Source: Gemmatimonadaceae bacterium
GTDB lineage: Bacteria > Gemmatimonadota > Gemmatimonadetes > Gemmatimonadales > Gemmatimonadaceae
Reading direction: 5' to 3'
DNA length: 64,000 nt
Assembly (NCBI GenBank): GCA_025934775.1
Contig: JAICWO010000004.1
Location: forward strand, 1-64,000
The translations under genes were made by a program, and so were the position numbers. How positions within the stretch are numbered: position 1 is the stretch's first letter; every line of letters starts with the position of its first letter. Of this stretch, positions 1-64,000 are shown piece after piece. The notes below the pieces were generated by a model. That model was not told where the DNA came from and made no database searches. It worked only from the letters and a program-made list of their open reading frames with translations.

Positions 1-1708
1 CAGCGACGCGGTGGCGCAGGAGCGAGTCGAGCGTGATCCCGCCATCCGACGCACCCCCGGTGGCAGCCCCCGAGGCCAGCTCGCGCAGGAAGTAGGGATT
101 GCCACCGCTTTCGCGCAGCAGCTCGTCCAGGCGACGCTGCGTTTGGCCCGTGCCGCCGAGCACAGCGCCAGCGAGTGCGCGCGACTCGGCGGCTGTGAGC
201 GGGCCGAGGGGAATGTCCCGCACATCGAGCGACAGTGCGCGAAATCGCTCGCCACGCAACGCGTCGAGAAACGCGCTCCGTCCCTCGAAGCCGTCGCGCC
301 ACGCGCCGATCAACAGGAAGCGCGGAGGATCGGGCGGCCGGAGCAGCTCATGCAGCAGCTGTACCGAGTCAAGGTCGGCCCACTGCAAGTCGTCGATGTG
401 AATGACGATGCGGTGCTGCACACCGAGGCGCGAGAGAAGAACTCGAAACGCGTCGAACGCGCGCCGGCGGATCTCGAGCGGATCCGCGTCGGCGTCACGC
501 GAGGCGTCAGCGATCGCGGGAAGCCGATCGAGAACGGGAAAGATCCGCGCGAGCGCGACGATTCCGCGCGGCAGTAATTCGTGTATAGTGGCCTCATCCA
601 GCGAGGCGAGGTGACGCGCCATCGCGTCGAGCACGCCGTCGAACGCCTTGTACGGCACCGACTCCTGCTCATAGCACCGGCTCGCGAGCACGACGGCGTC
701 GCCGGCGACATCCTCGAGGAAGCGCGCGACGAGCGCGCTCTTCCCGACACCGGACTGGCCGTGCAGGGAGACGAGCCGCATTCCACCATGCGCTCCCGCG
801 GGATACGCATCCCGATATGCGGCACGAAGCGTCGCGAGCTGCGCATCGCGACCGACGAACAGCTGTGGCGCGACAGGCGTCGCATCGTCGGCCTCCGCCT
901 CGCCGAGCAGCTGCAGCACGCCGACGCCATCGAGCCGCGTCGCGGGATCGCGCCGCAGCAATCCGTCGCATGCGTGCGCCAGATCGGCGGGCGCGTCGGG
1001 GCAGAGCTCGCGGAGCGGCGTCGGATCTCGCAGCTGCCTGTCGGCGAGGATCTTCCACGCGCTTCCGTCGAACGGAAGCTGCCCGGCGAGCGCCTCGTAC
1101 AACATCACGCCCAGCGCGTACCAGTCGCTCGCTCTTGTCAGCGGCACGTCCGCGGTGTGCTCGGGTGACATGTACGCGACGGTCCCGGAGATGTCTCCTT
1201 CGCCGTCGCGCTCGAAGCGATGCGCGTGCAGCGGCGCCGCAAGGCCGAAGTCGAGCACCACGGCGTGTCCGTCGGGCGTGACCTGCACGTTCGACGGCTT
1301 GAGGTCGCGATGCAGGAACCCCGCGGCGTGAAGCGCGTGCACGGCGCGAATGATCTGCGGCAGCGTGTGACGCAGCCGATCCACGTCGCATACATCGCTC
1401 GCCCGCACATATCGCGTGAAGTCGGTGCCCTCCACGTACTCCATGGAGAGCAGCCACTGTTCACCGTCCGACAGCAGCTCGTAGAACGTGACGAGGTTCG
1501 GGTGGCTCACTGTGGCAACGGACCGGAACTCGCGTTTGAGCGCGAGCAGCGGCGCCGGCTGCACGTCCGTGAGCGTCTTGAGAGCCACCCGCTGGTCGCG
1601 CACACGGTCCCATGCTTCGTACACCACCCCCATGGCGCCCGCACCCAGCTTGCGGCGGACGTCGAAGCGCGTACCCACTGATGGCGAGCCGAGTGGATCT
1701 GCAGCCAT
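1..1708 (-). CDS. Ser/Thr protein kinase fused to an AAA-type ATPase, C-terminus cut by the window edge
   Basis: At least 569 codons are open from the ATG at 1708 to the left edge. The kinase domain spans about residues 13-265: glycine-rich loop GAGAMGVVYEAWD at 22-34, catalytic loop HRDLKPSN at 134-141, DFGLA at 153-157, and a GT..YMSPE activation segment near 175-184. A second domain starts near residue 285 with a Walker A motif GQSGVGKS (317-324) and a Walker B-like IHIDDLQWAD (about 436-445). This matches the kinase plus AAA_16 architecture of PknK-like signalling proteins, which often carry long TPR C-termini; here that part lies outside the window. No membrane segment is seen. The protein is probably a cytoplasmic signalling kinase; its substrates are unknown. 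No clear Shine-Dalgarno sequence precedes the start. Confidence 0.9.
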   Translation of the reverse strand, partial: MAADPLGSPSVGTRFDVRRKLGAGAMGVVYEAWDRVRDQRVALKTLTDVQPAPLLALKREFRSVATVSHPNLVTFYELLSDGEQWLLSMEYVEGTDFTRYVRASDVCDVDRLRHTLPQIIRAVHALHAAGFLHRDLKPSNVQVTPDGHAVVLDFGLAAPLHAHRFERDGEGDISGTVAYMSPEHTADVPLTRASDWYALGVMLYEALAGQLPFDGSAWKILADRQLRDPTPLRELCPDAPADLAHACDGLLRRDPATRLDGVGVLQLLGEAEADDATPVAPQLFVGRDAQLATLRAAYRDAYPAGAHGGMRLVSLHGQSGVGKSALVARFLEDVAGDAVVLASRCYEQESVPYKAFDGVLDAMARHLASLDEATIHELLPRGIVALARIFPVLDRLPAIADASRDADADPLEIRRRAFDAFRVLLSRLGVQHRIVIHIDDLQWADLDSVQLLHELLRPPDPPRFLLIGAWRDGFEGRSAFLDALRGERFRALSLDVRDIPLGPLTAAESRALAGAVLGGTGQTQRRLDELLRESGGNPYFLRELASGAATGGASDGGITLDSLLRHRVA

Positions 1709-1847
1709 GGAGAGCGGTATCGGTGGCGCGGGGCATGTCGCGATCCGCTGAGTGCGGGCAGGGCGACACGTAGCGAATGATACGGGCTGACCTACGTTCA
1801 CGTAACGACACGGTCCAAAGCGGCGGCGAGTCGGTACGCCACACCCT

Positions 1848-1955
1848 CGGCGGGTAGACCGTGGCCGTCCCGCGAGCGCCGAGCTCGTGCTGAAGTACGT
1901 AGCGCTCGCCCAGCGCGGCTGCGAGTCGCTCGACCGACGCTGTCATCGACATGCT
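1848..1955 (-). pseudogene. Relic of a Ser/Thr kinase N-terminus
   Basis: About 36 codons read as a kinase start: ERLAAALGERYVLQHELG followed by a decayed glycine loop GARGTATVYPP, where family members have GRGGMATVYLA. Similarity stops at once after this point: no catalytic lysine, HRD or DFG follows in any frame. This is best read as the leftover 5' end of a deleted kinase gene, not a functional short gene. It lies just upstream of the intact kinase gene and points the same way, so it could come from an old duplication. Together with the queG relic it fills most of the 605-bp gap between 1709 and 2313. Confidence 0.6.
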
Positions 1956-2033
1956 CGATTGCGGATTCACACCCGACCAGTTCGCCGCTCGGTGGACAGC
2001 TCGATCTCAAAATGGTTCTGTCGGCACTCCGCC

Positions 2034-2305
2034 CAGGAGGTGTGCCCGTGGAACGAGAAGTTCGCGGCCGAGCTCCGCGAGGACGTGTTCCGGCCGCGGG
2101 CGGCGATCGCCGGAAAGGATGCGCCCACGCTCGCACGCGAGCTGTTAGCGATGAGTGATGAGGATTTTCGAATCACGTTCCAGGGCTCGCCGATGAAGCG
2201 GGCGAAGCTGGCGGGGCTCGAGCGCAACGCGGCGGTGGTGCTGGGCAACTCGGGATGAGAGCAGGATCTCGACATCTTGCTCGCGGCACCGAATCCTCGT
2301 GTGGC
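2034..2305 (+). pseudogene. queG: Relic of epoxyqueuosine reductase (QueG) C-terminal region
   Basis: The frame from 2034 reads QEVCPWNEKFAAELRED and then SPMKRAKLAGLERNAAVVLG. This is the signature end of QueG: the last cysteines of its ferredoxin-like region (CPWN), then GSPxKRAKxxGLxRNxAVALGN. An in-frame TGA at 2256-2258 interrupts it, yet the same frame continues with EQDLDILLAAPNPRV, which resembles the helical repeat region that follows in QueG. The N-terminal two thirds, with the cobalamin-binding part and the first iron-sulfur motif, are missing. QueG makes queuosine from epoxyqueuosine in tRNA; this copy cannot. An intact copy or QueH may exist elsewhere. Confidence 0.75.
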
Positions 2306-2313
2306 GGCGCCGA

Positions 2314-5042
2314 TCACTCGGCGCGTAACGCCCGCACCGGATCGATGCGCGCCGCGCGATATGCCGGAACGCTGCCCGCCGCGAGCGCAACGAGCGCGAG
2401 CAGCCCCGCAGCTGCAATCATCACCAGCGGATCGTGGCCACTGATCTGGTAGAGGAGCGACGCCGCGCCGCGTCCGATCCCGTACGCCGCCGCCGCGCCG
2501 ATCGCCCCGCCGATGATCGTCATCAGCGCGAGCTCCTCGAGTACCAAGCGGAGGATCGCCGTCGCGTTCGCGCCGAGCGCCACGCGAACGCCGATTTCCC
2601 GAGTTCGCTGCGTGACCGAGTACGCGAGCACGCCGTACAAGCCGAGTGCCGCGAGCAGCGTTGCCAGCGCGGCGAACGCCGCCGAGAGCGTGCCGACGAC
2701 TCGGTCGATGTAGACGTTGTCATCCACCTGCTGCGTCAGTGTTTTCACGCCGTCGATGGCAAAGTCTCATCGAGCGTTGCGATCACCGTGCGGATCTGCG
2801 GTACGAGGATCTCGATCGGCAGCGCGCTGCGCACGTAGAAGCTGATCGATCCCAGGGTGCTGTCTTGCTTGTACGGGAGGAAGAAGAGCGGTGGAACGCG
2901 CTGCTTCACGCTGCTGTACTTCGTGTCCTTCACGACGCCCACGATTTGGACGTCCAGATTCTCACCTTCACCCATCATCTTGCCGACGGCGTTTCTGCCG
3001 AGCCCGAACTTCTTCGCGAACGCTTCGTTCACGATCGCGACGCGTGATGCGCCGAGAACGTCGTGGCGCGTGAATTCTCGGCCGGCGAGTAATGGAACGC
3101 CGAGTAACGAGAAGTAACCCGCGCCAATGGCATTGAAGCGCGTGTACGTGTTCACGTCTGGCGTCTTCGTGAACCCTTGCACGCTCACGTCGCTTCCCGA
3201 GTTCTCCCCGGCCAGAATCGGCACGAACGCGCCGGCGATGCCTCGGACGCCCGGCAGCGCGCCCACGCGATCCTCGACATTCGTGAAGAGCTGGGCGGAT
3301 CGTGCGGGCGTGTAGCCGTTGAGCGCTGGCGACAACCGAAACGTTACGACGTGTTCGGTGTCGATCCCGAGGTCGACGCGACTGACGTTGGCGAGACTCT
3401 TGATGAACAGGCCGGCCGAGACGAGCAGCGCCATCGAGAGTGCGATCTGCGCCGTGACGAGCGAATTTCGGACACGCGTCGTACCTCGGCCGTTCGACGC
3501 CTTGCCTGAGTTTGCGCGGAGCGCGCCGGCGAGATCCGGATGCGTGCTGTGCAGCGCGGGGAAAAGCCCGAACACCAAACCGGTGAGCACCGACATCGCC
3601 CCGGCGAAACCGATGGCCGGCCAGCCGAGCGAAAACCCGAGCGTCGATGCGACATGGGCGGGAACGAAGGCAGCGATGCCCTCGAGCGTGGCGTAGGCGA
3701 CGCCGAGCCCCGCGACGCCGCCCACTGCGGCGAGCAGTATGGATTCGGTCAGTAGCTGCGCGACGATCCGAGCTCGCGTTCCGCCGAGGGACAGCCGGAC
3801 CGACATCTCGAGGACGCGACTCGCAGCGCGCGCAAGCAGCAGATTGGCAACGTTGGCGCAGGCGGTGGCGAGGACGACGAGCGCGATGCCGAACAGCAGG
3901 ATGAGCGGCGTTCTTGTTTCCCGGTGGAGACTACTCTGGCCGCGGCGCCCGTCGTCGAGCGTGAGCTCCTTCGACTTGAAGCGCGCCATGACGGCCGGGC
4001 TGAGCCCTTGGTTGACCGGGACTTCGACGTTGTTGATGATACTGTGATACAGAACGTTCTCGCGCGCCTCCGCCTGAGTCATCGATAAGCCGGGCCGGAG
4101 GCGTGCGAACAAGTAGAGCCAATACCGCCGGCGATTCGCGAATTGCGCGAAGTCCTTGTCGGCGAGCAATGCGTGCGCCATCGCGAGCGGCACATAGACG
4201 TCTGGTTTGTTGCCGAGCGTCGTCCCTTGAAAGCCGCGCGCCGCGACGCCGAGGATGGTGAGCGCCTGCCCGTTGACGACGATCGGACGACCGATGACGG
4301 CGCGATCGCCGCCAAGATGCGACTCCCAGAACGCGTAGCTCAGCACCGCGATCGGATCGCCGCCGATGGCCCGGTCGTCGGCTCGCGCGATCAGTCGCCC
4401 CAGCGCGGGCGTGACGCCGAGGAGCGGAAAGTACGAGCCGGACACCAGCTCGCCGCTGGTGCTCGACGTCTCTCCGTTGAACGCAACGTTCGCGTCGAAG
4501 ATCACATGCGCCGCGACGCCGGTGAACGGTCCCGGATTCGCATCGAGATCGCGAAACATCGGATAGCTGAAGACTTCGTCGCAGCCGCCGGCCACGCCGC
4601 ACGACTGGGAGCCCGGACTCGCGCCGTTGCCCCCGAAGTCGACCAATTGCTCGGGATGCGGAACGGGGAGCGGCGCGAGGAGCATCTCGCGAAACAGCGA
4701 GTAGATTGCCGCGTTGGCGCCGATGCCGAGCGACAACGAAAGAACGGCGATCGCCAGCGCCGGGCTGTGGCGCAGTTGGCGCACGGCGTATCGCGCGTCC
4801 TGTCGCAGTGTGTCGATCCATCCGCCGCCGCGCACGTCGAGGGCGAGCTCCTTGACGTGCGACACGCGCCCAAACGATCGTGCCGCGGCTCGGCGCGCGT
4901 CGTCGGGCGCCATGCCGTGGCGCTCGTAGTCCGCGGCCCGCATGTCGACGTGAAAGCGGAGCTCCTCCTCGATGTCGTCAGCGACGCGCTGCGGGTCGCG
5001 CAGCGCTCGGAGGCGATCACGGAGAACGCGCCAGTGCATCAT
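2314..5042 (-). pseudogene. ADOP-family ABC transporter permease (MacB/FtsX type), split by a one-base frameshift
   Basis: Residues 1-75 or so form the ADOP prefix region (PQRVADDIEEELRFHVDM). MacB periplasmic and FtsX modules follow: a first membrane segment near LAIAVLSLSLGIGANAAIY, then a four-helix FtsX core near residues 370-500. The frame ends at 2745 with LDETLPSTA and a TGA. The remaining 144 residues, starting with VKTLTQQVDD and covering the last FtsX module, lie in another frame from 2748 to 2314. Adding one C near 2751 would give LDETLPIDGVKTLTQQ, exactly the family pattern, so one base has been lost (or miscalled). The intact protein would be about 905 residues and would export a lipophilic substrate or work in lipoprotein/antibiotic efflux. 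The PadR gene lies directly upstream. Confidence 0.85.
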
Positions 5043-5061
5043 TGGGATCTCCCCGTCGCTG

Positions 5062-5394
5062 TCACGTCGCCTGCATGACCTTGGTGATCGCGAGCGCCAC
5101 GTACGCCCACCGCGACTCCTCGATGCCGAGCTGCTTGCGGCCGAGCCGCGTCAGTCGATAGAAGCGCGCACGGCGGTTGTTCTCCGACGTGCCCCATTTG
5201 CTCGCGATCCAACCCGCTTGTTCTATGCGGTAGAGGGCAGGATAGAGCGTTCCCTCTTCGACGCGCAGCATCCCATCGGCGAGCTGCTGGATGCGCTGGC
5301 CAATGCCGAAGCCGTGCATGGGCCCGAAGTTCAGCGCTTTCAAGACGAGCATGTCGAAGGTGCCCTGCGGCAAATCCGGCTTCTGTTTCGCCAC
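5062..5394 (-). CDS. PadR-family transcriptional regulator
   Basis: The 110-residue protein is a compact winged helix of standard PadR length. It shows QGTFDMLVLKAL at the N-terminus, the HGFGIGQRIQ helix, the recognition region VEEGTLYPALYRIEQAGWI, and a wing ending in RARFYRLT. PadR proteins are dimeric repressors of efflux or detoxification genes. It ends 19 bp before the start of the ADOP permease on the same strand, the usual PadR-ADOP arrangement in acidobacteria and gemmatimonads, so it very likely controls that permease and itself. No effector can be read from the sequence. Confidence 0.92.
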   Translation of the reverse strand: MAKQKPDLPQGTFDMLVLKALNFGPMHGFGIGQRIQQLADGMLRVEEGTLYPALYRIEQAGWIASKWGTSENNRRARFYRLTRLGRKQLGIEESRWAYVALAITKVMQAT

Positions 5395-5447
5395 GACGTT
5401 CCCTCTTGGCTCCTAGGGAAGAAGCATGGCGCCAGTCTCCTAGAAGG

Positions 5448-6839
5448 TCAAGGGGGAGGCGCATTCGCGCGATCGAGCGTACTCCACGGCACGAGCTTGA
5501 GGTGCGGACCCGACGTCCAGAGAGGCACGAGCCCCGCCCGCCGCACCGACGACACGAGCTCCGCCGTGTACAACGACGGCCCGTTCACGACCTGCACGCG
5601 ATCGCTGGCCCAGAGGAATCGGTCGCCCGGGAGGTACGCCATGAGCATACTCTCATTGCCGGCGCCGTCGAGCGGGTAGAGCGTCAATCCGCCCGCCGCG
5701 GACGACATCGAGTCGGAGACGGCGGTCAGTCGGAGGCGCACCGTCCTTCTACGCCGCTCGAGCGCGTCGGGACGTTCGGTCCACCGGCGTGCGACGGCGC
5801 TCTCGATGAGGTTCTTCGCGTGCGCTGGCGCGAGCACGCGCGCGCCGGAAGCAACCCAGAAGCGCAGACCGGCGATGTGCGGCCACACGGCACTGAGCAG
5901 CACGAGTGTCACGGGATGCCGCCCGGGGAACAGCCGGCCGACCCACGCCGAATCCCGGCGCGCGCGTTGTTCTCCCGCGGTCGCGTCGAGCACGAAGACG
6001 CTGTCGTGGATCAGCGACACGACGGACGTAAATGCGCGGTTCGCGAGGAGAAACGTGTGCGGCCCTACGCGAACCGTGTCCGGCTCCTCGTCGCCGAAAC
6101 GCGGTGGCGGAACCAACGCTCTGCCGGACGTATCCGGAAGTTTGAATGCCGGCGCACTGTCGCGCGCGACGAGCACTACGCTGCCCGGGAACGCCGACCA
6201 GCTCTCGTCGCCGAGTCCGTCGGACGAACGAATCGTCGTCGCGGGATAATACGTGAACGGCGCGACGTCGGTCCACGCGGCGTACCGATACTCTTCGTGC
6301 ACGGGACCGAGGAAATAGTGAAAGTCGGTCGCGCGGAGCATCATCGGGAACGCGCTGGTCGGGTCGATGTACAACCGTTCGGGCGCAAGTGCGCCGCGCC
6401 GGGTGAGCACCACGCGCTCGTAGTCGAGATACGGGCAGCGGCCGACGACGCGAACGGTCGAATCGCGCTGCCAGTCCGCGATGACCGCCCACGGGTTGAA
6501 ATCCCGAACGGGCCGCGCCGCCGCGTGCATCTCGGCGTCGTTACGCGGATCGAACCAGCGGTCTTGTGTGAGCGTCTGGCGGATGAACGGCGGATACGCG
6601 CGATCGGACTGATCGGCAAGGTCCCGCACGATGCTCGGCGAGTAGTGCAGCACGAATCTGTCGCCCGCCCGGGATAAGCCGATCGCGGTGGCGGCACGCG
6701 CGAGCCATTGGCCGGCGCTCACCGAGTCCGTGACGTTCGTACACTGCGCGCTCGAAGTCGGGCGTGCGAGCTGCGCGTCCGCCGAGGCGGCGAAGATCGG
6801 GAGAATGGTCGCGACGGTACGGGCGAGCGAGAGAGTCAT
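5448..6839 (-). CDS. Secreted protein with a degenerate metallo-beta-lactamase-like core
   Basis: The 463-residue product has a signal peptide (ARTVATILPIFAASADAQ, cleavage after ADA). The middle reads SVFVLDATAGEQRAR, then GRLFPGRHPVTLVLLSAVWP, then HIAGLRFWVASGARVLAP. This tracks the metallo-beta-lactamase fold, where the loop normally carries HxHxDH before AGLRxYVAxGA. Here that loop is SAVWPH: only one His remains, so canonical dinuclear zinc binding looks lost. It is probably a periplasmic or extracellular protein of unknown activity. I chose the ATG at 6839 because the signal peptide follows directly; an in-frame ATG at 6860 is possible. It is divergent from the kinase at 6970. Confidence 0.65.
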   Translation of the reverse strand: MTLSLARTVATILPIFAASADAQLARPTSSAQCTNVTDSVSAGQWLARAATAIGLSRAGDRFVLHYSPSIVRDLADQSDRAYPPFIRQTLTQDRWFDPRNDAEMHAAARPVRDFNPWAVIADWQRDSTVRVVGRCPYLDYERVVLTRRGALAPERLYIDPTSAFPMMLRATDFHYFLGPVHEEYRYAAWTDVAPFTYYPATTIRSSDGLGDESWSAFPGSVVLVARDSAPAFKLPDTSGRALVPPPRFGDEEPDTVRVGPHTFLLANRAFTSVVSLIHDSVFVLDATAGEQRARRDSAWVGRLFPGRHPVTLVLLSAVWPHIAGLRFWVASGARVLAPAHAKNLIESAVARRWTERPDALERRRRTVRLRLTAVSDSMSSAAGGLTLYPLDGAGNESMLMAYLPGDRFLWASDRVQVVNGPSLYTAELVSSVRRAGLVPLWTSGPHLKLVPWSTLDRANAPPP

Positions 6840-6969
6840 GCGCGCTGGATGAGGTTGCATGCAAGCTCATGACGGCCCAGCGCCCGAGACAACGACTCGA
6901 TTCTATGGATCTTGTAAGATTGTGATCAGCGACCGCGAAACGTCTCCACGCTCCAGTCGTAATACCGGC

Positions 6970-8898
6970 ATGGCGCAGCCCTCCCGCGAATTCCTCGACC
7001 TCCAAGCCGCGCTCGCCGGCGAGTACTCGCTCCAGCGCGAGCTCGGCCGCGGCGGCATGGGCATCGTGTATCTCGCGCGCGACGTGCAGCTCGACCGCGA
7101 CGTCGCCATCAAAGTGCTCCCCTCGCACATGGCGCAGAGTGCGGAGTCGCGCGAGCGATTCCTGCGCGAAGCGCGCACCGCGGCCGGACTGTCGCATCCG
7201 AACATCGTCCCCATTCACCGCGTCGGCGAAGTTGGCGGCTTCGTCTTCTTCGTCATGAGCTACGTCGAGGGCGAAACGCTCGGCGAGCGGCTTCGCACCA
7301 AGGGACCGCTGCCGCCCGCCGAGGCAACGCGCGTGGTGCGCGAAGTCGCGTGGGCGCTCGCCTACGCGCACCGCCGCGGCATCGTGCACCGCGACGTGAA
7401 GCCCGACAACATTCTCCTCGAGGCGAGCACCGGTCGCGCGCTCGTGACGGACTTCGGCATCGCGCATCGCGACGACTCCGCCGCCGCAAACAGCGATTCG
7501 GGGACGATCATGGGCACCGCGCAGTTCATGAGCCCCGAGCAGGCGGCCGGCGGCGCGATCGACGGCCGGAGTGATCTCTACGCGCTTGGCGTCGTTGGAT
7601 ATCTCGCCGTCAGCGGACGGATGCCGTTCGAGGCGCCGAACGTGCCGGCCCTGCTCGTGCGTCAGGCGAGCGAAGCGGCTCCAGCGATCGTTCGGGCCGC
7701 GCCCGGACTTCCGGCCGCGCTCGCGGCGACGATCGATCGCTGCCTGATGCGTGATCCCGCACAGCGCTTTCAGGACGGCGAAGCCATGGCTGCCGCGCTC
7801 GCACCGGCGCCCGACGCGCGGCCCGCGCTGCCCCCCGCGCTTCGCGCGTGGCTCGCCGCGCGGAATCCGCTCATCGTGCCGTTCGTCGCGTGGTCCGCGG
7901 GTTTCAGTGTGCTCACGGCGGGGAATCTGTTCGCGGTGATTACCGGCAACAGAGGCAGCCATTGGCGCGACGTCGTGATGCTCTTCGGTTTCGCTGCTGC
8001 ACCGCTGCTCCCGATCGTTGGATTTCACCTCACCCAAGCTCGACGCCAGTTTCGAATCGGACACACGCTCGCCGATCTGCGCGCCGCGATCGACGTCGAA
8101 CACCGCGAGCGGACGGAGCGCGAATCGCTCGCACTCGATACGGAGGAGGCGGCGCGGCATCGGCTATTGCGCATCGCGACCACCGGTTCGGCGACGTGGC
8201 TTCTCGTCACGTTCGTGCTCGCGGCACAGGGCAAGATCAGCGAGCACACCGCGCCGATCGCCTGGCTCCTCACTCCCGTTTTCTCGACGCTGCTGCTCGG
8301 CGCGGCGAGCAACGCGCTCGGCGTGCAGTTCATTCCCGACAAGCTGCGCGAGTGGTGGCAGACGGGAATTCGCGGCCGGCTGTGGAAGAGCCGCGTCGGC
8401 GAATGGCTCGCGCGTCGGCTTGGCGCGCCGGAGCGCTCCCGTGCCGTAGGCGGCGGCGTGTTCCGCCCGACGGAAGCGGCACTCGGTCTCGCGGCGTCGG
8501 AGCTCTTCGCCGCCCTGCCGAAAGCCTATCGCGAAGAATTGGCCGATCTGCCGGCGACGGTCACCGCGCTCGAGGCCCGTGCGGCCGCTGCACGCGCGGA
8601 GGTCGACGTCGTCGCGGCGCTGGAAGCCGACGCATCCGGCGATGCAGTCCTCCTCGCGGCGCGGCGAGACGCGGCCGCGAAGCAGCTCGCGGAAACGGTC
8701 GCGGCGCTCGAGGGCATTCGGCTCGATCTCCTTCGCCTGCACGCCGGCGCGAGCGACCTGGCGCCGATCACGACGCTGCTCGACGCGGCGCGGATCATGA
8801 GCGATGACGTGAATCGGCTCGCTGAAGCGGAGCGCGAGGTGAACGACGCCGTGTCGCCGCGCGCACGTGGCGCGGCGCGCATTCCAACGCCGGTGTGA
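6970..8898 (+). CDS. Membrane Ser/Thr protein kinase
   Basis: The 642-residue kinase domain occupies about residues 18-280: GRGGMGIVYLARD at 26-38, catalytic lysine in VAIKVL, HRDVKPDNILL at 140-150, DFGIAH at 161-166 and GTAQFMSPEQ. Four likely membrane segments follow (about 302-325, 335-355, 404-420 and 428-450). A cytoplasmic, charged, Ala/Arg-rich C-terminal region (about 510-640) is likely coiled coil. The ATG at 6970 was chosen because the family start lies about 17 residues before the kinase core; upstream in-frame sequence to 6859 has no family-like content. The stop overlaps the GTG of gluQ by four bases (GTGA), so the two genes are translationally coupled. Confidence 0.9.
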   Translation: MAQPSREFLDLQAALAGEYSLQRELGRGGMGIVYLARDVQLDRDVAIKVLPSHMAQSAESRERFLREARTAAGLSHPNIVPIHRVGEVGGFVFFVMSYVEGETLGERLRTKGPLPPAEATRVVREVAWALAYAHRRGIVHRDVKPDNILLEASTGRALVTDFGIAHRDDSAAANSDSGTIMGTAQFMSPEQAAGGAIDGRSDLYALGVVGYLAVSGRMPFEAPNVPALLVRQASEAAPAIVRAAPGLPAALAATIDRCLMRDPAQRFQDGEAMAAALAPAPDARPALPPALRAWLAARNPLIVPFVAWSAGFSVLTAGNLFAVITGNRGSHWRDVVMLFGFAAAPLLPIVGFHLTQARRQFRIGHTLADLRAAIDVEHRERTERESLALDTEEAARHRLLRIATTGSATWLLVTFVLAAQGKISEHTAPIAWLLTPVFSTLLLGAASNALGVQFIPDKLREWWQTGIRGRLWKSRVGEWLARRLGAPERSRAVGGGVFRPTEAALGLAASELFAALPKAYREELADLPATVTALEARAAAARAEVDVVAALEADASGDAVLLAARRDAAAKQLAETVAALEGIRLDLLRLHAGASDLAPITTLLDAARIMSDDVNRLAEAEREVNDAVSPRARGAARIPTPV

Positions 8899-9728
8899 CG
8901 TACCTCGGCCGCATCGCTCCCACACCGACCGGCGACATGCACGTCGGTCATGCGCGCACGTTCGTGACGGCGTACCGGCGCGCCGTCGACGCTGGCGGCG
9001 CCGTGGCGCTGCGCATCGACGACCTGGACCCGCTGCGCTGCCGCGCCGAACTTGCCCGGCGCGCTATTGAAGATCTCTCATGGCTCGGTGTGCGCTGGTC
9101 GAACGATCCGGTGTATCAGTCGCGGCGCCGCGCGTGCTACGTGGACGCCTGGCGCGCGTTGCGCGACGCCGGCGTGATCTATCCGAGCACGGTGTCGCGC
9201 AAGGAAATTCGCGATGCCGCACACGCGCCGCACGAGGAAGACGAGGTCGCGGAAAAGATCTTTCCGCCGGCGCTGCGGCCGCCGCCCGACACTGGACGAG
9301 ATCTCGACTCGCCCGCCGGCGTCGTGTGGCGATTCCGCGTCCCCGACGGAGACGTGATTCACTACATCGACGGCCGCTGCGGCCCGCAGGCGTTCACCGC
9401 CGGCGCGGATTTCGGCGATTTCATCGTCTGGCGCAAAGACGACGTACCCGCGTACGAGCTGGCCGTCGTCGCGGACGACATCGCGATGGGTATCACGGAA
9501 GTCGTACGCGGCGAAGACTTGCTGCGCTCCACCGCGCGGCAGATCCTGATCTATCGCGCGCTGAGCGCGGCGCCTCCGGCGTGGTACCACGTGCCCCTCG
9601 TGCGCGACGCCGTGGGCAAGCGACTGGCGAAACGCTGTCAACCGCTCTCGATTCGCGAATTGCGCGAGCGCGGTCTGACACCAGAGCAGGTGCTCGCGCT
9701 GGCGGAGGAGACGGCCGTCAGTCGCTGA
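8895..9728 (+). CDS. gluQ: Glutamyl-Q tRNA(Asp) synthetase
   Basis: The 277-residue protein is a truncated class I GluRS-like enzyme without an anticodon-binding domain, the usual GluQ-RS size. The HIGH-type motif is TPTGDMHVGHAR (about residues 9-20). RIDDLDPLRCR follows, and a KMSKS-like GKRLAKR lies near residues 240-246. GluQ-RS activates glutamate and attaches it to queuosine at position 34 of tRNA(Asp). The zinc-ligand cysteines seen in the E. coli enzyme (CxC after the YP motif) are absent here: the segment reads IYPSTVSRKEIRD. The GTG start overlaps the kinase stop. A queG relic lies 6.6 kb upstream. Identity is firm; retained specificity for queuosine is inferred. Confidence 0.9.
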   Translation: MTYLGRIAPTPTGDMHVGHARTFVTAYRRAVDAGGAVALRIDDLDPLRCRAELARRAIEDLSWLGVRWSNDPVYQSRRRACYVDAWRALRDAGVIYPSTVSRKEIRDAAHAPHEEDEVAEKIFPPALRPPPDTGRDLDSPAGVVWRFRVPDGDVIHYIDGRCGPQAFTAGADFGDFIVWRKDDVPAYELAVVADDIAMGITEVVRGEDLLRSTARQILIYRALSAAPPAWYHVPLVRDAVGKRLAKRCQPLSIRELRERGLTPEQVLALAEETAVSR

Positions 9729-9789
9729 TGCGTGCGAAGTGGCGAGCGCGCGGTTATCGTTGCGCTCGTCCATCACGCACCGCCATCCG

Positions 9790-11376
9790 ATGTCGCCAAC
9801 TCGCCGCCAAGCTCTCGCTCAACTCGCCGCGCTCGCGGCACTCCCGCTCACACGCTGGCCCGCGCTCGCCGACGATCCGCTCGACGGAACGATCGCCGAA
9901 TATCAGGCGGGACGGCGGCGCGGCGATTGGGCGGCCGAAGAGGTCACGCGACGCGCGCTCGACCGCTGTCGCGCCGAAGGCGCGCGCTGGCGCGCGATCG
10001 ATGCGCTCGACGAGAGCGGCGCCATCGCCGCCGCGCGCGCCTCCGACGCGCGCCTGCGTTCGGGGCGCGCGATCGGGCCGCTCGACGGTGTTCCAGTGTT
10101 CGCGAAAGCGATCTACGACGTCAACGGGCTGCCCACCACTGGATCGAACGCCGAATGGGCGCGACTGTTTCCCGATCCCGTGCGCCGCGACTCGCTCGAG
10201 GTGCGTCGCATGCGCGCGGCAGGCGCGGTGCTCCTGGGCAAGACCGCGGCAGATGACTTTGCATATCATGGAACTGGAACGAGCAGCTTCACGGGCCAGG
10301 TCCGCAATCCGCACGATCCGACGGCGACGCGCACGCCCGGCGGATCGAGCGCCGGATCGGCGGTCGCCGTGTCGGATGGAATGGCCTTCGCCGCGCTCGG
10401 CACCGATGACGGCGGCAGCAACCGGATCCCCGCGCAGTTCACCGGGATCGTCGGGATGAAGCCGAGCTTCGGCCTCGTGCCGCGCACTGGTGTGATTCCT
10501 ACCTGGCCCTACCTCGACACCCACGGTCCGCTCGCCCGGCACGTCGCCGATGCGGCGCTGCTGCTCGCGGCGGTCGCGGGAGCGGACTCGTCGGATCCGC
10601 TGTCGCGCAGCGACGCGTGGAACGCGACTCCGCTCGCCGCGTTGCGCGACGACGCATTGTCCGGCGTGCGCGTCGGCCTCGTCGAGTCGCACGTCCCGCG
10701 CGCGGAGATGAGCGCCGAGGCGATCGCGATGTGGGAGCGCGCCGTGCGCGACGTGCGCGCGACCGGAGCGATCGTCGACTCGTTCGAGCCGACGGTGAAT
10801 CGACTCACGTACCGCGATGCGTTCGAGTCCGCCGCGCGCGATCGCGGCGACGTGAACCCCGACCCCGACTCCCCGGCGCCAACCGCGAACGCGCTGTTCG
10901 CGTATTTCGCCGGCCGCACGAGCGACCCGCGCGCCGCGATCCGCCTTGGCTACGCGGCGTATCGAGGATTCTATGATGTGCTGCCGGCGACGTTCGCGGA
11001 CTGTGAACCGCTCTTCACGCAGCCGATGACGCATGATCCGGCCGGCGTCTCGTTCGCGCGGTCGCGCGCCGAGGTCGTATCGCGGCTCGCCGCCTCCATG
11101 CGCGACGCGGGCGTCGACGCGCTGATCTACCCGACGATGCCGTACAACGCGCCGAAGCTCGGCGAGAAGTGGCCGGACGTCCGCACGCCACTCGGTTTCG
11201 GCAACTGGCTCGGCCTGCCGGAAGTATCCGTGCCCGCGGGTCTCGGCGCGGACGGAATGCCGGCGCTCAATCTCTCCATGGTCGGAATGCCAGGGACGGA
11301 CGCCCGCGTGCTCGCGCTGGCGCATGCGTACGAGCGTCAATCGCGCCGTTTCGTCGCGCCCCCGCCGACCGCGTAG
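9790..11376 (+). CDS. Exported amidase-signature hydrolase
   Basis: The 528-residue protein has the Ser-cisSer-Lys triad of the amidase signature family: K106 in VFAKAIYD, GGSSAGSA at 185-192, and nucleophile S210 in TDDGGSNRIPA. The N-terminus MSPTRRQALAQLAALAALPL resembles a Tat signal peptide (TRRQ plus a hydrophobic run), so the enzyme is probably exported folded. I chose the ATG at 9790 for this reason; an in-frame start at 9739 would bury the signal. It hydrolyses an amide or related bond, substrate unknown. The signal peptide and the lack of gatB/gatC nearby argue against GatA of the tRNA amidotransferase. Confidence 0.88.
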   Translation: MSPTRRQALAQLAALAALPLTRWPALADDPLDGTIAEYQAGRRRGDWAAEEVTRRALDRCRAEGARWRAIDALDESGAIAAARASDARLRSGRAIGPLDGVPVFAKAIYDVNGLPTTGSNAEWARLFPDPVRRDSLEVRRMRAAGAVLLGKTAADDFAYHGTGTSSFTGQVRNPHDPTATRTPGGSSAGSAVAVSDGMAFAALGTDDGGSNRIPAQFTGIVGMKPSFGLVPRTGVIPTWPYLDTHGPLARHVADAALLLAAVAGADSSDPLSRSDAWNATPLAALRDDALSGVRVGLVESHVPRAEMSAEAIAMWERAVRDVRATGAIVDSFEPTVNRLTYRDAFESAARDRGDVNPDPDSPAPTANALFAYFAGRTSDPRAAIRLGYAAYRGFYDVLPATFADCEPLFTQPMTHDPAGVSFARSRAEVVSRLAASMRDAGVDALIYPTMPYNAPKLGEKWPDVRTPLGFGNWLGLPEVSVPAGLGADGMPALNLSMVGMPGTDARVLALAHAYERQSRRFVAPPPTA

Positions 11377-11400
11377 CGTCAGCGGCGGCGCGAAGCGGGG

Positions 11401-11662
11401 CCTCCTAAACGGGTCATCCCGAGCGAAGGCGCGCAGCGCATCCTCCTAAACGCTCATCCCGAGCGAAGGCGCGCAGCGCCGAAGTCGAGGGATCTACTAT
11501 CCCGGGTCGCTGCGCGTGCATCGCGCACCGGACGCGAGATCCCTCGACTCCCTCGCTTCGCTCGGTCGCTCGGGATGACAACGCAGGGGTATCGCTCCGC
11601 GCCTTTGCTCGGGATGACAACGCAGGGGTATCGCTCGGCGCCTCCGCTCGGGATGACAACGT
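11401..11662. repeat. Intergenic repeat block: 41-bp and 39-bp direct repeats around a large inverted repeat
   Basis: This block fills most of the 411-bp gap 11377-11787. Two direct copies begin with CCTCCTAAACG at 11401 and 11442 (41-bp spacing), and each contains TCATCCCGAGCGAAGGCGCG. Three direct copies begin CGGGATGACAACG at 11571, 11610 and 11649 (39-bp spacing; the first two continue CAGGGGTATCGCTC). The region 11453-11495 pairs as an inverted repeat with 11537-11580: TCATCCCGAGCG on one side, CGCTCGGGATGA on the other, with GTCGAGGGATCT and AGATCCCTCGAC as inner arms. The same family recurs at 48974-49073 and 51194-51231. Short open frames across this block are repeat translations, not genes. 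Confidence 0.85.
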
Positions 11663-11787
11663 CGCTACGGCCCGTACATGACGGTGGTCGAAGTCGAGTT
11701 CTGGTGATATTATCTCTCGCATCGCCACCGCGTCAGCCCCGCCGCACCGGCTCGGCGCGACCACCGCATCCCGCGAGGCCGCTCTCC

Positions 11788-13320
11788 ATGACACGCATCG
11801 CGCTCGCCGCTCTCATCGCGTTCGCCGCAGGCGCCCAGGCGCAGGCGGTCGCGCCGCAGGCATCGGCGGCAATGACCGCCGAGCAGGATCACGATTTGAT
11901 GATGAGAGCACTGGGAATTCGGAAGCTGCGGCCAGGCCCCAGCGGCAACGAGTCGGCCCCGAATCACGCGAACTACGACGAAGCGACCGCCACGCCATAC
12001 CCCAACCTCCCGGACGCCCTGACGCTCAGGAACGGGCAGCGCGTGACGACGGCCGAGCAGTGGTGGAAGGAGCGCCGCCCCGAGATCGTGGAGGACTTCG
12101 AGCGCGAAGTGTACGGCCGCGTCCCGAAGACGGTGCCGGCGGTGCATTGGCAGGTGGTCGTCACGGATCGCGAGATGCTCGGCTTCACGCCCGTCGTCGC
12201 GAAGCAGCTCGTCGGCCACGCCGACAACTCGGCCGACCCGGCGATCGCCGTCGACATCAAGATGACGGTCGTGGTGCCGGCGAACGCGCGCGGACCTGTG
12301 CCGCTGCTCATGATGTTCGGCCGCGCCGCGCTCCCCGCGCCCGCGCAGCCGCCGGAAGAGGATCTGGCGCGGATCAACGCGGTGGTAAAGCAAATACTCA
12401 TTGAAAAAGACTCATCACTGCGCGCCGTGTTCGATCGCTACCCGGCGTACGAGCCCGTCACGCGGGCGGCGCAAAATCCGTTCGCGTTCCTCCAGCCGCA
12501 GACGCCGGGCGGCGATCCGCCCACCACGGCGCAGCTCATCGCCGACGGCTGGGGCTACGCGTACATCGATCCGGCGAGCATCCAAGCGGACAACGGCGCC
12601 GGACTGACACGCGGCATCATCGGGCTCACGAACCTGGGACACCCGCGCAAGCCGGACGATTGGGGCGCCCTCCGTGCGTGGGCGTGGGGCGCTGCGCGCG
12701 GACTCGATTATCTCGAGGCCGATCCCGCCGTCGACGCCAAGCACGTCGGCATCGAAGGCGTGTCACGCTACGGCAAAGCGGCGCTCGTGACGCTCGCGTT
12801 CGAGCCGCGCTTCGCCATGGGACTCATCGGTTCGTCCGGGAAAGGCGGCGCGACGTTGCACCGGCGGAATTTCGGCGAGGCGGTCGAGAGCCTCGCCGGC
12901 ACCGGCGAATATCACTGGATGGCCGGCAACTACCTGAAGTATGCGGCCGACGACGCGACGTTCGGCCGCAAGACGGCGGCCGATCTGCCCGTCGATTCGC
13001 ACGAGCTCATCGCCCTCTGCGCCCCGCGCCTCACGTTCATCAGCTACGGCATTCCAGAGAAGGGCGACGCGAAGTGGCTCGACCATGAAGGGAGCTTCAT
13101 GGCCACCGTCGCCGCGCAGCCGGTCTTTCGTCTCCTCGGCGCGAAGGGGCTCGGCGTATCGGACGACTATCACGACGCAAAGATGCCGCCGGTCAATGTC
13201 GGACTGCTCGACGGACAACTCGCATGGCGACAGCACGACGGCGGCCACACCGACGCGCCGAACGTGAAGTATTTCATCAAATGGGCCGACGGCTTCATCG
13301 GACACTCGGCGCGGCGGTAG
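11788..13320 (+). CDS. Secreted CE15-like esterase (glucuronoyl esterase family)
   Basis: The 510-residue protein has a signal peptide (RIALAALIAFAAGAQAQA) and an alpha/beta-hydrolase core. The nucleophile elbow GVSRYGKAAL has Ser at 326, and the catalytic His lies in HDGGHT (His487). The GxSRxGK elbow is typical of CE15 glucuronoyl methyl esterases, which cut ester links between lignin and glucuronoxylan; fungal members have Cys before Ser, while many bacterial ones, like this one, have another residue (Val). The 300s segment (LRAWAWGAARGLDYLEADPA) and RNFGEAVESL also fit the family. The ATG at 11788 directly precedes the signal peptide. Codons around 12382-12420 are unusually AT-rich. Substrate is inferred from family. 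Confidence 0.8.
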   Translation: MTRIALAALIAFAAGAQAQAVAPQASAAMTAEQDHDLMMRALGIRKLRPGPSGNESAPNHANYDEATATPYPNLPDALTLRNGQRVTTAEQWWKERRPEIVEDFEREVYGRVPKTVPAVHWQVVVTDREMLGFTPVVAKQLVGHADNSADPAIAVDIKMTVVVPANARGPVPLLMMFGRAALPAPAQPPEEDLARINAVVKQILIEKDSSLRAVFDRYPAYEPVTRAAQNPFAFLQPQTPGGDPPTTAQLIADGWGYAYIDPASIQADNGAGLTRGIIGLTNLGHPRKPDDWGALRAWAWGAARGLDYLEADPAVDAKHVGIEGVSRYGKAALVTLAFEPRFAMGLIGSSGKGGATLHRRNFGEAVESLAGTGEYHWMAGNYLKYAADDATFGRKTAADLPVDSHELIALCAPRLTFISYGIPEKGDAKWLDHEGSFMATVAAQPVFRLLGAKGLGVSDDYHDAKMPPVNVGLLDGQLAWRQHDGGHTDAPNVKYFIKWADGFIGHSARR

Positions 13321-13330
13321 TATCGCCGCG
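13310..13330. terminator. Hairpin between convergent genes
   Basis: A 7-bp perfect stem (CGCGGCG 13310-13316 with CGCCGCG 13324-13330) encloses a 7-nt loop. It covers the esterase stop codon and abuts the stop of the convergent MFS gene at 13331. There is no T-tract, so intrinsic termination is uncertain. Confidence 0.4.
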
Positions 13331-14890
13331 TCAATCGACCGCGATCTCGACCTCGACGCCGGGCGTGCCGCTCCGCAGCAGCAGCACGAGCGGCAACCCG
13401 ATGAAGAAGAGCGTCGAGACGAGCACGAACACGTGGTTGTACGCGAGCACCGCCGCCTGACGCGTGATCAATCCGTCAATGATTCGCATGGCTTGCTGCC
13501 GCGCGGTAAATGCGTCGGCGCCTTGGCCCATCATCCCTGCCGCGATCCGATCGAGCGACTGACGCCCGAGCGCGGTGGCGCCCGCGTCCGCGGAGAGAAT
13601 CGAGTGGTAGCGCACCGTGCTCGAGGTGAGGATCGTTGCCGCCGCGGCGATGCCGACGCTGCCCATCACCTGGCGCACGACGTTGTACAGGCCCGTCGCC
13701 GCCGTCATGCGCGGCTTTGGAATCGTGGACAGCGCGGCCGTGCTCAACGAGACGAAGATCAAGCTGAAGCCGACGCCTTGCCACAACTGCGGCCAGAAGA
13801 GATCCCAGAAGCCCACGTCGGTCGTGAGCATCGACATCGTGTAGAAGCCGTAGCCGGTGATGAGCAAGCCGCTCCCGACCAGCACGCGAGGACCGAGCCG
13901 ATTGTAGAACCGCCCGGCGATCGGCATCAACACACCCATCGCCACGCTGCGCGGCATGAGCGTGATGCCCGACTGCATCGCGTTGAATCCGAGCAGGTTC
14001 TGAAGAAAGACCGGCAGCAGAAAGAGACTGCCGTTGAGCGCGAGCCCGAGTACGCCGCCGAGCGCGGTCGCGGAGCTGAAGGATAGGTTTCTGAGAATTC
14101 TCAAGTTCACCGCGGGCTTCGCCGCGGTGAGCTCGCGCCAGATGAAGAGCGCCATGCCGACCGTCGCGGTCACCGCGAGGCGCACGATGTAGCTCGACTG
14201 GAACCAGTCGTTCTGCTGCCCTTCCTCGAGCATGAGCTGGAGCGCGCCGAGGCCGATGACGAGCAGGCCAAGCCCCACCCAATCGATGTAGCCCTTCTCG
14301 CGGATCAGGTACGGCGGATCTTCGATGAAGCGCGTGACGAGCATCAGATTCATCACGCCGATCGGTACGTTGATGTAGAAGATCCACGGCCACGAGTACT
14401 GATCGGTGATCCAGCCGCCGAGCGTCGGGCCGAACGCGGGGGCGAGCACGGCGCCGAGGCCGTAGATGCCCATCGCGATCCCCTGCTCCTCGGGCGGAAA
14501 GCTCTCGCGCAGGATGGCCTGCGACACCGTGAGCAGCACGCCGCCGCCAAAGCCTTGAATGATGCGGAAGACGACCATAGTGCCGAGCGAGTGCGCGAGC
14601 CCGCACGCCATCGAGGCGCCGGTGAACAGCATCACGCTCGTCATGTAGAACCGCTTGCGGCCAAAGCGCGCCGCGAGCAGACCGGTGATCGGCATGACGA
14701 TCACCTGCGCGAGAATGTAGGAGGTCACCACCCACGTGATCTCCTCGATCGTGGCGCCGAGCGTGCCGGACATGTCGGGCAGCGCGACGTTGACGATGCT
14801 CGAGTCGAGCACCGCCATGATCGTCCCCGTCATCACCGTCCCGGCGATGATCCACTTGTGCGATGCTTCGCGCGGCGGCGGGTGCGTCAT
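13331..14890 (-). CDS. DHA2-family (EmrB/QacA-type) multidrug efflux MFS transporter
   Basis: The 519-residue protein shows the 14-helix DHA2 pattern. It has the motif AVLDSSIVNVALPDM in helix 1 (proton-relay Asp), the loop 2-3 motif GLLAARFGRKRFY (motif A), and motif C-like GLGAVLAPAFGPTLGG in helix 5. It would export hydrophobic drugs by proton antiport. EmrB pumps often work with an EmrA adaptor, but none is encoded here. Its ATG overlaps the TetR stop by four bases (ATGA), so the two form an operon read from the palindromic promoter region near 15552. AT-rich codons cluster near 14083-14110. Confidence 0.93.
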   Translation of the reverse strand: MTHPPPREASHKWIIAGTVMTGTIMAVLDSSIVNVALPDMSGTLGATIEEITWVVTSYILAQVIVMPITGLLAARFGRKRFYMTSVMLFTGASMACGLAHSLGTMVVFRIIQGFGGGVLLTVSQAILRESFPPEEQGIAMGIYGLGAVLAPAFGPTLGGWITDQYSWPWIFYINVPIGVMNLMLVTRFIEDPPYLIREKGYIDWVGLGLLVIGLGALQLMLEEGQQNDWFQSSYIVRLAVTATVGMALFIWRELTAAKPAVNLRILRNLSFSSATALGGVLGLALNGSLFLLPVFLQNLLGFNAMQSGITLMPRSVAMGVLMPIAGRFYNRLGPRVLVGSGLLITGYGFYTMSMLTTDVGFWDLFWPQLWQGVGFSLIFVSLSTAALSTIPKPRMTAATGLYNVVRQVMGSVGIAAAATILTSSTVRYHSILSADAGATALGRQSLDRIAAGMMGQGADAFTARQQAMRIIDGLITRQAAVLAYNHVFVLVSTLFFIGLPLVLLLRSGTPGVEVEIAVD

Positions 14891-15531
14891 CTGCGCGGTC
14901 GGAGTCCGGCGAGCATGAACTCGACGGCGGCGTCGATCAGTCGCTCTCCGTCGATGCGCAGCCCTGGAACGGCCGTCGCGTGCCGCTGCCAGATGAGCTG
15001 CCCCATGAGCCCCGTGAGCATCACGCGCGCGGCGACCTCGGCGTCCACGTCATCGCGAAACTCTCCGGACGCGCGCCCTTCGTCGACGATGCGCGCGATG
15101 AGCCGCCATCCTTTCATCGGGCCGCTGGCGAGCCAGCGTCGATAGACGTCGGGCGCTTCGTTCGCCGTCGCCTGGAGAAGCAGCAGCACGTCGATGCGCG
15201 CCGGATCATTGCCGCCAAACGCGCGGCGGAAGAGCACGCGCAGCCGCGCCGAGGCCGATCCGGGCTCGTCGCGCAATGCCTGCTCGAGTCGCCCGAAGGC
15301 GCGCTCCTGATACTCCTCGAGCGCGCGGAGCAGGAGATCTTCCTTATTAGCGAAGTAGTGATAGAGGGCGCCCTTCGTGACGCCGGCGGCCGCCGCGACT
15401 TCGTCGAGCCGGGTATTTCGATACCCGCGTGCGGCGAACACGCGGAGCGCCGCCTCGAGCAGCTCCTGCGGTCGCTCCTCGGGCCGGCGCTCCCATCGCA
15501 GCGTCTTGGCCTTCCTCGCGTGCACGGACAT
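14887..15531 (-). CDS. TetR/AcrR-family transcriptional regulator
   Basis: The 214-residue protein has an N-terminal TetR helix-turn-helix: ELLEAALRVFAARGYRNTRL, then EVAAAAGVTKGALYHYFANK. A ligand-binding all-helical region follows. TetR repressors release DNA when a drug binds. I chose the ATG at 15531: it lies 21 bp downstream of a perfect 9-4-9 palindrome that contains the -10 box, whereas the in-frame ATG at 15609 would place the promoter inside the gene. It is the first gene of an operon with the EmrB-type pump (ATGA overlap) and probably represses that operon; control of the second pump gene upstream is possible but unproven. Confidence 0.93.
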   Translation of the reverse strand: MSVHARKAKTLRWERRPEERPQELLEAALRVFAARGYRNTRLDEVAAAAGVTKGALYHYFANKEDLLLRALEEYQERAFGRLEQALRDEPGSASARLRVLFRRAFGGNDPARIDVLLLLQATANEAPDVYRRWLASGPMKGWRLIARIVDEGRASGEFRDDVDAEVAARVMLTGLMGQLIWQRHATAVPGLRIDGERLIDAAVEFMLAGLRPRR

Positions 15532-15551
15532 CCCGTCGCTCCTCCGCGCAG

Positions 15552-15573
15552 TATTATACCCTGCGGTATAATA
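15552..15573. promoter_or_regulatory. TetR operator overlapping the promoter
   Basis: This is a perfect inverted repeat: TATTATACC at 15552-15560 and GGTATAATA at 15565-15573, with a 4-nt centre. Each arm holds a consensus TATAAT (15567-15572 on plus, 15554-15559 on minus). The minus-strand box would place a transcription start about 15-17 nt upstream of the TetR ATG. Such AT-rich symmetry in high-GC DNA, directly before a TetR gene, is the expected form of an autorepression site. Confidence 0.8.
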
Positions 15574-15605
15574 TATGTCGTTCGCGATCGGCGGTGGATA
15601 CGAGC

Positions 15606-17621
15606 TCAACCCACGCGGCGCAATTGCGTGCGTTCGACGTTAGGAATGATGCGCGCCGCGGCGTCGCGCAGATACGCGGCGACGTCGGCCGATTCCTCGG
15701 GCTTCCACTCCACGGCCAGCTCGGCGAGATGCTCGCGCCGCGCCCGACGCAAATGCTCGAGCGTTTCGCATCCCGCGTCGGTGAGCGCGACGGGCTGCCC
15801 TGCATCGATCAACCCACGCTGCCGCAGTTCCGCGAGGGCCGCGTCGACGCGGTCCGCCGAAACGCCGACACGCCGGCCTTGATCCACCGGATCGGTCGCG
15901 GGCTCGCGCTCCATGCGAACGAGCAAATATGCCGCGAGCGGCGTGAGCGATTCTCCCGCGCGCTCGACGATCGCCGCGATGTGCCGGCGCTGAACGTCGC
16001 GGTCGGCGAGATGCGCGAGCGCGGCGTATAGCTGAGCCGCCACGGCGCCCACGTCCGACGGACGCGCGAATGCCTCGCCGGCTTCTTGGCCCGGAGCAGC
16101 CGCGCTCGCGGCGACCGTGGTACGCAGCGGCTGCTCGGGAATGAACCAGCACACGATGAACCCCACGGCCGACACCACGGCGGCCAAAATGAACACGAAG
16201 TCGAGCGCGTTGGTCACGGCGCCGGCGTACGCGGCTCGCATCGTCGGCGACATGCGCGCGAGCGTCTGCATGCTCAAGCCGCCGATCGACGCCGGTGCGG
16301 CGGACGACGGAGGAAGCAGACGCGCGAGATCCGCCGCCAATCGGCTCGCGAACACCGCGCCCAGGATGGCGGTGCCGAGCGATCCCCCGACCAACCGAAA
16401 GAGCGTCGCGCCCGACGTGGCGACGCCGAGGTCGCGATAGTCGACGTCGTTCTGCACCGCGATCACGAGCACCTGCATCACCATCCCGAGTCCCACGCCC
16501 AAGATGAGGAGGTACGACGACGACGCGAGATTGGAGCTCTGCGTGGACAAGCGTCCGAGCAGCGCGAGCCCCAGCGTCATCACGAGCGTGCCGGCGATTG
16601 GAAAAGTCTTATAGCGTCCCGATTTGCTGATGAGCTGCCCGGAAAGAATCGATGTCGCGAGCATGCCGACCATCATCGGCAGCATCTGCAGCCCCGACGC
16701 GGTGGGACTCACGCCGCGCACGACTTGCAGATAGAGCGGGAAGTACGTGACGGAACCAAACAGCGCGAAGCCGACGATCAGGCCGACGATCGACGTGAGC
16801 GAGAACGTCTGTCCGCGAAAGAGCCTGAGCGGCAACACCGGCTCCGACGCGTGTCGCTCGGCGAAGATGAACCCGACGAGCGCGATGATCGCCACGGCGA
16901 TCATGCCGAGTACGATCGGCGACGTCCATGCGTACGACGTCCCGCCGACGTCGGCGAGGATGGTGACGACGCTCAGCACGACCGCGAGCAGCGCGGCGCC
17001 TGTGTAGTCGATCGCGTGGCGCACGCGCTGCGCTTGCGCCGGCAGCGTCGACGCGAGCACGACCATCGCCGCGATGCCGAGCGGCAGATTGACGTAGAAG
17101 ATCCAGCGCCAGCTGAGATGCGTGGTGAAGTAGCCGCCGAGCAGCGGACCGGCGATGCTCGCCAAGCCGTACACCGCGCCGAAAATTCCCTGGTAGCGGC
17201 CACGGTCGCGCGGCGGCACGATGTCGCCGACGACTGCCTGCGTCGTGACCGTGAGCCCGCCGCCGCCCAGCCCCTGCAGCGCACGACAGAGAATGAGCTC
17301 CGTCATCGTGCGGCTCAGCCCGCAGAGCGCCGACCCAATGAGAAAGAGCGCGACCGCGGACTGCAGCACGATACGGCGGCCATAGAGGTCGCCGAGCTTG
17401 CCGTAGATCGGCGTGACGATCGTCTGCGCGAGTAGATAGCCTGTCACCACCCACGCGAGATGCTCGAGTCCACCGAGCTCGCTGACAATGGTCGGCAGCG
17501 CGGTCGCGACGATGGTGGAATCCAGCGCCGCGAGCAGCATCGCGAGCACCAGTCCGCTGAACGCGATGAGGACTCTACGGTGCTCGAGCGGCGCGGGCGT
17601 GACGAGTTCGTTTGACGTCAT
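15606..17621 (-). CDS. DHA2-family MFS efflux transporter fused to a C-terminal winged-helix domain
   Basis: The protein has about 671 residues. Residues 1-500 form a 14-helix drug-exporter core, with MLLAALDSTIVATALPTI (helix 1), GKLGDLYGRRIVL (motif A, about 74-86) and a motif C-like segment near 150-163. Residues 523-671 are soluble. They contain ESLTPLAAYLLVRME, then VSADRVDAALAELRQRGLID, then QPVALTDAGCETLEHL, which reads as a MarR-like winged helix with recognition helix and wing. The whole thus looks like an exporter carrying a cytoplasmic DNA- or effector-binding domain. The ATG at 17621 matches the family start; an in-frame ATG at 17636 is possible. It lies upstream of tetR on the same strand. 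Confidence 0.88.
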   Translation of the reverse strand: MTSNELVTPAPLEHRRVLIAFSGLVLAMLLAALDSTIVATALPTIVSELGGLEHLAWVVTGYLLAQTIVTPIYGKLGDLYGRRIVLQSAVALFLIGSALCGLSRTMTELILCRALQGLGGGGLTVTTQAVVGDIVPPRDRGRYQGIFGAVYGLASIAGPLLGGYFTTHLSWRWIFYVNLPLGIAAMVVLASTLPAQAQRVRHAIDYTGAALLAVVLSVVTILADVGGTSYAWTSPIVLGMIAVAIIALVGFIFAERHASEPVLPLRLFRGQTFSLTSIVGLIVGFALFGSVTYFPLYLQVVRGVSPTASGLQMLPMMVGMLATSILSGQLISKSGRYKTFPIAGTLVMTLGLALLGRLSTQSSNLASSSYLLILGVGLGMVMQVLVIAVQNDVDYRDLGVATSGATLFRLVGGSLGTAILGAVFASRLAADLARLLPPSSAAPASIGGLSMQTLARMSPTMRAAYAGAVTNALDFVFILAAVVSAVGFIVCWFIPEQPLRTTVAASAAAPGQEAGEAFARPSDVGAVAAQLYAALAHLADRDVQRRHIAAIVERAGESLTPLAAYLLVRMEREPATDPVDQGRRVGVSADRVDAALAELRQRGLIDAGQPVALTDAGCETLEHLRRARREHLAELAVEWKPEESADVAAYLRDAAARIIPNVERTQLRRVG

Positions 17622-17681
17622 GAGTCCTCGCGTCATGCACGAAGCGGGCGACTCGGCCCGGCGGCAGCGCGGAGTACGGTG

Positions 17682-17710
17682 TTGATCGTCGCGGCCGGAC
17701 CTGATAGCGT
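17682..17710 (+). promoter_or_regulatory. Candidate promoter for the antiporter pair
   Basis: TTGATC at 17682-17687 and TAGCGT at 17705-17710 are 17 bp apart, 33 bp before the ATG at 17743. The -35 is fair and the -10 weak, so this is tentative. Confidence 0.35.
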
Positions 17711-17742
17711 GTGCAAACTCCCGCCGTTCCCTCCCGCCCCCA

Positions 17743-18915
17743 ATGACGGCATCACTCGCCCTGCTCCTTGCCGTTGCCGCGGCGTATCTCGCCGCGCACG
17801 TCTTCTTTGATTGGCTCGGGCGACGGTATCTCATCGTCTCCGGCGCCGAGTACCTGGTGCTGGGCGTGCTCCTCGGGCCGCAGCTCTCGGACATTCTCGA
17901 CGCGCGCATCGTGGACAGCCTCGCGCCGATCTTGACGCTCGCGCTGGGGTGGATCGGCACGGTGATCGGCATGCAGTTCGAGCTGCGCAAGCTGCTCGCG
18001 ATTCCGGCGCGGACGTTTCGCATCGCGTTCGCGGAATCGGCGCTGACTTTCGCGACGGTCGGCGGGCTGGAGTTCCTCGCGGGACGATGGCTGTTCGTGA
18101 GCACGGACATCGCCCTCGTGCTCGGCGCCGTGCTCGGCGCGATCGCCGTTGCGTCGAGCGGAATGGGCGTGAGCCTCGTGGCCGACGTCTTCGAGGCGGA
18201 CACGCCGATCATGCGCCAGCTCCACGTGTCGACGCAGATCAATGCGCTCGTGGCGATCGCGATCTTCGCGGTGATCCTGTGCGTTCGGCACCAGCCCCTC
18301 CCGACGAGCCGCCCACTGACCACGACGGAATGGGTCGCGGTATCGATCGCGATCGGCGTCGTTGGCGGAACGCTGTTCCATGTCTTTCTCGGTGACGTGT
18401 ACGATTCCGACCGGCTGTTCGTCTCGCTCGTCGGCGGCATCGTGATGGTGAGCGGCGCGGCGATGTACCTGCGCCTCTCGCCGCTCTTCTCGGCGGTGAT
18501 GTTCGGAATGATTCTGGTGAACACGACGAACCGCCCCGAGGTATTGATCGACACTGTGACGCGGGTCGAGCGCCCGTTCTACTTCGTGTTGATGCTGTTC
18601 GGCGGAGCGAACTGGCGGCCGAGCGGCCAGGCGTGGCTGCTCCCGGTGCTGCTGTTCGTGGTCGCGCGCACGGCGGCGAAGATCGGCGGCAGCCGGCTCG
18701 CGGCGCGCGCGAACGGCGCGCTCCCGGAGCTCGGGGACAAGTGGGGCGCCGCCCTGCTCGGCCAGGGACGAGTCGCGGTGGCGATCGGACTTACCTATCT
18801 CCACCAGGAGAATTCGTTCTTTCCAAACATAGTATTCACGGCCGCTATCGCGTCCATCGTGCTGACGGAGTTCCTGTCGGCGCGGGCGACGCGTGCGGTG
18901 GTCGCGGTGAGCTGA
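17743..18915 (+). CDS. Cation:proton antiporter (CPA family), first of a pair
   Basis: The 390-residue membrane protein has about 11-12 hydrophobic segments with CPA2-like features: an N-terminal helix followed by GAEYLVLGVLLGPQL, repeated short helices, and a central ASSGMGVSLVADVFE region where the ion-translocation Asp is expected. It probably exchanges Na+ or K+ for protons at the inner membrane. No TrkA-N or RCK nucleotide-binding domain is attached. The second antiporter starts 3 bp after its stop, so both are cotranscribed. The short length compared with Kef proteins and the pairing suggest a two-subunit or sequentially duplicated transporter. Confidence 0.82.
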   Translation: MTASLALLLAVAAAYLAAHVFFDWLGRRYLIVSGAEYLVLGVLLGPQLSDILDARIVDSLAPILTLALGWIGTVIGMQFELRKLLAIPARTFRIAFAESALTFATVGGLEFLAGRWLFVSTDIALVLGAVLGAIAVASSGMGVSLVADVFEADTPIMRQLHVSTQINALVAIAIFAVILCVRHQPLPTSRPLTTTEWVAVSIAIGVVGGTLFHVFLGDVYDSDRLFVSLVGGIVMVSGAAMYLRLSPLFSAVMFGMILVNTTNRPEVLIDTVTRVERPFYFVLMLFGGANWRPSGQAWLLPVLLFVVARTAAKIGGSRLAARANGALPELGDKWGAALLGQGRVAVAIGLTYLHQENSFFPNIVFTAAIASIVLTEFLSARATRAVVAVS

Positions 18916-18918
18916 CCG

Positions 18919-20262
18919 GTGCGCCGCCTCTTCGTACTTGCGCTGCTCCTCGGCGCGATGCGCGTGATTCAGCCGCTCGGCGCCGGCGGCTACGGCGCGC
19001 AGGCGTTGCTCGCGTTCGGCTTTCTGATTCTCGCGGCGTACGCGGCGGGCGAGCTCGCCGTCGCGATTCGCATCCCGAAGCTCGTCGGCTATCTGATCGC
19101 GGGCGTCGTCTTCGGCCCATCGGCACTCGGCACCGTCGGCACGCGCGCGATCGCCGATCTGTCGCCCGTGAGCTCGCTCGCGATCGCACTCATCGCGTTC
19201 ATCGCCGGCGTCGAGCTGCAATGGCAGGAGGTGCGAGAGCGCGGGCTGGGCCTACTCCGCGTCCTCGGCACGGAGCTGGGCATCTCGATCGTCACGATCA
19301 CCGCATTTCTGCTCCTGCTTCGCGAGCACATCAGCTTCCTGCAGCACGGCACGATCGTCGAGGCACTCGCGTTCAGTATCGTGTTCGCCGCCATGGCGGC
19401 GGTCCATTCACCCGCGGTGGCGATCGCGATGCTCAGCGAGACGCGAGCGCGCGGCCCGGTCGCCAAGACGACACTCGGGCTCGTGCTGATCAGCGACGTC
19501 GTGATCGTCCTGCTGCTCACGCTCACGCTCGCGATCGCGCGGGCGCTCGTTCCTCCCGCCGGCGCGAACGCGCCCGCGCTCACGCTCGGCGCGGTGGCGT
19601 GGGAGGTGATCGGCGCGGTGTTGATCGGCGGAATTCTTGGCGCGCTCGTGACGCTCTATCTGCGCTTCATCCGCCGCGAGCTCTTTCTCTTCGCGATCAT
19701 GGTCGCGTTCTTCGGGTCGGAGATCGCGCACCTCGTGCATGTGGAGCCGCTGCTCACGCTCATGACGACGGGCTTCGTCGTCGAGAACGTCTCGGCACCG
19801 GATCACAGCGCGGCGCTCCGCTCGGCGCTCGAGCGCGCGGCGGCGCCCGTGTTCGTGGTGTTCTTCGCGCTCGCCGGCGCCGGCATCGCGTTGCCGCAAC
19901 TCGCGCGACTGTGGCCGCTCGTGCTGCCGCTCGCGCTCGTCCGCGCCGGCGCGATCTGGGCGGGCGTTCGCCTGAGCCTCGGCTGGAGCGGCTTGCCGCG
20001 CGACGAAGTGCCGGTTTTGCGGCGACACGTCTGGACAGGACTCCTGCCGCAAGCCGGAGTCGCGATCGGCCTCGCCGCCGTCGTGGCGCAGACGTACCCG
20101 AGCCGCGGCGGCGACATGCAGGTGCTCTTCCTCGCGCTGATCGCGGTGAATCAGGCGGTCGGCCCGATCCTGTTCCGCCGCGCGCTCGACCAGAGCGGCG
20201 AGATCCCGCGGACGGAAGAGCGTGCAGCCGCCGCCGAGACGTCCGCTATTGCACGACCGTGA
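18919..20262 (+). CDS. Cation:proton antiporter (CPA2-like), second of a pair
   Basis: The 447-residue membrane protein shows PKLVGYLIAGVVFGPSALG near residues 54-72, the conserved first CPA2 repeat, and a helix with VHSPAVAIAMLSE that fits the transport core. It starts at GTG 18919, 3 bp after the preceding antiporter's stop. It lacks a cytoplasmic regulatory domain. The two proteins differ clearly in sequence, so this is not a recent duplication. The final 17 bp overlap the 3' end of the convergent cupredoxin gene. Ion specificity cannot be told. Confidence 0.85.
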   Translation: MRRLFVLALLLGAMRVIQPLGAGGYGAQALLAFGFLILAAYAAGELAVAIRIPKLVGYLIAGVVFGPSALGTVGTRAIADLSPVSSLAIALIAFIAGVELQWQEVRERGLGLLRVLGTELGISIVTITAFLLLLREHISFLQHGTIVEALAFSIVFAAMAAVHSPAVAIAMLSETRARGPVAKTTLGLVLISDVVIVLLLTLTLAIARALVPPAGANAPALTLGAVAWEVIGAVLIGGILGALVTLYLRFIRRELFLFAIMVAFFGSEIAHLVHVEPLLTLMTTGFVVENVSAPDHSAALRSALERAAAPVFVVFFALAGAGIALPQLARLWPLVLPLALVRAGAIWAGVRLSLGWSGLPRDEVPVLRRHVWTGLLPQAGVAIGLAAVVAQTYPSRGGDMQVLFLALIAVNQAVGPILFRRALDQSGEIPRTEERAAAAETSAIARP

Positions 20263-20782
20263 CGGTCGCGCGCATCCACGGGTGAATGCAGCATTGGTAG
20301 TGCTGGACGCCCACCGTGGTCGCGGCGTCAGTCGTGAACGTGGCGCCCGGATGAACGATCGCGCTCGACGGGAGCTGCGCACACTCCGACGTCTCGACCG
20401 GGTTGCCCGACCCGCTGTTGAGCGCGGGGACGATCCCGCCGCCGAACTCCGCGACGCGGGTGAACGTGTGGCCCTCGCCGCCCATGTTCGTCGCCTGAAT
20501 CGATTGGCCGACGTGGATCGTGAGCGCCGTGGGGCTGAACATCCACTCGGCGACGCTGTGGTTGGCGGCGAGCTCGCTGTTGAATTGCGACAGGGTGATG
20601 CCGCCGGCGCGCGTGCAGGTGCCCGCGCCCAATCCCGCGTTGAACGATGCCGAGTCGCATTGATCGAGCATGCTGACCGTCGGATTGACGGTCACGCCGT
20701 TGACGTCGTCGGACGAGCCGCAGCCGGCGACGACGAGCGATGAGGAAATCATGATGGCGATTGCGATGTGTGCGTGACGCAT
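20246..20782 (-). CDS. Cupredoxin-domain lipoprotein (plastocyanin/azurin-like)
   Basis: The 178-residue protein has a lipoprotein signal (lipobox VVAGC, Cys21). Its C-terminal half is a cupredoxin fold with the expected type 1 copper ligands: His in GGEGHTFTRV, then Cys, His and Met in YQCCIHPWMRATV. It should be a small periplasmic or outer-surface electron carrier, or a copper-binding protein. I chose the ATG at 20782 because GGAGGA lies just upstream as a good ribosome-binding site. Its stop overlaps the convergent antiporter by 17 bp. A pair of adjacent cysteines at the copper site is slightly unusual. Confidence 0.82.
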   Translation of the reverse strand: MRHAHIAIAIMISSSLVVAGCGSSDDVNGVTVNPTVSMLDQCDSASFNAGLGAGTCTRAGGITLSQFNSELAANHSVAEWMFSPTALTIHVGQSIQATNMGGEGHTFTRVAEFGGGIVPALNSGSGNPVETSECAQLPSSAIVHPGATFTTDAATTVGVQHYQCCIHPWMRATVTVVQ

Positions 20783-20872
20783 GGCGTCCTCCACTTCGAG
20801 TGTGGACACCGCGCAAGTGCAAATCGCGCGCACCGCAATCGTCCGCGCGTGAATTGTCGACTGTTGCTGGCC

Positions 20873-20899
20873 GCGGTCGCAGCGATTCGCTGCGACCGC
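20873..20899. promoter_or_regulatory. Perfect 11-bp hairpin in the divergent cupredoxin/folE gap
   Basis: GCGGTCGCAGC (20873-20883) and GCTGCGACCGC (20889-20899) enclose GATTC. It lies 29 bp upstream of the folE -35 box and between divergent genes, so a regulator site is more likely than a terminator. Confidence 0.5.
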
Positions 20900-20927
20900 A
20901 TCCGCGACGAATAACCGAAGCGATTGA

Positions 20928-20956
20928 TTGACAAATTCGCGAGACCGCCGTAGACT
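20928..20956 (+). promoter_or_regulatory. Sigma-70-type promoter for folE
   Basis: A perfect TTGACA (20928-20933) is followed after 17 bp by TAGACT (20951-20956). The predicted start is near 20963, leaving a leader of about 60 nt before the folE ATG. Confidence 0.65.
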
Positions 20957-21021
20957 GGGCATTCGCACCGCCACTCGAGGCGGGCGACTGGCTATGGGCG
21001 GCGGGTCCGCCGGGAGATGAC

Positions 21022-21666
21022 ATGGCGTTTGCACGACTGCACAGCGCGTTCGATGACGACGACGCCACCGCGCCGCTCGGCGTGATGTCGGGCCGCGAGG
21101 ATGCGTATGCGGACCTCGTCGCGAAGCAGCTCGCGCTGCTCGGCGAAGATCCCGATCGCGAGGGGCTGCGCCGCACGCCGGATCGCGTCGCCACGGCGAT
21201 GGCCTGGCTCACGCGCGGCTATCAGCTCACCGCGGCCGACGTAGTCGGCGACGCGCTGTTCGAGGAGCCGCATCGGAGCATGGTGCTGGTGCGCGACATC
21301 GAAGTGTACAGCCTGTGCGAGCACCACATGCTGCCGTTCTTCGGCAAGTGCCACGTGGCGTACATCCCGAACGGCCGGATCGTCGGCCTCTCCAAGCTGC
21401 CGCGGATCGTCGAGGTCTACGCGCGACGGCTCCAGGTGCAGGAGCGGCTCACGGAGGAGATCGCGCAGGCGATCGAGGACGTGCTCCAGCCCGACGGCGT
21501 CGGCGTGGTGATCGAGGCGGTACACCTGTGCATGATGATGCGCGGTGTAGAAAAGCAGAATTCAAAAACGCTGACGAGCGCACTGCGCGGAAGCTTCCGC
21601 GACGACCCGCGCACGCGTGCCGAGTTCCTGCATCTGACCCATCGCGGGGTATCGGGGCCGGGCTGA
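21022..21666 (+). CDS. folE: GTP cyclohydrolase I
   Basis: The 214-residue protein is standard length for type IA GTP cyclohydrolase, which converts GTP to 7,8-dihydroneopterin triphosphate for folate and, via QueD, queuosine synthesis. Zinc and active-site motifs are all present: [13 protein letters not shown] (Cys, His, His), [15 protein letters not shown], and [12 protein letters not shown] (second Cys). GGGAG 9 bp upstream supports the start. It is transcribed alone, from a good promoter at 20928 to a hairpin at 21711. AT-rich codons cluster at 21547-21571. Confidence 0.97.
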
Positions 21667-21710
21667 AGAGGCGGCGTGCGCAGCGCCGCCCGATATCGAC
21701 CGCACTAAGA

Positions 21711-21746
21711 AAATCCCATCCCTCGCGAACGCGATGGATGGGATTT
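21711..21746 (+). terminator. Strong hairpin after folE
   Basis: AAATCCCATCC (21711-21721) pairs with GGATGGGATTT (21736-21746). The loop itself can pair TCGCG with CGCGA. No U-run longer than three follows, but the stem is long and sits 45 bp after the folE stop. Confidence 0.55.
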
Positions 21747-21813
21747 CAACGTTTACGGGGCGCCGGCGTATACCGGTATGCAGATTCGCATGCCGATGTG
21801 AACCGATAAACGT

Positions 21814-22305
21814 ATGACTGCTGAACACTCTCGCAGCCCGCGGTCGAATCCCGCTGGCCGCTCCTTGAACGTGATCCGCTCCGTCGTTCGCGCCCTCAAC
21901 CTCAATACGCGCGCGATCGAACAACGGTCCGGAATAAGCCTGGCGCAGCTCTTCGTGCTCGAGCAGCTCGCCCAACGACCAGCGGTGTCGCTGACCGACC
22001 TCGCGGAGCGTACCGCCACGCACCAGAGCTCCGTCTCGGTTGTCGTGCAGCGCCTCGTCGACCGGGGCCTCGTGAGCCGAACGCGGTCCGCCTCCGATCG
22101 GCGGTTCGTCGAAATCGTCATCACCGACGTGGGACGCGAAGTGTTGACGAGGGCGCCCGAAACGGTGCAGATCAAGCTGCTGCACGGATTGGCACGCCTC
22201 GCCGATGCCGAGCGCGACCGGCTCGCCGCGCTGCTCGAGCGATGGGCGACCGCCGCCGGGATCGACGTGCCGGTCGAGACGCCGATGTTTCTCGAGGACG
22301 CCTGA
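21814..22305 (+). CDS. MarR-family transcriptional regulator
   Basis: The 163-residue protein has the MarR winged helix: LFVLEQLAQRPAVSLTDLAE, then THQSSVSVVVQRLVDRGLVS (recognition helix), and a wing ending SASDRRFVEIVITD (conserved DRR). It acts as a dimer on palindromic sites. A 10-bp palindrome ATACCGGTAT lies at 21770-21779 in its upstream region and may be part of an autoregulatory site. The nickel/cobalt permease starts 57 bp downstream in the same direction, so a metal-uptake role or a metal-responsive regulator is possible (inferred). Confidence 0.9.
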   Translation: MTAEHSRSPRSNPAGRSLNVIRSVVRALNLNTRAIEQRSGISLAQLFVLEQLAQRPAVSLTDLAERTATHQSSVSVVVQRLVDRGLVSRTRSASDRRFVEIVITDVGREVLTRAPETVQIKLLHGLARLADAERDRLAALLERWATAAGIDVPVETPMFLEDA

Positions 22306-22362
22306 TCGGCATTCCGACGCCGCACAACCTGGTTCCAGAGATCCGCGCGTCGTCCGCGGCCG

Positions 22363-23457
22363 ATGTACGTTTCACCGACCGATGCCGACCATAGTCTGAC
22401 GATGCGCGGGCTGCTGCGCCGTTTGTTGAGTGACGATGCCGCGGGCGTGCGCGGTCGCATCGCGACCACCTACGTGCTGCTCGCGATCGCGAACGTCGGG
22501 GCCTGGGTCTGGGCATTCGCGGCGTTTCGCCATTACCCCCTGCTGCTCGGCACGTCCCTGCTCGCGTATGGCCTCGGGCTGCGCCACGCCGTCGACGCGG
22601 ATCACATCGCCGCGATCGACAACGTGACGCGCAAGCTGATGCAGGAGGGCAAGCGTCCGATCGGCATCGGGCTGTTCTTCTCGCTCGGACATTCCACAGT
22701 CGTGGTCCTCGCGACCGTCGCGATCGCGGCGACGGCGATCGCGCTCCACACTCAGCTCGCCGCGTACCGCTCAGTGGGCGGCATGATCGGCACCGTCGTC
22801 TCCGCGGTGTTCCTGCTCGCGATCGCGGTGATGAATCTTTTCATCCTGAGCGCCGTCTACCGCACCTTCCACCGCGTGCGGCGCGGCGGGGCGTTCGTGG
22901 ACGCCGATCTCGACACGCTGCTCGCGGGCGGGGGACTGCTGGCGCGCATCTTCCGCCCGCTGTTCGGCATGATCCGGCGGAGCTGGCACATGTATCCGCT
23001 CGGACTGCTCTTCGGCCTTGGCTTCGACACGGCGACGGAGATCGGGCTGCTCGGCATTTCGGCCGCCGAGGCGTCCAAGGGGATGCCGATCTGGTCGATT
23101 CTCGTATTGCCGGCGCTCTTCACCGCGGGGATGGCGCTCGTCGACACGACGGACAGCATCCTGATGCTCGGCGCGTACGGCTGGGCGTTCACGACGCCGA
23201 TGAGAAAACTCTATTACAACATGACGATCACGTTCGTGTCCGTGCTCGTCGCGCTGCTGGTGGGCGGGATCGAGGCGCTGGGACTGCTGGCGGATCGACT
23301 GCAGCTCAGCGGCGGCTTCTGGGACGCAATCGCGTCGCTCAACGGCAACTTCGGACAGCTCGGCTACGTGATCGTCGGGGTGTTCGTGGTGTGCTGGATC
23401 GTCTCGGCGGCGGTGTACCGGGTGAAGGGGTACGACACGCTCGAGCTGGCGGAGTAG
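22363..23457 (+). CDS. Nickel/cobalt permease of the NiCoT (HoxN/NixA) family
   Basis: The 364-residue protein has eight predicted membrane helices and the family signatures: GLRHAVDADHIAAIDN (helix 2 metal-selecting motif, H and D), FFSLGHSTVV, LFGLGFDTATEIGLL, and LPALFTAGMALVDTTDS. It imports Ni2+ or Co2+ at low concentration. The start is uncertain: ATG at 22363 or ATG at 22402 (MRGLLRRL), both in frame. No nickel enzyme is seen in this window, but a cobalamin user could exist elsewhere. It follows a MarR gene. Confidence 0.94.
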   Translation: MYVSPTDADHSLTMRGLLRRLLSDDAAGVRGRIATTYVLLAIANVGAWVWAFAAFRHYPLLLGTSLLAYGLGLRHAVDADHIAAIDNVTRKLMQEGKRPIGIGLFFSLGHSTVVVLATVAIAATAIALHTQLAAYRSVGGMIGTVVSAVFLLAIAVMNLFILSAVYRTFHRVRRGGAFVDADLDTLLAGGGLLARIFRPLFGMIRRSWHMYPLGLLFGLGFDTATEIGLLGISAAEASKGMPIWSILVLPALFTAGMALVDTTDSILMLGAYGWAFTTPMRKLYYNMTITFVSVLVALLVGGIEALGLLADRLQLSGGFWDAIASLNGNFGQLGYVIVGVFVVCWIVSAAVYRVKGYDTLELAE

Positions 23458-23475
23458 AGGCGGGTTCGGTTCGCC

Positions 23476-23563
23476 GTCGCTGTCGTGCTGCGTCTTCCGT
23501 TGACCGTTATGCGTTCATCCGTTGCGGAAGCACGGACGACGGACAACGCACAACGACGGCGAC
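23476..23563. repeat. Palindromic intergenic element, second family, copy 1
   Basis: Two 25-nt arms at 23476-23500 and 23539-23563 pair at 20 of 25 positions. The left arm begins GTCGCTGTCGTGCTGCG. The left arm is 22/25 identical to the left arm of the element at 31197-31221. It fills the gap between convergent genes ending at 23457 and 23595. Confidence 0.7.
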
Positions 23564-23594
23564 CAGCGCCCGGAGCCCCTCGCGCCGTTCGCCG

Positions 23595-25064
23595 TTACGG
23601 CTCCCTCGGGATCATTTCGTCGCTCATCGCCGCGTCGTACGCGAACGCCGCGAAGACGATGGCCGCCTGCTCGATCTGTTCGGGGGTCGTGCGCTCCATG
23701 GTGTCCATGTTCGTGTGGTGGATGCGCACGTCGTAGTTGCCGTATTCCTGAATCGGGTTGAAGCCCGGCACGCCAACCTGAATGAAGCTCAGGTGATCGG
23801 TGCTGCCGATGCCCGCGTTCACGTTCTTGCGCGCATCGAGATCCCTGAACGGCTCGAGCCACTGGTCGAAGATCGCCTTGGCCGCGGCGTTGCCTTCCGT
23901 GTAGAAGCCGTACACCGGGCCGTAGCCGGGATCGATGTTGAAGTAGACGTCGAACTTGTCGCGCGCGGCCTTGTTCGCGTCGCCGGCGAGATGCTGCGCG
24001 ACCCAGGCGCGCGAGCCGTAGAGTCCCTCTTCCTCGCCGCCCCAGAGCGCGACGCGAATCGTGCGGCGCGGGCGCGCGCCGACCGCCTGGAGGATGCGCA
24101 TCGCCTCGAGCACGGTGACCGCGCCGTCAGCATTGTCGGTGGCGCCGGTCGCGGCGTGCCAGGAGTCCAGGTGTCCGCCGATCATCACGACCTGGTCGGC
24201 GAGCGCCGGATCGGTGCCCGGCAGCTCGGCGATCACGTTGTAGCCGCTCGTGTCGCGCGTGAGATACCGCGCCTGCACGCCGACCCGGACCTTGACCGGC
24301 ACGTGGTCATTCAGAAGTCTAATTATATTATTGTACTGCTCGCCCGAGACGACCACCGACGGCACGGCGTTCGCGCCCTGATCGCGCGTCTGGACGAAGA
24401 TCGTGCCGTGCTCGCCGCCGCTGGTCTTGAGCACGGCCCCCACGCCCGCGTCGTGCAGGAGCTGCGCGATGCGCTGCGCCTCGCCCGAACCGCGGCGCGG
24501 CGGCTGCGGGCTTCCCCACGGGAACGGCGCGAGCGTGTACGTATCCGGCGCATTCGCCGCGGTCGGGTTGACGCGGTCCGTGCGAATGAAACGCGTCATC
24601 ATCGGCTGCGTCATCACGATCGCACCTTTGAGCCGGTCGCGCATCTTGGCGACCGAATCATAGGAAAGGCCGGCGATCAGGATCGGCGTCCCCTCGATCA
24701 CACCCTTGGTCGGCGCGGACCACGCGTCGGGATAGCCGATCATCGGCGCGAACCGCGGCGCGGTCATGTCGAGCGTGAATCCGTCCAGCTCCCACCCGCG
24801 GCCGAATGGCCAGCGCTCGAGGTGCGCGTCGCGGAGTCCCCACGCGGCGAGATGGTCGCGCGCCCAGTTGGCGGCCCGGAAGAACGCCGGCGACGCGGTC
24901 AATCGAGGACCGATCACCGTCGCCAACGTGTCTTCCATTTCCCAGGCGTGCGAGTGGTGCAGCCCCTCGTCGCGAATCTTCGCCATCATCGCGGCGTCGA
25001 CGGGTCGTTGCGCGGACAGGGTCGCGGATGAGAGGAGCGCGGTGAGAATTAGTATGCGGCGCAT
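23595..25064 (-). CDS. Secreted M28-family zinc aminopeptidase-like peptidase
   Basis: The 489-residue protein has a signal peptide (RRILILTALLSSATLSAQ). A PA-like insert lies near the middle, and an M28 core holds all five zinc-ligand positions: GGHLDSW (His), TDNADG (bridging Asp), WGGEEEGLYGS (catalytic and ligand Glu), NIDPGYG (Asp) and RIHHTNMD (His). It would cut N-terminal residues from peptides outside the cytoplasm. I chose the ATG at 25064 because the signal peptide starts there; an upstream in-frame ATG lies at 25172. An AT-rich rare-codon island lies at about 24308-24335. Confidence 0.93.
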   Translation of the reverse strand: MRRILILTALLSSATLSAQRPVDAAMMAKIRDEGLHHSHAWEMEDTLATVIGPRLTASPAFFRAANWARDHLAAWGLRDAHLERWPFGRGWELDGFTLDMTAPRFAPMIGYPDAWSAPTKGVIEGTPILIAGLSYDSVAKMRDRLKGAIVMTQPMMTRFIRTDRVNPTAANAPDTYTLAPFPWGSPQPPRRGSGEAQRIAQLLHDAGVGAVLKTSGGEHGTIFVQTRDQGANAVPSVVVSGEQYNNIIRLLNDHVPVKVRVGVQARYLTRDTSGYNVIAELPGTDPALADQVVMIGGHLDSWHAATGATDNADGAVTVLEAMRILQAVGARPRRTIRVALWGGEEEGLYGSRAWVAQHLAGDANKAARDKFDVYFNIDPGYGPVYGFYTEGNAAAKAIFDQWLEPFRDLDARKNVNAGIGSTDHLSFIQVGVPGFNPIQEYGNYDVRIHHTNMDTMERTTPEQIEQAAIVFAAFAYDAAMSDEMIPREP

Positions 25065-25178
25065 GTGATGCAGCTCGTGATCGGGAGTGGTGGGCAACCG
25101 GCGTGCGCCGCTCAAAATGCGTCGCCACCGCGGCCGTTCACCAGCCCCACCGCATACCTCTCCACTCTCCACTCTCTA

Positions 25179-26069
25179 TTGTCGTACTCCGACTTCGTCG
25201 CATTCCGCCGATCGCTTTCCCGCACGCCTCGCCTCGAGCGTCAGACCGTTCGCGCGCGGGGAATCGAGTTCGCGGTCTTTTCGTCGCCGCCCGTGTCGGG
25301 CGCGCCGCCGCTGCTCTGCATCAACGGCGGCATGATCTACGATCACTCGATGCTCTGGCCGGCGCTGTCGCCGCTTGCCGAACGTCGCCAGGTCATCCTC
25401 TACGATCTGCGCGGGCGGGGCGCGTCGTCGCCCCCCGCCGATCCGCTCGCGGCCAGCATCGATGATGACGCAGCCGATGTCGGCGCGATGCGCCGAGCGC
25501 TCGGCATTCGCCGGTGGGATGTCCTCGGCCACTCGTGGGGCGGTGGAATCGCGATGCTCGGCTGCGCGCGCGACGAGGCCGCGGTGCGCCGCCTCGTCCT
25601 CGTGGACGCGGTGGGCCCGACCAGCGACTGGATGCCGCCGCTCCGCGAGAACGTGCTCGCGCGACTCCATGGCGCTCAGCGCGAGGCGGTGGAATCGATT
25701 CCGGAATCCGCGCTCGCCGATCCGGATCCGGAGCTGCACAGCCGCTACAGCCGCTCCGTGTACACCGCTTGGTTCGCCGATCCGGAGATGGCGGCCCACT
25801 TCACGCCGCCCGACGCGCGGAGTGAGACCGGCGCCGCGGTGCTGTCGAAGCTGCGCGGCCAAGGCTACGACTGGACCGACCGGCTCCGTGCCTTTTCCGC
25901 GCCGACACTCGTCATTCACGGAGAGGCGGACGCTTTACCTCTAGCGGTTTCAGTCGACAATACGTATATCCTCAAAAGCGCCCGCCGTACCGTAGTTCCC
26001 TCCTCGGGCCACATGCCGTTTTGGGAAGCGCCACAGCGCTTCTTCGATCTCGTCGAGTCGTTTTTGTAG
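25179..26069 (+). CDS. Alpha/beta hydrolase (proline iminopeptidase-like)
   Basis: The protein has an alpha/beta-hydrolase core with nucleophile GHSWGGGIAML, an oxyanion segment CINGGMIYDHSMLWP, acid residue in HGEADALP, and catalytic His in SSGHMPFWEAP. Substrate is unknown; the sequence resembles prolyl iminopeptidases and related hydrolases. The frame is open from 25065, but the first 38 codons overlap the promoter region of the divergent M28 gene and look non-coding. TTG 25179 is the most plausible start, giving about 296 residues; the start is uncertain. Codons near 25933-25980 are AT-rich. Confidence 0.82.
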   Translation: MSYSDFVAFRRSLSRTPRLERQTVRARGIEFAVFSSPPVSGAPPLLCINGGMIYDHSMLWPALSPLAERRQVILYDLRGRGASSPPADPLAASIDDDAADVGAMRRALGIRRWDVLGHSWGGGIAMLGCARDEAAVRRLVLVDAVGPTSDWMPPLRENVLARLHGAQREAVESIPESALADPDPELHSRYSRSVYTAWFADPEMAAHFTPPDARSETGAAVLSKLRGQGYDWTDRLRAFSAPTLVIHGEADALPLAVSVDNTYILKSARRTVVPSSGHMPFWEAPQRFFDLVESFL

Positions 26070-26173
26070 TCCCCCTCCTGTAGGACCCCCCCCGCAGTTC
26101 CCGCCCTGTGCGGTAGTTCGCGCACTCCCGCTCCCCGCCCTTCTCCGCCCGATGCCGGGCACGTTGGTCCATC

Positions 26174-26941
26174 GTGAAGCGAGCCGCCTTCTCTTTCCTC
26201 TCGCTCAGCCTGGGCATTTCCGTCCTGGGCGCGCATCGCAGCACACCGATCGCCGCGAGCAAGCCATTGCCGGCCCGCCCGCTCGAGCGCGCCGCCGGAT
26301 CGTTGGCGCGTGCCTTGGCCGCGGTGATGCCCAGGGCTACGACAACGCTATCGACCGACGCCGGTGACGTGGACCGCGCAGCCCTGCGCAAGAAAGTGCG
26401 ACGCGAGGCAACCGGCACTTACATCAGCGACATTCTGCTCGAGCGCGACTCCTCGGTCGCACGCTGGCCCGATCGCCACGGCGTTCCGCTCACCGTCTGG
26501 ATTCAGCCCCGCTCGAGCGTGCCGGATTTCGAGCCGGGGTTCGTGACGCAGGTGCGCGAGGCATTCGAGCAGTGGGACGCGCTGCATCTCCCGGTGCGCT
26601 TCTCGTTCGTGGACGACTCCGCCCACGCCGAAGTGCACGTGCGGTGGATCGACCACTTTGACGAACCGATCAGCGGACGCACGCGGTGGTCGCGCGACGA
26701 CGACTGGCTGATCACCGATGGGAACATCATCCTCGCGGTGCACCACTATCAGGGCGAGCTGCTCGATGAAGATGCCATGCGGGCGATGGCGCTCCACGAG
26801 ATTGGCCATCTGATCGGGCTCGACCATACGACGGACACACTGAGCATCATGGCGCCGCGCGTGCGGGTACGCTCGCTGTCCGATGCCGATCGCGCGACGG
26901 CGCGCCTCATCTACTCGCTCCCCGCCGGTCCGCTGAACTAG
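26174..26941 (+). CDS. Secreted matrixin-type (M10) zinc metalloprotease, first of tandem pair
   Basis: The 255-residue protein has an N-terminal signal sequence (RAAFSFLSLSLGISVLGA) and a C-terminal metzincin site HEIGHLIGLDHTTD (HExxHxxGxxH), followed by the Met-turn SIMAP. The region before it (VTQVREAFEQWDAL, then RFSFVDDS) matches the matrixin catalytic fold. A propeptide-like stretch of about 70 residues sits between signal and catalytic parts, with no cysteine switch. It is likely secreted and degrades proteins. It is followed after 6 bp by a paralogue with the same layout. Confidence 0.9.
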   Translation: MKRAAFSFLSLSLGISVLGAHRSTPIAASKPLPARPLERAAGSLARALAAVMPRATTTLSTDAGDVDRAALRKKVRREATGTYISDILLERDSSVARWPDRHGVPLTVWIQPRSSVPDFEPGFVTQVREAFEQWDALHLPVRFSFVDDSAHAEVHVRWIDHFDEPISGRTRWSRDDDWLITDGNIILAVHHYQGELLDEDAMRAMALHEIGHLIGLDHTTDTLSIMAPRVRVRSLSDADRATARLIYSLPAGPLN

Positions 26942-26947
26942 ACTGCC

Positions 26948-27760
26948 ATGCGCCGCGCCGACACCTGGCTGATGCTGGTGGTCGGCGCGCTGGCGGTGTT
27001 CGTCGGCATCCAAGTCGCCGGCGCTCCGCGAGTCGCGCCCTCCGTGGCGCCCCCATCGCCCGCAGAAAGCGCGAGCGTCGCCGCCCGGCCGAACGTGCCC
27101 AAGCCGAGCACCAACTCGGGCGCCGCGCCGTCCGCGGACGCCGAGCTCACGGTCACGCACGACAACACCGAAGCGCCGGCGCGAAATCTCGACGAGATTC
27201 ACGCGCGCATCGCCGCCGCGACCGACACGTACATGGCGGACATGCTCGCCGACATGGACCAGACGCTCGTACGCTGGCCCGATCTGCGCGAGCGCGGTCT
27301 CCGAATCTGGGTGCAGTCGATGACGACGGTTCCGGATTGGGATCTTCGTTATGCGCAGATGGCGCGCGACGCGTTCTCTGAGTGGACGAGCGCCGGCATT
27401 CCGACGCGCTTCGATTTCGTGCTCGACTCGGCGACGTCGGACGTGCGCATCGTCTGGATCGACCGCTTTCCGCCAATGGACGGTCTGCGTGTGGGGAGCA
27501 CGCGGCGCGCGGTCGATCAGAACGGATGGCTGGCGCGCGCGGAGATCGTGATCGCGGTGCACGACAGCGCTGGTCGGGCGATTCCGCCCGCCGCGCTCGC
27601 CGGCATCGTCCGCCACGAAGCGGGCCACGCGCTCGGGCTCGGCCACTCGGCCAATCAGCACACGCTGATGTATCCGATCGCGCTCGAGGACGAGATCACG
27701 CCGCTCGATCGCGCGACGCTGCGATTGCTGTACGATCTGCCGCCGGGCCGCGTGCGCTGA
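26948..27760 (+). CDS. Matrixin-type zinc metalloprotease, second of tandem pair
   Basis: The 270-residue protein has one N-terminal hydrophobic segment (WLMLVVGALAVFVGIQVAG), which could be a signal anchor or an uncleaved signal. A Pro/Ala-rich linker (about 25-65) follows, and the catalytic site is HEAGHALGLGHSAN, with Met-turn TLMYPIALED. The layout and short motifs (VRWPDL, VVWIDRF-like) mirror the preceding gene, so the pair arose by old duplication. The distance from the upstream stop is only 6 bp, so both are in one operon. The pair may act together on an extracellular target. Confidence 0.9.
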   Translation: MRRADTWLMLVVGALAVFVGIQVAGAPRVAPSVAPPSPAESASVAARPNVPKPSTNSGAAPSADAELTVTHDNTEAPARNLDEIHARIAAATDTYMADMLADMDQTLVRWPDLRERGLRIWVQSMTTVPDWDLRYAQMARDAFSEWTSAGIPTRFDFVLDSATSDVRIVWIDRFPPMDGLRVGSTRRAVDQNGWLARAEIVIAVHDSAGRAIPPAALAGIVRHEAGHALGLGHSANQHTLMYPIALEDEITPLDRATLRLLYDLPPGRVR

Positions 27761-27791
27761 GTCCGGCCGAAAAATTGCCGTCCTCGCCGCC

Positions 27792-28745
27792 ATGAGTGGC
27801 GACGACCGGGTGTACGACATCGGGATAGTTGGCGGCGGACCGGCCGGGCTGTCGGCCGCGATCTGGTCGGCGCGCTACCTCCATTCCGTGGCACTCGTGG
27901 ACAGCGGCGATCCGCGCAACTGGCAAACGCGGCGCATCAACGGCATCCTCGGACTCGAGGGCATTCGTCCGGCGGAGCTGCGGGCGGCCGGACGCGCGAC
28001 GTCTCGCGAGCTGGGGGTGACGCTCATCGACAAGATCGTGCTGCGCGTGGACAAGCGCGACGGCGACGACTTCGTGCTCTCGCTGCAAGGCGGTGTGCGC
28101 CTCCGCTCGCGCCGTCTCCTGCTCGCGATCGGCATTCGCGACGTGTGGCCGGACATTCCTGGTCTCGCGCACGTGTACGGCGCGAACGCGCACGTCTGCC
28201 CGGACTGCGACGGCTACGCATCGCGGGGCAAGAAAGTCGTGGTGATCGGCAACGGCCGGCGCGCGGTGGGAATGGCGCTCAACCTCACGACGTGGACCAC
28301 GGACGTCATCATCTGCACGAACGGACGTTCGCCAGAGCTCGACGAGCAGGAGTACTGCGACAAACTGGATGCGCTGAACATTCCCGTGCTCACGGATCGC
28401 ATCACGCGCGTCTGCTACGACGGTAGCGCGATCCACTGTCTGATGCTCGAGAACGGGATGCAGCTCGACACCGACAAGGTGTTCTTCACGATCGGCCAGT
28501 ATCCCGCGGACGATCTCGGCGCCCAACTCGGGTGCGACCGCGACGACGAAGGGCACATCGAGGTCGATCAGCACTTTCACACGTCGGTGGCGAACGTGTT
28601 CGCGGCGGGCGACATCACTCCCGGCGCGCAGCTCGCGATTCGCGCCGCGGCGGAGGGAGCCACCGCGGCGCTCTCGATGCACAAGTCGCTCGTTCCGGAG
28701 GGGCGCAAGCTCGCGCCCCGCGAGAAGGCTACCAGTCCAGCGTGA
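27792..28745 (+). CDS. Thioredoxin-reductase-like FAD oxidoreductase with a CPDC redox pair
   Basis: The 317-residue protein has an N-terminal FAD-binding motif GIVGGGPAGLSAAIWSARY, a redox-active CxxC in HVCPDCDGYAS, a second dinucleotide motif VVVIGNGRRAVGMAL, and a C-terminal FAD motif SVANVFAAGDIT. The CPxCDGY motif places it near bacterial relatives of dithiol oxidases and thioredoxin-reductase-like enzymes. The NADPH-phosphate motif HRRxxxR of classic thioredoxin reductase is missing (CTNGRSPELDEQEY instead), so electron partner and direction are open. No thioredoxin lies nearby. Its 3' end overlaps the convergent PDZ gene by 17 bp. Confidence 0.82.
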   Translation: MSGDDRVYDIGIVGGGPAGLSAAIWSARYLHSVALVDSGDPRNWQTRRINGILGLEGIRPAELRAAGRATSRELGVTLIDKIVLRVDKRDGDDFVLSLQGGVRLRSRRLLLAIGIRDVWPDIPGLAHVYGANAHVCPDCDGYASRGKKVVVIGNGRRAVGMALNLTTWTTDVIICTNGRSPELDEQEYCDKLDALNIPVLTDRITRVCYDGSAIHCLMLENGMQLDTDKVFFTIGQYPADDLGAQLGCDRDDEGHIEVDQHFHTSVANVFAAGDITPGAQLAIRAAAEGATAALSMHKSLVPEGRKLAPREKATSPA

Positions 28746-29811
28746 GCTTTTTCGCCTTGTGATTGCGCACGATGTCGACCGGCACGGATTGGTCGCTCGC
28801 GTGCATCATCACGACCTTGATCAACTGATTCACCGACGCGATCGGCTGGCCGTCGGCCTTCACGATCACGTCGCCGGCGCGAAGACCGGCACGGTACGCG
28901 GGCGTGGCTTCGGGCACCTCGTTCACGAGAAGGCCCGTGGGGATGCCGAGCGCCTTCGCGAGCGCGTCGTTCACCGAGGTGAGGTTCGCGCCGAACAGCC
29001 CGCGCGCGGCGAACATGCCGCTGAATCCGGACATGCTCGGCATGTCGGGAATCATGACGGCTTCGGCACCGCTGGACGGGCGCGGCATGACCATGGTCTC
29101 CATCGCGCTCGGGTTGAAGATGCGGAATTCGGGCGCCCGCCGCGCGCGAATCATCTCCGGCGTGTGAGCGACGGTGAGCGTGTACGTCTTGGGGTCACCG
29201 TCGCGCGCGACCTTGACCGAGAGCTTTCGCTCCGGCTCGAGCATGCGGCTGACGTCTACCCAGCGGCCGACGACGTCGAGTCCATCGTAGGCGAGCAGCA
29301 CGTCGCCCGGGGCGATGCCCGCCTGCTCGGCGGGCGAGTTGGGCTCGACGGAGATGATCGACGGATGCTCGAAGTAGCGGACGAGATAGTCCCCGTCGCG
29401 CACGGAGTCGGTGAACGGCGCGAATCCCGTGTTGACGCCGATCCAGCCGCGCACGCGCACCGGCTGCGCCGCCGCGCGCGCGATGGTGATGTCGTGGCCG
29501 CCCTCGGGAGCCTGAAGCATCATGCGCACGGGCCCGTGATGCGCCGCGGCGGCCGCCAGATTATCCGCGGCCAGGGCGGTCGTCGCCTCCTCGAGCTGCT
29601 TCCGGATCCGCATGAACTCCGGCGACATCGGGGTCTCGTTCTCGAGCGCGCGAAAGAGCACGTTGATCGAGTCGAGCCGCGCGCGCATGTCCGGCGAGGC
29701 GGTGCGGACGTAGAGCGTGTCGCGCACGCGGGCCGGCACCTGCGCGCCGAGCGGCACCGCGATGGTGATCGCCACGAGCGCGGCGCCGCGCGTCAGTCGG
29801 GCATTGATCAT
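28729..29811 (-). CDS. Exported protein with two PDZ domains, no protease domain
   Basis: The 360-residue protein has a signal peptide (RGAALVAITIAVPLGAQ). A first PDZ-like domain covers about residues 120-215 (PNSPAEQAGIAPGDVLLAYD), and a second lies at the C-terminus (PAYRAGLRAGDVIVKADGQ). There is no trypsin-like or other protease domain. PDZ domains bind C-terminal peptides, often of misfolded outer-membrane proteins. It lies 10 bp behind the anti-sigma gene in one operon, which suggests a sensing or scaffolding role in envelope stress (inferred). Confidence 0.88.
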   Translation of the reverse strand: MINARLTRGAALVAITIAVPLGAQVPARVRDTLYVRTASPDMRARLDSINVLFRALENETPMSPEFMRIRKQLEEATTALAADNLAAAAAHHGPVRMMLQAPEGGHDITIARAAAQPVRVRGWIGVNTGFAPFTDSVRDGDYLVRYFEHPSIISVEPNSPAEQAGIAPGDVLLAYDGLDVVGRWVDVSRMLEPERKLSVKVARDGDPKTYTLTVAHTPEMIRARRAPEFRIFNPSAMETMVMPRPSSGAEAVMIPDMPSMSGFSGMFAARGLFGANLTSVNDALAKALGIPTGLLVNEVPEATPAYRAGLRAGDVIVKADGQPIASVNQLIKVVMMHASDQSVPVDIVRNHKAKKLTLDW

Positions 29812-29821
29812 AATACACTCA

Positions 29822-30565
29822 TTAGTAGCTCGTAATTCTCATACTGGCCGGCAGCACGGTGTTCAACTGCCGGAGCGTGGCTTCGCGCTGGCCGAGGGTA
29901 TTCAGGTAGTAGCCGTTGATCACGGGGTCGTAGGGCGCCTCGTTGAGCGCTTCGCCCATGACCTCGTGCGCCCGGTCGAGCGCCGCGAGCCGCGTGCGAA
30001 TCGCCGCCGGACTGTCGGCGGGGCGGCCGGCGGTGTCGCGCTGCGCCAGGAACGCCGTGGCCGATTGATAGACGAACTGCGACTTCAACTGCGCCGCGCG
30101 CGCGTCCTCGATCGACGCGAAGCGCGGCGCGGAATCGGCCGCGAGCGTGGCAGGCGCACCAACCGAACCCGCGGAGTCGCGCGTCGCGTGGACGGCGACC
30201 GTCGCCGTGGGGAACGCCGCGGCGCCCGCCGAGAGCCGTCCGCCGATCACGCCGCCGGCGGCGAGGAGCACTCCCGCCGCGGCGAGGCGCCACGGGTGAG
30301 CGGCACGGCCGTGCGATTTTAGATATGCAACCGATTGGTTGCCTGTTTCGATGATGCCGTCGCCGGCGAGCGCCGGCGCGAGCTTCTCCCAACGCGTGAG
30401 CGGAGCCCCAATGCGCGCCGGCGCGGCCGCGGCCATCTCGGCCAGTCGCTGGTACGCCTCGCGCTCGCGCGCGCACTCGGCGCAACCCGCGAGATGCGCG
30501 AGCTCCGCCGTGGTGGGCGATTCGTCGAGCAACGCGGCGAGCCGCTCAGTAGGCAGGTGCGACAT
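29822..30565 (-). CDS. Zinc-finger (ZAS-like) anti-sigma factor
   Basis: The 247-residue protein has an N-terminal anti-sigma zinc motif HLAGCAEC (HxxxCxxC) near residues 24-31, one membrane segment near residues 95-115 (LAAAGVLLAAGGVIGGRLS), and a periplasmic C-terminus with no recognised domain. It should hold the sigma factor at the membrane until a signal triggers release or cleavage. I chose the ATG at 30565; it overlaps the sigma gene's 3' end by 20 bp, and an in-frame ATG at 30604 is possible. Codons at 30316-30345 are AT-rich. Confidence 0.85.
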   Translation of the reverse strand: MSHLPTERLAALLDESPTTAELAHLAGCAECAREREAYQRLAEMAAAAPARIGAPLTRWEKLAPALAGDGIIETGNQSVAYLKSHGRAAHPWRLAAAGVLLAAGGVIGGRLSAGAAAFPTATVAVHATRDSAGSVGAPATLAADSAPRFASIEDARAAQLKSQFVYQSATAFLAQRDTAGRPADSPAAIRTRLAALDRAHEVMGEALNEAPYDPVINGYYLNTLGQREATLRQLNTVLPASMRITSY

Positions 30566-31133
30566 GCTCGGCTTCCTTATTCGACGTTCGTACATCGGTG
30601 ACATCGACGAGATGCGCCAGCAGCTTGCGGAGCTTCGCTCTGGCTTTGAATAGTTGCGACTTCGAACCGCCCGCCGTGATGCCGAGCGCGTCCGCGATCT
30701 CTTCGTGCGTGTAGCCTTCCACGTCGTGCAGCATGAACACCGCGCGCGCGCCCGGCGACAGCTTGGCCGCCGCCTCGGCGATCGACTCGGCGACGAATGA
30801 GCGGTCGGGATCCGGGTCGACGATGGCGCTGTCCTCGTTCACTTCCGTCTCGATGCTGGCGAGCCGCCGCGACCGTCGAAGCGCGTTCAGGGTGCGGTTG
30901 ACCGCGATGCGGTGCGCCCACGTGCCGAACTGCGATTCTCCGCGGTAGCTCGGCAGCGCCCGGAAGATCTGAATCCAGACTTCCTGCGCGATGTCGGCCG
31001 CCAGATCCGTATCCCCCCCGACCAGGCGACGTACGACCATGTCGATGTGAGGGGCGTGCCGGGCCCACAGGGCCCGGAGCGCCCCCTCATCGCCGCCGAT
31101 CGCGCGCCGAATGATGAGGGATTCGGTTTCCAT
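30546..31133 (-). CDS. ECF (RpoE-type) RNA polymerase sigma factor
   Basis: The 195-residue protein has the two ECF regions. Region 2 contains ADIAQEVWIQIFRALPSYRG, and FGTWAHRIAVNRTLN follows. Region 4 (helix-turn-helix) is YTHEEIADALGITAGGSKSQ with LFKARAKLRKLL. It initiates transcription of a stress or envelope regulon. The anti-sigma and PDZ genes follow at once (overlap of 20 bp, then 10 bp), a classic sigma/anti-sigma operon that is normally autoregulated. The sigma promoter itself cannot be fixed by eye. Confidence 0.95.
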   Translation of the reverse strand: METESLIIRRAIGGDEGALRALWARHAPHIDMVVRRLVGGDTDLAADIAQEVWIQIFRALPSYRGESQFGTWAHRIAVNRTLNALRRSRRLASIETEVNEDSAIVDPDPDRSFVAESIAEAAAKLSPGARAVFMLHDVEGYTHEEIADALGITAGGSKSQLFKARAKLRKLLAHLVDVTDVRTSNKEAEHVAPAY

Positions 31134-31196
31134 TTCCGAGAGATTGGTCAGTTGAGGGGCGCGAAGGGTTTACTGCGGGAAGGGATTCGGGGGGCG

Positions 31197-31294
31197 GTCG
31201 CTCTCGTTCTGCGTTTTCCGTTTTGCGTTGTCCGTGCTGTGTTTTGCACGGTACAACCGAGAAGGGAGAACGCACAACTCAAAACGACAGCGAC
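31197..31294. repeat. Palindromic intergenic element, second family, copy 2
   Basis: Two 25-nt arms, 31197-31221 and 31270-31294, pair at 20 of 25 positions; the left arm begins GTCGCTCTCGTTCTGCG and is 22/25 identical to that of the element at 23476. It lies in the 435-bp gap (31134-31568) between the divergent sigma and serine hydrolase genes. The rest of that gap holds a small hairpin at 31510 and no recognisable gene. Confidence 0.7.
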
Positions 31295-31509
31295 CGGCCC
31301 CGTCGCTGCCGCGCCCTTTCCGCATCTACTTATCCGACCGTTACATCCCCCTCTTTCGCTCGTCCCCCGGCCAAGGGGCCCTGCTCGAGCGCCGCGCTTG
31401 CTTGCCATCGGGAACATCGCATGGCATTGTGACGTATCGCACACGTGCGGTCGGATGGTCGTTCCTTCCCCCCGGCCGATACTCACAGCAAGCACGGCAT
31501 CTGCATTCT

Positions 31510-31530
31510 GACACCCCAGACAGGGGTGTC
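31510..31530 (+). promoter_or_regulatory. Hairpin in the serine hydrolase leader
   Basis: GACACCCC (31510-31517) pairs with GGGGTGTC (31523-31530) around AGACA, 38 bp before the GTG start. It may be a 5'-leader structure or an operator. Confidence 0.4.
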
Positions 31531-31568
31531 GTTGTCGTCACATCGTCGCCTCCCCGAGGAGTCAATCA

Positions 31569-32957
31569 GTGTTGTCGCTGCTGATCTCCATGTTCGCCGT
31601 CGCATCCACTGCTGCTACTGCTGCCGCCGGCGGTGGCCTTCCGTTGAAGGCACCGAACACCGTCGGTATGTCGAGCGCCCGTCTCGCCAAGATCGACCAC
31701 GTGGTCGAACGAGGGATCGAGGCCGGCGGCTATCCTGGTGCGGCGGTGGTCGTGGGCAGACGCGGTGCGGCGGTGTGGGAGAAAGGCTTCGGGAAGCTCA
31801 GTTGGGAGGACGGCAGCCCGCGCGTGTCAGCCAGCCGCACGATCTACGATCTGGCCTCGCTGACCAAAGTCGTCGGCACCACGACGGGGCTCATGATCCT
31901 CTACGATCAGGGCAAGATCCAGCTCGACGATCCCGTCTCGAAGTACATCCCGCAGTTCTCGGGCGGCGACAAGGACAAGGTCACCATCCGCATGCTCCTC
32001 GAGCATCGCTCCGGTCTTCCCGCCGGTCGCGATCTGTGGCGCATCGCGCGGACGCCCGAAGAGGCGCGCGAGGCGGTCATCTCGACTCCGCTCGTCTACG
32101 AGCCGAACAGCCGCTACGTCTACTCCGATTTGGGCGCCGACATGCTCGGCTTCGTCGTCGAAGCCGTATCGGGGCAGCGGCTCGACACGTTTCTCGAGCA
32201 GCACGTCTTCGAGCCGCTCGGAATGACCGACACCTTCTTCCTCCCCGCCGACTCGCTCAAGACCCGCGTGGCGCCGACCGAGGTCGCGCCGCCGCGCGGT
32301 TATCCGCTCCAGGGCGAAGTGCACGACGAGAACGCGTTCGCGCTGGGCGGCGTCGCGGGGCATGCCGGTCTCTTCAGCTCGGCCTCTGATCTCGCCGTCT
32401 TCGCCCAGATGATGTTGAACGGCGGTCAGTACGACGGCGTTCGCATCGTGGCGGATTCGACCATTGCGCTGTTCACCAAGCGCGAGCCGGGCGCCGGCAG
32501 CCGCGCGCTCGGCTGGGACACGTGCAACGGCAGCGGAAGCTGCGGCAAGTACCTCGGCGACAGCGCGTACGGCCACACCGGTTTCACCGGCACGTCGATG
32601 TGGATCGATCCGCAGCGCGACATGTTCGTCATTCTGCTGACGAACCGGGTGCACGAGCCGCGTGCGAAGCGTCCCGCGAAAGTGATCGCCGACGTACGGG
32701 CCGATCTGGCCGACGCCGCCGCGCTCGCGGTGACGGATTACGCCGACGGGCCAATGGAAATGCCCGCGAAGTTCCGCGCCGATCGCGCGATCAACTGGAA
32801 CCCGCCGGCCCGGAAATCACACTCGCACCACGCGAGCACCAAGCACTCGCACAAGAAGAGCAGCGCGAGCAGCCACGCGTCGAGCTCCAAGTCGAGCGCC
32901 AAGAAGAAAACGGTCGCGAAGAAGAGCTCGAGCTCGAAGAAGCGCCATTCGAACTAG
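31569..32957 (+). CDS. Exported class C beta-lactamase-like serine hydrolase with a long basic tail
   Basis: The 462-residue protein has a signal peptide (SLLISMFAVASTAATAAA) and the penicillin-binding/beta-lactamase family core: SxxK in DLASLTKVVGTT (nucleophile Ser), the YxN-like YVYSDLGADMLGF, and HTG in GHTGFTGTSMW in place of KTG. Such proteins are mostly esterases, D-aminopeptidases or D,D-peptidases. The last 48 residues (32811-32954) are almost only Lys, Ser and His, with repeated K/S pairs, and look disordered. The GTG at 31569 is supported by the directly following signal peptide. A terminator follows at 32981. Confidence 0.88.
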   Translation: MLSLLISMFAVASTAATAAAGGGLPLKAPNTVGMSSARLAKIDHVVERGIEAGGYPGAAVVVGRRGAAVWEKGFGKLSWEDGSPRVSASRTIYDLASLTKVVGTTTGLMILYDQGKIQLDDPVSKYIPQFSGGDKDKVTIRMLLEHRSGLPAGRDLWRIARTPEEAREAVISTPLVYEPNSRYVYSDLGADMLGFVVEAVSGQRLDTFLEQHVFEPLGMTDTFFLPADSLKTRVAPTEVAPPRGYPLQGEVHDENAFALGGVAGHAGLFSSASDLAVFAQMMLNGGQYDGVRIVADSTIALFTKREPGAGSRALGWDTCNGSGSCGKYLGDSAYGHTGFTGTSMWIDPQRDMFVILLTNRVHEPRAKRPAKVIADVRADLADAAALAVTDYADGPMEMPAKFRADRAINWNPPARKSHSHHASTKHSHKKSSASSHASSSKSSAKKKTVAKKSSSSKKRHSN

Positions 32958-32980
32958 CGCGACACCGAACACGAGTACAG

Positions 32981-33017
32981 ACGAGCCTTGTCGGTCCGAC
33001 GAGGCTCGTTGATTTTT
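32981..33017 (+). terminator. Intrinsic terminator after the serine hydrolase
   Basis: ACGAGCC (32981-32987) pairs with GGCTCGT (33003-33009); TTGTCGG and CCGACGA extend the stem with one G-T pair. T5 follows at 33013-33017. Confidence 0.8.
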
Positions 33018-33021
33018 CGGT

Positions 33022-33381
33022 ATGAGTGATCCCACCAAACCCGAAGAAGAAGCTCCGTCCCGGCCCGCGGCCACGGATGCCGCGCCGCCGAGTGCCGATC
33101 AGGTGAAGCTGGCGCTCCGCAAGGTGAAGGACCCGGAGCTGAACCTGAACATCATGGACCTGGGACTCGTCTACGACATCATCGTGGACGGCAACGAGGT
33201 GCAGGTCGACATGACGCTGACGTCGCCCGGCTGTCCGGCCGGTCCGCAGATCATGGGCGACGTGGAGCGCGTACTGCGCGCAATGCCCGGCGTCGGCGAG
33301 GTGACGATCAATCTGGTGTGGCAGCCGTTCTGGTCGCCGGACAAGATCGAGCCGCGCGTGCGGGCGTATATGGGATTGTAG
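33022..33381 (+). CDS. MIP18/DUF59-family iron-sulfur assembly factor (SufT-like)
   Basis: The 119-residue protein shows DUF59 hallmarks: KDPELNLNIMDLGLVYDI and the Cys-containing SPGCPAGPQIMGDVERVL, then VGEVTINLVWQPFW near the C-terminus. SufT/MIP18 relatives help deliver iron-sulfur clusters to targets. A Pro/Ala-rich N-terminal stretch (residues 1-25) precedes the domain. It stands alone between a terminator and convergent rnd, 14 kb before the suf operon in the same orientation. Assignment to the family is firm; its targets are unknown. Confidence 0.88.
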   Translation: MSDPTKPEEEAPSRPAATDAAPPSADQVKLALRKVKDPELNLNIMDLGLVYDIIVDGNEVQVDMTLTSPGCPAGPQIMGDVERVLRAMPGVGEVTINLVWQPFWSPDKIEPRVRAYMGL

Positions 33382-33417
33382 GACGTGGGACGTGGACCGT
33401 GGACCGTGGACCGTGGT
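33381..33417. repeat. Short tandem repeat with a 7-bp unit
   Basis: Units of the form GTGGACC or GTGGGAC repeat about five times between the SufT-like stop and the convergent RNase D gene. No stable hairpin is evident. Confidence 0.7.
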
Positions 33418-33421
33418 GTAA

Positions 33422-34561
33422 CTACGCGGCGCGGTGGGTCGAGAGCGCCTTTAGAAAATCCTCACCGAGCAGCAAGCGGCGCCAGCCGGGGAGCTCGGCC
33501 ACCTCGGCGAGCTCCGATTCCGTTTTCGGGTTCTTGCGAGCGACGGCCTCGAGACGGTCGCGGGAGCAGAGCACACCGGGATCGAGATCGAGCCGCGCCG
33601 CCGCGGCATCGCGTACCGTCTTGAGCGCGCCGACGCGCGCGTCGAAATCCGGGTCGCGGTCCCAGCGCGGTGCTTTCGGAAAGCGCGGCAGCTCGCTCTC
33701 GGGCACGGCCTTGCCGCGCTGCACCGCGGCGAGCAGCTCGTGGCTGCGCGACTCGAGAATCCCGCGCGGCATGCCTTTGATCGCGGCGAGCGCCTCGCGC
33801 GACTCCGGCTGCGATCGCGCGATCTCGAGCAACTGCTCGTTCCCGAGCACGCGGAACGTCGCGCGGTCGAGTTGACCCGCGAGCGCGTCGCGCCACGGCG
33901 CGAGCTCGCGCAGGATCGCCAGCTCGCGCCGTGTGAGATCGCGTGCGCCTTTGATCTTGAAGAATCCGTTCGCCGGATCCTCGTCGGCCCAGCGCAGCCC
34001 CTCGAGCAGCGCGAACTCCTCGCGCGCCCACGTCCATCGTCCGGCGCGCTCGAGATCGTCCTTCATGCGGTCGCGGAGCTCGAGCAGATGAATCGTGTCC
34101 TGCGCCGCGTAATCGAGCATGTCGCGCGTGAGCGGCCGCATCGACCAGTCGGCGCGCTGGTGCTTCTTGTCCAGCTTCACGCCGAAGTAGCGCTCGAGCA
34201 GCGCGGCGAGACCGAACGCCCGCAAGCCGAGGAGCTGCGCCGCGATGCGCGTGTCGAAGATGTTCCGAGCGTGCCACCCGTAGTCCTGATGCAGCAGGCG
34301 GAGATCGTAGTCCGCGTCGTGGAACACGATCTCCACGTCGGCGCTCTCCACCAACCGCCCCAGCCCCGCCGGCGTGCCGATGGGTATCGGGTCGATGATC
34401 GCCGTCTTGTCGCGGCTGGAGAGCTGGAGCAGGTAGATTCGATCGACGAAGCGGTGGAAGCTCGCGCCTTCCGTGTCGAGAGCGAGAATCGGCGTTCCGG
34501 CAATCGAATTGAGGAACGCGTCGACCGTCTCCGTGGTGTCGAGGTAAACCGGGGTGTGCAC
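33422..34561 (-). CDS. rnd: Ribonuclease D
   Basis: The 379-residue protein has the DEDDy exonuclease motifs: LALDTEGASF (Exo I), FHDADYDLRLLH (Exo II) and YAAQDTIHLLELR (Exo III, Tyr and Asp). HRDC-type helical regions follow: one at about 210-290 with LRELAPWRDALA, and a weaker second one near the C-terminus. The enzyme trims tRNA 3' ends and other structured RNAs. It is divergent from the AI-2E transporter gene, with a short intergenic gap of 43 bp. Confidence 0.95.
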   Translation of the reverse strand: MHTPVYLDTTETVDAFLNSIAGTPILALDTEGASFHRFVDRIYLLQLSSRDKTAIIDPIPIGTPAGLGRLVESADVEIVFHDADYDLRLLHQDYGWHARNIFDTRIAAQLLGLRAFGLAALLERYFGVKLDKKHQRADWSMRPLTRDMLDYAAQDTIHLLELRDRMKDDLERAGRWTWAREEFALLEGLRWADEDPANGFFKIKGARDLTRRELAILRELAPWRDALAGQLDRATFRVLGNEQLLEIARSQPESREALAAIKGMPRGILESRSHELLAAVQRGKAVPESELPRFPKAPRWDRDPDFDARVGALKTVRDAAAARLDLDPGVLCSRDRLEAVARKNPKTESELAEVAELPGWRRLLLGEDFLKALSTHRAA

Positions 34562-34604
34562 GACCGCAATCTAACCGGCATCGCCTTTGCCCGGAGCCGA
34601 GCGC

Positions 34605-35882
34605 ATGAGCGACGGTCGCACGAACGACGCAGACGAACAGCCGGCGACGGTGGCCGCGCTCCGGAGGCGCGGCCGCGTCCGCCGGCGTCATCACGGCTGG
34701 CGCAACGCGGACGTGCTGCGCACCGCGGCGCTGGTGATCGCGATGTACCTCATCGTGCGCCTCCTCTGGTTCGCGAACATGCTGTTTTTCACCGCGTTCC
34801 TCGGGCTGTTGTTGGGGCTCGCGGTGTCGTCGGGCGTGGATCGCCTGGTGCGGTGGCGCATTCCGCGCGGCGTGGGCGCGGCGGCGATCGTGATCGGCTT
34901 CCTCGCGCTGCTCTTCGGCTTCGGCGCGTGGCTGGCACCGACGATTCACCAGCAGGGGATAGAGCTCGAGCGCCGGCTGCCGGTCGCGATCGATCGCGCC
35001 GGGACGTGGGTCAACGCGCATCGCGGCGGGATGATCGGCATGGTCTTCGGCGGCCTGGCGACCGAGGCGCGCACCGACTCGGCGGCGGCGACTCCGTCCG
35101 CGGCGGCGACGCCCGCCGCTGCACCCGCCGGCGCCCCGCCCACCGGAGCGGCGCAGCCCACGGACTCGACGCAGATCGGGCGCGCGGTGCGGCAGCGGAT
35201 CAACGCGCAGCTCGGCGCGCTCTCGCGCTACCTGTTTCCGTTCCTCTCGTCGACGATCGAAGTTGTTGCTGGAATACTCATAATAATTTTCTTATCTATC
35301 TACATCGCCGTCGACCCCGGGCTGTATCGCGCGGGGATCATGCACCTGTTCCCGCACCCCCGGCGCGAGCGCGCGGGCGCGGTGCTCACGGCGATCGCCC
35401 AGGTGCTGCGGAAATGGCTCGTCACGCAGCTCATCGCGATGGCGGTCATCGGCATTGTGGCGACCATCGTGCTGCTCGTGCTCCGCGTGCAGGCGGCCTT
35501 CGCGCTCGGGCTGCTCTCGGGATTGTTCGAGTTCATCCCCACCTTCGGGCCGATCATCGGCGCGCTGCCCGCGGTCGCGATGGGCTTTCTCGATTCGCCG
35601 GAGAAGGCGGCCTACGTGGCGATCGCGTACATCCTCGTGCAGTTCCTCGAGAACCATCTGCTCATCCCGCTGCTGATGAAGGGCGGGATCGATCTGCCGC
35701 CCGTGTTGACGGTTCTCGCACAATCGCTCATGGCGCTCGTCTTCGGCTTCATCGGCTTGATGGTCGCCGTGCCCATGCTCGCGGCGACGATGGTCGCGGT
35801 GAAGATGCTCTACGTGGAAGACGTGGTCGGCGATCCACAGCTCGGAGCGGGCGAGAATCCGGCGCGTGGCGTCGAAAGCTGA
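34605..35882 (+). CDS. AI-2E family (PerM/YdiK-like) membrane transporter
   Basis: The 425-residue protein has about seven or eight membrane segments in the AI-2E exporter pattern. FIPTFGPIIGALPAVAMGFL and FLENHLLIPLLMKGGIDL are family landmarks near residues 300-350. An Ala/Pro/Thr-rich linker (about 155-190) interrupts the extracytoplasmic part. Members export small molecules, but the substrate is rarely proven. I chose the ATG at 34605; TTG at 34587 is also in frame. An AT-rich run (ATA/ATT/TTA codons) lies at 35263-35306. The 3' end overlaps the next gene by 17 bp. Confidence 0.88.
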   Translation: MSDGRTNDADEQPATVAALRRRGRVRRRHHGWRNADVLRTAALVIAMYLIVRLLWFANMLFFTAFLGLLLGLAVSSGVDRLVRWRIPRGVGAAAIVIGFLALLFGFGAWLAPTIHQQGIELERRLPVAIDRAGTWVNAHRGGMIGMVFGGLATEARTDSAAATPSAAATPAAAPAGAPPTGAAQPTDSTQIGRAVRQRINAQLGALSRYLFPFLSSTIEVVAGILIIIFLSIYIAVDPGLYRAGIMHLFPHPRRERAGAVLTAIAQVLRKWLVTQLIAMAVIGIVATIVLLVLRVQAAFALGLLSGLFEFIPTFGPIIGALPAVAMGFLDSPEKAAYVAIAYILVQFLENHLLIPLLMKGGIDLPPVLTVLAQSLMALVFGFIGLMVAVPMLAATMVAVKMLYVEDVVGDPQLGAGENPARGVES

Positions 35883-36852
35883 CGAGGGCACGGACGGCGC
35901 GCTGCCGTTGTACCGGCGCTTTCCGCGGCTCACGCGCATTCCGCGCGTCGCGCTCGGCGCGTTCCCGACACCGGTCCAGCCGCTCGCGTCGATTGCGCCG
36001 GGGATGTGGATCAAGCGGGACGATCTCTGCGCCGAGCCGCTCGGCGGCAACAAAGCGCGGGCGCTCGAGTTTCTCCTCGCGCGCGTACAACCCGGCGACC
36101 GCGTGGTCACGGTGGGCGCCGCGGGCTCGACGCACGCGCTCGCCGTCGCGACCTATGCCGCGCGCCTCGGCGCGACAGCGGAGGTCGCGCGCTGGCGCCA
36201 GGTCATGAATCCCATGGCGTCGCGCGTCGCCGCGCGGATGCCGGCGTTCGCTGAGCTCGCGCCGGTCTTTCACACCGTGGCTGGTGCGTACGCGTGGGCA
36301 TGGATGCGGCGACTGCGCGGCGCGACATGGATCCCGGCGGGAGGGAGCACGCCGCTCGGCATCCTCGGGCACGTGAACGCGGGACTCGAGTTGGTCGACC
36401 AGCTCCGCGCCGGCGAGCTGCCGATGCCGCAATCGGTCGTGCTGCCGCTCGGCACCGGCGGCACGATGGCGGGTCTCGTGTTGGCATTCGCGATTGCTCA
36501 CGTTCCGATCCGCGTCGTCGGCGCGCGCGTCGTGCCGACGATCGTCGGACGATTGGGACGCGTTCAGCGGCTCGCGAGCGCCACCGCGCGGCTGATCGAG
36601 CGAACGTCCGGCGCGCGCGTGCCGCGTCCGTCGCCGCCGGCGATGGCGATCGACGATCGCTACTACGGCGGCGCGTACGGCCGCGAGACGATCGACGCGC
36701 GCGATGCCGCCGCCGCCATGCGCGCCGCGAACGGCGTGGTGCTCGATTCCACGTACAGCGCGAAGGCGTTCGCGCTGGCGCGCGCGCGCGCGAACCGCGA
36801 GACCGTCCTGTTCTGGTTAACGTTCGACTCCCGAACCCTGAGCACCCGATGA
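35866..36852 (+). CDS. PLP-dependent enzyme, D-cysteine desulfhydrase / ACC deaminase family
   Basis: The 328-residue protein has the fold type II PLP-enzyme signature of this family. LCAEPLGGNKARALEFLLA carries the Lys that binds PLP. VGAAGSTHALAVATYAARLG follows, as does the phosphate-binding PLGTGGTMAGLVLAF. D-cysteine desulfhydrases and ACC deaminases cannot be told apart by eye. GTG at 35866 starts it inside the AI-2E gene (overlap 17 bp). Its stop overlaps the thioesterase start (ATGA), so the genes from 34605 to 38687 look like one operon. Confidence 0.87.
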   Translation: MASKADEGTDGALPLYRRFPRLTRIPRVALGAFPTPVQPLASIAPGMWIKRDDLCAEPLGGNKARALEFLLARVQPGDRVVTVGAAGSTHALAVATYAARLGATAEVARWRQVMNPMASRVAARMPAFAELAPVFHTVAGAYAWAWMRRLRGATWIPAGGSTPLGILGHVNAGLELVDQLRAGELPMPQSVVLPLGTGGTMAGLVLAFAIAHVPIRVVGARVVPTIVGRLGRVQRLASATARLIERTSGARVPRPSPPAMAIDDRYYGGAYGRETIDARDAAAAMRAANGVVLDSTYSAKAFALARARANRETVLFWLTFDSRTLSTR

Positions 36853-37262
36853 GTCAGCTCCCGGAAGTGACGTTTCACATTTATCCGACCGACTGCGACA
36901 TGCTCGGGCACCTGAACCATGCGACGATGCTCAATTTTCTCGAGCGTGCGCGATGGGCGCTGCTCGAGCCGCAGATCGACGTTCGACGCTGGACCACGCA
37001 GGACGTGTTCTCGGTGGTGCGTCACGTCGACATCGGCTATCTCGCGCAATCGCTGCCGGGCGAGGATCTCACGATTCGCTCCGGACTGCTCGCGATTCGT
37101 CGCACGAGCTACATCATCAAGCAGGACGTGCGCAAAGTCGCGCCGGGCACGCTGGTCGCGGAGGCGTCGATCGTGTTCGTGTGTGTGAATCAGCAGGGTC
37201 AGCCCGTGCCGGTGCCGGAGAGCTGGCGCAACATGCTGCCGCAGTGGCCGGAGTCGGAGTGA
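36849..37262 (+). CDS. Acyl-CoA thioesterase (4HBT hot-dog fold)
   Basis: The 137-residue protein has a hot-dog thioesterase motif YPTDCDMLGHLNHATMLNFL, with the catalytic Asp region (DxDMxGHxNxxxY/L) near residues 13-31, and a C-terminal VFVCVNQQGQPVPVPE. It likely hydrolyses aromatic or medium-chain acyl-CoA. The ATG at 36849 overlaps the previous stop (ATGA), and its TGA at 37260-37262 overlaps the next GTG, so translation is tightly coupled on both sides. Another long open frame runs through the first part of this region on the same strand but has no family support. Confidence 0.9.
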   Translation: MSQLPEVTFHIYPTDCDMLGHLNHATMLNFLERARWALLEPQIDVRRWTTQDVFSVVRHVDIGYLAQSLPGEDLTIRSGLLAIRRTSYIIKQDVRKVAPGTLVAEASIVFVCVNQQGQPVPVPESWRNMLPQWPESE

Positions 37263-38053
37263 TCGCGCTCGTCGGCGACACGGAGATTGCCTACGACGAT
37301 GTCGGCTCCGGGCTGCCAGTGGTCTTTCTGCACGCGTTTCCGCTCAATCGCACGATGTGGGATCCGCAGGTGGGTGCGCTCGTCGCGGAGTGCCGCTGCA
37401 TTCCCATCGACATGCGGGGATTCGGCGAGTCGGCAGCGGCGCCGCCCTATTCGATGGATCGCTACGCCGACGACGTGATCGGCGTGCTCGACGTCCTGCA
37501 ACTCGAGCGCGCGGTGATCGCGGGCCTGTCGCTCGGCGGATACGTCGCGTTCAATCTCCTGCGCCGCCACCGCGGCCGCATTCGCGCGCTGATGCTCGCG
37601 GACACGCGCGCGACCGCGGACGACGAGGCCACGCGGGCACGGCGGCACGAGCTGATCCAGCTGGCCGAGACACAGGGCAGCACCGCGATCGCGAACGCGG
37701 AGATCGCTGGCCTCGTCGGCAAGACGACGCGCGAACGGCGGCCGGACATCTATGATGCGACGCATCGCATGATGGCGCAGTCGGCGCCGGAGGGGATCAT
37801 CGGCGGACTCGAGGCGATGATGATGCGGCCCGACTCGACGCCGCTCCTCGAGCACATCGACGTGCCGACGCTCGTGGTCGGCGGCGAGGAAGACGCGATC
37901 ACGCCGCCCAAGACGATGCGCGCGCTGCACCACGCGATCCCGGGGAGCCGGTTGGAGCTGATCGCGCAAGCGGGACATCTCTCGAACGTCGAGCGGCCAG
38001 CGGCATTCAACACCGTGGTGAGCGAGTTCCTCGGCAGCTTGCTCTACAGTTAG
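37259..38053 (+). CDS. Alpha/beta hydrolase (3-oxoadipate enol-lactonase-like)
   Basis: The 264-residue protein has an alpha/beta hydrolase core: oxyanion HAFPLNRTMWDPQ, nucleophile GLSLGGYVAFN, acid GGEEDAITPPK and His in QAGHLSNVERPA. Similar to enol-lactonases and esterases such as BioH relatives; the substrate is unknown. GTG at 37259 overlaps the thioesterase stop by four bases. An upstream in-frame start near 36953 would need a long non-conserved N-terminus and is rejected. Confidence 0.88.
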   Translation: MIALVGDTEIAYDDVGSGLPVVFLHAFPLNRTMWDPQVGALVAECRCIPIDMRGFGESAAAPPYSMDRYADDVIGVLDVLQLERAVIAGLSLGGYVAFNLLRRHRGRIRALMLADTRATADDEATRARRHELIQLAETQGSTAIANAEIAGLVGKTTRERRPDIYDATHRMMAQSAPEGIIGGLEAMMMRPDSTPLLEHIDVPTLVVGGEEDAITPPKTMRALHHAIPGSRLELIAQAGHLSNVERPAAFNTVVSEFLGSLLYS

Positions 38054-38063
38054 TTTTCGCGCG

Positions 38064-38687
38064 ATGTCCTCTCCGCCCCCGACTTCCACCGCGCAATCGG
38101 CCGCTGAACGCAGCACCTCGGCGCGACTTGGCTCGGTGCTGTTTCGCAATCGCAGTTGGCTGCCCGTTCCGTTTCTGATCGTCGCGCTGCTCGCGCCCGC
38201 GGAGCCGCGCGGGATCTATTGGTTGATCGGCGCGGTGCTGATCGTGGTCGGCGAGTGGGTTCGCCTGGCGGGAGTCGCCGCGGCGGGCACGGTCACGCGC
38301 CGCCGCTCGCGCGAGGTGCAGCGGCTGGTGACGTACGGGATCTTTCGCTGGGTGAGAAATCCGCTCTACGTGGGGAATTTCTTCATCTGGATGGGGTTCG
38401 TCGTGATCTCGGGCGTGTTGTGGTTCCTGCCCGTGGCGATCGTGCTGTTTGGAATCGAGTACACGCTGATCGTCGCGTACGAAGAGGGCGTGCTGGAGTC
38501 GATCTTTGGCCGGGAGTACTTGGACTACAAGCGCGATACGCCGCGCTGGGTGCCGAAGCCGCCGCGCGGGCGCGAGCGCGGACCACACGATTGGGGAGAG
38601 GCGTGGCGGAGCGAGGTGAGCACGTTCCTCCAGTACGCGGCGCTGGTGGTGGTGTTTGCGATCAAGCAGCGGGTGTGGTGGGTGTAG
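38064..38687 (+). CDS. Isoprenylcysteine carboxyl methyltransferase-family membrane protein
   Basis: The 207-residue protein has four or five membrane segments and the ICMT/PEMT-type motif VTYGIFRWVRNPLYVGNF, followed by EEGVLESIFGREYLDYKR. Members methylate small or lipid substrates with SAM; in bacteria the substrate is usually unknown. It closes the operon-like run that starts at 34605 and is followed by a dense hairpin cluster. Confidence 0.88.
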   Translation: MSSPPPTSTAQSAAERSTSARLGSVLFRNRSWLPVPFLIVALLAPAEPRGIYWLIGAVLIVVGEWVRLAGVAAAGTVTRRRSREVQRLVTYGIFRWVRNPLYVGNFFIWMGFVVISGVLWFLPVAIVLFGIEYTLIVAYEEGVLESIFGREYLDYKRDTPRWVPKPPRGRERGPHDWGEAWRSEVSTFLQYAALVVVFAIKQRVWWV

Positions 38688-38778
38688 TCGCGCGAAGCGC
38701 GACGTAGGGCCGGCGGCGATGCCGCCTGTAGGGTCGCGGCCCTACAGCACGAACGCCCGCGCGAATGCGCGGGCGTTC
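38687..38778. repeat. Cluster of four perfect hairpins between convergent genes
   Basis: Four neighbouring stems: GTCGCGC/GCGCGAC (38687-38703), GGCGGC/GCCGCC (about 38713-38727), CTGTAGGG/CCCTACAG (38726-38747) and GAACGCCCGCGC/GCGCGGGCGTTC (38751-38778, loop GAAT). The last is long enough to stop transcription from either side. GTAGGG occurs twice, suggesting duplication. Confidence 0.75.
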
Positions 38779-38803
38779 TGCCACCATACACTCAACCCGC
38801 GCG

Positions 38804-39067
38804 CTACTTCTGCGGCTTTCCCGGGGGATTCTCGCTCTTGAACACGTCTCGATTGATCTGAATGTACTGCTTCAAGTTCCCCGGAACGTCTTCTTCCGGA
38901 AAGATCGCCGTCACCGGACACTCGGGCTCGCACGCGCCGCAATCGATGCACTCGTCCGGATGAATGAAGAGCTGATCCGGACCTTCATAGATGCAGTCGA
39001 CCGGGCACACGTCGACGCAGGCGCGATCCTTCGTTCCAATGCAAGCTTCGGTGATGACGTAGGGCAT
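38804..39067 (-). CDS. Seven-iron-type ferredoxin (FdxA-like)
   Basis: The 87-residue protein has an N-terminal [20 protein letters not shown] with [13 protein letters not shown], and [17 protein letters not shown]. The spacing fits a 3Fe-4S plus 4Fe-4S ferredoxin of the bacterial FdxA type, with the usual length. It carries electrons at low potential in the cytoplasm. It is divergent from the molybdenum oxidoreductase genes with only 52 bp between the starts, so shared regulation is likely; it could be an electron acceptor for that enzyme (inferred). Confidence 0.93.
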
Positions 39068-39107
39068 GCGTCCCTCAGGTAATACTGCGATTTGGAGCCG
39101 ACAAGGC

Positions 39108-39113
39108 TAAGAT
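39108..39113 (+). promoter_or_regulatory. Candidate -10 box for a leaderless transcript
   Basis: TAAGAT ends 6 bp before the ATG at 39120, and no Shine-Dalgarno sequence precedes that ATG. A start of transcription at or next to the ATG would make the mRNA leaderless. No good -35 was seen. Confidence 0.35.
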
Positions 39114-39119
39114 AGTGGG

Positions 39120-39587
39120 ATGCGCCTCATGGTCAACGGAGCCGCGTTCGACGTCACCGTGCCTGACCACGAGACGCTCCTCTCCACGCTGCGCGACCGA
39201 CTCGAACTCACCGGCACGAAGCTCGTCTGCGGGCGCGGCGAGTGCGGGGCATGCACGGTGCTCGTCGACGGAACCGCCGTCTACGCCTGCCTGACCCTCA
39301 CCGCCGCGTGCGAGTCGCGCGCGGTCACGACGATCGAAGGGATCGGCCGCGAGGACGCTCTCCATCCGGTACAGGCGGCGTTCATCGAGCACGACGCCGC
39401 GCAATGCGGATTCTGCACGCCGGGGCAGATCGTCGCCGCCATCGCGCTCCTCGAGCGGAATCCATCGCCCACGGAAGACGACGTGCGGCGCGGCATGAGC
39501 GGGAATCTCTGCCGCTGCGGTACGTACCCCAAGATCGTGCGCGCCGTGATGGCGGCCGCTGACCAGGCGCGAGCGGCCGATGGCTAA
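39120..39587 (+). CDS. [2Fe-2S] subunit of a molybdenum aldehyde/xanthine oxidoreductase
   Basis: The 155-residue protein has the two-cluster small-subunit pattern: plant-ferredoxin-like CGRGECGACTVLVDG with YACLT, then CGFCTPGQIVAAIAL and the second-domain pair GNLCRCGTYPKIV. It relays electrons from the molybdenum site. It lacks a Tat signal, unlike the periplasmic E. coli PaoA, so the enzyme is cytoplasmic. Its stop overlaps the large-subunit start by 8 bp. Confidence 0.95.
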   Translation: MRLMVNGAAFDVTVPDHETLLSTLRDRLELTGTKLVCGRGECGACTVLVDGTAVYACLTLTAACESRAVTTIEGIGREDALHPVQAAFIEHDAAQCGFCTPGQIVAAIALLERNPSPTEDDVRRGMSGNLCRCGTYPKIVRAVMAAADQARAADG

Positions 39588-41865
39588 TCGCTTCGTCGCG
39601 ACGAAAGTCGAGATCGAAGGACGCGAAGAAACGAAGATCGTCGAGCTGCCGGCGCGCGAACCCGCGCCGTGGGACGACGACGCGGCGCTCACCGTCGTCG
39701 GCCAACGCGTTCCGCGCATGGATGCGCTCGAGAAGGTGACGGGACGAGCGCGCTACACCGCGGACATCCAGCTCCCCAGGATGTTGTACGCCGCGATCCT
39801 GCGGGCGCCGGTCGCGAGCGGCCGTGTCACTACGCTCGATCTCTCGCCCGCGCTCGAATTGGACGGCGTGCGCGGCGCCGTCGCCCTCGACGATGTGCCC
39901 AGCATCGTGCTCGACGGCGTGCGCCTCTTCGATCGGACGATCCACTACGCCAACCAGCCGCTCGCCGCCGTCTGCGCGGACTCGCTCGAGATCGCCGTCC
40001 GCGCGCTGAACGCGATCGCGCTCGAGATCGTGTCCGAGCCGCACGTCGTGACCGCCGAGCAGGCGCTCGCATCGGGGGCGCCGCGCGTCCGGTCTTCAGG
40101 AAATACGCCGCGCAGCTCGCCCCGCATCATCTCGCGCGGCGACGTCGGCGCCGGGCTCGCGCAGGCGGACGTCGTGATCACGCGCGAGTATCGCACGCCG
40201 GCGGCGCTGCACACCGCGCTCGAGCCGCACGGCGCCGTCGCCGACTGGAACGCCGGCCGCGTCACGGTGTGGGAATCCACGCAAGGCATCTTCAACACGC
40301 GCGCGGATCTAGCGAAGGCGTTCGCGATGCCGCTGTCGTCGGTGCGTGTGATCAAGAACTACATGGGCGGCGGCTTCGGGGCGAAGAACGGCGCGTCGCA
40401 CGCGACATACATCGCCGTCGCGCTATCCAAGCTGCTCGGACGTCCCGTGCGCTGCGTGCTCGATCGCGAAGGCGAGCAGACCGACGCGGGGAACCGTCCG
40501 TCGACCGCTCAACGCGTCACACTCGGTGCGAAGCGCGACGGAACGCTCACCGCGATCAAGCTCGATGCGACGATCTCGCTCGGCATCGGCGGGTGGCTGG
40601 GCGGGCCGGGCCGGATCTACCACGAGCTCTATCGCTGCGCGAACGTCCATTCGTCGGAGACGTTCGTCTACATGAACACCGCGGCGATGTCGTCGTTTCG
40701 GGCGCCGGGACACGTCGAGGGCGCGTTCGGTCTGGAGCGCGCGATGGACGTGCTCGCGCGCGAGCTCGATCTGGATCCGCTCGAGCTGCGCCGCGCCAAT
40801 TACGCCGATCTTGCGCAGGACAAGCGCCGTCCGTACTCGAGCAAGCGGCTCGACGAATGCTACACTCGAGGCGCGCAGCGCTTCGGCTGGGGCCGCGCTC
40901 GCACGATGCCGCGTGAAAACGACGGCCGCTTCCGGCGCGGCGTTGGCATGGCGTCGCTCACCTGGGGCGCTGGCGGCGGGCCGCCGGCGTATGCGACGGT
41001 GCGCCTCAATCGCGACGGAAGCGTCGACGTGCTCACCGGCGCGCAGGATCTTGGCACGGGCGCACGCACCGTCTTCGCGCAGGTCGCGGCGGAGGTGCTC
41101 GGCGCCCGGGTTGAGCACGTTCGAACGATCCTCGGCGACACGGAGCGGCTTCCGTTCGCATCGAACTCCTGGGGATCGATCACGACCGCATCCGTCGCCC
41201 CGGCGGTACGCGTGGCGGCCGAGGAGGCGCGCGACTCGCTGTACGAAGCCGCCTCCGGCGTGCTCGGTGTTTCGCCGGACGACCTCGAGTCGTGCGACGG
41301 CGTCATTCGCGCGCGGTCGTCGGGCGCGAGCATCGCGATCGGCGACCTGTGCGAGAAGCTGGGCGACGTGATGATCATCGGCCAGGGAAGCCGCGGGCCG
41401 AACCCCGAGCAGACGCAGATCTCCGCCTTCGGCGCGCAGTTCGCCGAGGTGGAAGTCGACGTCGAGACGGGCCGCGTGCGCGTGCTGCGGATCGTCTCCG
41501 CGCACGACTCGGGACGCATCATCAATCCGACGCTCGCCGAGAGCCAGCTCGAAGGTGGGATTATTCAAGGACTTGGATACGCATTATTTGAAGAGCGCGT
41601 CCTCGACGAGCGGCTCGGACTGCCGCTCAATCCCACGATGCACGATTACAAGATTCCGACGATCGCGGACATTCCAGACATCGACGCGTTCTTCGTCGAC
41701 GGCGCGGATCCGGTGGCGAATCACACGGGCGTGAAGGGACTCGCCGAACCGCCGATCATCGGCACCGCGCCGGCGATCGCGAACGCGGTGGCGGATGCGA
41801 TTGGACGCGAGGTGGGAGAGATTCCGTTGACGCCGTGGCGGGTGCTTGACGCAACGAGGGCGTAG
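39580..41865 (+). CDS. Molybdopterin-binding large subunit of an aldehyde/xanthine oxidoreductase
   Basis: The 761-residue protein has the ALDOX/XDH domains. The active-site patches are GGGFGAK (263-269) and SFRAPG (372-377), and E723 in GLAEPPIIGT is the expected catalytic Glu. The AYxCSFR loop of CO dehydrogenase is absent, so an aldehyde, xanthine or isoquinoline-type oxidase fits. The substrate is unknown. A 30-bp AT-rich island sits at 41560-41593. The FAD subunit gene is not adjacent but 3 kb downstream (44837). Confidence 0.95.
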   Translation: MANRFVATKVEIEGREETKIVELPAREPAPWDDDAALTVVGQRVPRMDALEKVTGRARYTADIQLPRMLYAAILRAPVASGRVTTLDLSPALELDGVRGAVALDDVPSIVLDGVRLFDRTIHYANQPLAAVCADSLEIAVRALNAIALEIVSEPHVVTAEQALASGAPRVRSSGNTPRSSPRIISRGDVGAGLAQADVVITREYRTPAALHTALEPHGAVADWNAGRVTVWESTQGIFNTRADLAKAFAMPLSSVRVIKNYMGGGFGAKNGASHATYIAVALSKLLGRPVRCVLDREGEQTDAGNRPSTAQRVTLGAKRDGTLTAIKLDATISLGIGGWLGGPGRIYHELYRCANVHSSETFVYMNTAAMSSFRAPGHVEGAFGLERAMDVLARELDLDPLELRRANYADLAQDKRRPYSSKRLDECYTRGAQRFGWGRARTMPRENDGRFRRGVGMASLTWGAGGGPPAYATVRLNRDGSVDVLTGAQDLGTGARTVFAQVAAEVLGARVEHVRTILGDTERLPFASNSWGSITTASVAPAVRVAAEEARDSLYEAASGVLGVSPDDLESCDGVIRARSSGASIAIGDLCEKLGDVMIIGQGSRGPNPEQTQISAFGAQFAEVEVDVETGRVRVLRIVSAHDSGRIINPTLAESQLEGGIIQGLGYALFEERVLDERLGLPLNPTMHDYKIPTIADIPDIDAFFVDGADPVANHTGVKGLAEPPIIGTAPAIANAVADAIGREVGEIPLTPWRVLDATRA

Positions 41866-41880
41866 GGTCGAAACCTACGC
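41860..41880. terminator. Bidirectional hairpin spanning two convergent stops
   Basis: GCGTAGG (41860-41866) pairs with CCTACGC (41874-41880), loop 7 nt. The left arm contains the TAG of the large subunit and the right arm the stop of yhbY. Confidence 0.5.
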
Positions 41881-42183
41881 TCGCCACGGGGGCGCCCCTT
41901 CCTTCCGCTCGAGCTCCGGGTTCTCCCGATACAGCGTCGCCGTTTTCCCGATCACCTGCACGACGTCCGCGCCCATCGCGCCGCCGAGCTCATTCGCCGC
42001 GTCCTTCACGTCGACCCCGGCATTCTTGCCGAATTGAATCTTCACCAGCTCGCGCGTGCGCAGCGCGTCGTCGAGCGAGTGGCGCAGCGCGTCCGTCAGA
42101 CCGTGCTGGCCGACGTGAACCGACGCCGCGAGATGGTGCGCTTCACCGCGTAGCGCGGCGCGTTCCTTGGATGAGAGCGGCAT
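41875..42183 (-). CDS. yhbY: YhbY/CRS1-family RNA-binding protein
   Basis: The 102-residue protein is a single CRM domain: LSSKERAALRGEAHHLAASV, HVGQHGLTDALRHSLDDAL, ELVKIQFGKNAGVDVKD and VVQVIGKTATLYRE. YhbY binds the large ribosomal subunit precursor and aids assembly. It is 9 bp after the stop of the M23 gene on the same strand and thus in one operon with it. Confidence 0.95.
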   Translation of the reverse strand: MPLSSKERAALRGEAHHLAASVHVGQHGLTDALRHSLDDALRTRELVKIQFGKNAGVDVKDAANELGGAMGADVVQVIGKTATLYRENPELERKEGAPPWRA

Positions 42184-42192
42184 GCTCTCAAG

Positions 42193-42900
42193 TTAGGGCT
42201 GCTGCGATGATCCCGCGATGTGCTTGGCCCGATCGCGACGGCCGCCGCCGAGCGCCTCGAACGGATCGAGCGGCTCGCCGTTCCAGTACTTGCCGTCGGC
42301 GGGCCAGCGCATCACCTGAAAATGCAGATGCGGCGTGTCCTTCGGCGCGTTGCCCGTGGTACCCACGTAGCCGAGCGTGTCGCCTTTCTGGATCGCGCGG
42401 CCCGGCGACATCGCGTCGTTGTAGTGATCCATGTGCGCGTAGTAATACACCAGGCGGTGATTCGGATCGATCGTGTACATCGTGATGCCGCCCAGCGTGT
42501 TGCTCGACATCCGGAGGACGGTGCCGTCGTCGGCCGAGAGGATCGGCGTGCCGCGCGGCGCGAGAATGTCGATCGCGTGATGCGTGCGTTCGCCGCCGTC
42601 GCGGTCGTCGTCGAACGTATCCGCGACCTTCGACATGTCGGCGCCGGCGACCGGCACCACGAGCCTGCGATAATCCAGGTATTCCAGATCGCTCATCGAC
42701 GCCGTGTTGGCGTTGGGAGCCGGCGCTGCGGATTTCGCCGCGGCCGGCTCACCCGCGAGCACCGGCCTCGGCACGGGCGCCATCCCCGCCGATTCCGCCG
42801 TGGGGTAGTAGAGCACCGGCCGCGTGCACGCCGCCGCGGTGCAGGCGAGAACGATCGTCGGAACGAGCGTCAGTCGGTTCGCGGGTCGCATCGATCGCAT
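42193..42900 (-). CDS. M23-family (LytM-type) metallopeptidase, probable lipoprotein
   Basis: The 235-residue protein has a signal with a lipobox-like TAAAC. A linker rich in Ala and Pro follows, then an M23 core: RTHHAIDILAPRGTPILSA (His and Asp zinc ligands) and HLHFQVMRW (HxH). It would cut peptidoglycan cross-links or bind peptidoglycan. The order along the strand is kinase (44343-42940), then this gene, then yhbY. The kinase-to-M23 gap is 39 bp, so all three may share a transcript. Confidence 0.9.
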   Translation of the reverse strand: MRSMRPANRLTLVPTIVLACTAAACTRPVLYYPTAESAGMAPVPRPVLAGEPAAAKSAAPAPNANTASMSDLEYLDYRRLVVPVAGADMSKVADTFDDDRDGGERTHHAIDILAPRGTPILSADDGTVLRMSSNTLGGITMYTIDPNHRLVYYYAHMDHYNDAMSPGRAIQKGDTLGYVGTTGNAPKDTPHLHFQVMRWPADGKYWNGEPLDPFEALGGGRRDRAKHIAGSSQQP

Positions 42901-42939
42901 GACGACTGGCGCACCACCGGGTTACGACCGCCGACGGCG

Positions 42940-44343
42940 CTAGTACGCCTTCACCGCGTCGACGATCGCATTCGAGATATCGTCCTGCACCTTGAAGACG
43001 TCCGTCACGGCGCGCTCGTACATGTCCGACCAGACGGTGAATCCGTCGGCGGTGTTGACGAGGCGCGCGGTAACGCGCACGCGATCCTTGTCGCGCTGCA
43101 CGGTGCCCTCGAGCACCATGTTGACCTTGAGCCGCTTCCCAAGGTCGATCGGGCTCGTCTGCGTCGAATCCACGGCGTTGCGGAGCGAGGCGACACGAAC
43201 GCCGGGCACCCGGCTCAACGCATTCGTGAGCTCCGCCGTCATGCCATCGGCGAACGATGCGTCCTGCGCGTTGCCGTCGATATTGACGAGCGGCAGCACC
43301 GCGATCGACTTCGCCGCGGCCGCGGTCACGACGGGTGCGGCAGGAGCCGCGCCGTGTCGGTTCGTGAGCCACGCGCCGCCCGCCGCAACGGACGCGAGAA
43401 TCCCCGCGCCAGCCAACGCCCACAGCACTCGCCGCGGACGCGGCCGCTCGACGTGCGACGCGGATGCGAACGTGCCGCTCACGATCGCGGGATCCTCCAA
43501 CGCGCGCACGACTTCCGTCGCGTTGCGTGGCCGCTTCGCGGGATCCTTCTCGAGCAGCCGCATGATGAGCGCCGAGAGCGCAGCGGGAACGTCGTACCGC
43601 CGGCTGCGGATCGGCGGCGGCGGCTCGGTGAGCTGCGCCGCGAGAAGCTGCTGCGGTGCGCGACCGTGGAACGGCGGCGTGCCGACGAGCATCTCGTAGC
43701 CAACGATTCCGAGCGCGTAGAGATCGGCGCGATGGTCGGTCGCGGGATCACCCGCCGCCTGCTCCGGCGCCATGTACGCCGGCGTTCCGATCGAGGTGCC
43801 GATACTCGTGATCGTGCCGGTGCGCGGGCCGGAATGCAGCCGCCCTTCGCGCGACGCCGAGAGCGCCTTCGCCACGCCAAAGTCCGTGACCGTGGCCGCG
43901 CCAGCCGGCAGCAGGATGTTGTCCGGCTTGATGTCGCGATGGATGATGCCGCGGCCATGCGCGTACGCAAGCGCGCGCGCCACATCCTTCATGATGTTCA
44001 CCGCCTCACGCGCCGAGAGCGGGCCGCGCCCGAGCCGCACGCGCAGCGACTCGCCTTCGACGAACGGCATGATGAAGAACGGCAGACCGTCGGTCTCGCC
44101 CGCGCTGAGCACAGGCACGACGTGCGGATGTTGCAGCGCCGCGGAGAGCATGATCTCGCGCTTGAACCGGTCGACCGAGACGGTGGCCGCGAGCTCGTAC
44201 GGGAGGACCTTCACCACGACGGTGCGACCAAGTCCGTTGTCGCGCGCGACGAACACCGACGACATGCCGCCGCCACCGAGCTCTCGCTCGAGAGTGTAGT
44301 CAGCGCCCAGCGTGCGCTGCAGCTCGTCGCGTAAGACAGTCAC
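42940..44343 (-). CDS. Membrane Ser/Thr kinase with a C-terminal FlgO/TolB-like domain
   Basis: The 467-residue protein has its kinase domain at about residues 16-280: GGGGMSSVFVARD, VVVKVL, HRDIKPDNILLP, DFGVAKAL and GTPAYMAPEQAAG. One membrane helix (about 304-325) follows. An extracytoplasmic domain (about 345-467) starts SIAVLPLVNIDG and continues with FADGMTAELTNAL and VWSDMYERAVTDVF, which matches the FlgO/adenylate-cyclase-associated domain of many gemmatimonad kinases. Relatives usually continue with TPR repeats; this one stops after VDAVKAY, so it is shortened. The G-loop differs from GxGxxG with an extra Gly. Confidence 0.9.
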   Translation of the reverse strand: MTVLRDELQRTLGADYTLERELGGGGMSSVFVARDNGLGRTVVVKVLPYELAATVSVDRFKREIMLSAALQHPHVVPVLSAGETDGLPFFIMPFVEGESLRVRLGRGPLSAREAVNIMKDVARALAYAHGRGIIHRDIKPDNILLPAGAATVTDFGVAKALSASREGRLHSGPRTGTITSIGTSIGTPAYMAPEQAAGDPATDHRADLYALGIVGYEMLVGTPPFHGRAPQQLLAAQLTEPPPPIRSRRYDVPAALSALIMRLLEKDPAKRPRNATEVVRALEDPAIVSGTFASASHVERPRPRRVLWALAGAGILASVAAGGAWLTNRHGAAPAAPVVTAAAAKSIAVLPLVNIDGNAQDASFADGMTAELTNALSRVPGVRVASLRNAVDSTQTSPIDLGKRLKVNMVLEGTVQRDKDRVRVTARLVNTADGFTVWSDMYERAVTDVFKVQDDISNAIVDAVKAY

Positions 44344-44503
44344 ATGGATGCGGTGAAGCGGCGGGACAAACCAACTTACGTCCCGCTCACCACTTGAGAC
44401 AGCGCGACGGGCGAAAAGGATCGCGTCGGGCGTGCATTCTTACCGAATCTGGACCGGCGGGTTCCCGTCACCCCGCCCGTAAATCCCGCACCTCGCAGCC
44501 CGC

Positions 44504-44532
44504 TTCGCACCCCAAGCGATCCCGATTATATT
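44504..44532 (+). promoter_or_regulatory. Promoter of the small membrane protein gene
   Basis: TTCGCA (44504-44509) is followed after 17 bp by TATATT (44527-44532); the start would be near 44539, about 31 nt before the ATG, with GAGG as a ribosome-binding site. Confidence 0.5.
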
Positions 44533-44569
44533 CCCTGCTCACGCGAAAGACCGCCTCTCGAGGACGCTG

Positions 44570-44779
44570 ATGGCCGAACACGTCGATCGTTACATCCCCG
44601 CCAATACGAACTCCGGGTGGGGTATCGCCTCGCTGATCATCGCGCTCGTGATTCTGTGTATCGTCACGGCGACGTACATCCACAAAGAGAACTACAAGCA
44701 CCCGACCGACCCGACCTGGCACGGCGTCGGGTCTGGCGATGACGCACAGGCGCCGATTCACACGGCCGAACATCCCTGA
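44570..44779 (+). CDS. Small single-pass membrane protein, conserved-looking but unrecognised
   Basis: The 69-residue protein has one hydrophobic helix (IASLIIALVILCIVTATYI, about residues 19-37) between a short hydrophilic N-terminus and a His/Asp-rich C-terminal tail. I do not recognise it. Its own promoter-like boxes and a perfect intrinsic terminator directly after it suggest a strongly expressed single-gene unit. Coding reality is supported by GAGG before the ATG and by the expression signals, not by homology. Confidence 0.7.
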   Translation: MAEHVDRYIPANTNSGWGIASLIIALVILCIVTATYIHKENYKHPTDPTWHGVGSGDDAQAPIHTAEHP

Positions 44780-44801
44780 GCGCATTCAGTCGAGACGATA
44801 T

Positions 44802-44830
44802 GGCGGGACCGCTTGGTCCCGCCTTTTTTT
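44802..44830 (+). terminator. Strong intrinsic terminator
   Basis: GGCGGGACC (44802-44810) and GGTCCCGCC (44815-44823) form a 9-bp stem with loop GCTT, followed by T7 (44824-44830). It ends the transcript of the small membrane protein. It lies before the GTG of the FAD subunit, ruling out an upstream start at 44813. Confidence 0.95.
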
Positions 44831-44836
44831 ATTGCC

Positions 44837-45811
44837 GTGAGCCATCCCTTTCTCTACCGCCGCGCTACGTCGTCCGACGAGGCCGCGCAGCTCCTCGGCG
44901 AGCCGGGCGCCGTGGCGCTCGGCGGCGGCACCGATCTCCTCACCGCGATCGCGGAAGAGATCACGCTGCCCGACAGGCTCGTGGATCTCCGGACGATTCC
45001 GGGACTCGATCAGATCGAAGTTCTTGGCGACGAAACCGTGCGCGTCGGCGCGGCGGCGACGATCGCGACACTTGGCTCGCACCCGTCGATCCGCGAGCGA
45101 TACGCCGTGCTCGCGCAAGCATGCGACGTGGTCGGAACGCCGGCGCTCCGCAACATGGGCACGATCGGCGGAAATCTCTGTCAACGGCCGCGCTGCTGGT
45201 ATTTTCGGCGCGCGATTCCGTGTCTCAAGAACGGCGGTCCATCGTGCCCCGCGGTGCACGGCGAGAATCGGTATCTCGCGATCCTGAACGGCGGTCCCTG
45301 CCATGTCGTGCACCCGTCGGATCCCGCGGTTGCGCTCGTGGCGCTCGGCGCGCGCATCGAGATCGCCGCGGTCGGCGGAACGCGCGAGGTGCCGATCGCG
45401 GACTTCTTCGTGCTGCCGTCGGAGTGCATCGATCGCGAGACCGTGCTGCACCCCGGCGAGTTCGTCTCGGCCATCCTCCTGCCGCCGGAGACGGCCGGCG
45501 GCGTGCAGCACTATCACAAGCTGATGCAGCGCGAGGCATGGGACTTCGCCCTCGCGAGCGTGGCCGCCTGCCGCGACGCGAATGGAGACGTCTCGCTGGT
45601 GCTCGGCGGCGTGGCGCCGCGGCCCTGGCGCGTGAGCTCCTCGGTGGAAGAAGACGTCGCCTCGGGCGCGGCGGGCGCCGGCCTGGACGACGAGAGCATT
45701 GCCGCCCTGGCCGAACGGGCGTTGTACGACGCCGTGCCGCTCTCGAAAAACGGCTACAAGGTGGAGCTGGCGGCGGCGCTGCTCCGGCAAGCCATTCGCG
45801 CACTGGTATAA
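44837..45811 (+). CDS. FAD / [4Fe-4S] subunit of the molybdenum aldehyde/xanthine oxidoreductase
   Basis: The protein has 324 residues from the GTG at 44837, which follows the terminator. It has the CO-dehydrogenase-flavoprotein-type FAD motif ALGGGTDLLTAI and the segment NMGTIGGNLCQRPRCWYFRR. A run of cysteines continues with PCLKNGGPSCPAV and GGPCHVVHPSDP. This extra Cys set matches the PaoB/YagS type of FAD subunit, which binds a [4Fe-4S] cluster in addition to FAD. It completes the enzyme encoded at 39120-41865 but is separated from those genes by four others. Confidence 0.9.
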   Translation: MSHPFLYRRATSSDEAAQLLGEPGAVALGGGTDLLTAIAEEITLPDRLVDLRTIPGLDQIEVLGDETVRVGAAATIATLGSHPSIRERYAVLAQACDVVGTPALRNMGTIGGNLCQRPRCWYFRRAIPCLKNGGPSCPAVHGENRYLAILNGGPCHVVHPSDPAVALVALGARIEIAAVGGTREVPIADFFVLPSECIDRETVLHPGEFVSAILLPPETAGGVQHYHKLMQREAWDFALASVAACRDANGDVSLVLGGVAPRPWRVSSSVEEDVASGAAGAGLDDESIAALAERALYDAVPLSKNGYKVELAAALLRQAIRALV

Positions 45812-45818
45812 TAAAACA

Positions 45819-45851
45819 CGAAAGCCCGGCGGCCGTGCCGCCGGGCTTTCG
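45819..45851. terminator. Bidirectional terminator between the FAD subunit and the Ig-like lipoprotein
   Basis: A 15-bp perfect stem (45819-45833 with 45837-45851, loop CGT) begins CGAAAGCCCGG. A-rich sequence on its left side gives a U-run for leftward transcription. Confidence 0.85.
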
Positions 45852-45859
45852 TCGCCGGA

Positions 45860-47284
45860 TCACTTCGACAGCGACAGATTGATCGGGCCGGCGTTGAGCC
45901 AGACGTAGTCGATCTTGCCGTTGTTGTTTTCGAGCTGCGCGTACCGGAAGCGCAGGATCACGCTGCTCTGGTGCGCCGCGACCGCGGCCTGCAGGATCTT
46001 GGTCACGTCCACCTGAATGGTGCCGAAGTTCGCCGACGCGACGGCGACGGCGTCACTTGGCACCGTCCCCTCGTCGAGCGTGAAGCCGCTCGCGCTCTCC
46101 ACGTAGAGCGTGCCGAGCGTCCAGGGCGAGTTGAAGGACTGCGAGACGTCCTGGCCGACGGTGAGCGACGCCTGCTGCACCGTGCTCCCCTGCGCGATAC
46201 TCGAGAGGTCGTAGCTGACGAGTCCCTCCAGCTCCTTGTCGCCGGTCTCTTCGTGATCGCCCGCGACGGTGATGTCGCTCAGCGTGTCGATGCCGCCCGT
46301 CTGCAGTCGCTTGAGCGACAGGCGGACCGCCGGATTCACCGTCGCCGTCGAGGTCGTCCCCGCCTTCGTGACGATGGTCGCGGTGCCGCGAACGCCGCTG
46401 ATCGTGGCGGTCACGGTGGTCGCACCAGCGGACTTCGCCGTCACGACGCCACCGCTCGAGACCGTGGCAATCGTCGAGTCGCCGGTCGTCCAGGTGGCGG
46501 CCGGCGCGCCGGCGAAGACTCTGCCGTCCGAGCCGTAGGGCGTCGCCGTGAACGTCGCGGTGCCGCCTACGACAATCGATGCCGTGTCAGGCGAAACGTC
46601 CACGCGCTGTAGCGTGACCACCGGCGCGTTCACTGTAATCGCCGCCTGACCCGTGATGCCCTTGATGGTGCCGGAGATCGTCGCGGTTCCCGCTCTTTTC
46701 GCGGTCACGAATCCGCTGCTCGACACCGTGGCGATCGTCGAGTCGCTCGTCGTCCACGTGGGTGCGGCCGGATTGGTCATGAGCGCGTTGAACTGAGAGT
46801 ACGATGTCGCGCGCAGCGTGACGGTGTCGTTGACGGTGAGCGTCGCCGAGCCTGGAACGATGACGACGCGCGTGAGCACGGGCGCCGGGAGCGCGACGGT
46901 GACGGTGTCCAACCCGAACACGTCGTCAATCTCCGCTCTGACGACCGTTGTCCCCACGCCGATCGCCTTCACGACGCCGCTCTGCGACACGTCGACTATG
47001 CTCAGGTTGTCGGACGACCAGACTGGCGCGATCGCTCCCGTCATCGCGTTGCCGCTCGAGTCGTAAGCGACGGCTTTCAGCGTGATCGTGCTGTCGAGCA
47101 TGAGCCCGACCGGGCTCGGGCTGACGACGACTTTGGCCGGCCCTTTGTGCGTATTGGGATCCACCGTCGCGTCATTGGTGGTGCATGCGGCCGCGGCGAG
47201 TGCGGTGGCGAGACCGATGAGCAGGGTGGACGCTGGACGCACGAGCGCCCGGCGAGCGGGATAGGGAGAAGAAAACGGCGTCAT
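45860..47284 (-). CDS. Surface lipoprotein with BIG2-type immunoglobulin-like repeats
   Basis: The 474-residue protein has a lipoprotein signal (lipobox AAAAC). At least three bacterial Ig-like (BIG2) repeats follow, each with the core [20 protein letters not shown] or a close variant, at about residues 50-130, 135-215 and 220-305. A C-terminal domain of about 150 residues follows ([19 protein letters not shown]) and is not recognised. Such proteins sit on the outer surface and often bind carbohydrate or other cells. It is divergent from sufB; the 250 bp between hold a candidate sufB promoter at 47415. Confidence 0.87.
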
Positions 47285-47414
47285 TTTCCTTCCATTGAGT
47301 GTGAGACGGGGAGGCGATCGTATGTTCGCCCATAGAGTACGATGGAGTGGGAAACTAAACGCATGTATCAGCCCCGTTGCACCCCCGCGCGATCGCGAGC
47401 ACTCCGTCCGCGTT

Positions 47415-47443
47415 TTGCATGGTTCTCGAAACCCGACTATTTT
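47415..47443 (+). promoter_or_regulatory. Candidate promoter for the suf operon
   Basis: TTGCAT (47415-47420) and TATTTT (47438-47443) are 17 bp apart, about 92 nt before the sufB ATG. Match is only fair. No SufR or IscR gene is seen nearby, so control cannot be told. Confidence 0.35.
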
Positions 47444-47534
47444 TATCTGGTTGGTGCTGTCTTCGCGAAAATCGGCGCGGCACAGGCCTCCGGGCGGGCG
47501 ATCGATCCCGCAACCGAGTCACAGAAAACGAGTT

Positions 47535-48968
47535 ATGAGCAGCTCCATTGAATCGCTGATCAGCCGCGAGTACCAGCACGGCTTCGTGACGGAGATCGAA
47601 GCCGACACGCTGCCGCCCGGCTTGAGCGAAGAAATCGTCCGAGCGATCTCAGGCAAGAAGAACGAGCCGCCGTTCATGCTCGAGTGGCGGCTGAAGGCGT
47701 ATCGCCGCTGGCTTTCCATGAAGGAGCCGCATTGGCCGAACGTGACCTACGGTCCGATCGACTATCAGGCGGTGAGCTACTACTCGGCGCCCAAGACGAA
47801 GAAGCCGCTGGGCAGCATCGACGAGGTCGATCCGGAGCTGCTCGCGACGTACGCGAAGCTGGGCATTCCGCTCAACGAGCAGAAAATGCTCGCCGGCGTC
47901 GCGGTCGACGCGATCTTCGACTCCGTGTCCGTGGGCACGACGATGCGCGAAGAGCTGTCGAAGCACGGCATCATCTTCTGCTCGCTTGGCGAAGCGATTC
48001 GCGAGTATCCGGCGTTGGTCGAGAAGTATCTCGGCTCCGTGGTGCCGTACAGCGACAACTTCTTTGCTGCGCTGAACAGCGCGGTGTTCTCCGACGGCTC
48101 GTTCGTGTACGTGCCGAAGGGCGTGCGCTGCCCGATCGAGCTCTCGACGTATTTCCGCATCAACTCGGCGGATACGGGACAGTTCGAGCGAACGCTCATC
48201 ATCGCGGACGAGGGGGCGTACGTCAGCTACCTCGAGGGGTGCACGGCGCCGAAGCGGAGCACGAACCAGCTGCACGCAGCAGTCGTCGAGCTCGTCGCGC
48301 TCAAGGGCGCGACGGTCAAGTACTCGACCGTGCAGAACTGGTACGCCGGCGACAAAGAGGGCCGGGGCGGCATTTATAATTTCGTGACGAAGCGGGGCAA
48401 GGCCGCCGAGAACGCGAAGATCTCGTGGACGCAGGTGGAGACCGGCAGCGCGATCACGTGGAAGTATCCGAGCGTGATCCTGCTGGGCGACAACTCGGTG
48501 GGCGAGTTCTACAGCGTGGCGGTGGTGAACAACCACCAGCAGGCCGACACGGGCACGAAGATGATCCACATCGGCCGCAACACGAAGTCGACGATCGTCT
48601 CGAAGGGCATCTCGGCCGGCCAGGGGAACAACTCGTACCGGGGCCGCGTGCAGGTGCTTCCGAAAGCGACCGGCGCGCGCAACTACACGCAGTGCGATTC
48701 GATGCTCGTCGGCAACCGCTGCGGCGCGCACACGTTCCCGTACATCGAAGTCGGAAACAACAGCGCGATCGTGGAGCACGAGGCGAGCACGTCGAAGATC
48801 GGCGAAGATCAGATCTTCTACCTCAAGCAGCGCGGGCTGAGCGCCGAGCAGGCCGTGTCGATGATCGTGAGCGGATTCTGCAAGGAAGTGTTCAAGGAGC
48901 TGCCGATGGAGTTCGCGCTGGAAGCCCAGGCGCTGCTCGGCATCACGCTGGAAGGGAGCGTGGGGTGA
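47535..48968 (+). CDS. sufB: Fe-S cluster scaffold SufB
   Basis: The 477-residue protein is a standard-length SufB. It has the N-terminal [19 protein letters not shown] and the central [20 protein letters not shown]. The C-terminal beta-helix carries [20 protein letters not shown], with the conserved Cys, and [14 protein letters not shown]. SufB with SufC and SufD forms the SufBC2D complex that builds [4Fe-4S] clusters. I chose the ATG at 47535; in-frame upstream codons from 47295 show no SufB similarity. Its stop is 5 bp before a 100-bp palindrome that separates it from sufC. Confidence 0.97.
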
Positions 48969-48973
48969 CGACC

Positions 48974-49073
48974 GTCATCCCGAGCGACCGAGCGCAGCGA
49001 GGGAGTCGGGGGATCCGGGCTCGCGGCGCACCGCGCCCGGATCCCTCGACTCGCTTTGCTCGCTCGGAATGAC
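48974..49073. repeat. 100-bp palindromic element inside the suf operon
   Basis: Arms about 45 nt long face each other around a 12-nt loop. The outer ends are GTCATCCCGAGCG on the left and CGCTCGGAATGAC on the right; the inner ends share GGATCCGGGC. It ends 11 bp before the sufC ATG. The family is the one seen at 11453-11580 and 51194-51231. Confidence 0.9.
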
Positions 49074-49084
49074 AATTTGAGAAC

Positions 49085-49854
<770 letters not shown>

Positions 49855-49858
<4 letters not shown>

Positions 49859-51180
49859 GCACGTCCGTCGTCGTGGGAAGCCCGGTCGAATCGTACGTCG
49901 CGCCGTTCGACGAGCTGGTCGGCGACGCGTCGGCGCCGGCGTGGGTGCAGTCGATGCGCCGCGCGGCCTTCGACCGCTTCACCGCGCTCGGCTTCCCGAC
50001 CACCAAGAACGAAGACTGGCACTTCACGAGCGTCGCGCCGATCGCCGACTCGGAGTTCGTGCTCCTCGCGGCGAAGACCGGAGACATCAAGCGCGACGAG
50101 CTCGCGGCGTTCTCATTCGCCACCGGCCAGACCGCCGCGTGGTACACGATGGTGTTCGTCAACGGCCGTTTCGCGCCCGAGCTCTCCGACTGCGCGAAGC
50201 TGCCCAACGGCGTCAAGCTCTGGGATCTCGCGTCGGCGTGGACCAAGGCGCCCGACGTCGTCGACCGCATCGGGAAGATCACGAGCTACGACCTCAACGC
50301 CTTCACCGCGCTCAACACGGCGTTCATGCACGACGGCGCCGTGGTGCAGATCGCGAAGGAGACCGAGGTCGATCGGCCGATTCATCTGCTCTTCATCACC
50401 GACGCCAACGCCGCAAAGGGCGTGATGCACCCGCGCAACCTGATCGTGCTCGGGCGGCACGCCAAGGCGACGGTGATCGAGAGCTACGTCTCGACGAGCG
50501 AGGCGGTGTACTTCACGAACGCGGTCACCGAGGTCTCGGTCGCCGAGGGCGCGACGCTGCGGCACTACAAGATGCAGCGCGAGGCCGCGCGCTCGTTTCA
50601 CGTCGGCACGATCGAGGCGAGCCAGGCGAAGGACAGCCACTACGTCTCGTTCTCACTCGCCACCGGCGCGGCGCTGTCGCGCACGAACGTGTACACCACG
50701 CTCGGCGGCGAAGGCGCCGGCGCCACGTTGAACGGCTTGTACATGCTCGGCGACGATCAGCACTGCGATCATCAGACGCAGATCGTGCACGCGCAGCCCA
50801 ACTGCTTCAGCCGCGAGTTGTACAAGGGCGTGCTCGACGGCCGCTCGCACGGCGTCTTCAACGGCAAGGTGTACGTCCACCCGATCGCGCAGAAGACGGA
50901 CGGCAAGCAGACCAACAACACGCTGCTGCTCTCCGACACGGCGCAGATCGACACGAAGCCGCAGCTCGAGATCTTCGCCGACGACGTGAAGTGCACCCAC
51001 GGCGCGACGGTCGGGCAGATCGATCGCACGGCGCTCTTCTATCTGGAGAGCCGGGGTATCTCGCGGCCGCTGGCGCGGCGGCTCCTCACGTACGCGTTCG
51101 CCGCCGACGTGCTCGAGACGCTCGAGGTGGACGAGATTCGCCAGAGCCTCGAGACGGCCACGCTCGAGCGGTTCGTGTGA
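49855..51180 (+). CDS. sufD: Fe-S assembly protein SufD
   Basis: The 441-residue protein matches SufD: an N-terminal variable part, [13 protein letters not shown], then the beta-helix with [20 protein letters not shown] and [20 protein letters not shown], and a C-terminal [20 protein letters not shown]. It pairs with SufB in the SufBC2D scaffold. GTG at 49855 overlaps sufC (GTGA). A half-palindrome follows before sufU. Confidence 0.95.
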
Positions 51181-51193
51181 TGCCCACCGCGCT

Positions 51194-51231
51194 GTCATTC
51201 CTCGACTCGTTCCGTTCGCTCGGAATGGCGT
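51194..51231. repeat. Short relative of the suf palindrome before sufU
   Basis: GTCATTCCTCGACTCG leads to CGTTCGCTCGGAATGGC, the right-hand part of the element at 48974-49073 with its outer ends joined. GGAA at 51222-51225 lies 7 nt before the sufU ATG and may serve as its ribosome-binding site. Confidence 0.7.
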
Positions 51232-51232
51232 C

Positions 51233-51715
51233 ATGAGCTCGGAAGCGCTGTATCAGGAGCTCATCCTCGAGCACAACCGGAAGCCGCGCAACTTCCGAGA
51301 GATCGAGAACGCGGATCGCACGATCGAGGGTCGAAATCCGCTCTGCGGCGACCAGCTCACCCTCTGGGTGAAGATGGACGGCGATCGCATCGCCGACGCC
51401 GCGTTCAAAGGACAGGGATGCGCGATCTCGAAAGCGTCCGCATCCCTGATGACGACCGCGGTGAAGGGAAAAACGCGCGCAGAAGCCGAGGCGCTGTTCG
51501 ATCGCTTTCACAAGCTCGTCATGGGGCAGCTGCCCGAGAGCGAGCAGGCGTCGCTCGGATCGCTGCGCGCGCTCGGCGGCGTGTCCAAGTTTCCGCTGCG
51601 CGTGAAGTGCGCGAGCCTAGCGTGGCACGCGCTGCACTCGGCGCTGGAGAATGACGAGCGCGAAGTCTCCACGGAGCGCGAGGGCCCCGAGCCACCGCCG
51701 TTGGAGGGCGCGTGA
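51233..51715 (+). CDS. sufU: Fe-S scaffold / sulfur-transfer protein SufU
   Basis: The 160-residue protein has the SufU pattern: LYQELILEHNRKPRNF, then Cys-containing NPLCGDQLTLW, FKGQGCAISKASASLM and VKCASLAWHALHSAL. In Gram-positive-type systems SufU is the zinc-dependent sulfur acceptor for SufS. A charged, Pro/Glu-rich tail of about 20 residues is unusual. Its stop overlaps the Rieske gene start by four bases. Confidence 0.95.
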   Translation: MSSEALYQELILEHNRKPRNFREIENADRTIEGRNPLCGDQLTLWVKMDGDRIADAAFKGQGCAISKASASLMTTAVKGKTRAEAEALFDRFHKLVMGQLPESEQASLGSLRALGGVSKFPLRVKCASLAWHALHSALENDEREVSTEREGPEPPPLEGA

Positions 51716-52047
51716 GCGAGTTCGAGCATCTCGCGGACGTCGCCGATCTTCCGGACGGCGCGCTCCTTGGCGTCACGCGCGCCGACGGGACGGAGATCTG
51801 CCTGTTCAACTTTCGCGGCACCATCGGCGCCGTGGGCAACATCTGCACGCACGCAGAGTTTTACATGTCGGATGGCACGCTGCGGAACGACGGCACCGTG
51901 GAGTGCGCGTGGCATGGCGCGCGATTCGATTGTCAGAGCGGACGCGCTTGCCGTGGGCCGGCGGAAGATCCGCTTCCGGTGTACCAGGTGCGCATCGAGG
52001 GTACGCGCGTGCTCGTCGGACCGCCGGCCGAGGTGAAAGCCGCATGA
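51712..52047 (+). CDS. Rieske-type [2Fe-2S] ferredoxin within the suf operon
   Basis: The 111-residue protein has the Rieske motif pair GNICTHAEFYMSD (CxH) and ECAWHGARFD (CxxH, here CAWH). It resembles the ferredoxin components of dioxygenases. Rieske genes inside suf operons are common in actinobacteria and related groups; the protein could donate electrons for cluster assembly or be a direct client. GTG 51712 overlaps the sufU stop. Confidence 0.93.
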   Translation: MSEFEHLADVADLPDGALLGVTRADGTEICLFNFRGTIGAVGNICTHAEFYMSDGTLRNDGTVECAWHGARFDCQSGRACRGPAEDPLPVYQVRIEGTRVLVGPPAEVKAA

Positions 52048-53246
52048 TCGTGGATCGCGCGGATTTTCCGCTGCTCGCGAACCATCCCGAGCTGCACTAC
52101 CTCGACTCGGCCGCGACGTCGCAGAAGCCGCGCGCGGTGCTCGACGCGCTGCTCGATTACTATCGTTGCGACAACGCGAATCCTCATCGGGGCGCGTACA
52201 CGCTCTCGGCGCGCGCGACGGAGCGATATCATGACGCGCGTGCGCGAGTGGCGCGGTTCATTGGCGTCCGCGACATGGACCGCGTGATCTTCACGCGCGG
52301 GACCACGGAGTCGCTCAACCTCGTCGCCACGGCGTGGGGCTACGCGAACGTGACGGCGGGCGACGAGATCGTGATCACGGGGATGGAGCATCACGCGAAC
52401 TTCGTCCCGTGGCAGCAGCTCGCGCGCAGCGTCGGAGCGAAGCTGCGCATCTGCGGGCTGACGGCGGACGGACGGATCGATCTCGACCAATTTCAGGCGC
52501 TCGTCGGGCCGAACACGAATGTCGCGGCGTTTGGGCATGTCTCGAACGCGCTCGGAACGATCAACCCGATCGCCGAGCTCAGCGCCATTGCGCGTCGCGT
52601 CGGCGCGCTGGTGGTGTGCGACGGCGCGCAGGCCGCGCCGCATCTGCCGCTCGACATCGACCACCTGGACGTGGACTTCTACGCGTTCAGCGGCCACAAG
52701 ATGCTCGGGCCGATGGGGTGCGGCGTGCTCGTGGGCAAACGCGAAATTCTCGAGCAGATGCCGCCGTACCAGACGGGCGGCGACATGATCGAATACGTCG
52801 CGGACGAGCGCAGCACGTGGAACGTGCTGCCGCACAAGTTCGAGGCGGGAACGCCCAACGTCGGCGACGCGGTCGGTCTCGCGGCGGCGTGCGAATACCT
52901 GGATGGAATCGGCATGGCGAAGGTGCGCGAGCATGAGCGGACGCTGACGGCGTCGGCGAGCGAGCGACTGTCGGCGATTCCCGGTGTGCGCGTCTACGGG
53001 CCGCCGGCCGCCGATCGGAGCGGCGTGGTGAGCTTCACGGTCGACGGGATTCACCCGCACGATCTGGCGACGATCCTCGACGAAGGGCAAGTTTGCGTAC
53101 GCGCCGGGCATCATTGTGCGCAGCCGTTGATGCGCCGGCTCGACATTCCCGCCACCGCGCGGGCGTCATTCTACATCTATAACACCGAGGCCGACGTCGA
53201 CGCGCTGATCCGGGGCGTGGAACGGGCTCGGGAGGTGTTCGGCTGA
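52044..53246 (+). CDS. sufS: Cysteine desulfurase SufS
   Basis: The 400-residue protein has class-V aminotransferase features: YLDSAATSQKPRAVLDAL, NANPHRGAYTLSARAT, the PLP-binding Lys in YAFSGHKMLGPMGCGVLVG, and the mobile-loop Cys in RAGHHCAQPLMRR. SufS takes sulfur from cysteine as persulfide and passes it to SufU. The ATG at 52044 overlaps the Rieske stop (ATGA). Its stop overlaps the YciI start (TGATG). Confidence 0.97.
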   Translation: MIVDRADFPLLANHPELHYLDSAATSQKPRAVLDALLDYYRCDNANPHRGAYTLSARATERYHDARARVARFIGVRDMDRVIFTRGTTESLNLVATAWGYANVTAGDEIVITGMEHHANFVPWQQLARSVGAKLRICGLTADGRIDLDQFQALVGPNTNVAAFGHVSNALGTINPIAELSAIARRVGALVVCDGAQAAPHLPLDIDHLDVDFYAFSGHKMLGPMGCGVLVGKREILEQMPPYQTGGDMIEYVADERSTWNVLPHKFEAGTPNVGDAVGLAAACEYLDGIGMAKVREHERTLTASASERLSAIPGVRVYGPPAADRSGVVSFTVDGIHPHDLATILDEGQVCVRAGHHCAQPLMRRLDIPATARASFYIYNTEADVDALIRGVERAREVFG

Positions 53247-53557
53247 TGTACGCCATCGCGATCATTCGCTACCGCCGGCCGCTCGAGGAAGTGCAGGAAG
53301 TCACCGAGCAGCATCGCGCCTACCTGCGCGATCTCAAGGATGAGGGAACGCTCATCGCCTCGGGGCCGATGGATCCGCGCACGGGCGGGATCCTCTTGCT
53401 GAGCGTGCCCGACGACGACATCACGTCGTGCCTCGACCGAGTGCGCGACGGCGATCCGTACGTCACGTTCGGGTTGGCGCAGTACGAGCTGATTCCGTGG
53501 GCGGTGGGGATTGGGAAGGACGAGCTCGATCGGATCGCGGCGGCGACGACGGCGTGA
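53246..53557 (+). CDS. YciI-like protein
   Basis: The 103-residue protein shows the YciI-type dimeric alpha/beta barrel: MYAIAIIRYRRPLEEVQEV, LKDEGTLIASGPMDPRTGGI and DPYVTFGLAQYELIPWAVG. The catalytic His-Asp pair of YciI is represented by HRAYLRDL. Function is unknown; in this operon position it may be a small-molecule or metal-related accessory, but no specific role is supported. Confidence 0.85.
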   Translation: MYAIAIIRYRRPLEEVQEVTEQHRAYLRDLKDEGTLIASGPMDPRTGGILLLSVPDDDITSCLDRVRDGDPYVTFGLAQYELIPWAVGIGKDELDRIAAATTA

Positions 53558-53565
53558 TGTGATGG

Positions 53566-53686
53566 ACCGCGGAGTGCGCGGGGGGCGCGGAGAGATCCGC
53601 GATAAGAGATCGTTAATTACTCACGTGGCAATGATGATTCTCTTCCCCCTTCGATGACTCTCCGCACCTCCGCGTTCCCCGCGGTT
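53566..53686. repeat. Imperfect inverted repeat between convergent genes, third family
   Basis: Arms at 53566-53594 (ACCGCGGAGTGCGCGG...) and 53658-53686 (reverse complement starts AACCGCGGGGAACGCGG) match over about 28 bp with a few mismatches. It occupies most of the 142-bp gap between the YciI gene and the convergent M20 peptidase gene. Confidence 0.7.
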
Positions 53687-53699
53687 GAAAAGTGCGCCC

Positions 53700-54959
53700 T
53701 TATCTGACTCCCGCCAGCGCCGCCACGATGAGCGCGGCCCACTGCGGGCCGAGGTAGCCGGTCGACCCGTCGGCGTACCACTCGCCGAGCGCGTGCGCGT
53801 TTCCGCCGGCACCTCCGCCGCCGATCCGAATGGCCGGAATGCCCAGGCTGATCGGAATGTTCGCGTCGGTGCTCGACGCGCCGGTGGATGATGTGAACCC
53901 GAGCGCCTTCGCCGCATTTAGAGCAGTTTGAACGATCGGCGCCGCGTCGGACTGACCGCCCGTCGGACGAATGCCGATCGTGTCGATGACGAGCGAGAGC
54001 TTCGCCTTCGCGGCGCGCGGACCGGTCCACCGATCGTTCTCGGCGTCGAGCGCCTGGCGGAGGATGCGTTGGATCTTCGCATCGACCTCGTCGAGCGACT
54101 TCACGTCCTCCGAGCGCATGTCGACGTCCATCGAGCCGCTCGCCGAGATCGAGTTGACCGACGTGCCGCCCTGGATCACGCCGACGTTGAACGTCGTCTT
54201 GGGCTTCGCGGGCACCTGGATGTCGGCAATCGCGGCAATCGCGCGGCCGAGCGCGTGGATGGGATTCGGAATTCCGAACGCGCCGTAGCTGTGGCCGCCC
54301 GGCCCCTTGTACGTGACGTGATACCGATGACTGCCCACCGCGCGACTCGCAATCCCGAGTCCCGCGTCATCGACAGAGATGAAGTAGTCGATCTTTCCCT
54401 TCATCGACTTCTCGAAGATGTAGCGCATCCCGCGCAGATTCCCCGCTCCCTCTTCCCCGACGTCGCCCACGAAGTACACCGTGCCGTTCGTCTTCACGGC
54501 GGCCTTCTGTAAGGCGCGCGCGACGGCGAGGACCACGGCGAGTCCGCGATCGTCGTCGCCGATACCCGGCGCGTGGAGCGTGTCGCCCTGCTGCTTCACG
54601 GTGACGTCCGTTCCGGCGGGAAACACGGTGTCGAGGTGCCCCGCGATCATCACGGTCGGCCCTTTCCCGACGCCGGGCCGCTCGGCGATCACGTCTCCGA
54701 CCGAGTCGATGCGAACGTTGGCGAGACCGAGCGCCTCGAGGCGTTTCTTGTATTCGGCTGCTCGTGATGATTCTTTAAACGGCGGCGACGGAATGCGCGT
54801 GAGCTCGACCTCCTGCTGCATCGTCCAGGCGTTGTCGGCCTTGATGATGTCGAGCGCGGAGCGCACCGCGGGGTTCGTGGCGGGGAGCGGTGATTGGGCG
54901 GCGAGTGGCGCGGCCGCGCACAACAGGGCCAGCGCAGCAACGAGGCGATATCTGAGCAT
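53700..54959 (-). CDS. Secreted M20-family peptidase
   Basis: The 419-residue protein has a signal peptide (RYRLVAALALLCAAAPLAAQ). The M20 zinc site is complete: MIAGHLDTVFP (His), GIGDDDRGLAV (bridging Asp), GDVGEEGAGNL (catalytic Glu and Glu), FISVDDAGLG (Asp), and the C-terminal GGNAHALGEWY (His). A lid (dimerisation) domain lies near residues 210-320. It likely acts as a di- or tripeptidase outside the cytoplasm. I chose the ATG at 54959; an in-frame ATG at 55025 is possible. Confidence 0.92.
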   Translation of the reverse strand: MLRYRLVAALALLCAAAPLAAQSPLPATNPAVRSALDIIKADNAWTMQQEVELTRIPSPPFKESSRAAEYKKRLEALGLANVRIDSVGDVIAERPGVGKGPTVMIAGHLDTVFPAGTDVTVKQQGDTLHAPGIGDDDRGLAVVLAVARALQKAAVKTNGTVYFVGDVGEEGAGNLRGMRYIFEKSMKGKIDYFISVDDAGLGIASRAVGSHRYHVTYKGPGGHSYGAFGIPNPIHALGRAIAAIADIQVPAKPKTTFNVGVIQGGTSVNSISASGSMDVDMRSEDVKSLDEVDAKIQRILRQALDAENDRWTGPRAAKAKLSLVIDTIGIRPTGGQSDAAPIVQTALNAAKALGFTSSTGASSTDANIPISLGIPAIRIGGGGAGGNAHALGEWYADGSTGYLGPQWAALIVAALAGVR

Positions 54960-55079
54960 GGCCGCGAAGCTACCGGGACTTCCGCCGGCACGCCATCGCC
55001 CGCCGCGCCGAATTGCGCCGTTCATGACAATGTCGTATGTAGGAGCACGCAAACACGCGAACGTCACGGCGAGGGTTCG

Positions 55080-56354
55080 ATGCCAGATTCGGTGACTCGG
55101 CCGCACGACGGCGATACGGCATTTACTCCCGGACCGCCCGGCCCCGAGCGCGACGAAATCGGCGCGCTTGCCAATCGGATCGAGCTGATTCGCGATCAGG
55201 TCGATGCGCTCCAGACCAGCGCGGCGCCCGCAAAGCTGCGCTGGTTCCAATGGGCCGGGAGTGCGACGAGCGTGGTCTCCCTCGTTGTCACGATTTCGAT
55301 CGCCATCTGGGCGAACCGGCTGCAAGCGAGAAAGGATGTCTCCGCGGCCGCCGCATCGGGCTTGGACCAACTCACCAAGGTCACCTCTGACCTGGTCGCA
55401 TTGCGGTCGGAGGAGAACACGGCGTTCAACACACCAGGCGCCAATCCCAACGCGTACGCGACAGGCAGCGCAATCCGAAACGCGAAGCGACAGGTGTTGT
55501 TGGACGAGGCGGATCGGCTCGTCCAACGGCTAGGCTCCGGGGTCAGTCCGCAGATCTTGCTGACGCTCGCGAGCGAGTAAGAGCTCGACTCGCGATTCGC
55601 GACGGCGCGGTCGTATCTCCAGCGACTCGTGGGGAGCACCGATTCGACGGTCACCCGCGTTTCCGGGCTCGAGAATCTCGCGGCGTTGTACGCGCTCTCC
55701 GGCGTGCCGTTCAGAAGCATCGACACCGCGCACGCGTATTGGAGCAAGGCCGACTCGCTCCTGTCGACGCGCGGCGACGAATACGCGCGGTCGCAGCGCC
55801 TGTGGATGTACGAATCACATCTCGGCTCGGACTTCGCGGCCGGGTATCACCGCGATGAAGACACCGTCCGCAAGCGCGCAATGGAGGCCATGCACTCGAT
55901 CTCTCCCGTGAATCCCGCGCGGGCCGCGCTGCTTCAACAACTTGCGCAAGTTCTGAATTTGGCGGCGTTCACGCTCGACTCGACGGGCGATGTCGGCGGG
56001 CTCGCATTCGGCGCCTTGCCGGGGACGTGGCTCCTCACGTTCGATGATGATTCTTCAAAGCACGGCACGCTGCAATTCACAGCCGGCCCGGATCCGGCGC
56101 ACCTCTTTCTCTCCTGGGAAGTGCGTTCCGGCGGACAACTCAAAGAGAGGCTGATGGGCGCCGCCGCACGTGTTGGTCGGCTGCAGCTCGAGGCAGACTG
56201 GAATGGACAGACGGACTTCGGACAGTTCGGGACGTTGGTTCAGAGTACGGGCGTACTCACGTTTCGCTTGCGTCCGGGGAATGTCTTACACGGCGAGATT
56301 CTGCCCTTCGGTCTCCAACCACACGCGTTCACGATTGCGCGTCAGTCACCGTGA
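55080..56354 (+). pseudogene. Unrecognised single-membrane-span protein gene interrupted by an in-frame TAA
   Basis: From the ATG at 55080 the frame encodes an acidic N-terminus, one membrane helix (about residues 62-78: VVSLVVTISIAIW) and a coiled helical part, until a TAA at 55578-55580. The same frame then continues without any stop to 56354 (ELDSRFATARSYLQ, then TWLLTFDDDSSKHGT and a C-terminal beta-rich domain). The two parts are in the same phase and add up to a protein of about 424 residues. CAA (Gln) to TAA is the simplest change. A separate second gene from GTG 55629 is possible but less likely. I do not recognise the family. Confidence 0.7.
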
Positions 56355-56359
56355 GCCCG

Positions 56360-57433
56360 TCAACACAGATGCACCGCCATCGCCTTGAACCCGGCGACCA
56401 CTTCGCGGCCGGTCTCGAGCCCGAGCTCGCGAACCGATCGCGCCGTGACGGCCGCGACGATCGGCGTGCCGCTGGCGTCGATCGTCACCTTGGTGAGCGC
56501 GCCGGCGGGGACGATCTCCACGATTCGTCCGCGAAATTGATTCTGCACCGACGACATCGACGGCTCCGCCGAAATTGAAATTTCCTCGGCGCGGATCACG
56601 GCGTGCGCCGGGCCGGGTACGACATCGCCCAGTGCATAGAACGTGAGTCCGCCGGTGGTGAATGCGACGGCCTGCTGCACCATCGTCTCACCCGTCCCGG
56701 CAACCCAGTCCGGCGCCTCGGAGCGAATCGGCTGCGCGTGTCCGGCGAACACGTTCTCGGCGCCAAGAAAGTCCGCGATGTACGGCGTGGCTGGCTTGCG
56801 GAATACGTGTTCCGGCGTGCCTTTCTGCACCACGCGGCCGCGGTCGATCACGATGGCGACGTCGCCGAGCAATCCCGCTTCCGCGAAGTCGTGCGTCACG
56901 TGGAGCACGGTGAAGCGCCGCTCGTAGTACAGCGTGCGCAGCACGCGCCGCGCGATGTTTCGGGTGCGCGGATCGAGCGCACTGAATGGCTCGTCGAGCA
57001 GCAGCACTTCCGGCCGGTGCGCGAGCGCGCGTGCGAGCGCGACGAGCTGCCGTTCCCCGCCGCTCAGCGATTCCACCGAACGCTCGAACAAGCCGTTGAC
57101 GCCGAATCGATCGCAGAGATCGTCGACGACCGCGGCGTTCGTCGCGCCGTACTCCACGTTCGCGCGCACACTCAAATGTGGAAACAAGTATGCGTGCTGG
57201 TAGACGATCGCGAGCCGGCGCGCCTCCGGCGGCGTCCGTGTCACGTCCTCGCCGCCGAGGACGATGCGGCCGGCGGTGAGCGGCACGACGCCGGCGATCG
57301 TCTCGAGGAGCGTCGTCTTGCCGGCGCCCGCGGGTCCGACGACCACGCCGTATTCGCCCTGCGGCACGTCGAGCGTGACGTCGGTCAGGCGAAAGCTGCC
57401 ATTCGCGGAGCTCACCGCACGGAGTGAGATCAC
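56360..57433 (-). CDS. ABC transporter ATPase, ModC-like, with a molybdate-binding MOP domain
   Basis: The protein has 357 residues from GTG 57433. It is an ABC ATPase: Walker A VGPAGAGKTTLLE, Q-loop YQHAYLFPHL, signature LSGGERQLVALARAL, Walker B VLLLDEPFSALD and H-loop HVTHDFAEAG. The C-terminal MOP/TOBE-type domain (about 290-357: FRGRIVEIVPAGALTKVT) is typical of molybdate and tungstate ATPases. GTG 57433 fits the family N-terminus ISLRAVSSANGSFRLTD. Upstream in-frame codons to 57502 are translations of 12-bp repeats. No periplasmic binding protein gene is present. Confidence 0.85.
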   Translation of the reverse strand: MISLRAVSSANGSFRLTDVTLDVPQGEYGVVVGPAGAGKTTLLETIAGVVPLTAGRIVLGGEDVTRTPPEARRLAIVYQHAYLFPHLSVRANVEYGATNAAVVDDLCDRFGVNGLFERSVESLSGGERQLVALARALAHRPEVLLLDEPFSALDPRTRNIARRVLRTLYYERRFTVLHVTHDFAEAGLLGDVAIVIDRGRVVQKGTPEHVFRKPATPYIADFLGAENVFAGHAQPIRSEAPDWVAGTGETMVQQAVAFTTGGLTFYALGDVVPGPAHAVIRAEEISISAEPSMSSVQNQFRGRIVEIVPAGALTKVTIDASGTPIVAAVTARSVRELGLETGREVVAGFKAMAVHLC

Positions 57434-57446
57434 GCCGATACGCTCG

Positions 57447-57482
57447 TCATCCGAACTGTCATCCGAAGCGTCATCCGAAGCG
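57447..57482. repeat. Three 12-bp tandem repeats at the permease/ATPase junction
   Basis: TCATCCGAACTG (57447), TCATCCGAAGCG (57459) and TCATCCGAAGCG (57471) follow each other with no gap. The third holds the permease stop codon. On the coding strand they create an ATGA overlap and a 14-codon mini-ORF (57474 down to 57430) whose TGA overlaps the ATPase GTG. Confidence 0.85.
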
Positions 57483-58265
57483 ACGCTCCACGCGCAGAGC
57501 ACGCAGCATCACGAGCGGAATCAGCGCGAACACGACGAGCACCGCGGCGACGGGCAGCGCTTCGTCGAGTCCGTAGCTCGTGAATCGGTCGTAGCTCAGC
57601 ACGCTCGCGACTTTCGGATTGTATGTGAGAATCACGACCGCGCCGAACTCGCTCACGGCGCGCGCCCACATGACCACCGCGGCCGCGGTGAGTCCGCGCG
57701 CGGAGAGCGGGAGCGTCACGCGCGCGAACGCGCGCCACGCGTCGTCACCGAGTGTGCGCGCGACGGACTCGAGTCGCACGTCGACGCGCGCGAACGCCTC
57801 GCGCGCCGCGCTCACGTAGAGCGGCGCCGACACGAACAGCATCGCGCAGGCGATGCCGGTGGTCGAACCGGCGACGCGGAGTCCCGCCTGATACAGCGCG
57901 CCGCCGACGGTGCTGCCGCGGCCGAGCACGAGGAGCAGCGCGATGCCCGCGACCGGATGCGGGATGACGAGCGGAAGATCGGTGAGCGCCGCGATCACGG
58001 ACCGTCCGGGGAACGCGCGGCGAGCCAGGAGGTACGCGAGCGGTGTTCCGCCGAGAATGCCGAGCAGCGTGGCGATCGTGGCGGTCGCCGCCGTGAGGAG
58101 CAACGACGAGCGGAGCTCGTGGTCGGACGTGAACGTCGCGAAGCCGCGCGATCCGCCGGACGCGACCAGGCCGACCACCGGCCCGAGGATGAACAGCAGA
58201 AAGAGCGACGTTAGCAGCGCGGCAACAATCGTCACGAGCGCGCGTCTGGCGGGGCGGGTTTCCAC
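57471..58265 (-). CDS. ABC transporter permease, ModB-like (molybdate/tungstate type)
   Basis: The 264-residue protein has five or six membrane segments and the binding-protein-dependent permease loop VARTLGDDAWRAFARVTLPL. The motif EFGAVVILTYNP near residue 210 is typical of ModB/WtpB-type permeases. It starts at ATG 58265. It should import molybdate or tungstate with the MOP-domain ATPase downstream. No substrate-binding protein gene follows or precedes, so that component must come from elsewhere. Confidence 0.86.
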   Translation of the reverse strand: METRPARRALVTIVAALLTSLFLLFILGPVVGLVASGGSRGFATFTSDHELRSSLLLTAATATIATLLGILGGTPLAYLLARRAFPGRSVIAALTDLPLVIPHPVAGIALLLVLGRGSTVGGALYQAGLRVAGSTTGIACAMLFVSAPLYVSAAREAFARVDVRLESVARTLGDDAWRAFARVTLPLSARGLTAAAVVMWARAVSEFGAVVILTYNPKVASVLSYDRFTSYGLDEALPVAAVLVVFALIPLVMLRALRVERRFG

Positions 58266-58456
58266 GGTGCTCGAATATCGGAGACTCGCGCGGGCGCTAC
58301 AAGCGCGCGCCGGCCGGTTGAGGAGCGCGCGGGGGAACGCGCGCTTGCGAAACTTTCACCATACGGCGACCGTCTTGACGATGGCTGCGGCGCAGGAGTC
58401 GTACTTGTCCTACGTTAGTAGTACACCGCGCAGCCGACCCTCCCCTCCTCCCCCCC

Positions 58457-59422
58457 ATGTCTGACCTCGCGATCGACATTCGCAATGTCGTGAAACGGTA
58501 TGAGGAGCACGTCGCGGTGCGCGACCTGTCGCTCCAAGTGCCACGCGGATCGGTCTACGGTCTCCTCGGCCCCAACGGCGCCGGAAAGACCACCACGATC
58601 CGCATGATCCTCGACATCATCCTGCCCGACGAAGGCACGATCACGCTCTTCGGGCAACCGAACACCAGCGTTGCCGTGCTGGACCAGCTCGGCTATCTGC
58701 CGGAAGAGCGCGGACTTTATAAGAAGATGCAGGTGCGGCGCGTGCTCACGTTCCTCGCCGAGCTCAAGGGGCTCAAGCCCACCGAAGCCGCGCGGCGCAT
58801 CGACCAGTGGCTCGACCGGTTCGGGCTCATCACGCCGGAGAAGGATTGGGGCGAGGCCAAGGTCGACGAGCTCTCGCGCGGCATGCAGCAGAAGGTGCAG
58901 TTCATCTCCACGCTGCTGCACGATCCCGAGCTCGTCATTCTCGACGAGCCGTTCAGCGGACTCGATCCGATCAACGCGCAGGCGCTCAAGGACGCGGTCC
59001 TCGAGCTCAAGCAGCGCGGCAAGACGGTCATCTTCAGCACGCACGTGATGGACAACGCGGAGCGCATGTGCGACTCGGTGTGCATCATCGCGAACGGGCG
59101 AAAGGTGCTCGACGGCAATCTCGCGGAGGTCAAGCGCGAGGCCGGCACGCGCAATGTCGCGCTGGCGCTGAACGGCGGGGCGCACAACGGCGTGGGGGAG
59201 ATCCTGCGCGATACGCGGCTCGTGTCGAAGCTGGACGACACGAACAATTTCTTCGAGCTGGAGCTCGCGCCGGCGGCGGACGCGCAGGTGCTGTTGCGGC
59301 GGCTGGTCGACGCCGGCGCCTCCATCGAACGCTTCGAGCTCGTGCAGCCGTCGCTGCACCAAATCTTCCTGCAGCGTGTCGGCGCGAGCGGCGTCGAGAC
59401 GGGGATGTCAGGTCATGGCTAA
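58457..59422 (+). CDS. ABC-2 type transporter ATPase
   Basis: The 321-residue ATPase has Walker A GPNGAGKTTTIRMI, signature ELSRGMQQKVQFIST, Walker B VILDEPFSGLDPINAQAL, and the H-loop STHVMDNAE. A C-terminal DUF4162-like region (about 220-305) is typical of NatA-like drug or lipid exporters. Its stop overlaps the permease ATG by eight bp. The 191-bp gap to the divergent permease at 58265 holds TTGACG (58375) but no convincing -10. Confidence 0.93.
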   Translation: MSDLAIDIRNVVKRYEEHVAVRDLSLQVPRGSVYGLLGPNGAGKTTTIRMILDIILPDEGTITLFGQPNTSVAVLDQLGYLPEERGLYKKMQVRRVLTFLAELKGLKPTEAARRIDQWLDRFGLITPEKDWGEAKVDELSRGMQQKVQFISTLLHDPELVILDEPFSGLDPINAQALKDAVLELKQRGKTVIFSTHVMDNAERMCDSVCIIANGRKVLDGNLAEVKREAGTRNVALALNGGAHNGVGEILRDTRLVSKLDDTNNFFELELAPAADAQVLLRRLVDAGASIERFELVQPSLHQIFLQRVGASGVETGMSGHG

Positions 59423-60737
59423 TAAAATTCTGATCGTCGCGAAGCGCGAGTATCTCGAGCGCGTGCGGTCGCGCGCGTTCGTGATCATGACGCTGCTCGT
59501 GCCGGCGCTGATGGCGGGCGTGATTCTCGTGCCGACGTACATGGCGACGCGCGGCGGCGTTTCCGCGAGCTTCCGCCACATTCGCATTCTCGACGCGACG
59601 GGCGCGGGGCTCGGCGATCGCGTGTCGACCGTGCTCGCCGCGGACACCACCTCGAAGGACACGACCTCCGGACCGTTCGTCGTTGCCGTGGCGCCGGGGC
59701 AGCTCGCCGCCGCGGAATCGGCCGCGGTGCGCGACGTCATGAAGCCGAAATCGCTGACCGGCTATCTCGTGCTCGACGACAGCACGCTCGCCGGCAAGCG
59801 CGCGCGGTACGCGGGCCGGAACGCCTCGTCGGTCACCGAGATGGAGAAGCTCGAGTCGGCGGTGAAGCAGTCGGTCATGATGGTGCGACTCGAACACGAA
59901 GGCGTGAACAAGCAGACGATCGACGAGCTCGCGAAGTCGAAGCTCGAGCTCTCGTCGGAGCGGCTGACGGAAAAGGGGCGCGGCGGCTCCGGGCCCTCCG
60001 GACTGTTCGCCGGCGTGATCATCGGCCTCATGCTGCTCATGGCGATCATCGTCCACGGACAGAACGTCATGCGCGGCGTGCTCGAGGAGAAGACGAGCCG
60101 AGTCGCGGAAGTGGTGATCTCGAGCATCAAGCCGGAATCGCTGCTCGCCGGCAAGGTCCTCGGCGTCGGCGGTGTGGGGCTCACGCAGATCGTGGCCTGG
60201 ATCGGGATCGGCGGCTATCTCGTCACCTTCTTCATGCCGCTGTTGACGAAGAACGCGGGCGCCGGCGGAGCGATGTCCGCGGGCGCTGCCCCAACGGCGA
60301 TGGCGTTCGCCGGGATAAGCCCGGGCGTGCTCGGCATCTCGATCGCGTACTTCCTGCTCGGCTTCGTGTTCTACGCGACGCTCTTCGCCGCGGCGGGGTC
60401 GATGGTGAACAGCGAGCAGGAAGCACAGCAAGCGGTGATGCCGGTGATGCTGCTTCTCATGAGCGGATGGATCTTCGTCAGTCCGGTGTTGATCAATCCG
60501 AACAGCACGTTGGCCGTGGTGCTGTCGTGGCTCCCGTGGTCGTCGCCGATCATCATGCCCATTCGCATGGGATTGGCGGCGGTGTCGCCGCTCTCCGTCA
60601 TCGGCTCGCTCGCGGTCGGGTTTGTGGGATCGTGCGCCGCCGTGTGGCTCGCGGCGCGGATCTATCGCGTGGGCATGCTCATGTACGGCAAGAAGCCGAG
60701 CTTCGCGGAGCTCGCGAAGTGGATTCGCTACGCGTGA
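59415..60737 (+). CDS. ABC-2 type transporter permease (NatB-like)
   Basis: The 440-residue protein has one N-terminal helix (VIMTLLVPALMAGVILVP), a large extracytoplasmic domain (about 45-195), and five or six C-terminal helices, the ABC-2 layout. VLEEKTSRVAEVVISSIKPE is the conserved cytoplasmic coupling segment after the second helix. It pairs with the ATPase in the previous gene. The substrate is unknown; NatAB exports Na+, and related systems export drugs or lipids. The ATG at 59415 is supported by overlap with the ATPase stop. Confidence 0.92.
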   Translation: MANKILIVAKREYLERVRSRAFVIMTLLVPALMAGVILVPTYMATRGGVSASFRHIRILDATGAGLGDRVSTVLAADTTSKDTTSGPFVVAVAPGQLAAAESAAVRDVMKPKSLTGYLVLDDSTLAGKRARYAGRNASSVTEMEKLESAVKQSVMMVRLEHEGVNKQTIDELAKSKLELSSERLTEKGRGGSGPSGLFAGVIIGLMLLMAIIVHGQNVMRGVLEEKTSRVAEVVISSIKPESLLAGKVLGVGGVGLTQIVAWIGIGGYLVTFFMPLLTKNAGAGGAMSAGAAPTAMAFAGISPGVLGISIAYFLLGFVFYATLFAAAGSMVNSEQEAQQAVMPVMLLLMSGWIFVSPVLINPNSTLAVVLSWLPWSSPIIMPIRMGLAAVSPLSVIGSLAVGFVGSCAAVWLAARIYRVGMLMYGKKPSFAELAKWIRYA

Positions 60738-60765
60738 GTCACCTGACGCCTAGATTGCGCGGTGT

Positions 60766-61191
60766 ATGTACGACGCCGCGTCGCTCGCGCACCTGCTGCC
60801 GCATCGGTATCCGTTTCTGCTCGTCGATCGGATCGACGTGGTGGACGCGGGCAAGCACGTCGTCGGCACCAAGCGACTGACGGCAGGCGAGTGGTGGGCT
60901 CGCGGGGATGCGCGCGAGCCCATCCCCGCGATGCTGGTCCTCGAGGCGCTCGCGCAGACGAGCGGCGCGATCGTGCGCGATCTCGCGCCGAGCGGCTCGG
61001 CGACCATCGCCTACTTCATGGGCGCCGATCGCGTCCGCATACGCGCGACGGCGCGGGCCGGTGACGAGCTTCGCCTCGACGTGACGGTCAGGCAGTGGCG
61101 CCGCGGGATCTGTCGAACGCACGGCGTCGCATCAGTGCACGGCGACGTGGTGCTGACGGCCGATCTCACGACGATCGTGCGGCCGGCGTAA
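60766..61191 (+). CDS. FabZ-like 3-hydroxyacyl-ACP dehydratase family protein
   Basis: The 141-residue hot-dog protein has LPHRYPFLLVDRIDVV (catalytic His in HRYPFLLVD) and the helix PAMLVLEALAQTSGAIV. The Glu that assists in FabZ/FabA lies in this helix. The middle loop is AREPIPAMLV, where FabZ has FPGRPVMPGVL, so loop and specificity differ from housekeeping FabZ. It sits between an ABC-2 operon and a kinase, not in a fatty-acid cluster, so it may serve a specialised acyl pathway. Confidence in the fold is high, in the exact reaction moderate. Confidence 0.8.
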   Translation: MYDAASLAHLLPHRYPFLLVDRIDVVDAGKHVVGTKRLTAGEWWARGDAREPIPAMLVLEALAQTSGAIVRDLAPSGSATIAYFMGADRVRIRATARAGDELRLDVTVRQWRRGICRTHGVASVHGDVVLTADLTTIVRPA

Positions 61192-61241
61192 GCGCGCGTA
61201 GCGCCAGCAAGGCGTCACTTTCTCCCCCTTTCGAGCGTCGT

Positions 61242-61247
61242 TATACT
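61242..61247 (+). promoter_or_regulatory. Candidate -10 box for the large kinase
   Basis: TATACT lies 80 bp before the GTG at 61328. The -35 position is weak (TTTCTC near 61219). Confidence 0.3.
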
Positions 61248-61327
61248 GTTCCCGCCGACGCTGGCCGGGGACGGCGCCGAGCGCATCGCGCACGGTCCAA
61301 CGTCACTCCGCATCCAGGCACCGACCG

Positions 61328-63994
61328 GTGTCCAGCGACCCACCCACCGCCGATCCTTCGCAGCAGCCGCGCATCTTCGGCCCATTGGTCGATGCGCTGC
61401 GTGATCGGTATGCGGTCGTGCGCGAGACGGGACACGGCGCGTCGGCGACGGTGTATCTCGCCCGCGATCTCAAGCACGATCGGCTGGTCGCGCTGAAGAC
61501 GCTCAACCCCGACGTGAGTCCGACCGTCGGCGAGCGTTTCCTGCGCGAGATCCAGGTCGCGGCGGGCATGCAGCATCCGCACATCCTCCCGATGTACGAC
61601 TCGGGCATGGCGGACGGACGGTTGTACTTCGTGATGCCGTTCGTCGACGGCGGCTCGCTGCGGCAGCGGCTCGAGGCCGAGCCGCGCATGCCGGTGGTCG
61701 AGGCGCTGCGCGCGGCGCACGACATCGCGATCGCGCTGGCGTTCGCGCACGAGCAGGGCGTGGTTCACCGCGATGTGAAACCCGAAAACATTCTGTTCTA
61801 TCACGGGCACGCCTGCCTCGCCGACTTCGGCGTGGCGCGCGTGATGGAGCAGATGGACATGGGCGTCACCGGCCACGGGATGATCGTGGGCACGCCCGCC
61901 TACATGAGTCCCGAGCAGCTCACGCACGGCGGCTTCGACGGACGAAGCGACGTCTACTCGCTCGCCTGCGTGTTGTATGAGTCCCTCGCGGGCGTGCCGG
62001 CGTTTGCCGGATCGACGCCGCAGGAGTTGCTGCGCAAGCGGCTCAAGCAGCCGCCGGACCCGCTGCACGTGCACCGGCCCGACGCGCCGCCGTTCGTTAA
62101 CGATTTGCTCATGCGCGCGCTCGCCCCCGCGCCCGACGGCAGGTTTCCGGACGCGCGCGCATTCGCCGAAGCGATCGACTTCGCGCTGCGCGATATCACG
62201 GGTCCGCGCCGCTCCGGACCGCGCCGGGTGCTCGGGCCGATGCCGCGGCATCCGCTCGCCTGGAGCGGCGGGGTCGTGCTCGTGCTGGCACTCACGGCGC
62301 TCGCCGCGTCGCCGATCCGCTCCTCGATGATGGCGCGGCGCGCGACGGCGATTCCGCTGAACACCACGACATCACTCGGCCGCGCCGAGACGCTGGAGCT
62401 GGACCGCGAGACGGGAACCGACGCGTACCGGCTGGTCACCGCGGAGCTCACGCGCGAGCGCGGGACGCTGCACGGGCGCGACTCGCTCCGCGCGGAGGGC
62501 TTGATCGCGCTCGGCGAGCGGGCGTACCCGCGGGCGTGCGAGATCTTCGATCGCATGCGGGCGACGGACTCGCTGGACGCACAGGCGTGGTTCGGCCTGG
62601 GCGATTGCATCACGCTCGACTCCGTGGTCGTGCCGGATCGGAGCAGCCCGTCGCACTGGCGGTTCCGCACCGGGTGGAGCGGCGGCGTTCACGCGTATCG
62701 GCGATCGATGAGCCTGGATCCGTCGATCTATCAGCGGATTGGATATCAAACACTCTCACGGCTGCTGCCGACGACCGCGACGTTCCTGCGCGGCGGGCGA
62801 TTGGCGGGCGAGTCGGGGATGACGTTCTTTGCGTTTCCCTCGATGAGTGGAGATACGGTCACGTACGTTCCGTATCGCCCGGCGGATTTCGCCGTGGCGA
62901 ATCCACTAACGATCGCGGCGCATCAGCCGGACGCGCTTCGGCAGAATCGGGAAGCGCTCGCCGATTTCGCGCGCGATTGGGTCGCGGCTGCACCCAAGAA
63001 CGCCGACGCGCTCGAGGCACTCGCGATCGCCGAGGAGGCGCGCGGACTGCTGGGAGATGCCGACGACGGCGCCGAGAACGCGCTTCGTCGCGCGCGGGCG
63101 GCGGCGCGTGCGCCGGAACGCGCACTGCGGCTCGCATCGATCGAGGTCCGGCTGCGCGTCAGACGCGGCGAGCTCGAGTCCGCGCGAGCACTCGCGGACT
63201 CGTTACTGGACGCGCACGCTGGCGCGGTCGATTCGCTATCGATCGATTCCGCCGACCGGTTGGCCGCTCTCGCGGCGCTGACAGGTCGCGTTGAACGGGC
63301 CGCGGCGCTTCGCGCGCGCTCGCTCGCCGAACACAATGCCTCACAGGAGATCGCGCCGCCGCTCGGACTCGTCTCGGCGCGACTGCTCGAGCGCGCCGCC
63401 GCCGGTGTCTGCGATTCCATCCCCGAGATCATGCGCGGGCTCGACACCTTGTTGGAGAGCTATAGCCAACCGAATCGCCGCGCGGCATTGCGCGCGCAGC
63501 TCGTGGGACGCGCAAAGTGGCTCGCCTTCCCGTGCGGTGCGCGAGTGGCCGACGACGCTCCACCCGTGACTCCGATCGAACGCGCACAACGCGAGCTGAC
63601 CGCCGGCCGATCGAGCACCGCGCGCGCGATCCTCGATTCGGCCGAGTCGCGACAGCGGCTGGCTTTACCGGGCGAGATCTCGCTCGACTACACCGTGCAG
63701 GAGAGCTGGATTCGCGCGGCGGCCGGCGATACACTGGGCGCCATGCATCATCTCGATCGCGTATTGAACGCACCGTCGACGCTCGGACCATACACGCTTC
63801 AGGATGATGCTCAAGCCGCGGCGCTCGGGCGCGCCTTCGCGTTTCGCGCCGAGTTGGCGGCGCGCACGGGCGACGTGCCCACGGCGCATCGCCGCGCCGC
63901 TGACGCGCTGACTGTCTGGGAGCATGGCGACCGCGCACTCGCGCCCACGCTCGCGCACCTGCGCGCGCTCGCGGGGCGCGGCAACTCGCAGTAG
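61328..63994 (+). CDS. Large membrane Ser/Thr kinase with a long helical repeat region
   Basis: The 888-residue protein has its kinase domain at about residues 26-290: GHGASATVYLARD, VALKTL, HRDVKPENILF, DFGVARVMEQ and GTPAYMSPEQ. One membrane helix (about 308-328) follows, then a long helical extracytoplasmic or cytoplasmic region (about 350-885) with TPR-like units (ALIALGERAYPRACEIFDRM and similar). GTG 61328 is the start; no strong ribosome-binding site is seen. The stop is 6 bp before the right window edge. Targets are unknown; such kinases usually act in signalling. Confidence 0.92.
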   Translation: MSSDPPTADPSQQPRIFGPLVDALRDRYAVVRETGHGASATVYLARDLKHDRLVALKTLNPDVSPTVGERFLREIQVAAGMQHPHILPMYDSGMADGRLYFVMPFVDGGSLRQRLEAEPRMPVVEALRAAHDIAIALAFAHEQGVVHRDVKPENILFYHGHACLADFGVARVMEQMDMGVTGHGMIVGTPAYMSPEQLTHGGFDGRSDVYSLACVLYESLAGVPAFAGSTPQELLRKRLKQPPDPLHVHRPDAPPFVNDLLMRALAPAPDGRFPDARAFAEAIDFALRDITGPRRSGPRRVLGPMPRHPLAWSGGVVLVLALTALAASPIRSSMMARRATAIPLNTTTSLGRAETLELDRETGTDAYRLVTAELTRERGTLHGRDSLRAEGLIALGERAYPRACEIFDRMRATDSLDAQAWFGLGDCITLDSVVVPDRSSPSHWRFRTGWSGGVHAYRRSMSLDPSIYQRIGYQTLSRLLPTTATFLRGGRLAGESGMTFFAFPSMSGDTVTYVPYRPADFAVANPLTIAAHQPDALRQNREALADFARDWVAAAPKNADALEALAIAEEARGLLGDADDGAENALRRARAAARAPERALRLASIEVRLRVRRGELESARALADSLLDAHAGAVDSLSIDSADRLAALAALTGRVERAAALRARSLAEHNASQEIAPPLGLVSARLLERAAAGVCDSIPEIMRGLDTLLESYSQPNRRAALRAQLVGRAKWLAFPCGARVADDAPPVTPIERAQRELTAGRSSTARAILDSAESRQRLALPGEISLDYTVQESWIRAAAGDTLGAMHHLDRVLNAPSTLGPYTLQDDAQAAALGRAFAFRAELAARTGDVPTAHRRAADALTVWEHGDRALAPTLAHLRALAGRGNSQ

Positions 63995-64000
63995 GCAGTT

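Follow-up and report, generated by a model that had tools for sequence, protein, structure and literature searches.

The window, which is the whole 64,000-nt stretch of DNA analysed, carries on its plus strand a gene for a 69-amino-acid single-pass membrane protein, named SMP here, which its pattern of substitution marks as a genuine coding gene under purifying selection and which, as far as seen, appears to be restricted to the Gemmatimonadaceae. We tentatively propose, with a confidence somewhat short of an even chance, that SMP is a lineage-specific, single-pass accessory subunit docking on a larger membrane complex. The gene and its flanking signals were located as follows.

44504-44532, plus strand: sigma-70-type promoter-like element (TTCGCA, 17-nt spacer, TATATT), 9/12 matches
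44504-44509, plus strand: TTCGCA, the −35 hexamer
44527-44532, plus strand: TATATT, the −10 hexamer
44560-44563, plus strand: Shine-Dalgarno-like GAGG, from the sequence
44570-44779, plus strand: SMP gene, ATG start, stop codon included, 69 aa; supported by homologues and purifying selection
44618-44692, plus strand: codons of the predicted helix, residues 17-41, from AlphaFold2
44802-44830, plus strand: intrinsic terminator with a 9-bp stem, a 4-nt loop and T7; hairpin GGCGGGACCGCTTGGTCCCGCC at 44802-44823, followed by TTTTTTT

An earlier note on this DNA had described a 69-residue protein with one helix, a promoter with a 17-bp spacer and a 9-bp stem followed by seven T residues, and all three were present at these positions: the ORF encodes a single hydrophobic segment that AlphaFold2 modeled as one helix, and the promoter-like element and the terminator lie upstream and downstream of it, respectively.

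Comparison of the window copy with six relatives from its own genus gave dN/dS ratios of 0.24-0.38, and the third codon positions were the most changed in all 21 pairs analysed, one of which was saturated in dS and yielded no ratio. A search with a 42-row profile found SMP in 124/179 Gemmatimonadaceae genomes and in 82/105 of the better genomes (≥90% complete, ≤5% contaminated); with the single window protein as the query, 89/179 family genomes matched. Orthologues, which the earlier note had proposed to search for and whose absence would have spoken against its small protein, thus exist. The matches obtained with a 62-row profile at E values up to 0.1 fell into two groups separated by a wide gap, the strong ones at E 1.8e-17 or better and the weak ones at 0.0086 or worse. 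No strong match was found in 55/179 family genomes, so SMP is not essential family-wide, unless diverged copies were missed. Three single-contig genomes of the genus g9 carry the gene. Type I toxins are patchy, multicopy and paired with an antisense RNA antitoxin, whereas SMP is widely spread and gave one strong match per bearer in 123/124 genomes. The exception, the MAG G118 (5% contamination), holds two copies (loci L033 and L034), each accompanied by kinase, FAD-subunit and sufB genes, which reflect either a paralogous region or contamination.

In a sample of the phylum, 102/395 genomes matched SMP, all of them from the same genus or family; since at most 15 candidates per genome were scored, a very diverged homologue could have escaped this sample. 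Phyla beyond Gemmatimonadota were covered solely by the scan for close relatives among GTDB contigs, which gave one relative, a 68%-identical protein from a Gemmatimonadaceae MAG, with the same gene order as in the window (kinase, small gene, FAD subunit, sufB).

The window SMP reached the curated cut-off of no family in Pfam or NCBIfam, and the 62 members gave scattered weak matches to these libraries (best E 0.0035 and 0.003, respectively). A sequence-profile search of PDB chains returned no matches up to E 10. The term "undescribed" used in the earlier note therefore stands in the sense that the searches of Pfam, NCBIfam and PDB sequences turned up nothing that matches SMP convincingly; judged by sequence, it is a family-restricted kind of protein without a description in the libraries searched. 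A phage search gave no matches at E 0.01, and Rfam gave three matches, each under its gathering score, one of which fell on the hairpin. Literature searches on Gemmatimonas and Gemmatimonad- (combined with cryo-EM, cytochrome or subunit, small proteins, proteome, and leaderless), assessed at the level of the listings, returned nothing recognisable as SMP. A likeness between SMP and helix 1 of subunit II of ba3 oxidase was supported by no search and is not claimed.

The AlphaFold2 model consisted of one helix spanning residues 17-41, with mean pLDDT values of 98 for residues 21-30 and 94 for residues 31-40, and loose ends (mean 78.1). In an alignment of 62 members (L003, the same contig as L002, was kept out of the alignments), G16 was invariant and W17, A20, A34, T41 and P45 were present in at least 90% of the rows. 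Conservation was concentrated on one face of the helix, as indicated by the moment for residues 19-41 (p 0.0044), and this moment was weak when the membrane core, residues 19-36, was taken alone (p 0.049). Small residues occupied positions 20, 27 and 34, in heptad spacing, in 98%, 71% and 92% of the rows, and a Thr followed at position 41, seven residues beyond position 34, in 61/62 rows; in the window SMP, position 27 is Val and position 41 is Asn. The GASLeft helix-packing code (PMC7495484) consists of small residues in heptad spacing. SMP resembles it in its mostly small side chains and in the spacing of positions 20, 27 and 34; the two differ in that the code is a packing pattern rather than a family, as well as in the Thr of SMP at 41 and the 71% share of small residues at 27.

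The segment following the helix was also strongly conserved (H38, T41, Y42, P45). His was the last residue in 35/62 members, in which it is often preceded by a tail that is rich in Ala and varies in length. Lys and Arg residues were more numerous on the C-terminal side of the helix in 48/62 members and on the N-terminal side in 4/62, with ties in 10/62. By the positive-inside rule, this asymmetry suggests that the N-terminus of SMP is outside and its C-terminus is cytoplasmic.

A docking role would bring these features together as follows. SMP would be made from a stand-alone gene with its own promoter, the small-residue heptad face of its helix would dock on the helices of a larger membrane complex whose genes lie elsewhere, the IHKxTYxxP segment would lie at the cytoplasmic edge, and the protein would be an accessory or stabilising subunit that takes no part in catalysis. 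Several points weigh against this proposal: the weak moment in the 19-36 core, the Val27 and Asn41 of the window copy, and the 55 family genomes in which a strong match is missing. The same helix face would, moreover, serve self-association, and a conserved small-residue surface fits self-packing as well as docking. An SMP homo-oligomer acting on the membrane or envelope, for example under stress, is also in keeping with the lack of a constant genomic partner; nevertheless, we regard it as unlikely, if with an appreciable chance, given that the conserved H38, T41, Y42 and P45 suggest a contact more specific than one with lipid or with the protein's own helix.

AcrZ and MgrB are examples of small membrane regulators. 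SMP would fit this type in its size, its single helix and its stand-alone transcription, and could accordingly regulate one particular enzyme or protease, or dock on it as a peptide, rather than be a structural subunit; however, a target was indicated by none of our analyses, and we consider this role fairly improbable. Returning to an accessory subunit, we hold a similarly doubtful view of the idea that the complex concerned is one of the core complexes for energy conversion or translocation in the Gemmatimonadaceae, to which SMP adds an extra lineage-specific subunit. If that were true, the Gemmatimonadaceae version would have a part unknown in model bacteria. Should SMP prove to be a subunit at all, a membrane complex of this little-studied group of bacteria would turn out to contain a lineage-specific part. 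Among small membrane proteins that are still uncharacterised, SMP represents a clearly conserved case, with one gene per genome and a defined conserved face.

Small single-pass accessory subunits are known from respiratory oxidases, CydX in cytochrome bd and CcoQ in cbb3 oxidase. SMP resembles both in size, in having one helix and in carrying no catalytic motif, and differs from them in that it has no Pfam or NCBIfam match and does not lie beside an oxidase in the loci queried. CydA was present in 70/124 SMP-bearing and 25/55 non-bearing genomes (p 0.20), and a CydX-type subunit was rejected because the occurrence of SMP did not track that of CydA. CcoN exceeded the cut-off in 67/124 bearers compared to 7/55 non-bearers (p 9e-8, not corrected for ancestry); counted the other way, SMP was present in 67/74 genomes with CcoN over the cut-off and in 57/105 without. 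This association is strong and probably due to ancestry. The 57 bearers lacking CcoN over the cut-off, among them all six genomes of the genus g1, led us to reject a CcoQ-type subunit as well. Neither CydA nor CcoN was found in 25 bearers, some of them nearly complete (e.g. G037 and G141), which indicates that SMP has no obligate partner in either the bd or the cbb3 oxidase.

The neighbourhood of SMP was conserved over a limited range. Of the 20 loci of the genera g1, g2, g3, g21 and g28, 14 had a gene for the FAD subunit of a molybdopterin dehydrogenase downstream of SMP and on its strand, 17 had sufB downstream and 13 had a Ser/Thr kinase upstream. The 41 loci of other lineages showed different neighbours, namely a DinB polymerase (11) or a thioredoxin-like protein (7) upstream, an M1 peptidase, also upstream (3), and a fatty-acid hydroxylase as the next gene downstream (4). 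With queries chosen from crude gene calls, no neighbour was constant over the family. The gene had been called "solo", and this description fits in that a terminator precedes the next gene and that a family-wide constant neighbour is lacking, but not within the nearest genera, where the gene order is conserved. Retention of SMP while its neighbours change suggests that an operon partner is probably not needed and that the partner of SMP, if any, is probably encoded elsewhere in the genome.

The recurrence of the FAD-subunit gene in 14 of the 20 near loci is what would be expected if SMP were part of the molybdopterin dehydrogenase and the hairpin an attenuator before that gene, and the FAD-subunit start codon in the window (GTG, 44837) lies 6 nt past the T-tract with no evident Shine-Dalgarno sequence. 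We nonetheless judge this arrangement highly improbable, because the FAD subunit was not found downstream in the remaining 6/20 near loci, nor near SMP in the 41 loci of other lineages, which lie on contigs of varied length. The dehydrogenase genes are split in the window, with those for the 2Fe-2S and molybdopterin subunits at 39120-41865 and that for the FAD subunit at 44837-45811, about 3 kb away, with genes for YhbY, an M23 protein and the kinase lying between them on the opposite strand. The kinase (42940-44343, minus strand) contains a FlgO-like stretch at its C-terminus (Pfam E 4.6e-5).

The expression signals were assessed in the window and across loci. Between positions 40000 and 50000 there were 3 promoter-like sites compared to a shuffle mean of 0.8, so the promoter match by itself is weak, and a loose terminator scan of the same region gave 5 sites compared to 5.2 expected, which is chance level. 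A promoter match or a loose terminator, each alone, proves little. A TATATT or TACATT −10 hexamer was present upstream of SMP in 10/10 loci of the two nearest genera, g1 and g3, a result that represents recurrence and not an independent test, since the pattern was picked from the alignment of these loci; the −35 element was conserved weakly, less than the −10. In a wider near group, the hexamer occurred in 11/21 loci against a shuffle mean of 0.9. It was unenriched in distant lineages (3/41 loci, shuffle mean 1.1), which counts against an accessory subunit made from a gene with its own promoter.

The distance from the −10 hexamer to the start codon differed among loci. At L002, L033 and L034, the last two from one genome, only 6-8 nt separate the end of a −10-like hexamer from the SMP start codon, and a Shine-Dalgarno sequence is absent; the messages of these three loci may therefore have no leader or hardly any (leaderless messages). 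At L032, L036 and L039, as in the window, the hexamer lies 35-38 nt from the start and is accompanied by a Shine-Dalgarno-like sequence.

A stricter definition of the terminator (a stem of at least 7 bp with at least 5 G-C pairs, and at least 5 T residues among eight positions, 2 of them within the first three) left four sites in the 64-kb window, counted over both strands, that of SMP included. The earlier note had called such clear expression signals rare in this window, and this proved true of strong terminators; loose ones occurred at about their expected number in 10 kb. The note's further reading of SMP as strongly used is a conjecture, on which the signals and the conservation bear only indirectly. 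Across the family, strict terminators followed SMP in 21/61 orthologues (L071, with a 56-base stretch, was left out) compared to 5/2440 shuffles, which preserved base composition only. By genus, they were found in 6/7 loci of g1 and 0/3 of g3. The 40/61 loci without a strict terminator count, like the distant promoters, against a docking subunit expressed from a stand-alone gene. The weakest alternative holds that both the ORF and its signals arose by chance. In its favour, DNA as rich in G+C as this contains many spurious ORFs (88 of at least 50 aa overlap 13 kb), but the alternative is refuted by the family-wide conservation of SMP and by the third-position bias in every pair. Further downstream, the minus strand of the window carries a 16-bp hairpin and, after it, a T-rich stretch (45818-45852), located between the convergent genes of the FAD subunit and a Big_2-domain protein.

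Follow-up and report, generated by a model that had tools for sequence, protein, structure and literature searches.

The window analysed here is a 64,000-nucleotide stretch of DNA from a Gemmatimonadaceae bacterium, which carries a suf operon whose genes sufB, sufC, sufD and sufU were identified by NCBIfam models (Table 1). The sufS gene was also confirmed by NCBIfam and is preceded by a gene for a Rieske-type ferredoxin. The named sequences most closely related to SufC come from Gemmatimonadaceae. The sufB TGA lies at 48966-48968, and positions 48974-49073 of the 116-bp gap between sufB and sufC form a palindrome, beginning 5 bp 3' of this stop codon. Checking of the sequence bore out the first-pass annotation, which had reported a palindrome of 100 bases between the two genes and a spacing of 11 bp to the sufC ATG at 49085. 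The long mRNA hairpin it had envisaged is also predicted: the element alone folds at -73 kcal/mol, and the single strand of 48950-49100 folds at -92.5 kcal/mol (z = -7.9), with 0 of 200 shuffles equally stable. The further description as a REP-like hairpin inside an operon was correct and can be refined, as the 100-mer very probably consists of two CGTC-type REP units arranged head to head.

Table 1. Genes of the suf operon and copies of the junction repeat in the window
Feature	Position	Strand	Basis
sufB, 477 aa, upstream gene	47535..48968	+	NCBIfam TIGR01980/NF008773 above cut-off
Head-to-head pair of CGTC-type REP units (very probable)	48974..49073	.	Sequence, fold, 77 own-genome matches
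Left REP unit, GTC tag, ATCCC...GGGAT hairpin, GA steps, GCA loop	48974..49016	+	Covarying half-hairpin model
Inverted right REP unit, with outer ATTCC facing inner GGGAT	49037..49073	-	Half-hairpin model
sufC, downstream gene	49085..49858	+	NCBIfam TIGR01978 above cut-off
sufD, overlaps sufC	49855..51180	+	NCBIfam TIGR01981
Half copy of junction repeat, sufD-sufU gap	~51194..51229	.	Sequence; one-mismatch end 51217-51229
sufU	51233..51715	+	NCBIfam TIGR01994
Composite copy, tandemly repeated ends, intergenic	11413..11657	.	Sequence

The two arms of the palindrome are imperfect, with the 36-nt core arms being 78% complementary without gaps. Its outer ends are GTCATCCCGAGCG at 48974 and CGCTCGGAATGAC at 49073, one of the outer pairs is a C x A mismatch, and the variable insert of the left arm is longer than that of the right. 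On its own, the left half folds at -16.7 kcal/mol. The window copy is slightly decayed. In its left half, TCGG replaces the TCGA of most halves, and its right half, with an outer ATTCC against an inner GGGAT, is the sole exception in outer pairing among the 61 halves compared.

Analysis of these halves revealed the consensus GTC-ATYCC-GA-GC-(variable)-G(T)C-GA-GGRAT, which corresponds to a 5-bp outer stem, GA/GA steps, an inner stem of 2-5 bp and a loop of mostly 3 nt. Y is complementary to R in 60 of the 61 halves (ATCCC/GGGAT in 44, ATTCC/GGAAT in 16 and one mismatched; Fisher p = 8e-14), and swapping the 5' and 3' parts among 23 distinct units weakened the mean fold, with 0 of 5000 permutations as stable, both probabilities overstating independence because the copies are related to each other. 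The inner arms vary with compensation (GCCGC...GCGGC, GCGGC...GCCGC and GGCGC...GCGCC), and the T:A type of outer pair is found on several different inner-arm backgrounds. Between the left and right halves, the outer bases mismatch in 3 of 18 resolved pairs, including that of the window; in two of these three dimers, each half nevertheless remains paired internally. Given that the halves pair within themselves despite the left-right mismatch, the unit is the half (REP) rather than the 100-bp hairpin, which is a by-product of two inverted REPs.

The 100-mer is one copy of a dispersed family and not a private element of the suf operon. It has 77 matches within its own genome (4.88 Mb, 47 contigs), and the 13-bp end GTCATYCCGAGCG occurs exactly 70 + 66 = 136 times, against 0 for a reversed-pattern control. 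The exact end was counted 299, 43, 3, 1 and 3 times in the same-genus genomes G004, G002 and G003 and in G005 and G001, respectively, so the abundance of the family is patchy. The copies in the host were merged to about 65 loci, which were then read individually. The 57 copies whose flanks are clear comprise 40 in codirectional, 14 in convergent and 3 in divergent gaps, compared with 34, 7 and 19 for control gaps of 30-600 bp at the same loci (p = 3e-4 for the depletion of copies in divergent gaps). The median distance is 16.5 bp from the stop codon and 61.5 from the start, and 33 of 68 distances to a stop do not exceed 15 nt; the neighbouring genes were called by a simple codon-usage script, which located the suf genes correctly but gave approximate starts elsewhere. 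The family thus hugs stop codons and avoids divergent, promoter-bearing gaps.

Members of the family take several common forms, namely pairs of 85-130 bp whose ends face outward, longer pairs of ~340-350 bp, single ends, and tandemly iterated ends. The longer pairs (L009, 349 bp; L114, 339 bp; L020, 350 bp) share these ends, with more sequence between them, and are possibly the fuller form that gave rise to the pairs of 100-112 bp. In the composite copy of the window and at L011, L013, L023, L125 and L126, the ends are iterated outward in tandem on one or both sides, each iteration consisting of 20-30 bp from the end of the element and ~5-15 bp of adjoining DNA. This pattern resembles the outcome of template switching or slippage at the hairpin; (GTAG) REP clusters likewise reiterate units plus flanking DNA, according to PMC3733652. 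Inspection by eye showed no target-site duplication, no pair of donor and recipient was found, and a literature search on repeat-sequence pieces or Gemmatimonas intergenic repeats returned nothing useful.

The sufB-sufC junctions of the same-genus genomes G002 and G003 are 12 and 21 bp long and lack the element; that of G004 holds another, related-looking REP pair (GTCATCCTCG...CGAGGGTGAC), and that of G005 an unrelated repeat. Thus, the element is most simply a lineage-specific insertion. A conserved suf-specific RNA was also considered and rejected, with no Rfam match in the window and a junction that is not conserved in sister species.

We then compared the junction across 78 relatives within the Gemmatimonadaceae, using 20-kb neighbourhoods and defining a strong hairpin by a z below -4. 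A strong hairpin is present at sufB-sufC in 21 of the 78 relatives versus 13 of 662 (2%) other codirectional gaps (p = 7e-14), and in 21 of 55 versus 13 of 246 when only gaps of at least 50 bp are taken (p = 1e-9). Elsewhere in the operon, it is found at 0 of 76 sufC-sufD junctions and 6 of 57 junctions between sufD and the next gene. At a z below -3, 29 junction hairpins, the window's included, fall into 24 sequence groups, so they are mostly unrelated; the arms of many consist of short units in tandem. The S10/spc ribosomal and nuo operons of 20 genomes served as a stricter control. Most conserved junctions in these operons are without a hairpin, and hairpins occur at tuf-rpsJ (8/19), rpsN-rpsH (5/16) and secY-adk (3/19). 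The proportion at sufB-sufC in this comparison is 19/77, versus 17/100 at the six other conserved junctions whose median gap is 50 bp or more (p = 0.26). Because the ribosomal and nuo controls show comparable filling, the reading of a suf-only hotspot is weakened. It is fair to state that hairpins accumulate at spaced operon junctions, including sufB-sufC, and that suf is not singled out.

Several further features of these junctions were observed. The hairpins at tuf-rpsJ and rpsN-rpsH (for example L293, L294, L305 and L306) are sometimes similar in related genomes and sometimes unrelated repeats. Tandem units of 7-10 bp form the arms of many intergenic hairpins in Gemmatimonadaceae, such as GATGGTAGATGGTAGA ... 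TCTACCATCTACCATC, and were seen in sufB-sufC gaps (L254, L241, L235, L249, L251 and L273), in sufD-sufU gaps (L207 and L215) and at secY-adk (L305). The units of this class differ by locus and genome, the form being conserved and the sequence variable, and no named class was found to match. In the sufB-sufC gap of G048 (L244), the junction is occupied by a cluster of CGTCATTCCCGCGAAAGCGGGAATCC-type REPs.

Taken jointly, the best explanation, which we consider probable, is that a REP pair of the CGTC kind was inserted behind the sufB stop codon, is tolerated there, and forms an RNA hairpin that may have a mild effect on sufB and sufC. The insertion would have occurred in the host lineage, with the pair tolerated like most stop-proximal copies, and the element would be transcribed as part of the suf mRNA. 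In E. coli, structures at the internal boundaries of malEFG and other operons have been linked to stabilization of the upstream segment (PMC5927463), and REPs at most 15 nt past the stop codon are reported to stall terminating ribosomes (PMC12306157, citing earlier work). We infer a mild effect from these precedents and from the position of the element, which falls within the 15-nt distance. Following the malE-malF model, the hairpin might block 3'-to-5' exonucleases, and sufB mRNA would then outlast sufCDUS; alternatively, the hairpin might slow ribosomes terminating on sufB. Its base, located 12 nt upstream of the sufC AUG, may in addition mildly lower sufC initiation. The direction of the effect is uncertain, given that protection would raise sufB mRNA whereas stalling would lower SufB. 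A mild effect on sufB versus sufC is thus suggested tentatively, by analogy with E. coli, and with similar caution the SufB:SufC ratio may change measurably; the first-pass annotation had proposed that the element could set the ratio of SufB to SufCD. Some role is favoured by the recurrence of mostly unrelated hairpins at about a quarter of the junctions in the family, together with the post-stop distance of the element. A role dedicated to suf is disfavoured, since the junction is empty in two same-genus species, copies lie behind stop codons genome-wide and the window copy is slightly decayed.

It is a serious possibility, if one we place a little below even, that the REP pair is a pure passenger of a permissive, spaced junction, with no measurable effect on suf expression. 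The empty junctions of the sister species agree with this, as do the broken outer pair of the window copy, unique among the 61 halves, and a hairpin rate at sufB-sufC that is not significantly higher than at other spaced junctions within operons. However, a hairpin of such stability, so close to both a stop and a start, seems unlikely to be wholly silent, and mostly unrelated hairpins recur at the junction. This recurrence, in 24 sequence groups, is also what would be expected if a strong hairpin at sufB-sufC were useful for differential decay or ribosome control and each lineage used whichever repeat was available, as would the enrichment over codirectional gaps and the lack of hairpins at sufC-sufD. 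We regard such a selected junction as unlikely, because the majority of relatives lack a strong hairpin at this position, the rates at tuf-rpsJ and rpsN-rpsH are comparable, and a lowering of SufC has no obvious benefit: the SufBC2D complex requires SufC in excess of SufB. Less likely again is the broader proposal that sufB-sufC in Gemmatimonadaceae is under selection to hold some strong RNA hairpin, with unrelated dispersed repeats recruited repeatedly and independently; if true, it would amount to convergent domestication of selfish palindromes as processing sites of operon mRNA. With a few junctions (sufB-sufC, tuf-rpsJ and rpsN-rpsH) refilled by mostly unrelated hairpins, tolerance versus recruitment for expression tuning becomes testable. 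A transcription attenuator or terminator separating sufB from sufCDUS is very improbable, for although the stem-loop is very stable and sits at an operon junction, the scan of 48800-49300 found neither a T tract after the stem nor a terminator-like site, and no promoter match before sufC, the last also disfavouring a new promoter.

Compared with known repeat systems, the family most resembles the CGTC super-family of REPs. The GTC tag is preceded by T in 46 and by C in 6 of 61 halves, the latter including the window copy, in keeping with the CGTC (often TGTC) tag. All matched halves have the AT...AT start of a complementary stem, which the search pattern itself required. Eighteen pairs were resolved as head-to-head dimers with the tags outward, single ends being also common; the host genome has no Y1_Tnp match, consistent with a super-family that lacks a dedicated transposase; and 54 of 57 copies lie in unidirectional or convergent gaps near the 3' ends of genes. 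Yet the Gemmatimonadaceae unit does not have the stem of 8-9 bp and loop of 4-5 given in PMC3733652, and in most copies GGRAT is followed by CTGGG or CCGGG instead of the mostly CCA tail described there. As the stem and tail of the unit differ from those of the published CGTC families, its placement rests on form more than on sequence. That work (Di Nocera et al. 2013, PMC3733652) reports CGTC REPs in Proteobacteria, Chlorobi, Bacteroidetes, Spirochaetes and Thermotogae and does not list Gemmatimonadota. The family appears to be a new, CGTC-like REP variant outside the four published families.

The family also shares with REPINs (Bertels and Rainey 2011, PMC3116915) the presence of inverted REP doublets across the genome. 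It is nonetheless extremely improbable that the element is a REPIN whose spread depends on a RAYT (Y1 transposase) encoded in the host genome: the size of about 100-112 bp, the inverted pair and the copy number would fit, but no RAYT gene was found in the host genome, Y1_Tnp matches are 0 also in the repeat-rich relatives G004 and G002, and the two RAYT-like loci examined (in G013 and G016) are surrounded by other repeats. At these two loci, L086 (G013) and L085 (G016), the repeats adjoining the RAYT-like Y1 transposase genes are unrelated to those of the window; those at L085 are inverted GGGGTCAGACTCC-type repeats resembling published TIRs with a GGGGWSAS motif. The family extends tagged REP pairs to Gemmatimonadota, where the stem has a distinct architecture and no RAYT was detected. 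The ~340-350 bp variants, in which the ends of the family enclose a longer interior, are reminiscent of MITEs with terminal inverted repeats; unlike in MITEs, these ends are self-folding REPs and target-site duplication is not apparent by eye, the transposase search having covered the Y1 type only. Finally, the REPs of E. coli belong to the GTAG type and are hence unrelated in sequence; their effect on mRNA decay has been measured in E. coli. What the element shares with the E. coli REP/BIME at malE-malF and in other operons is its setting, a REP at an operon junction just past a stop codon, 5 nt at sufB and thus within 15 nt, where an RNA hairpin is expected.
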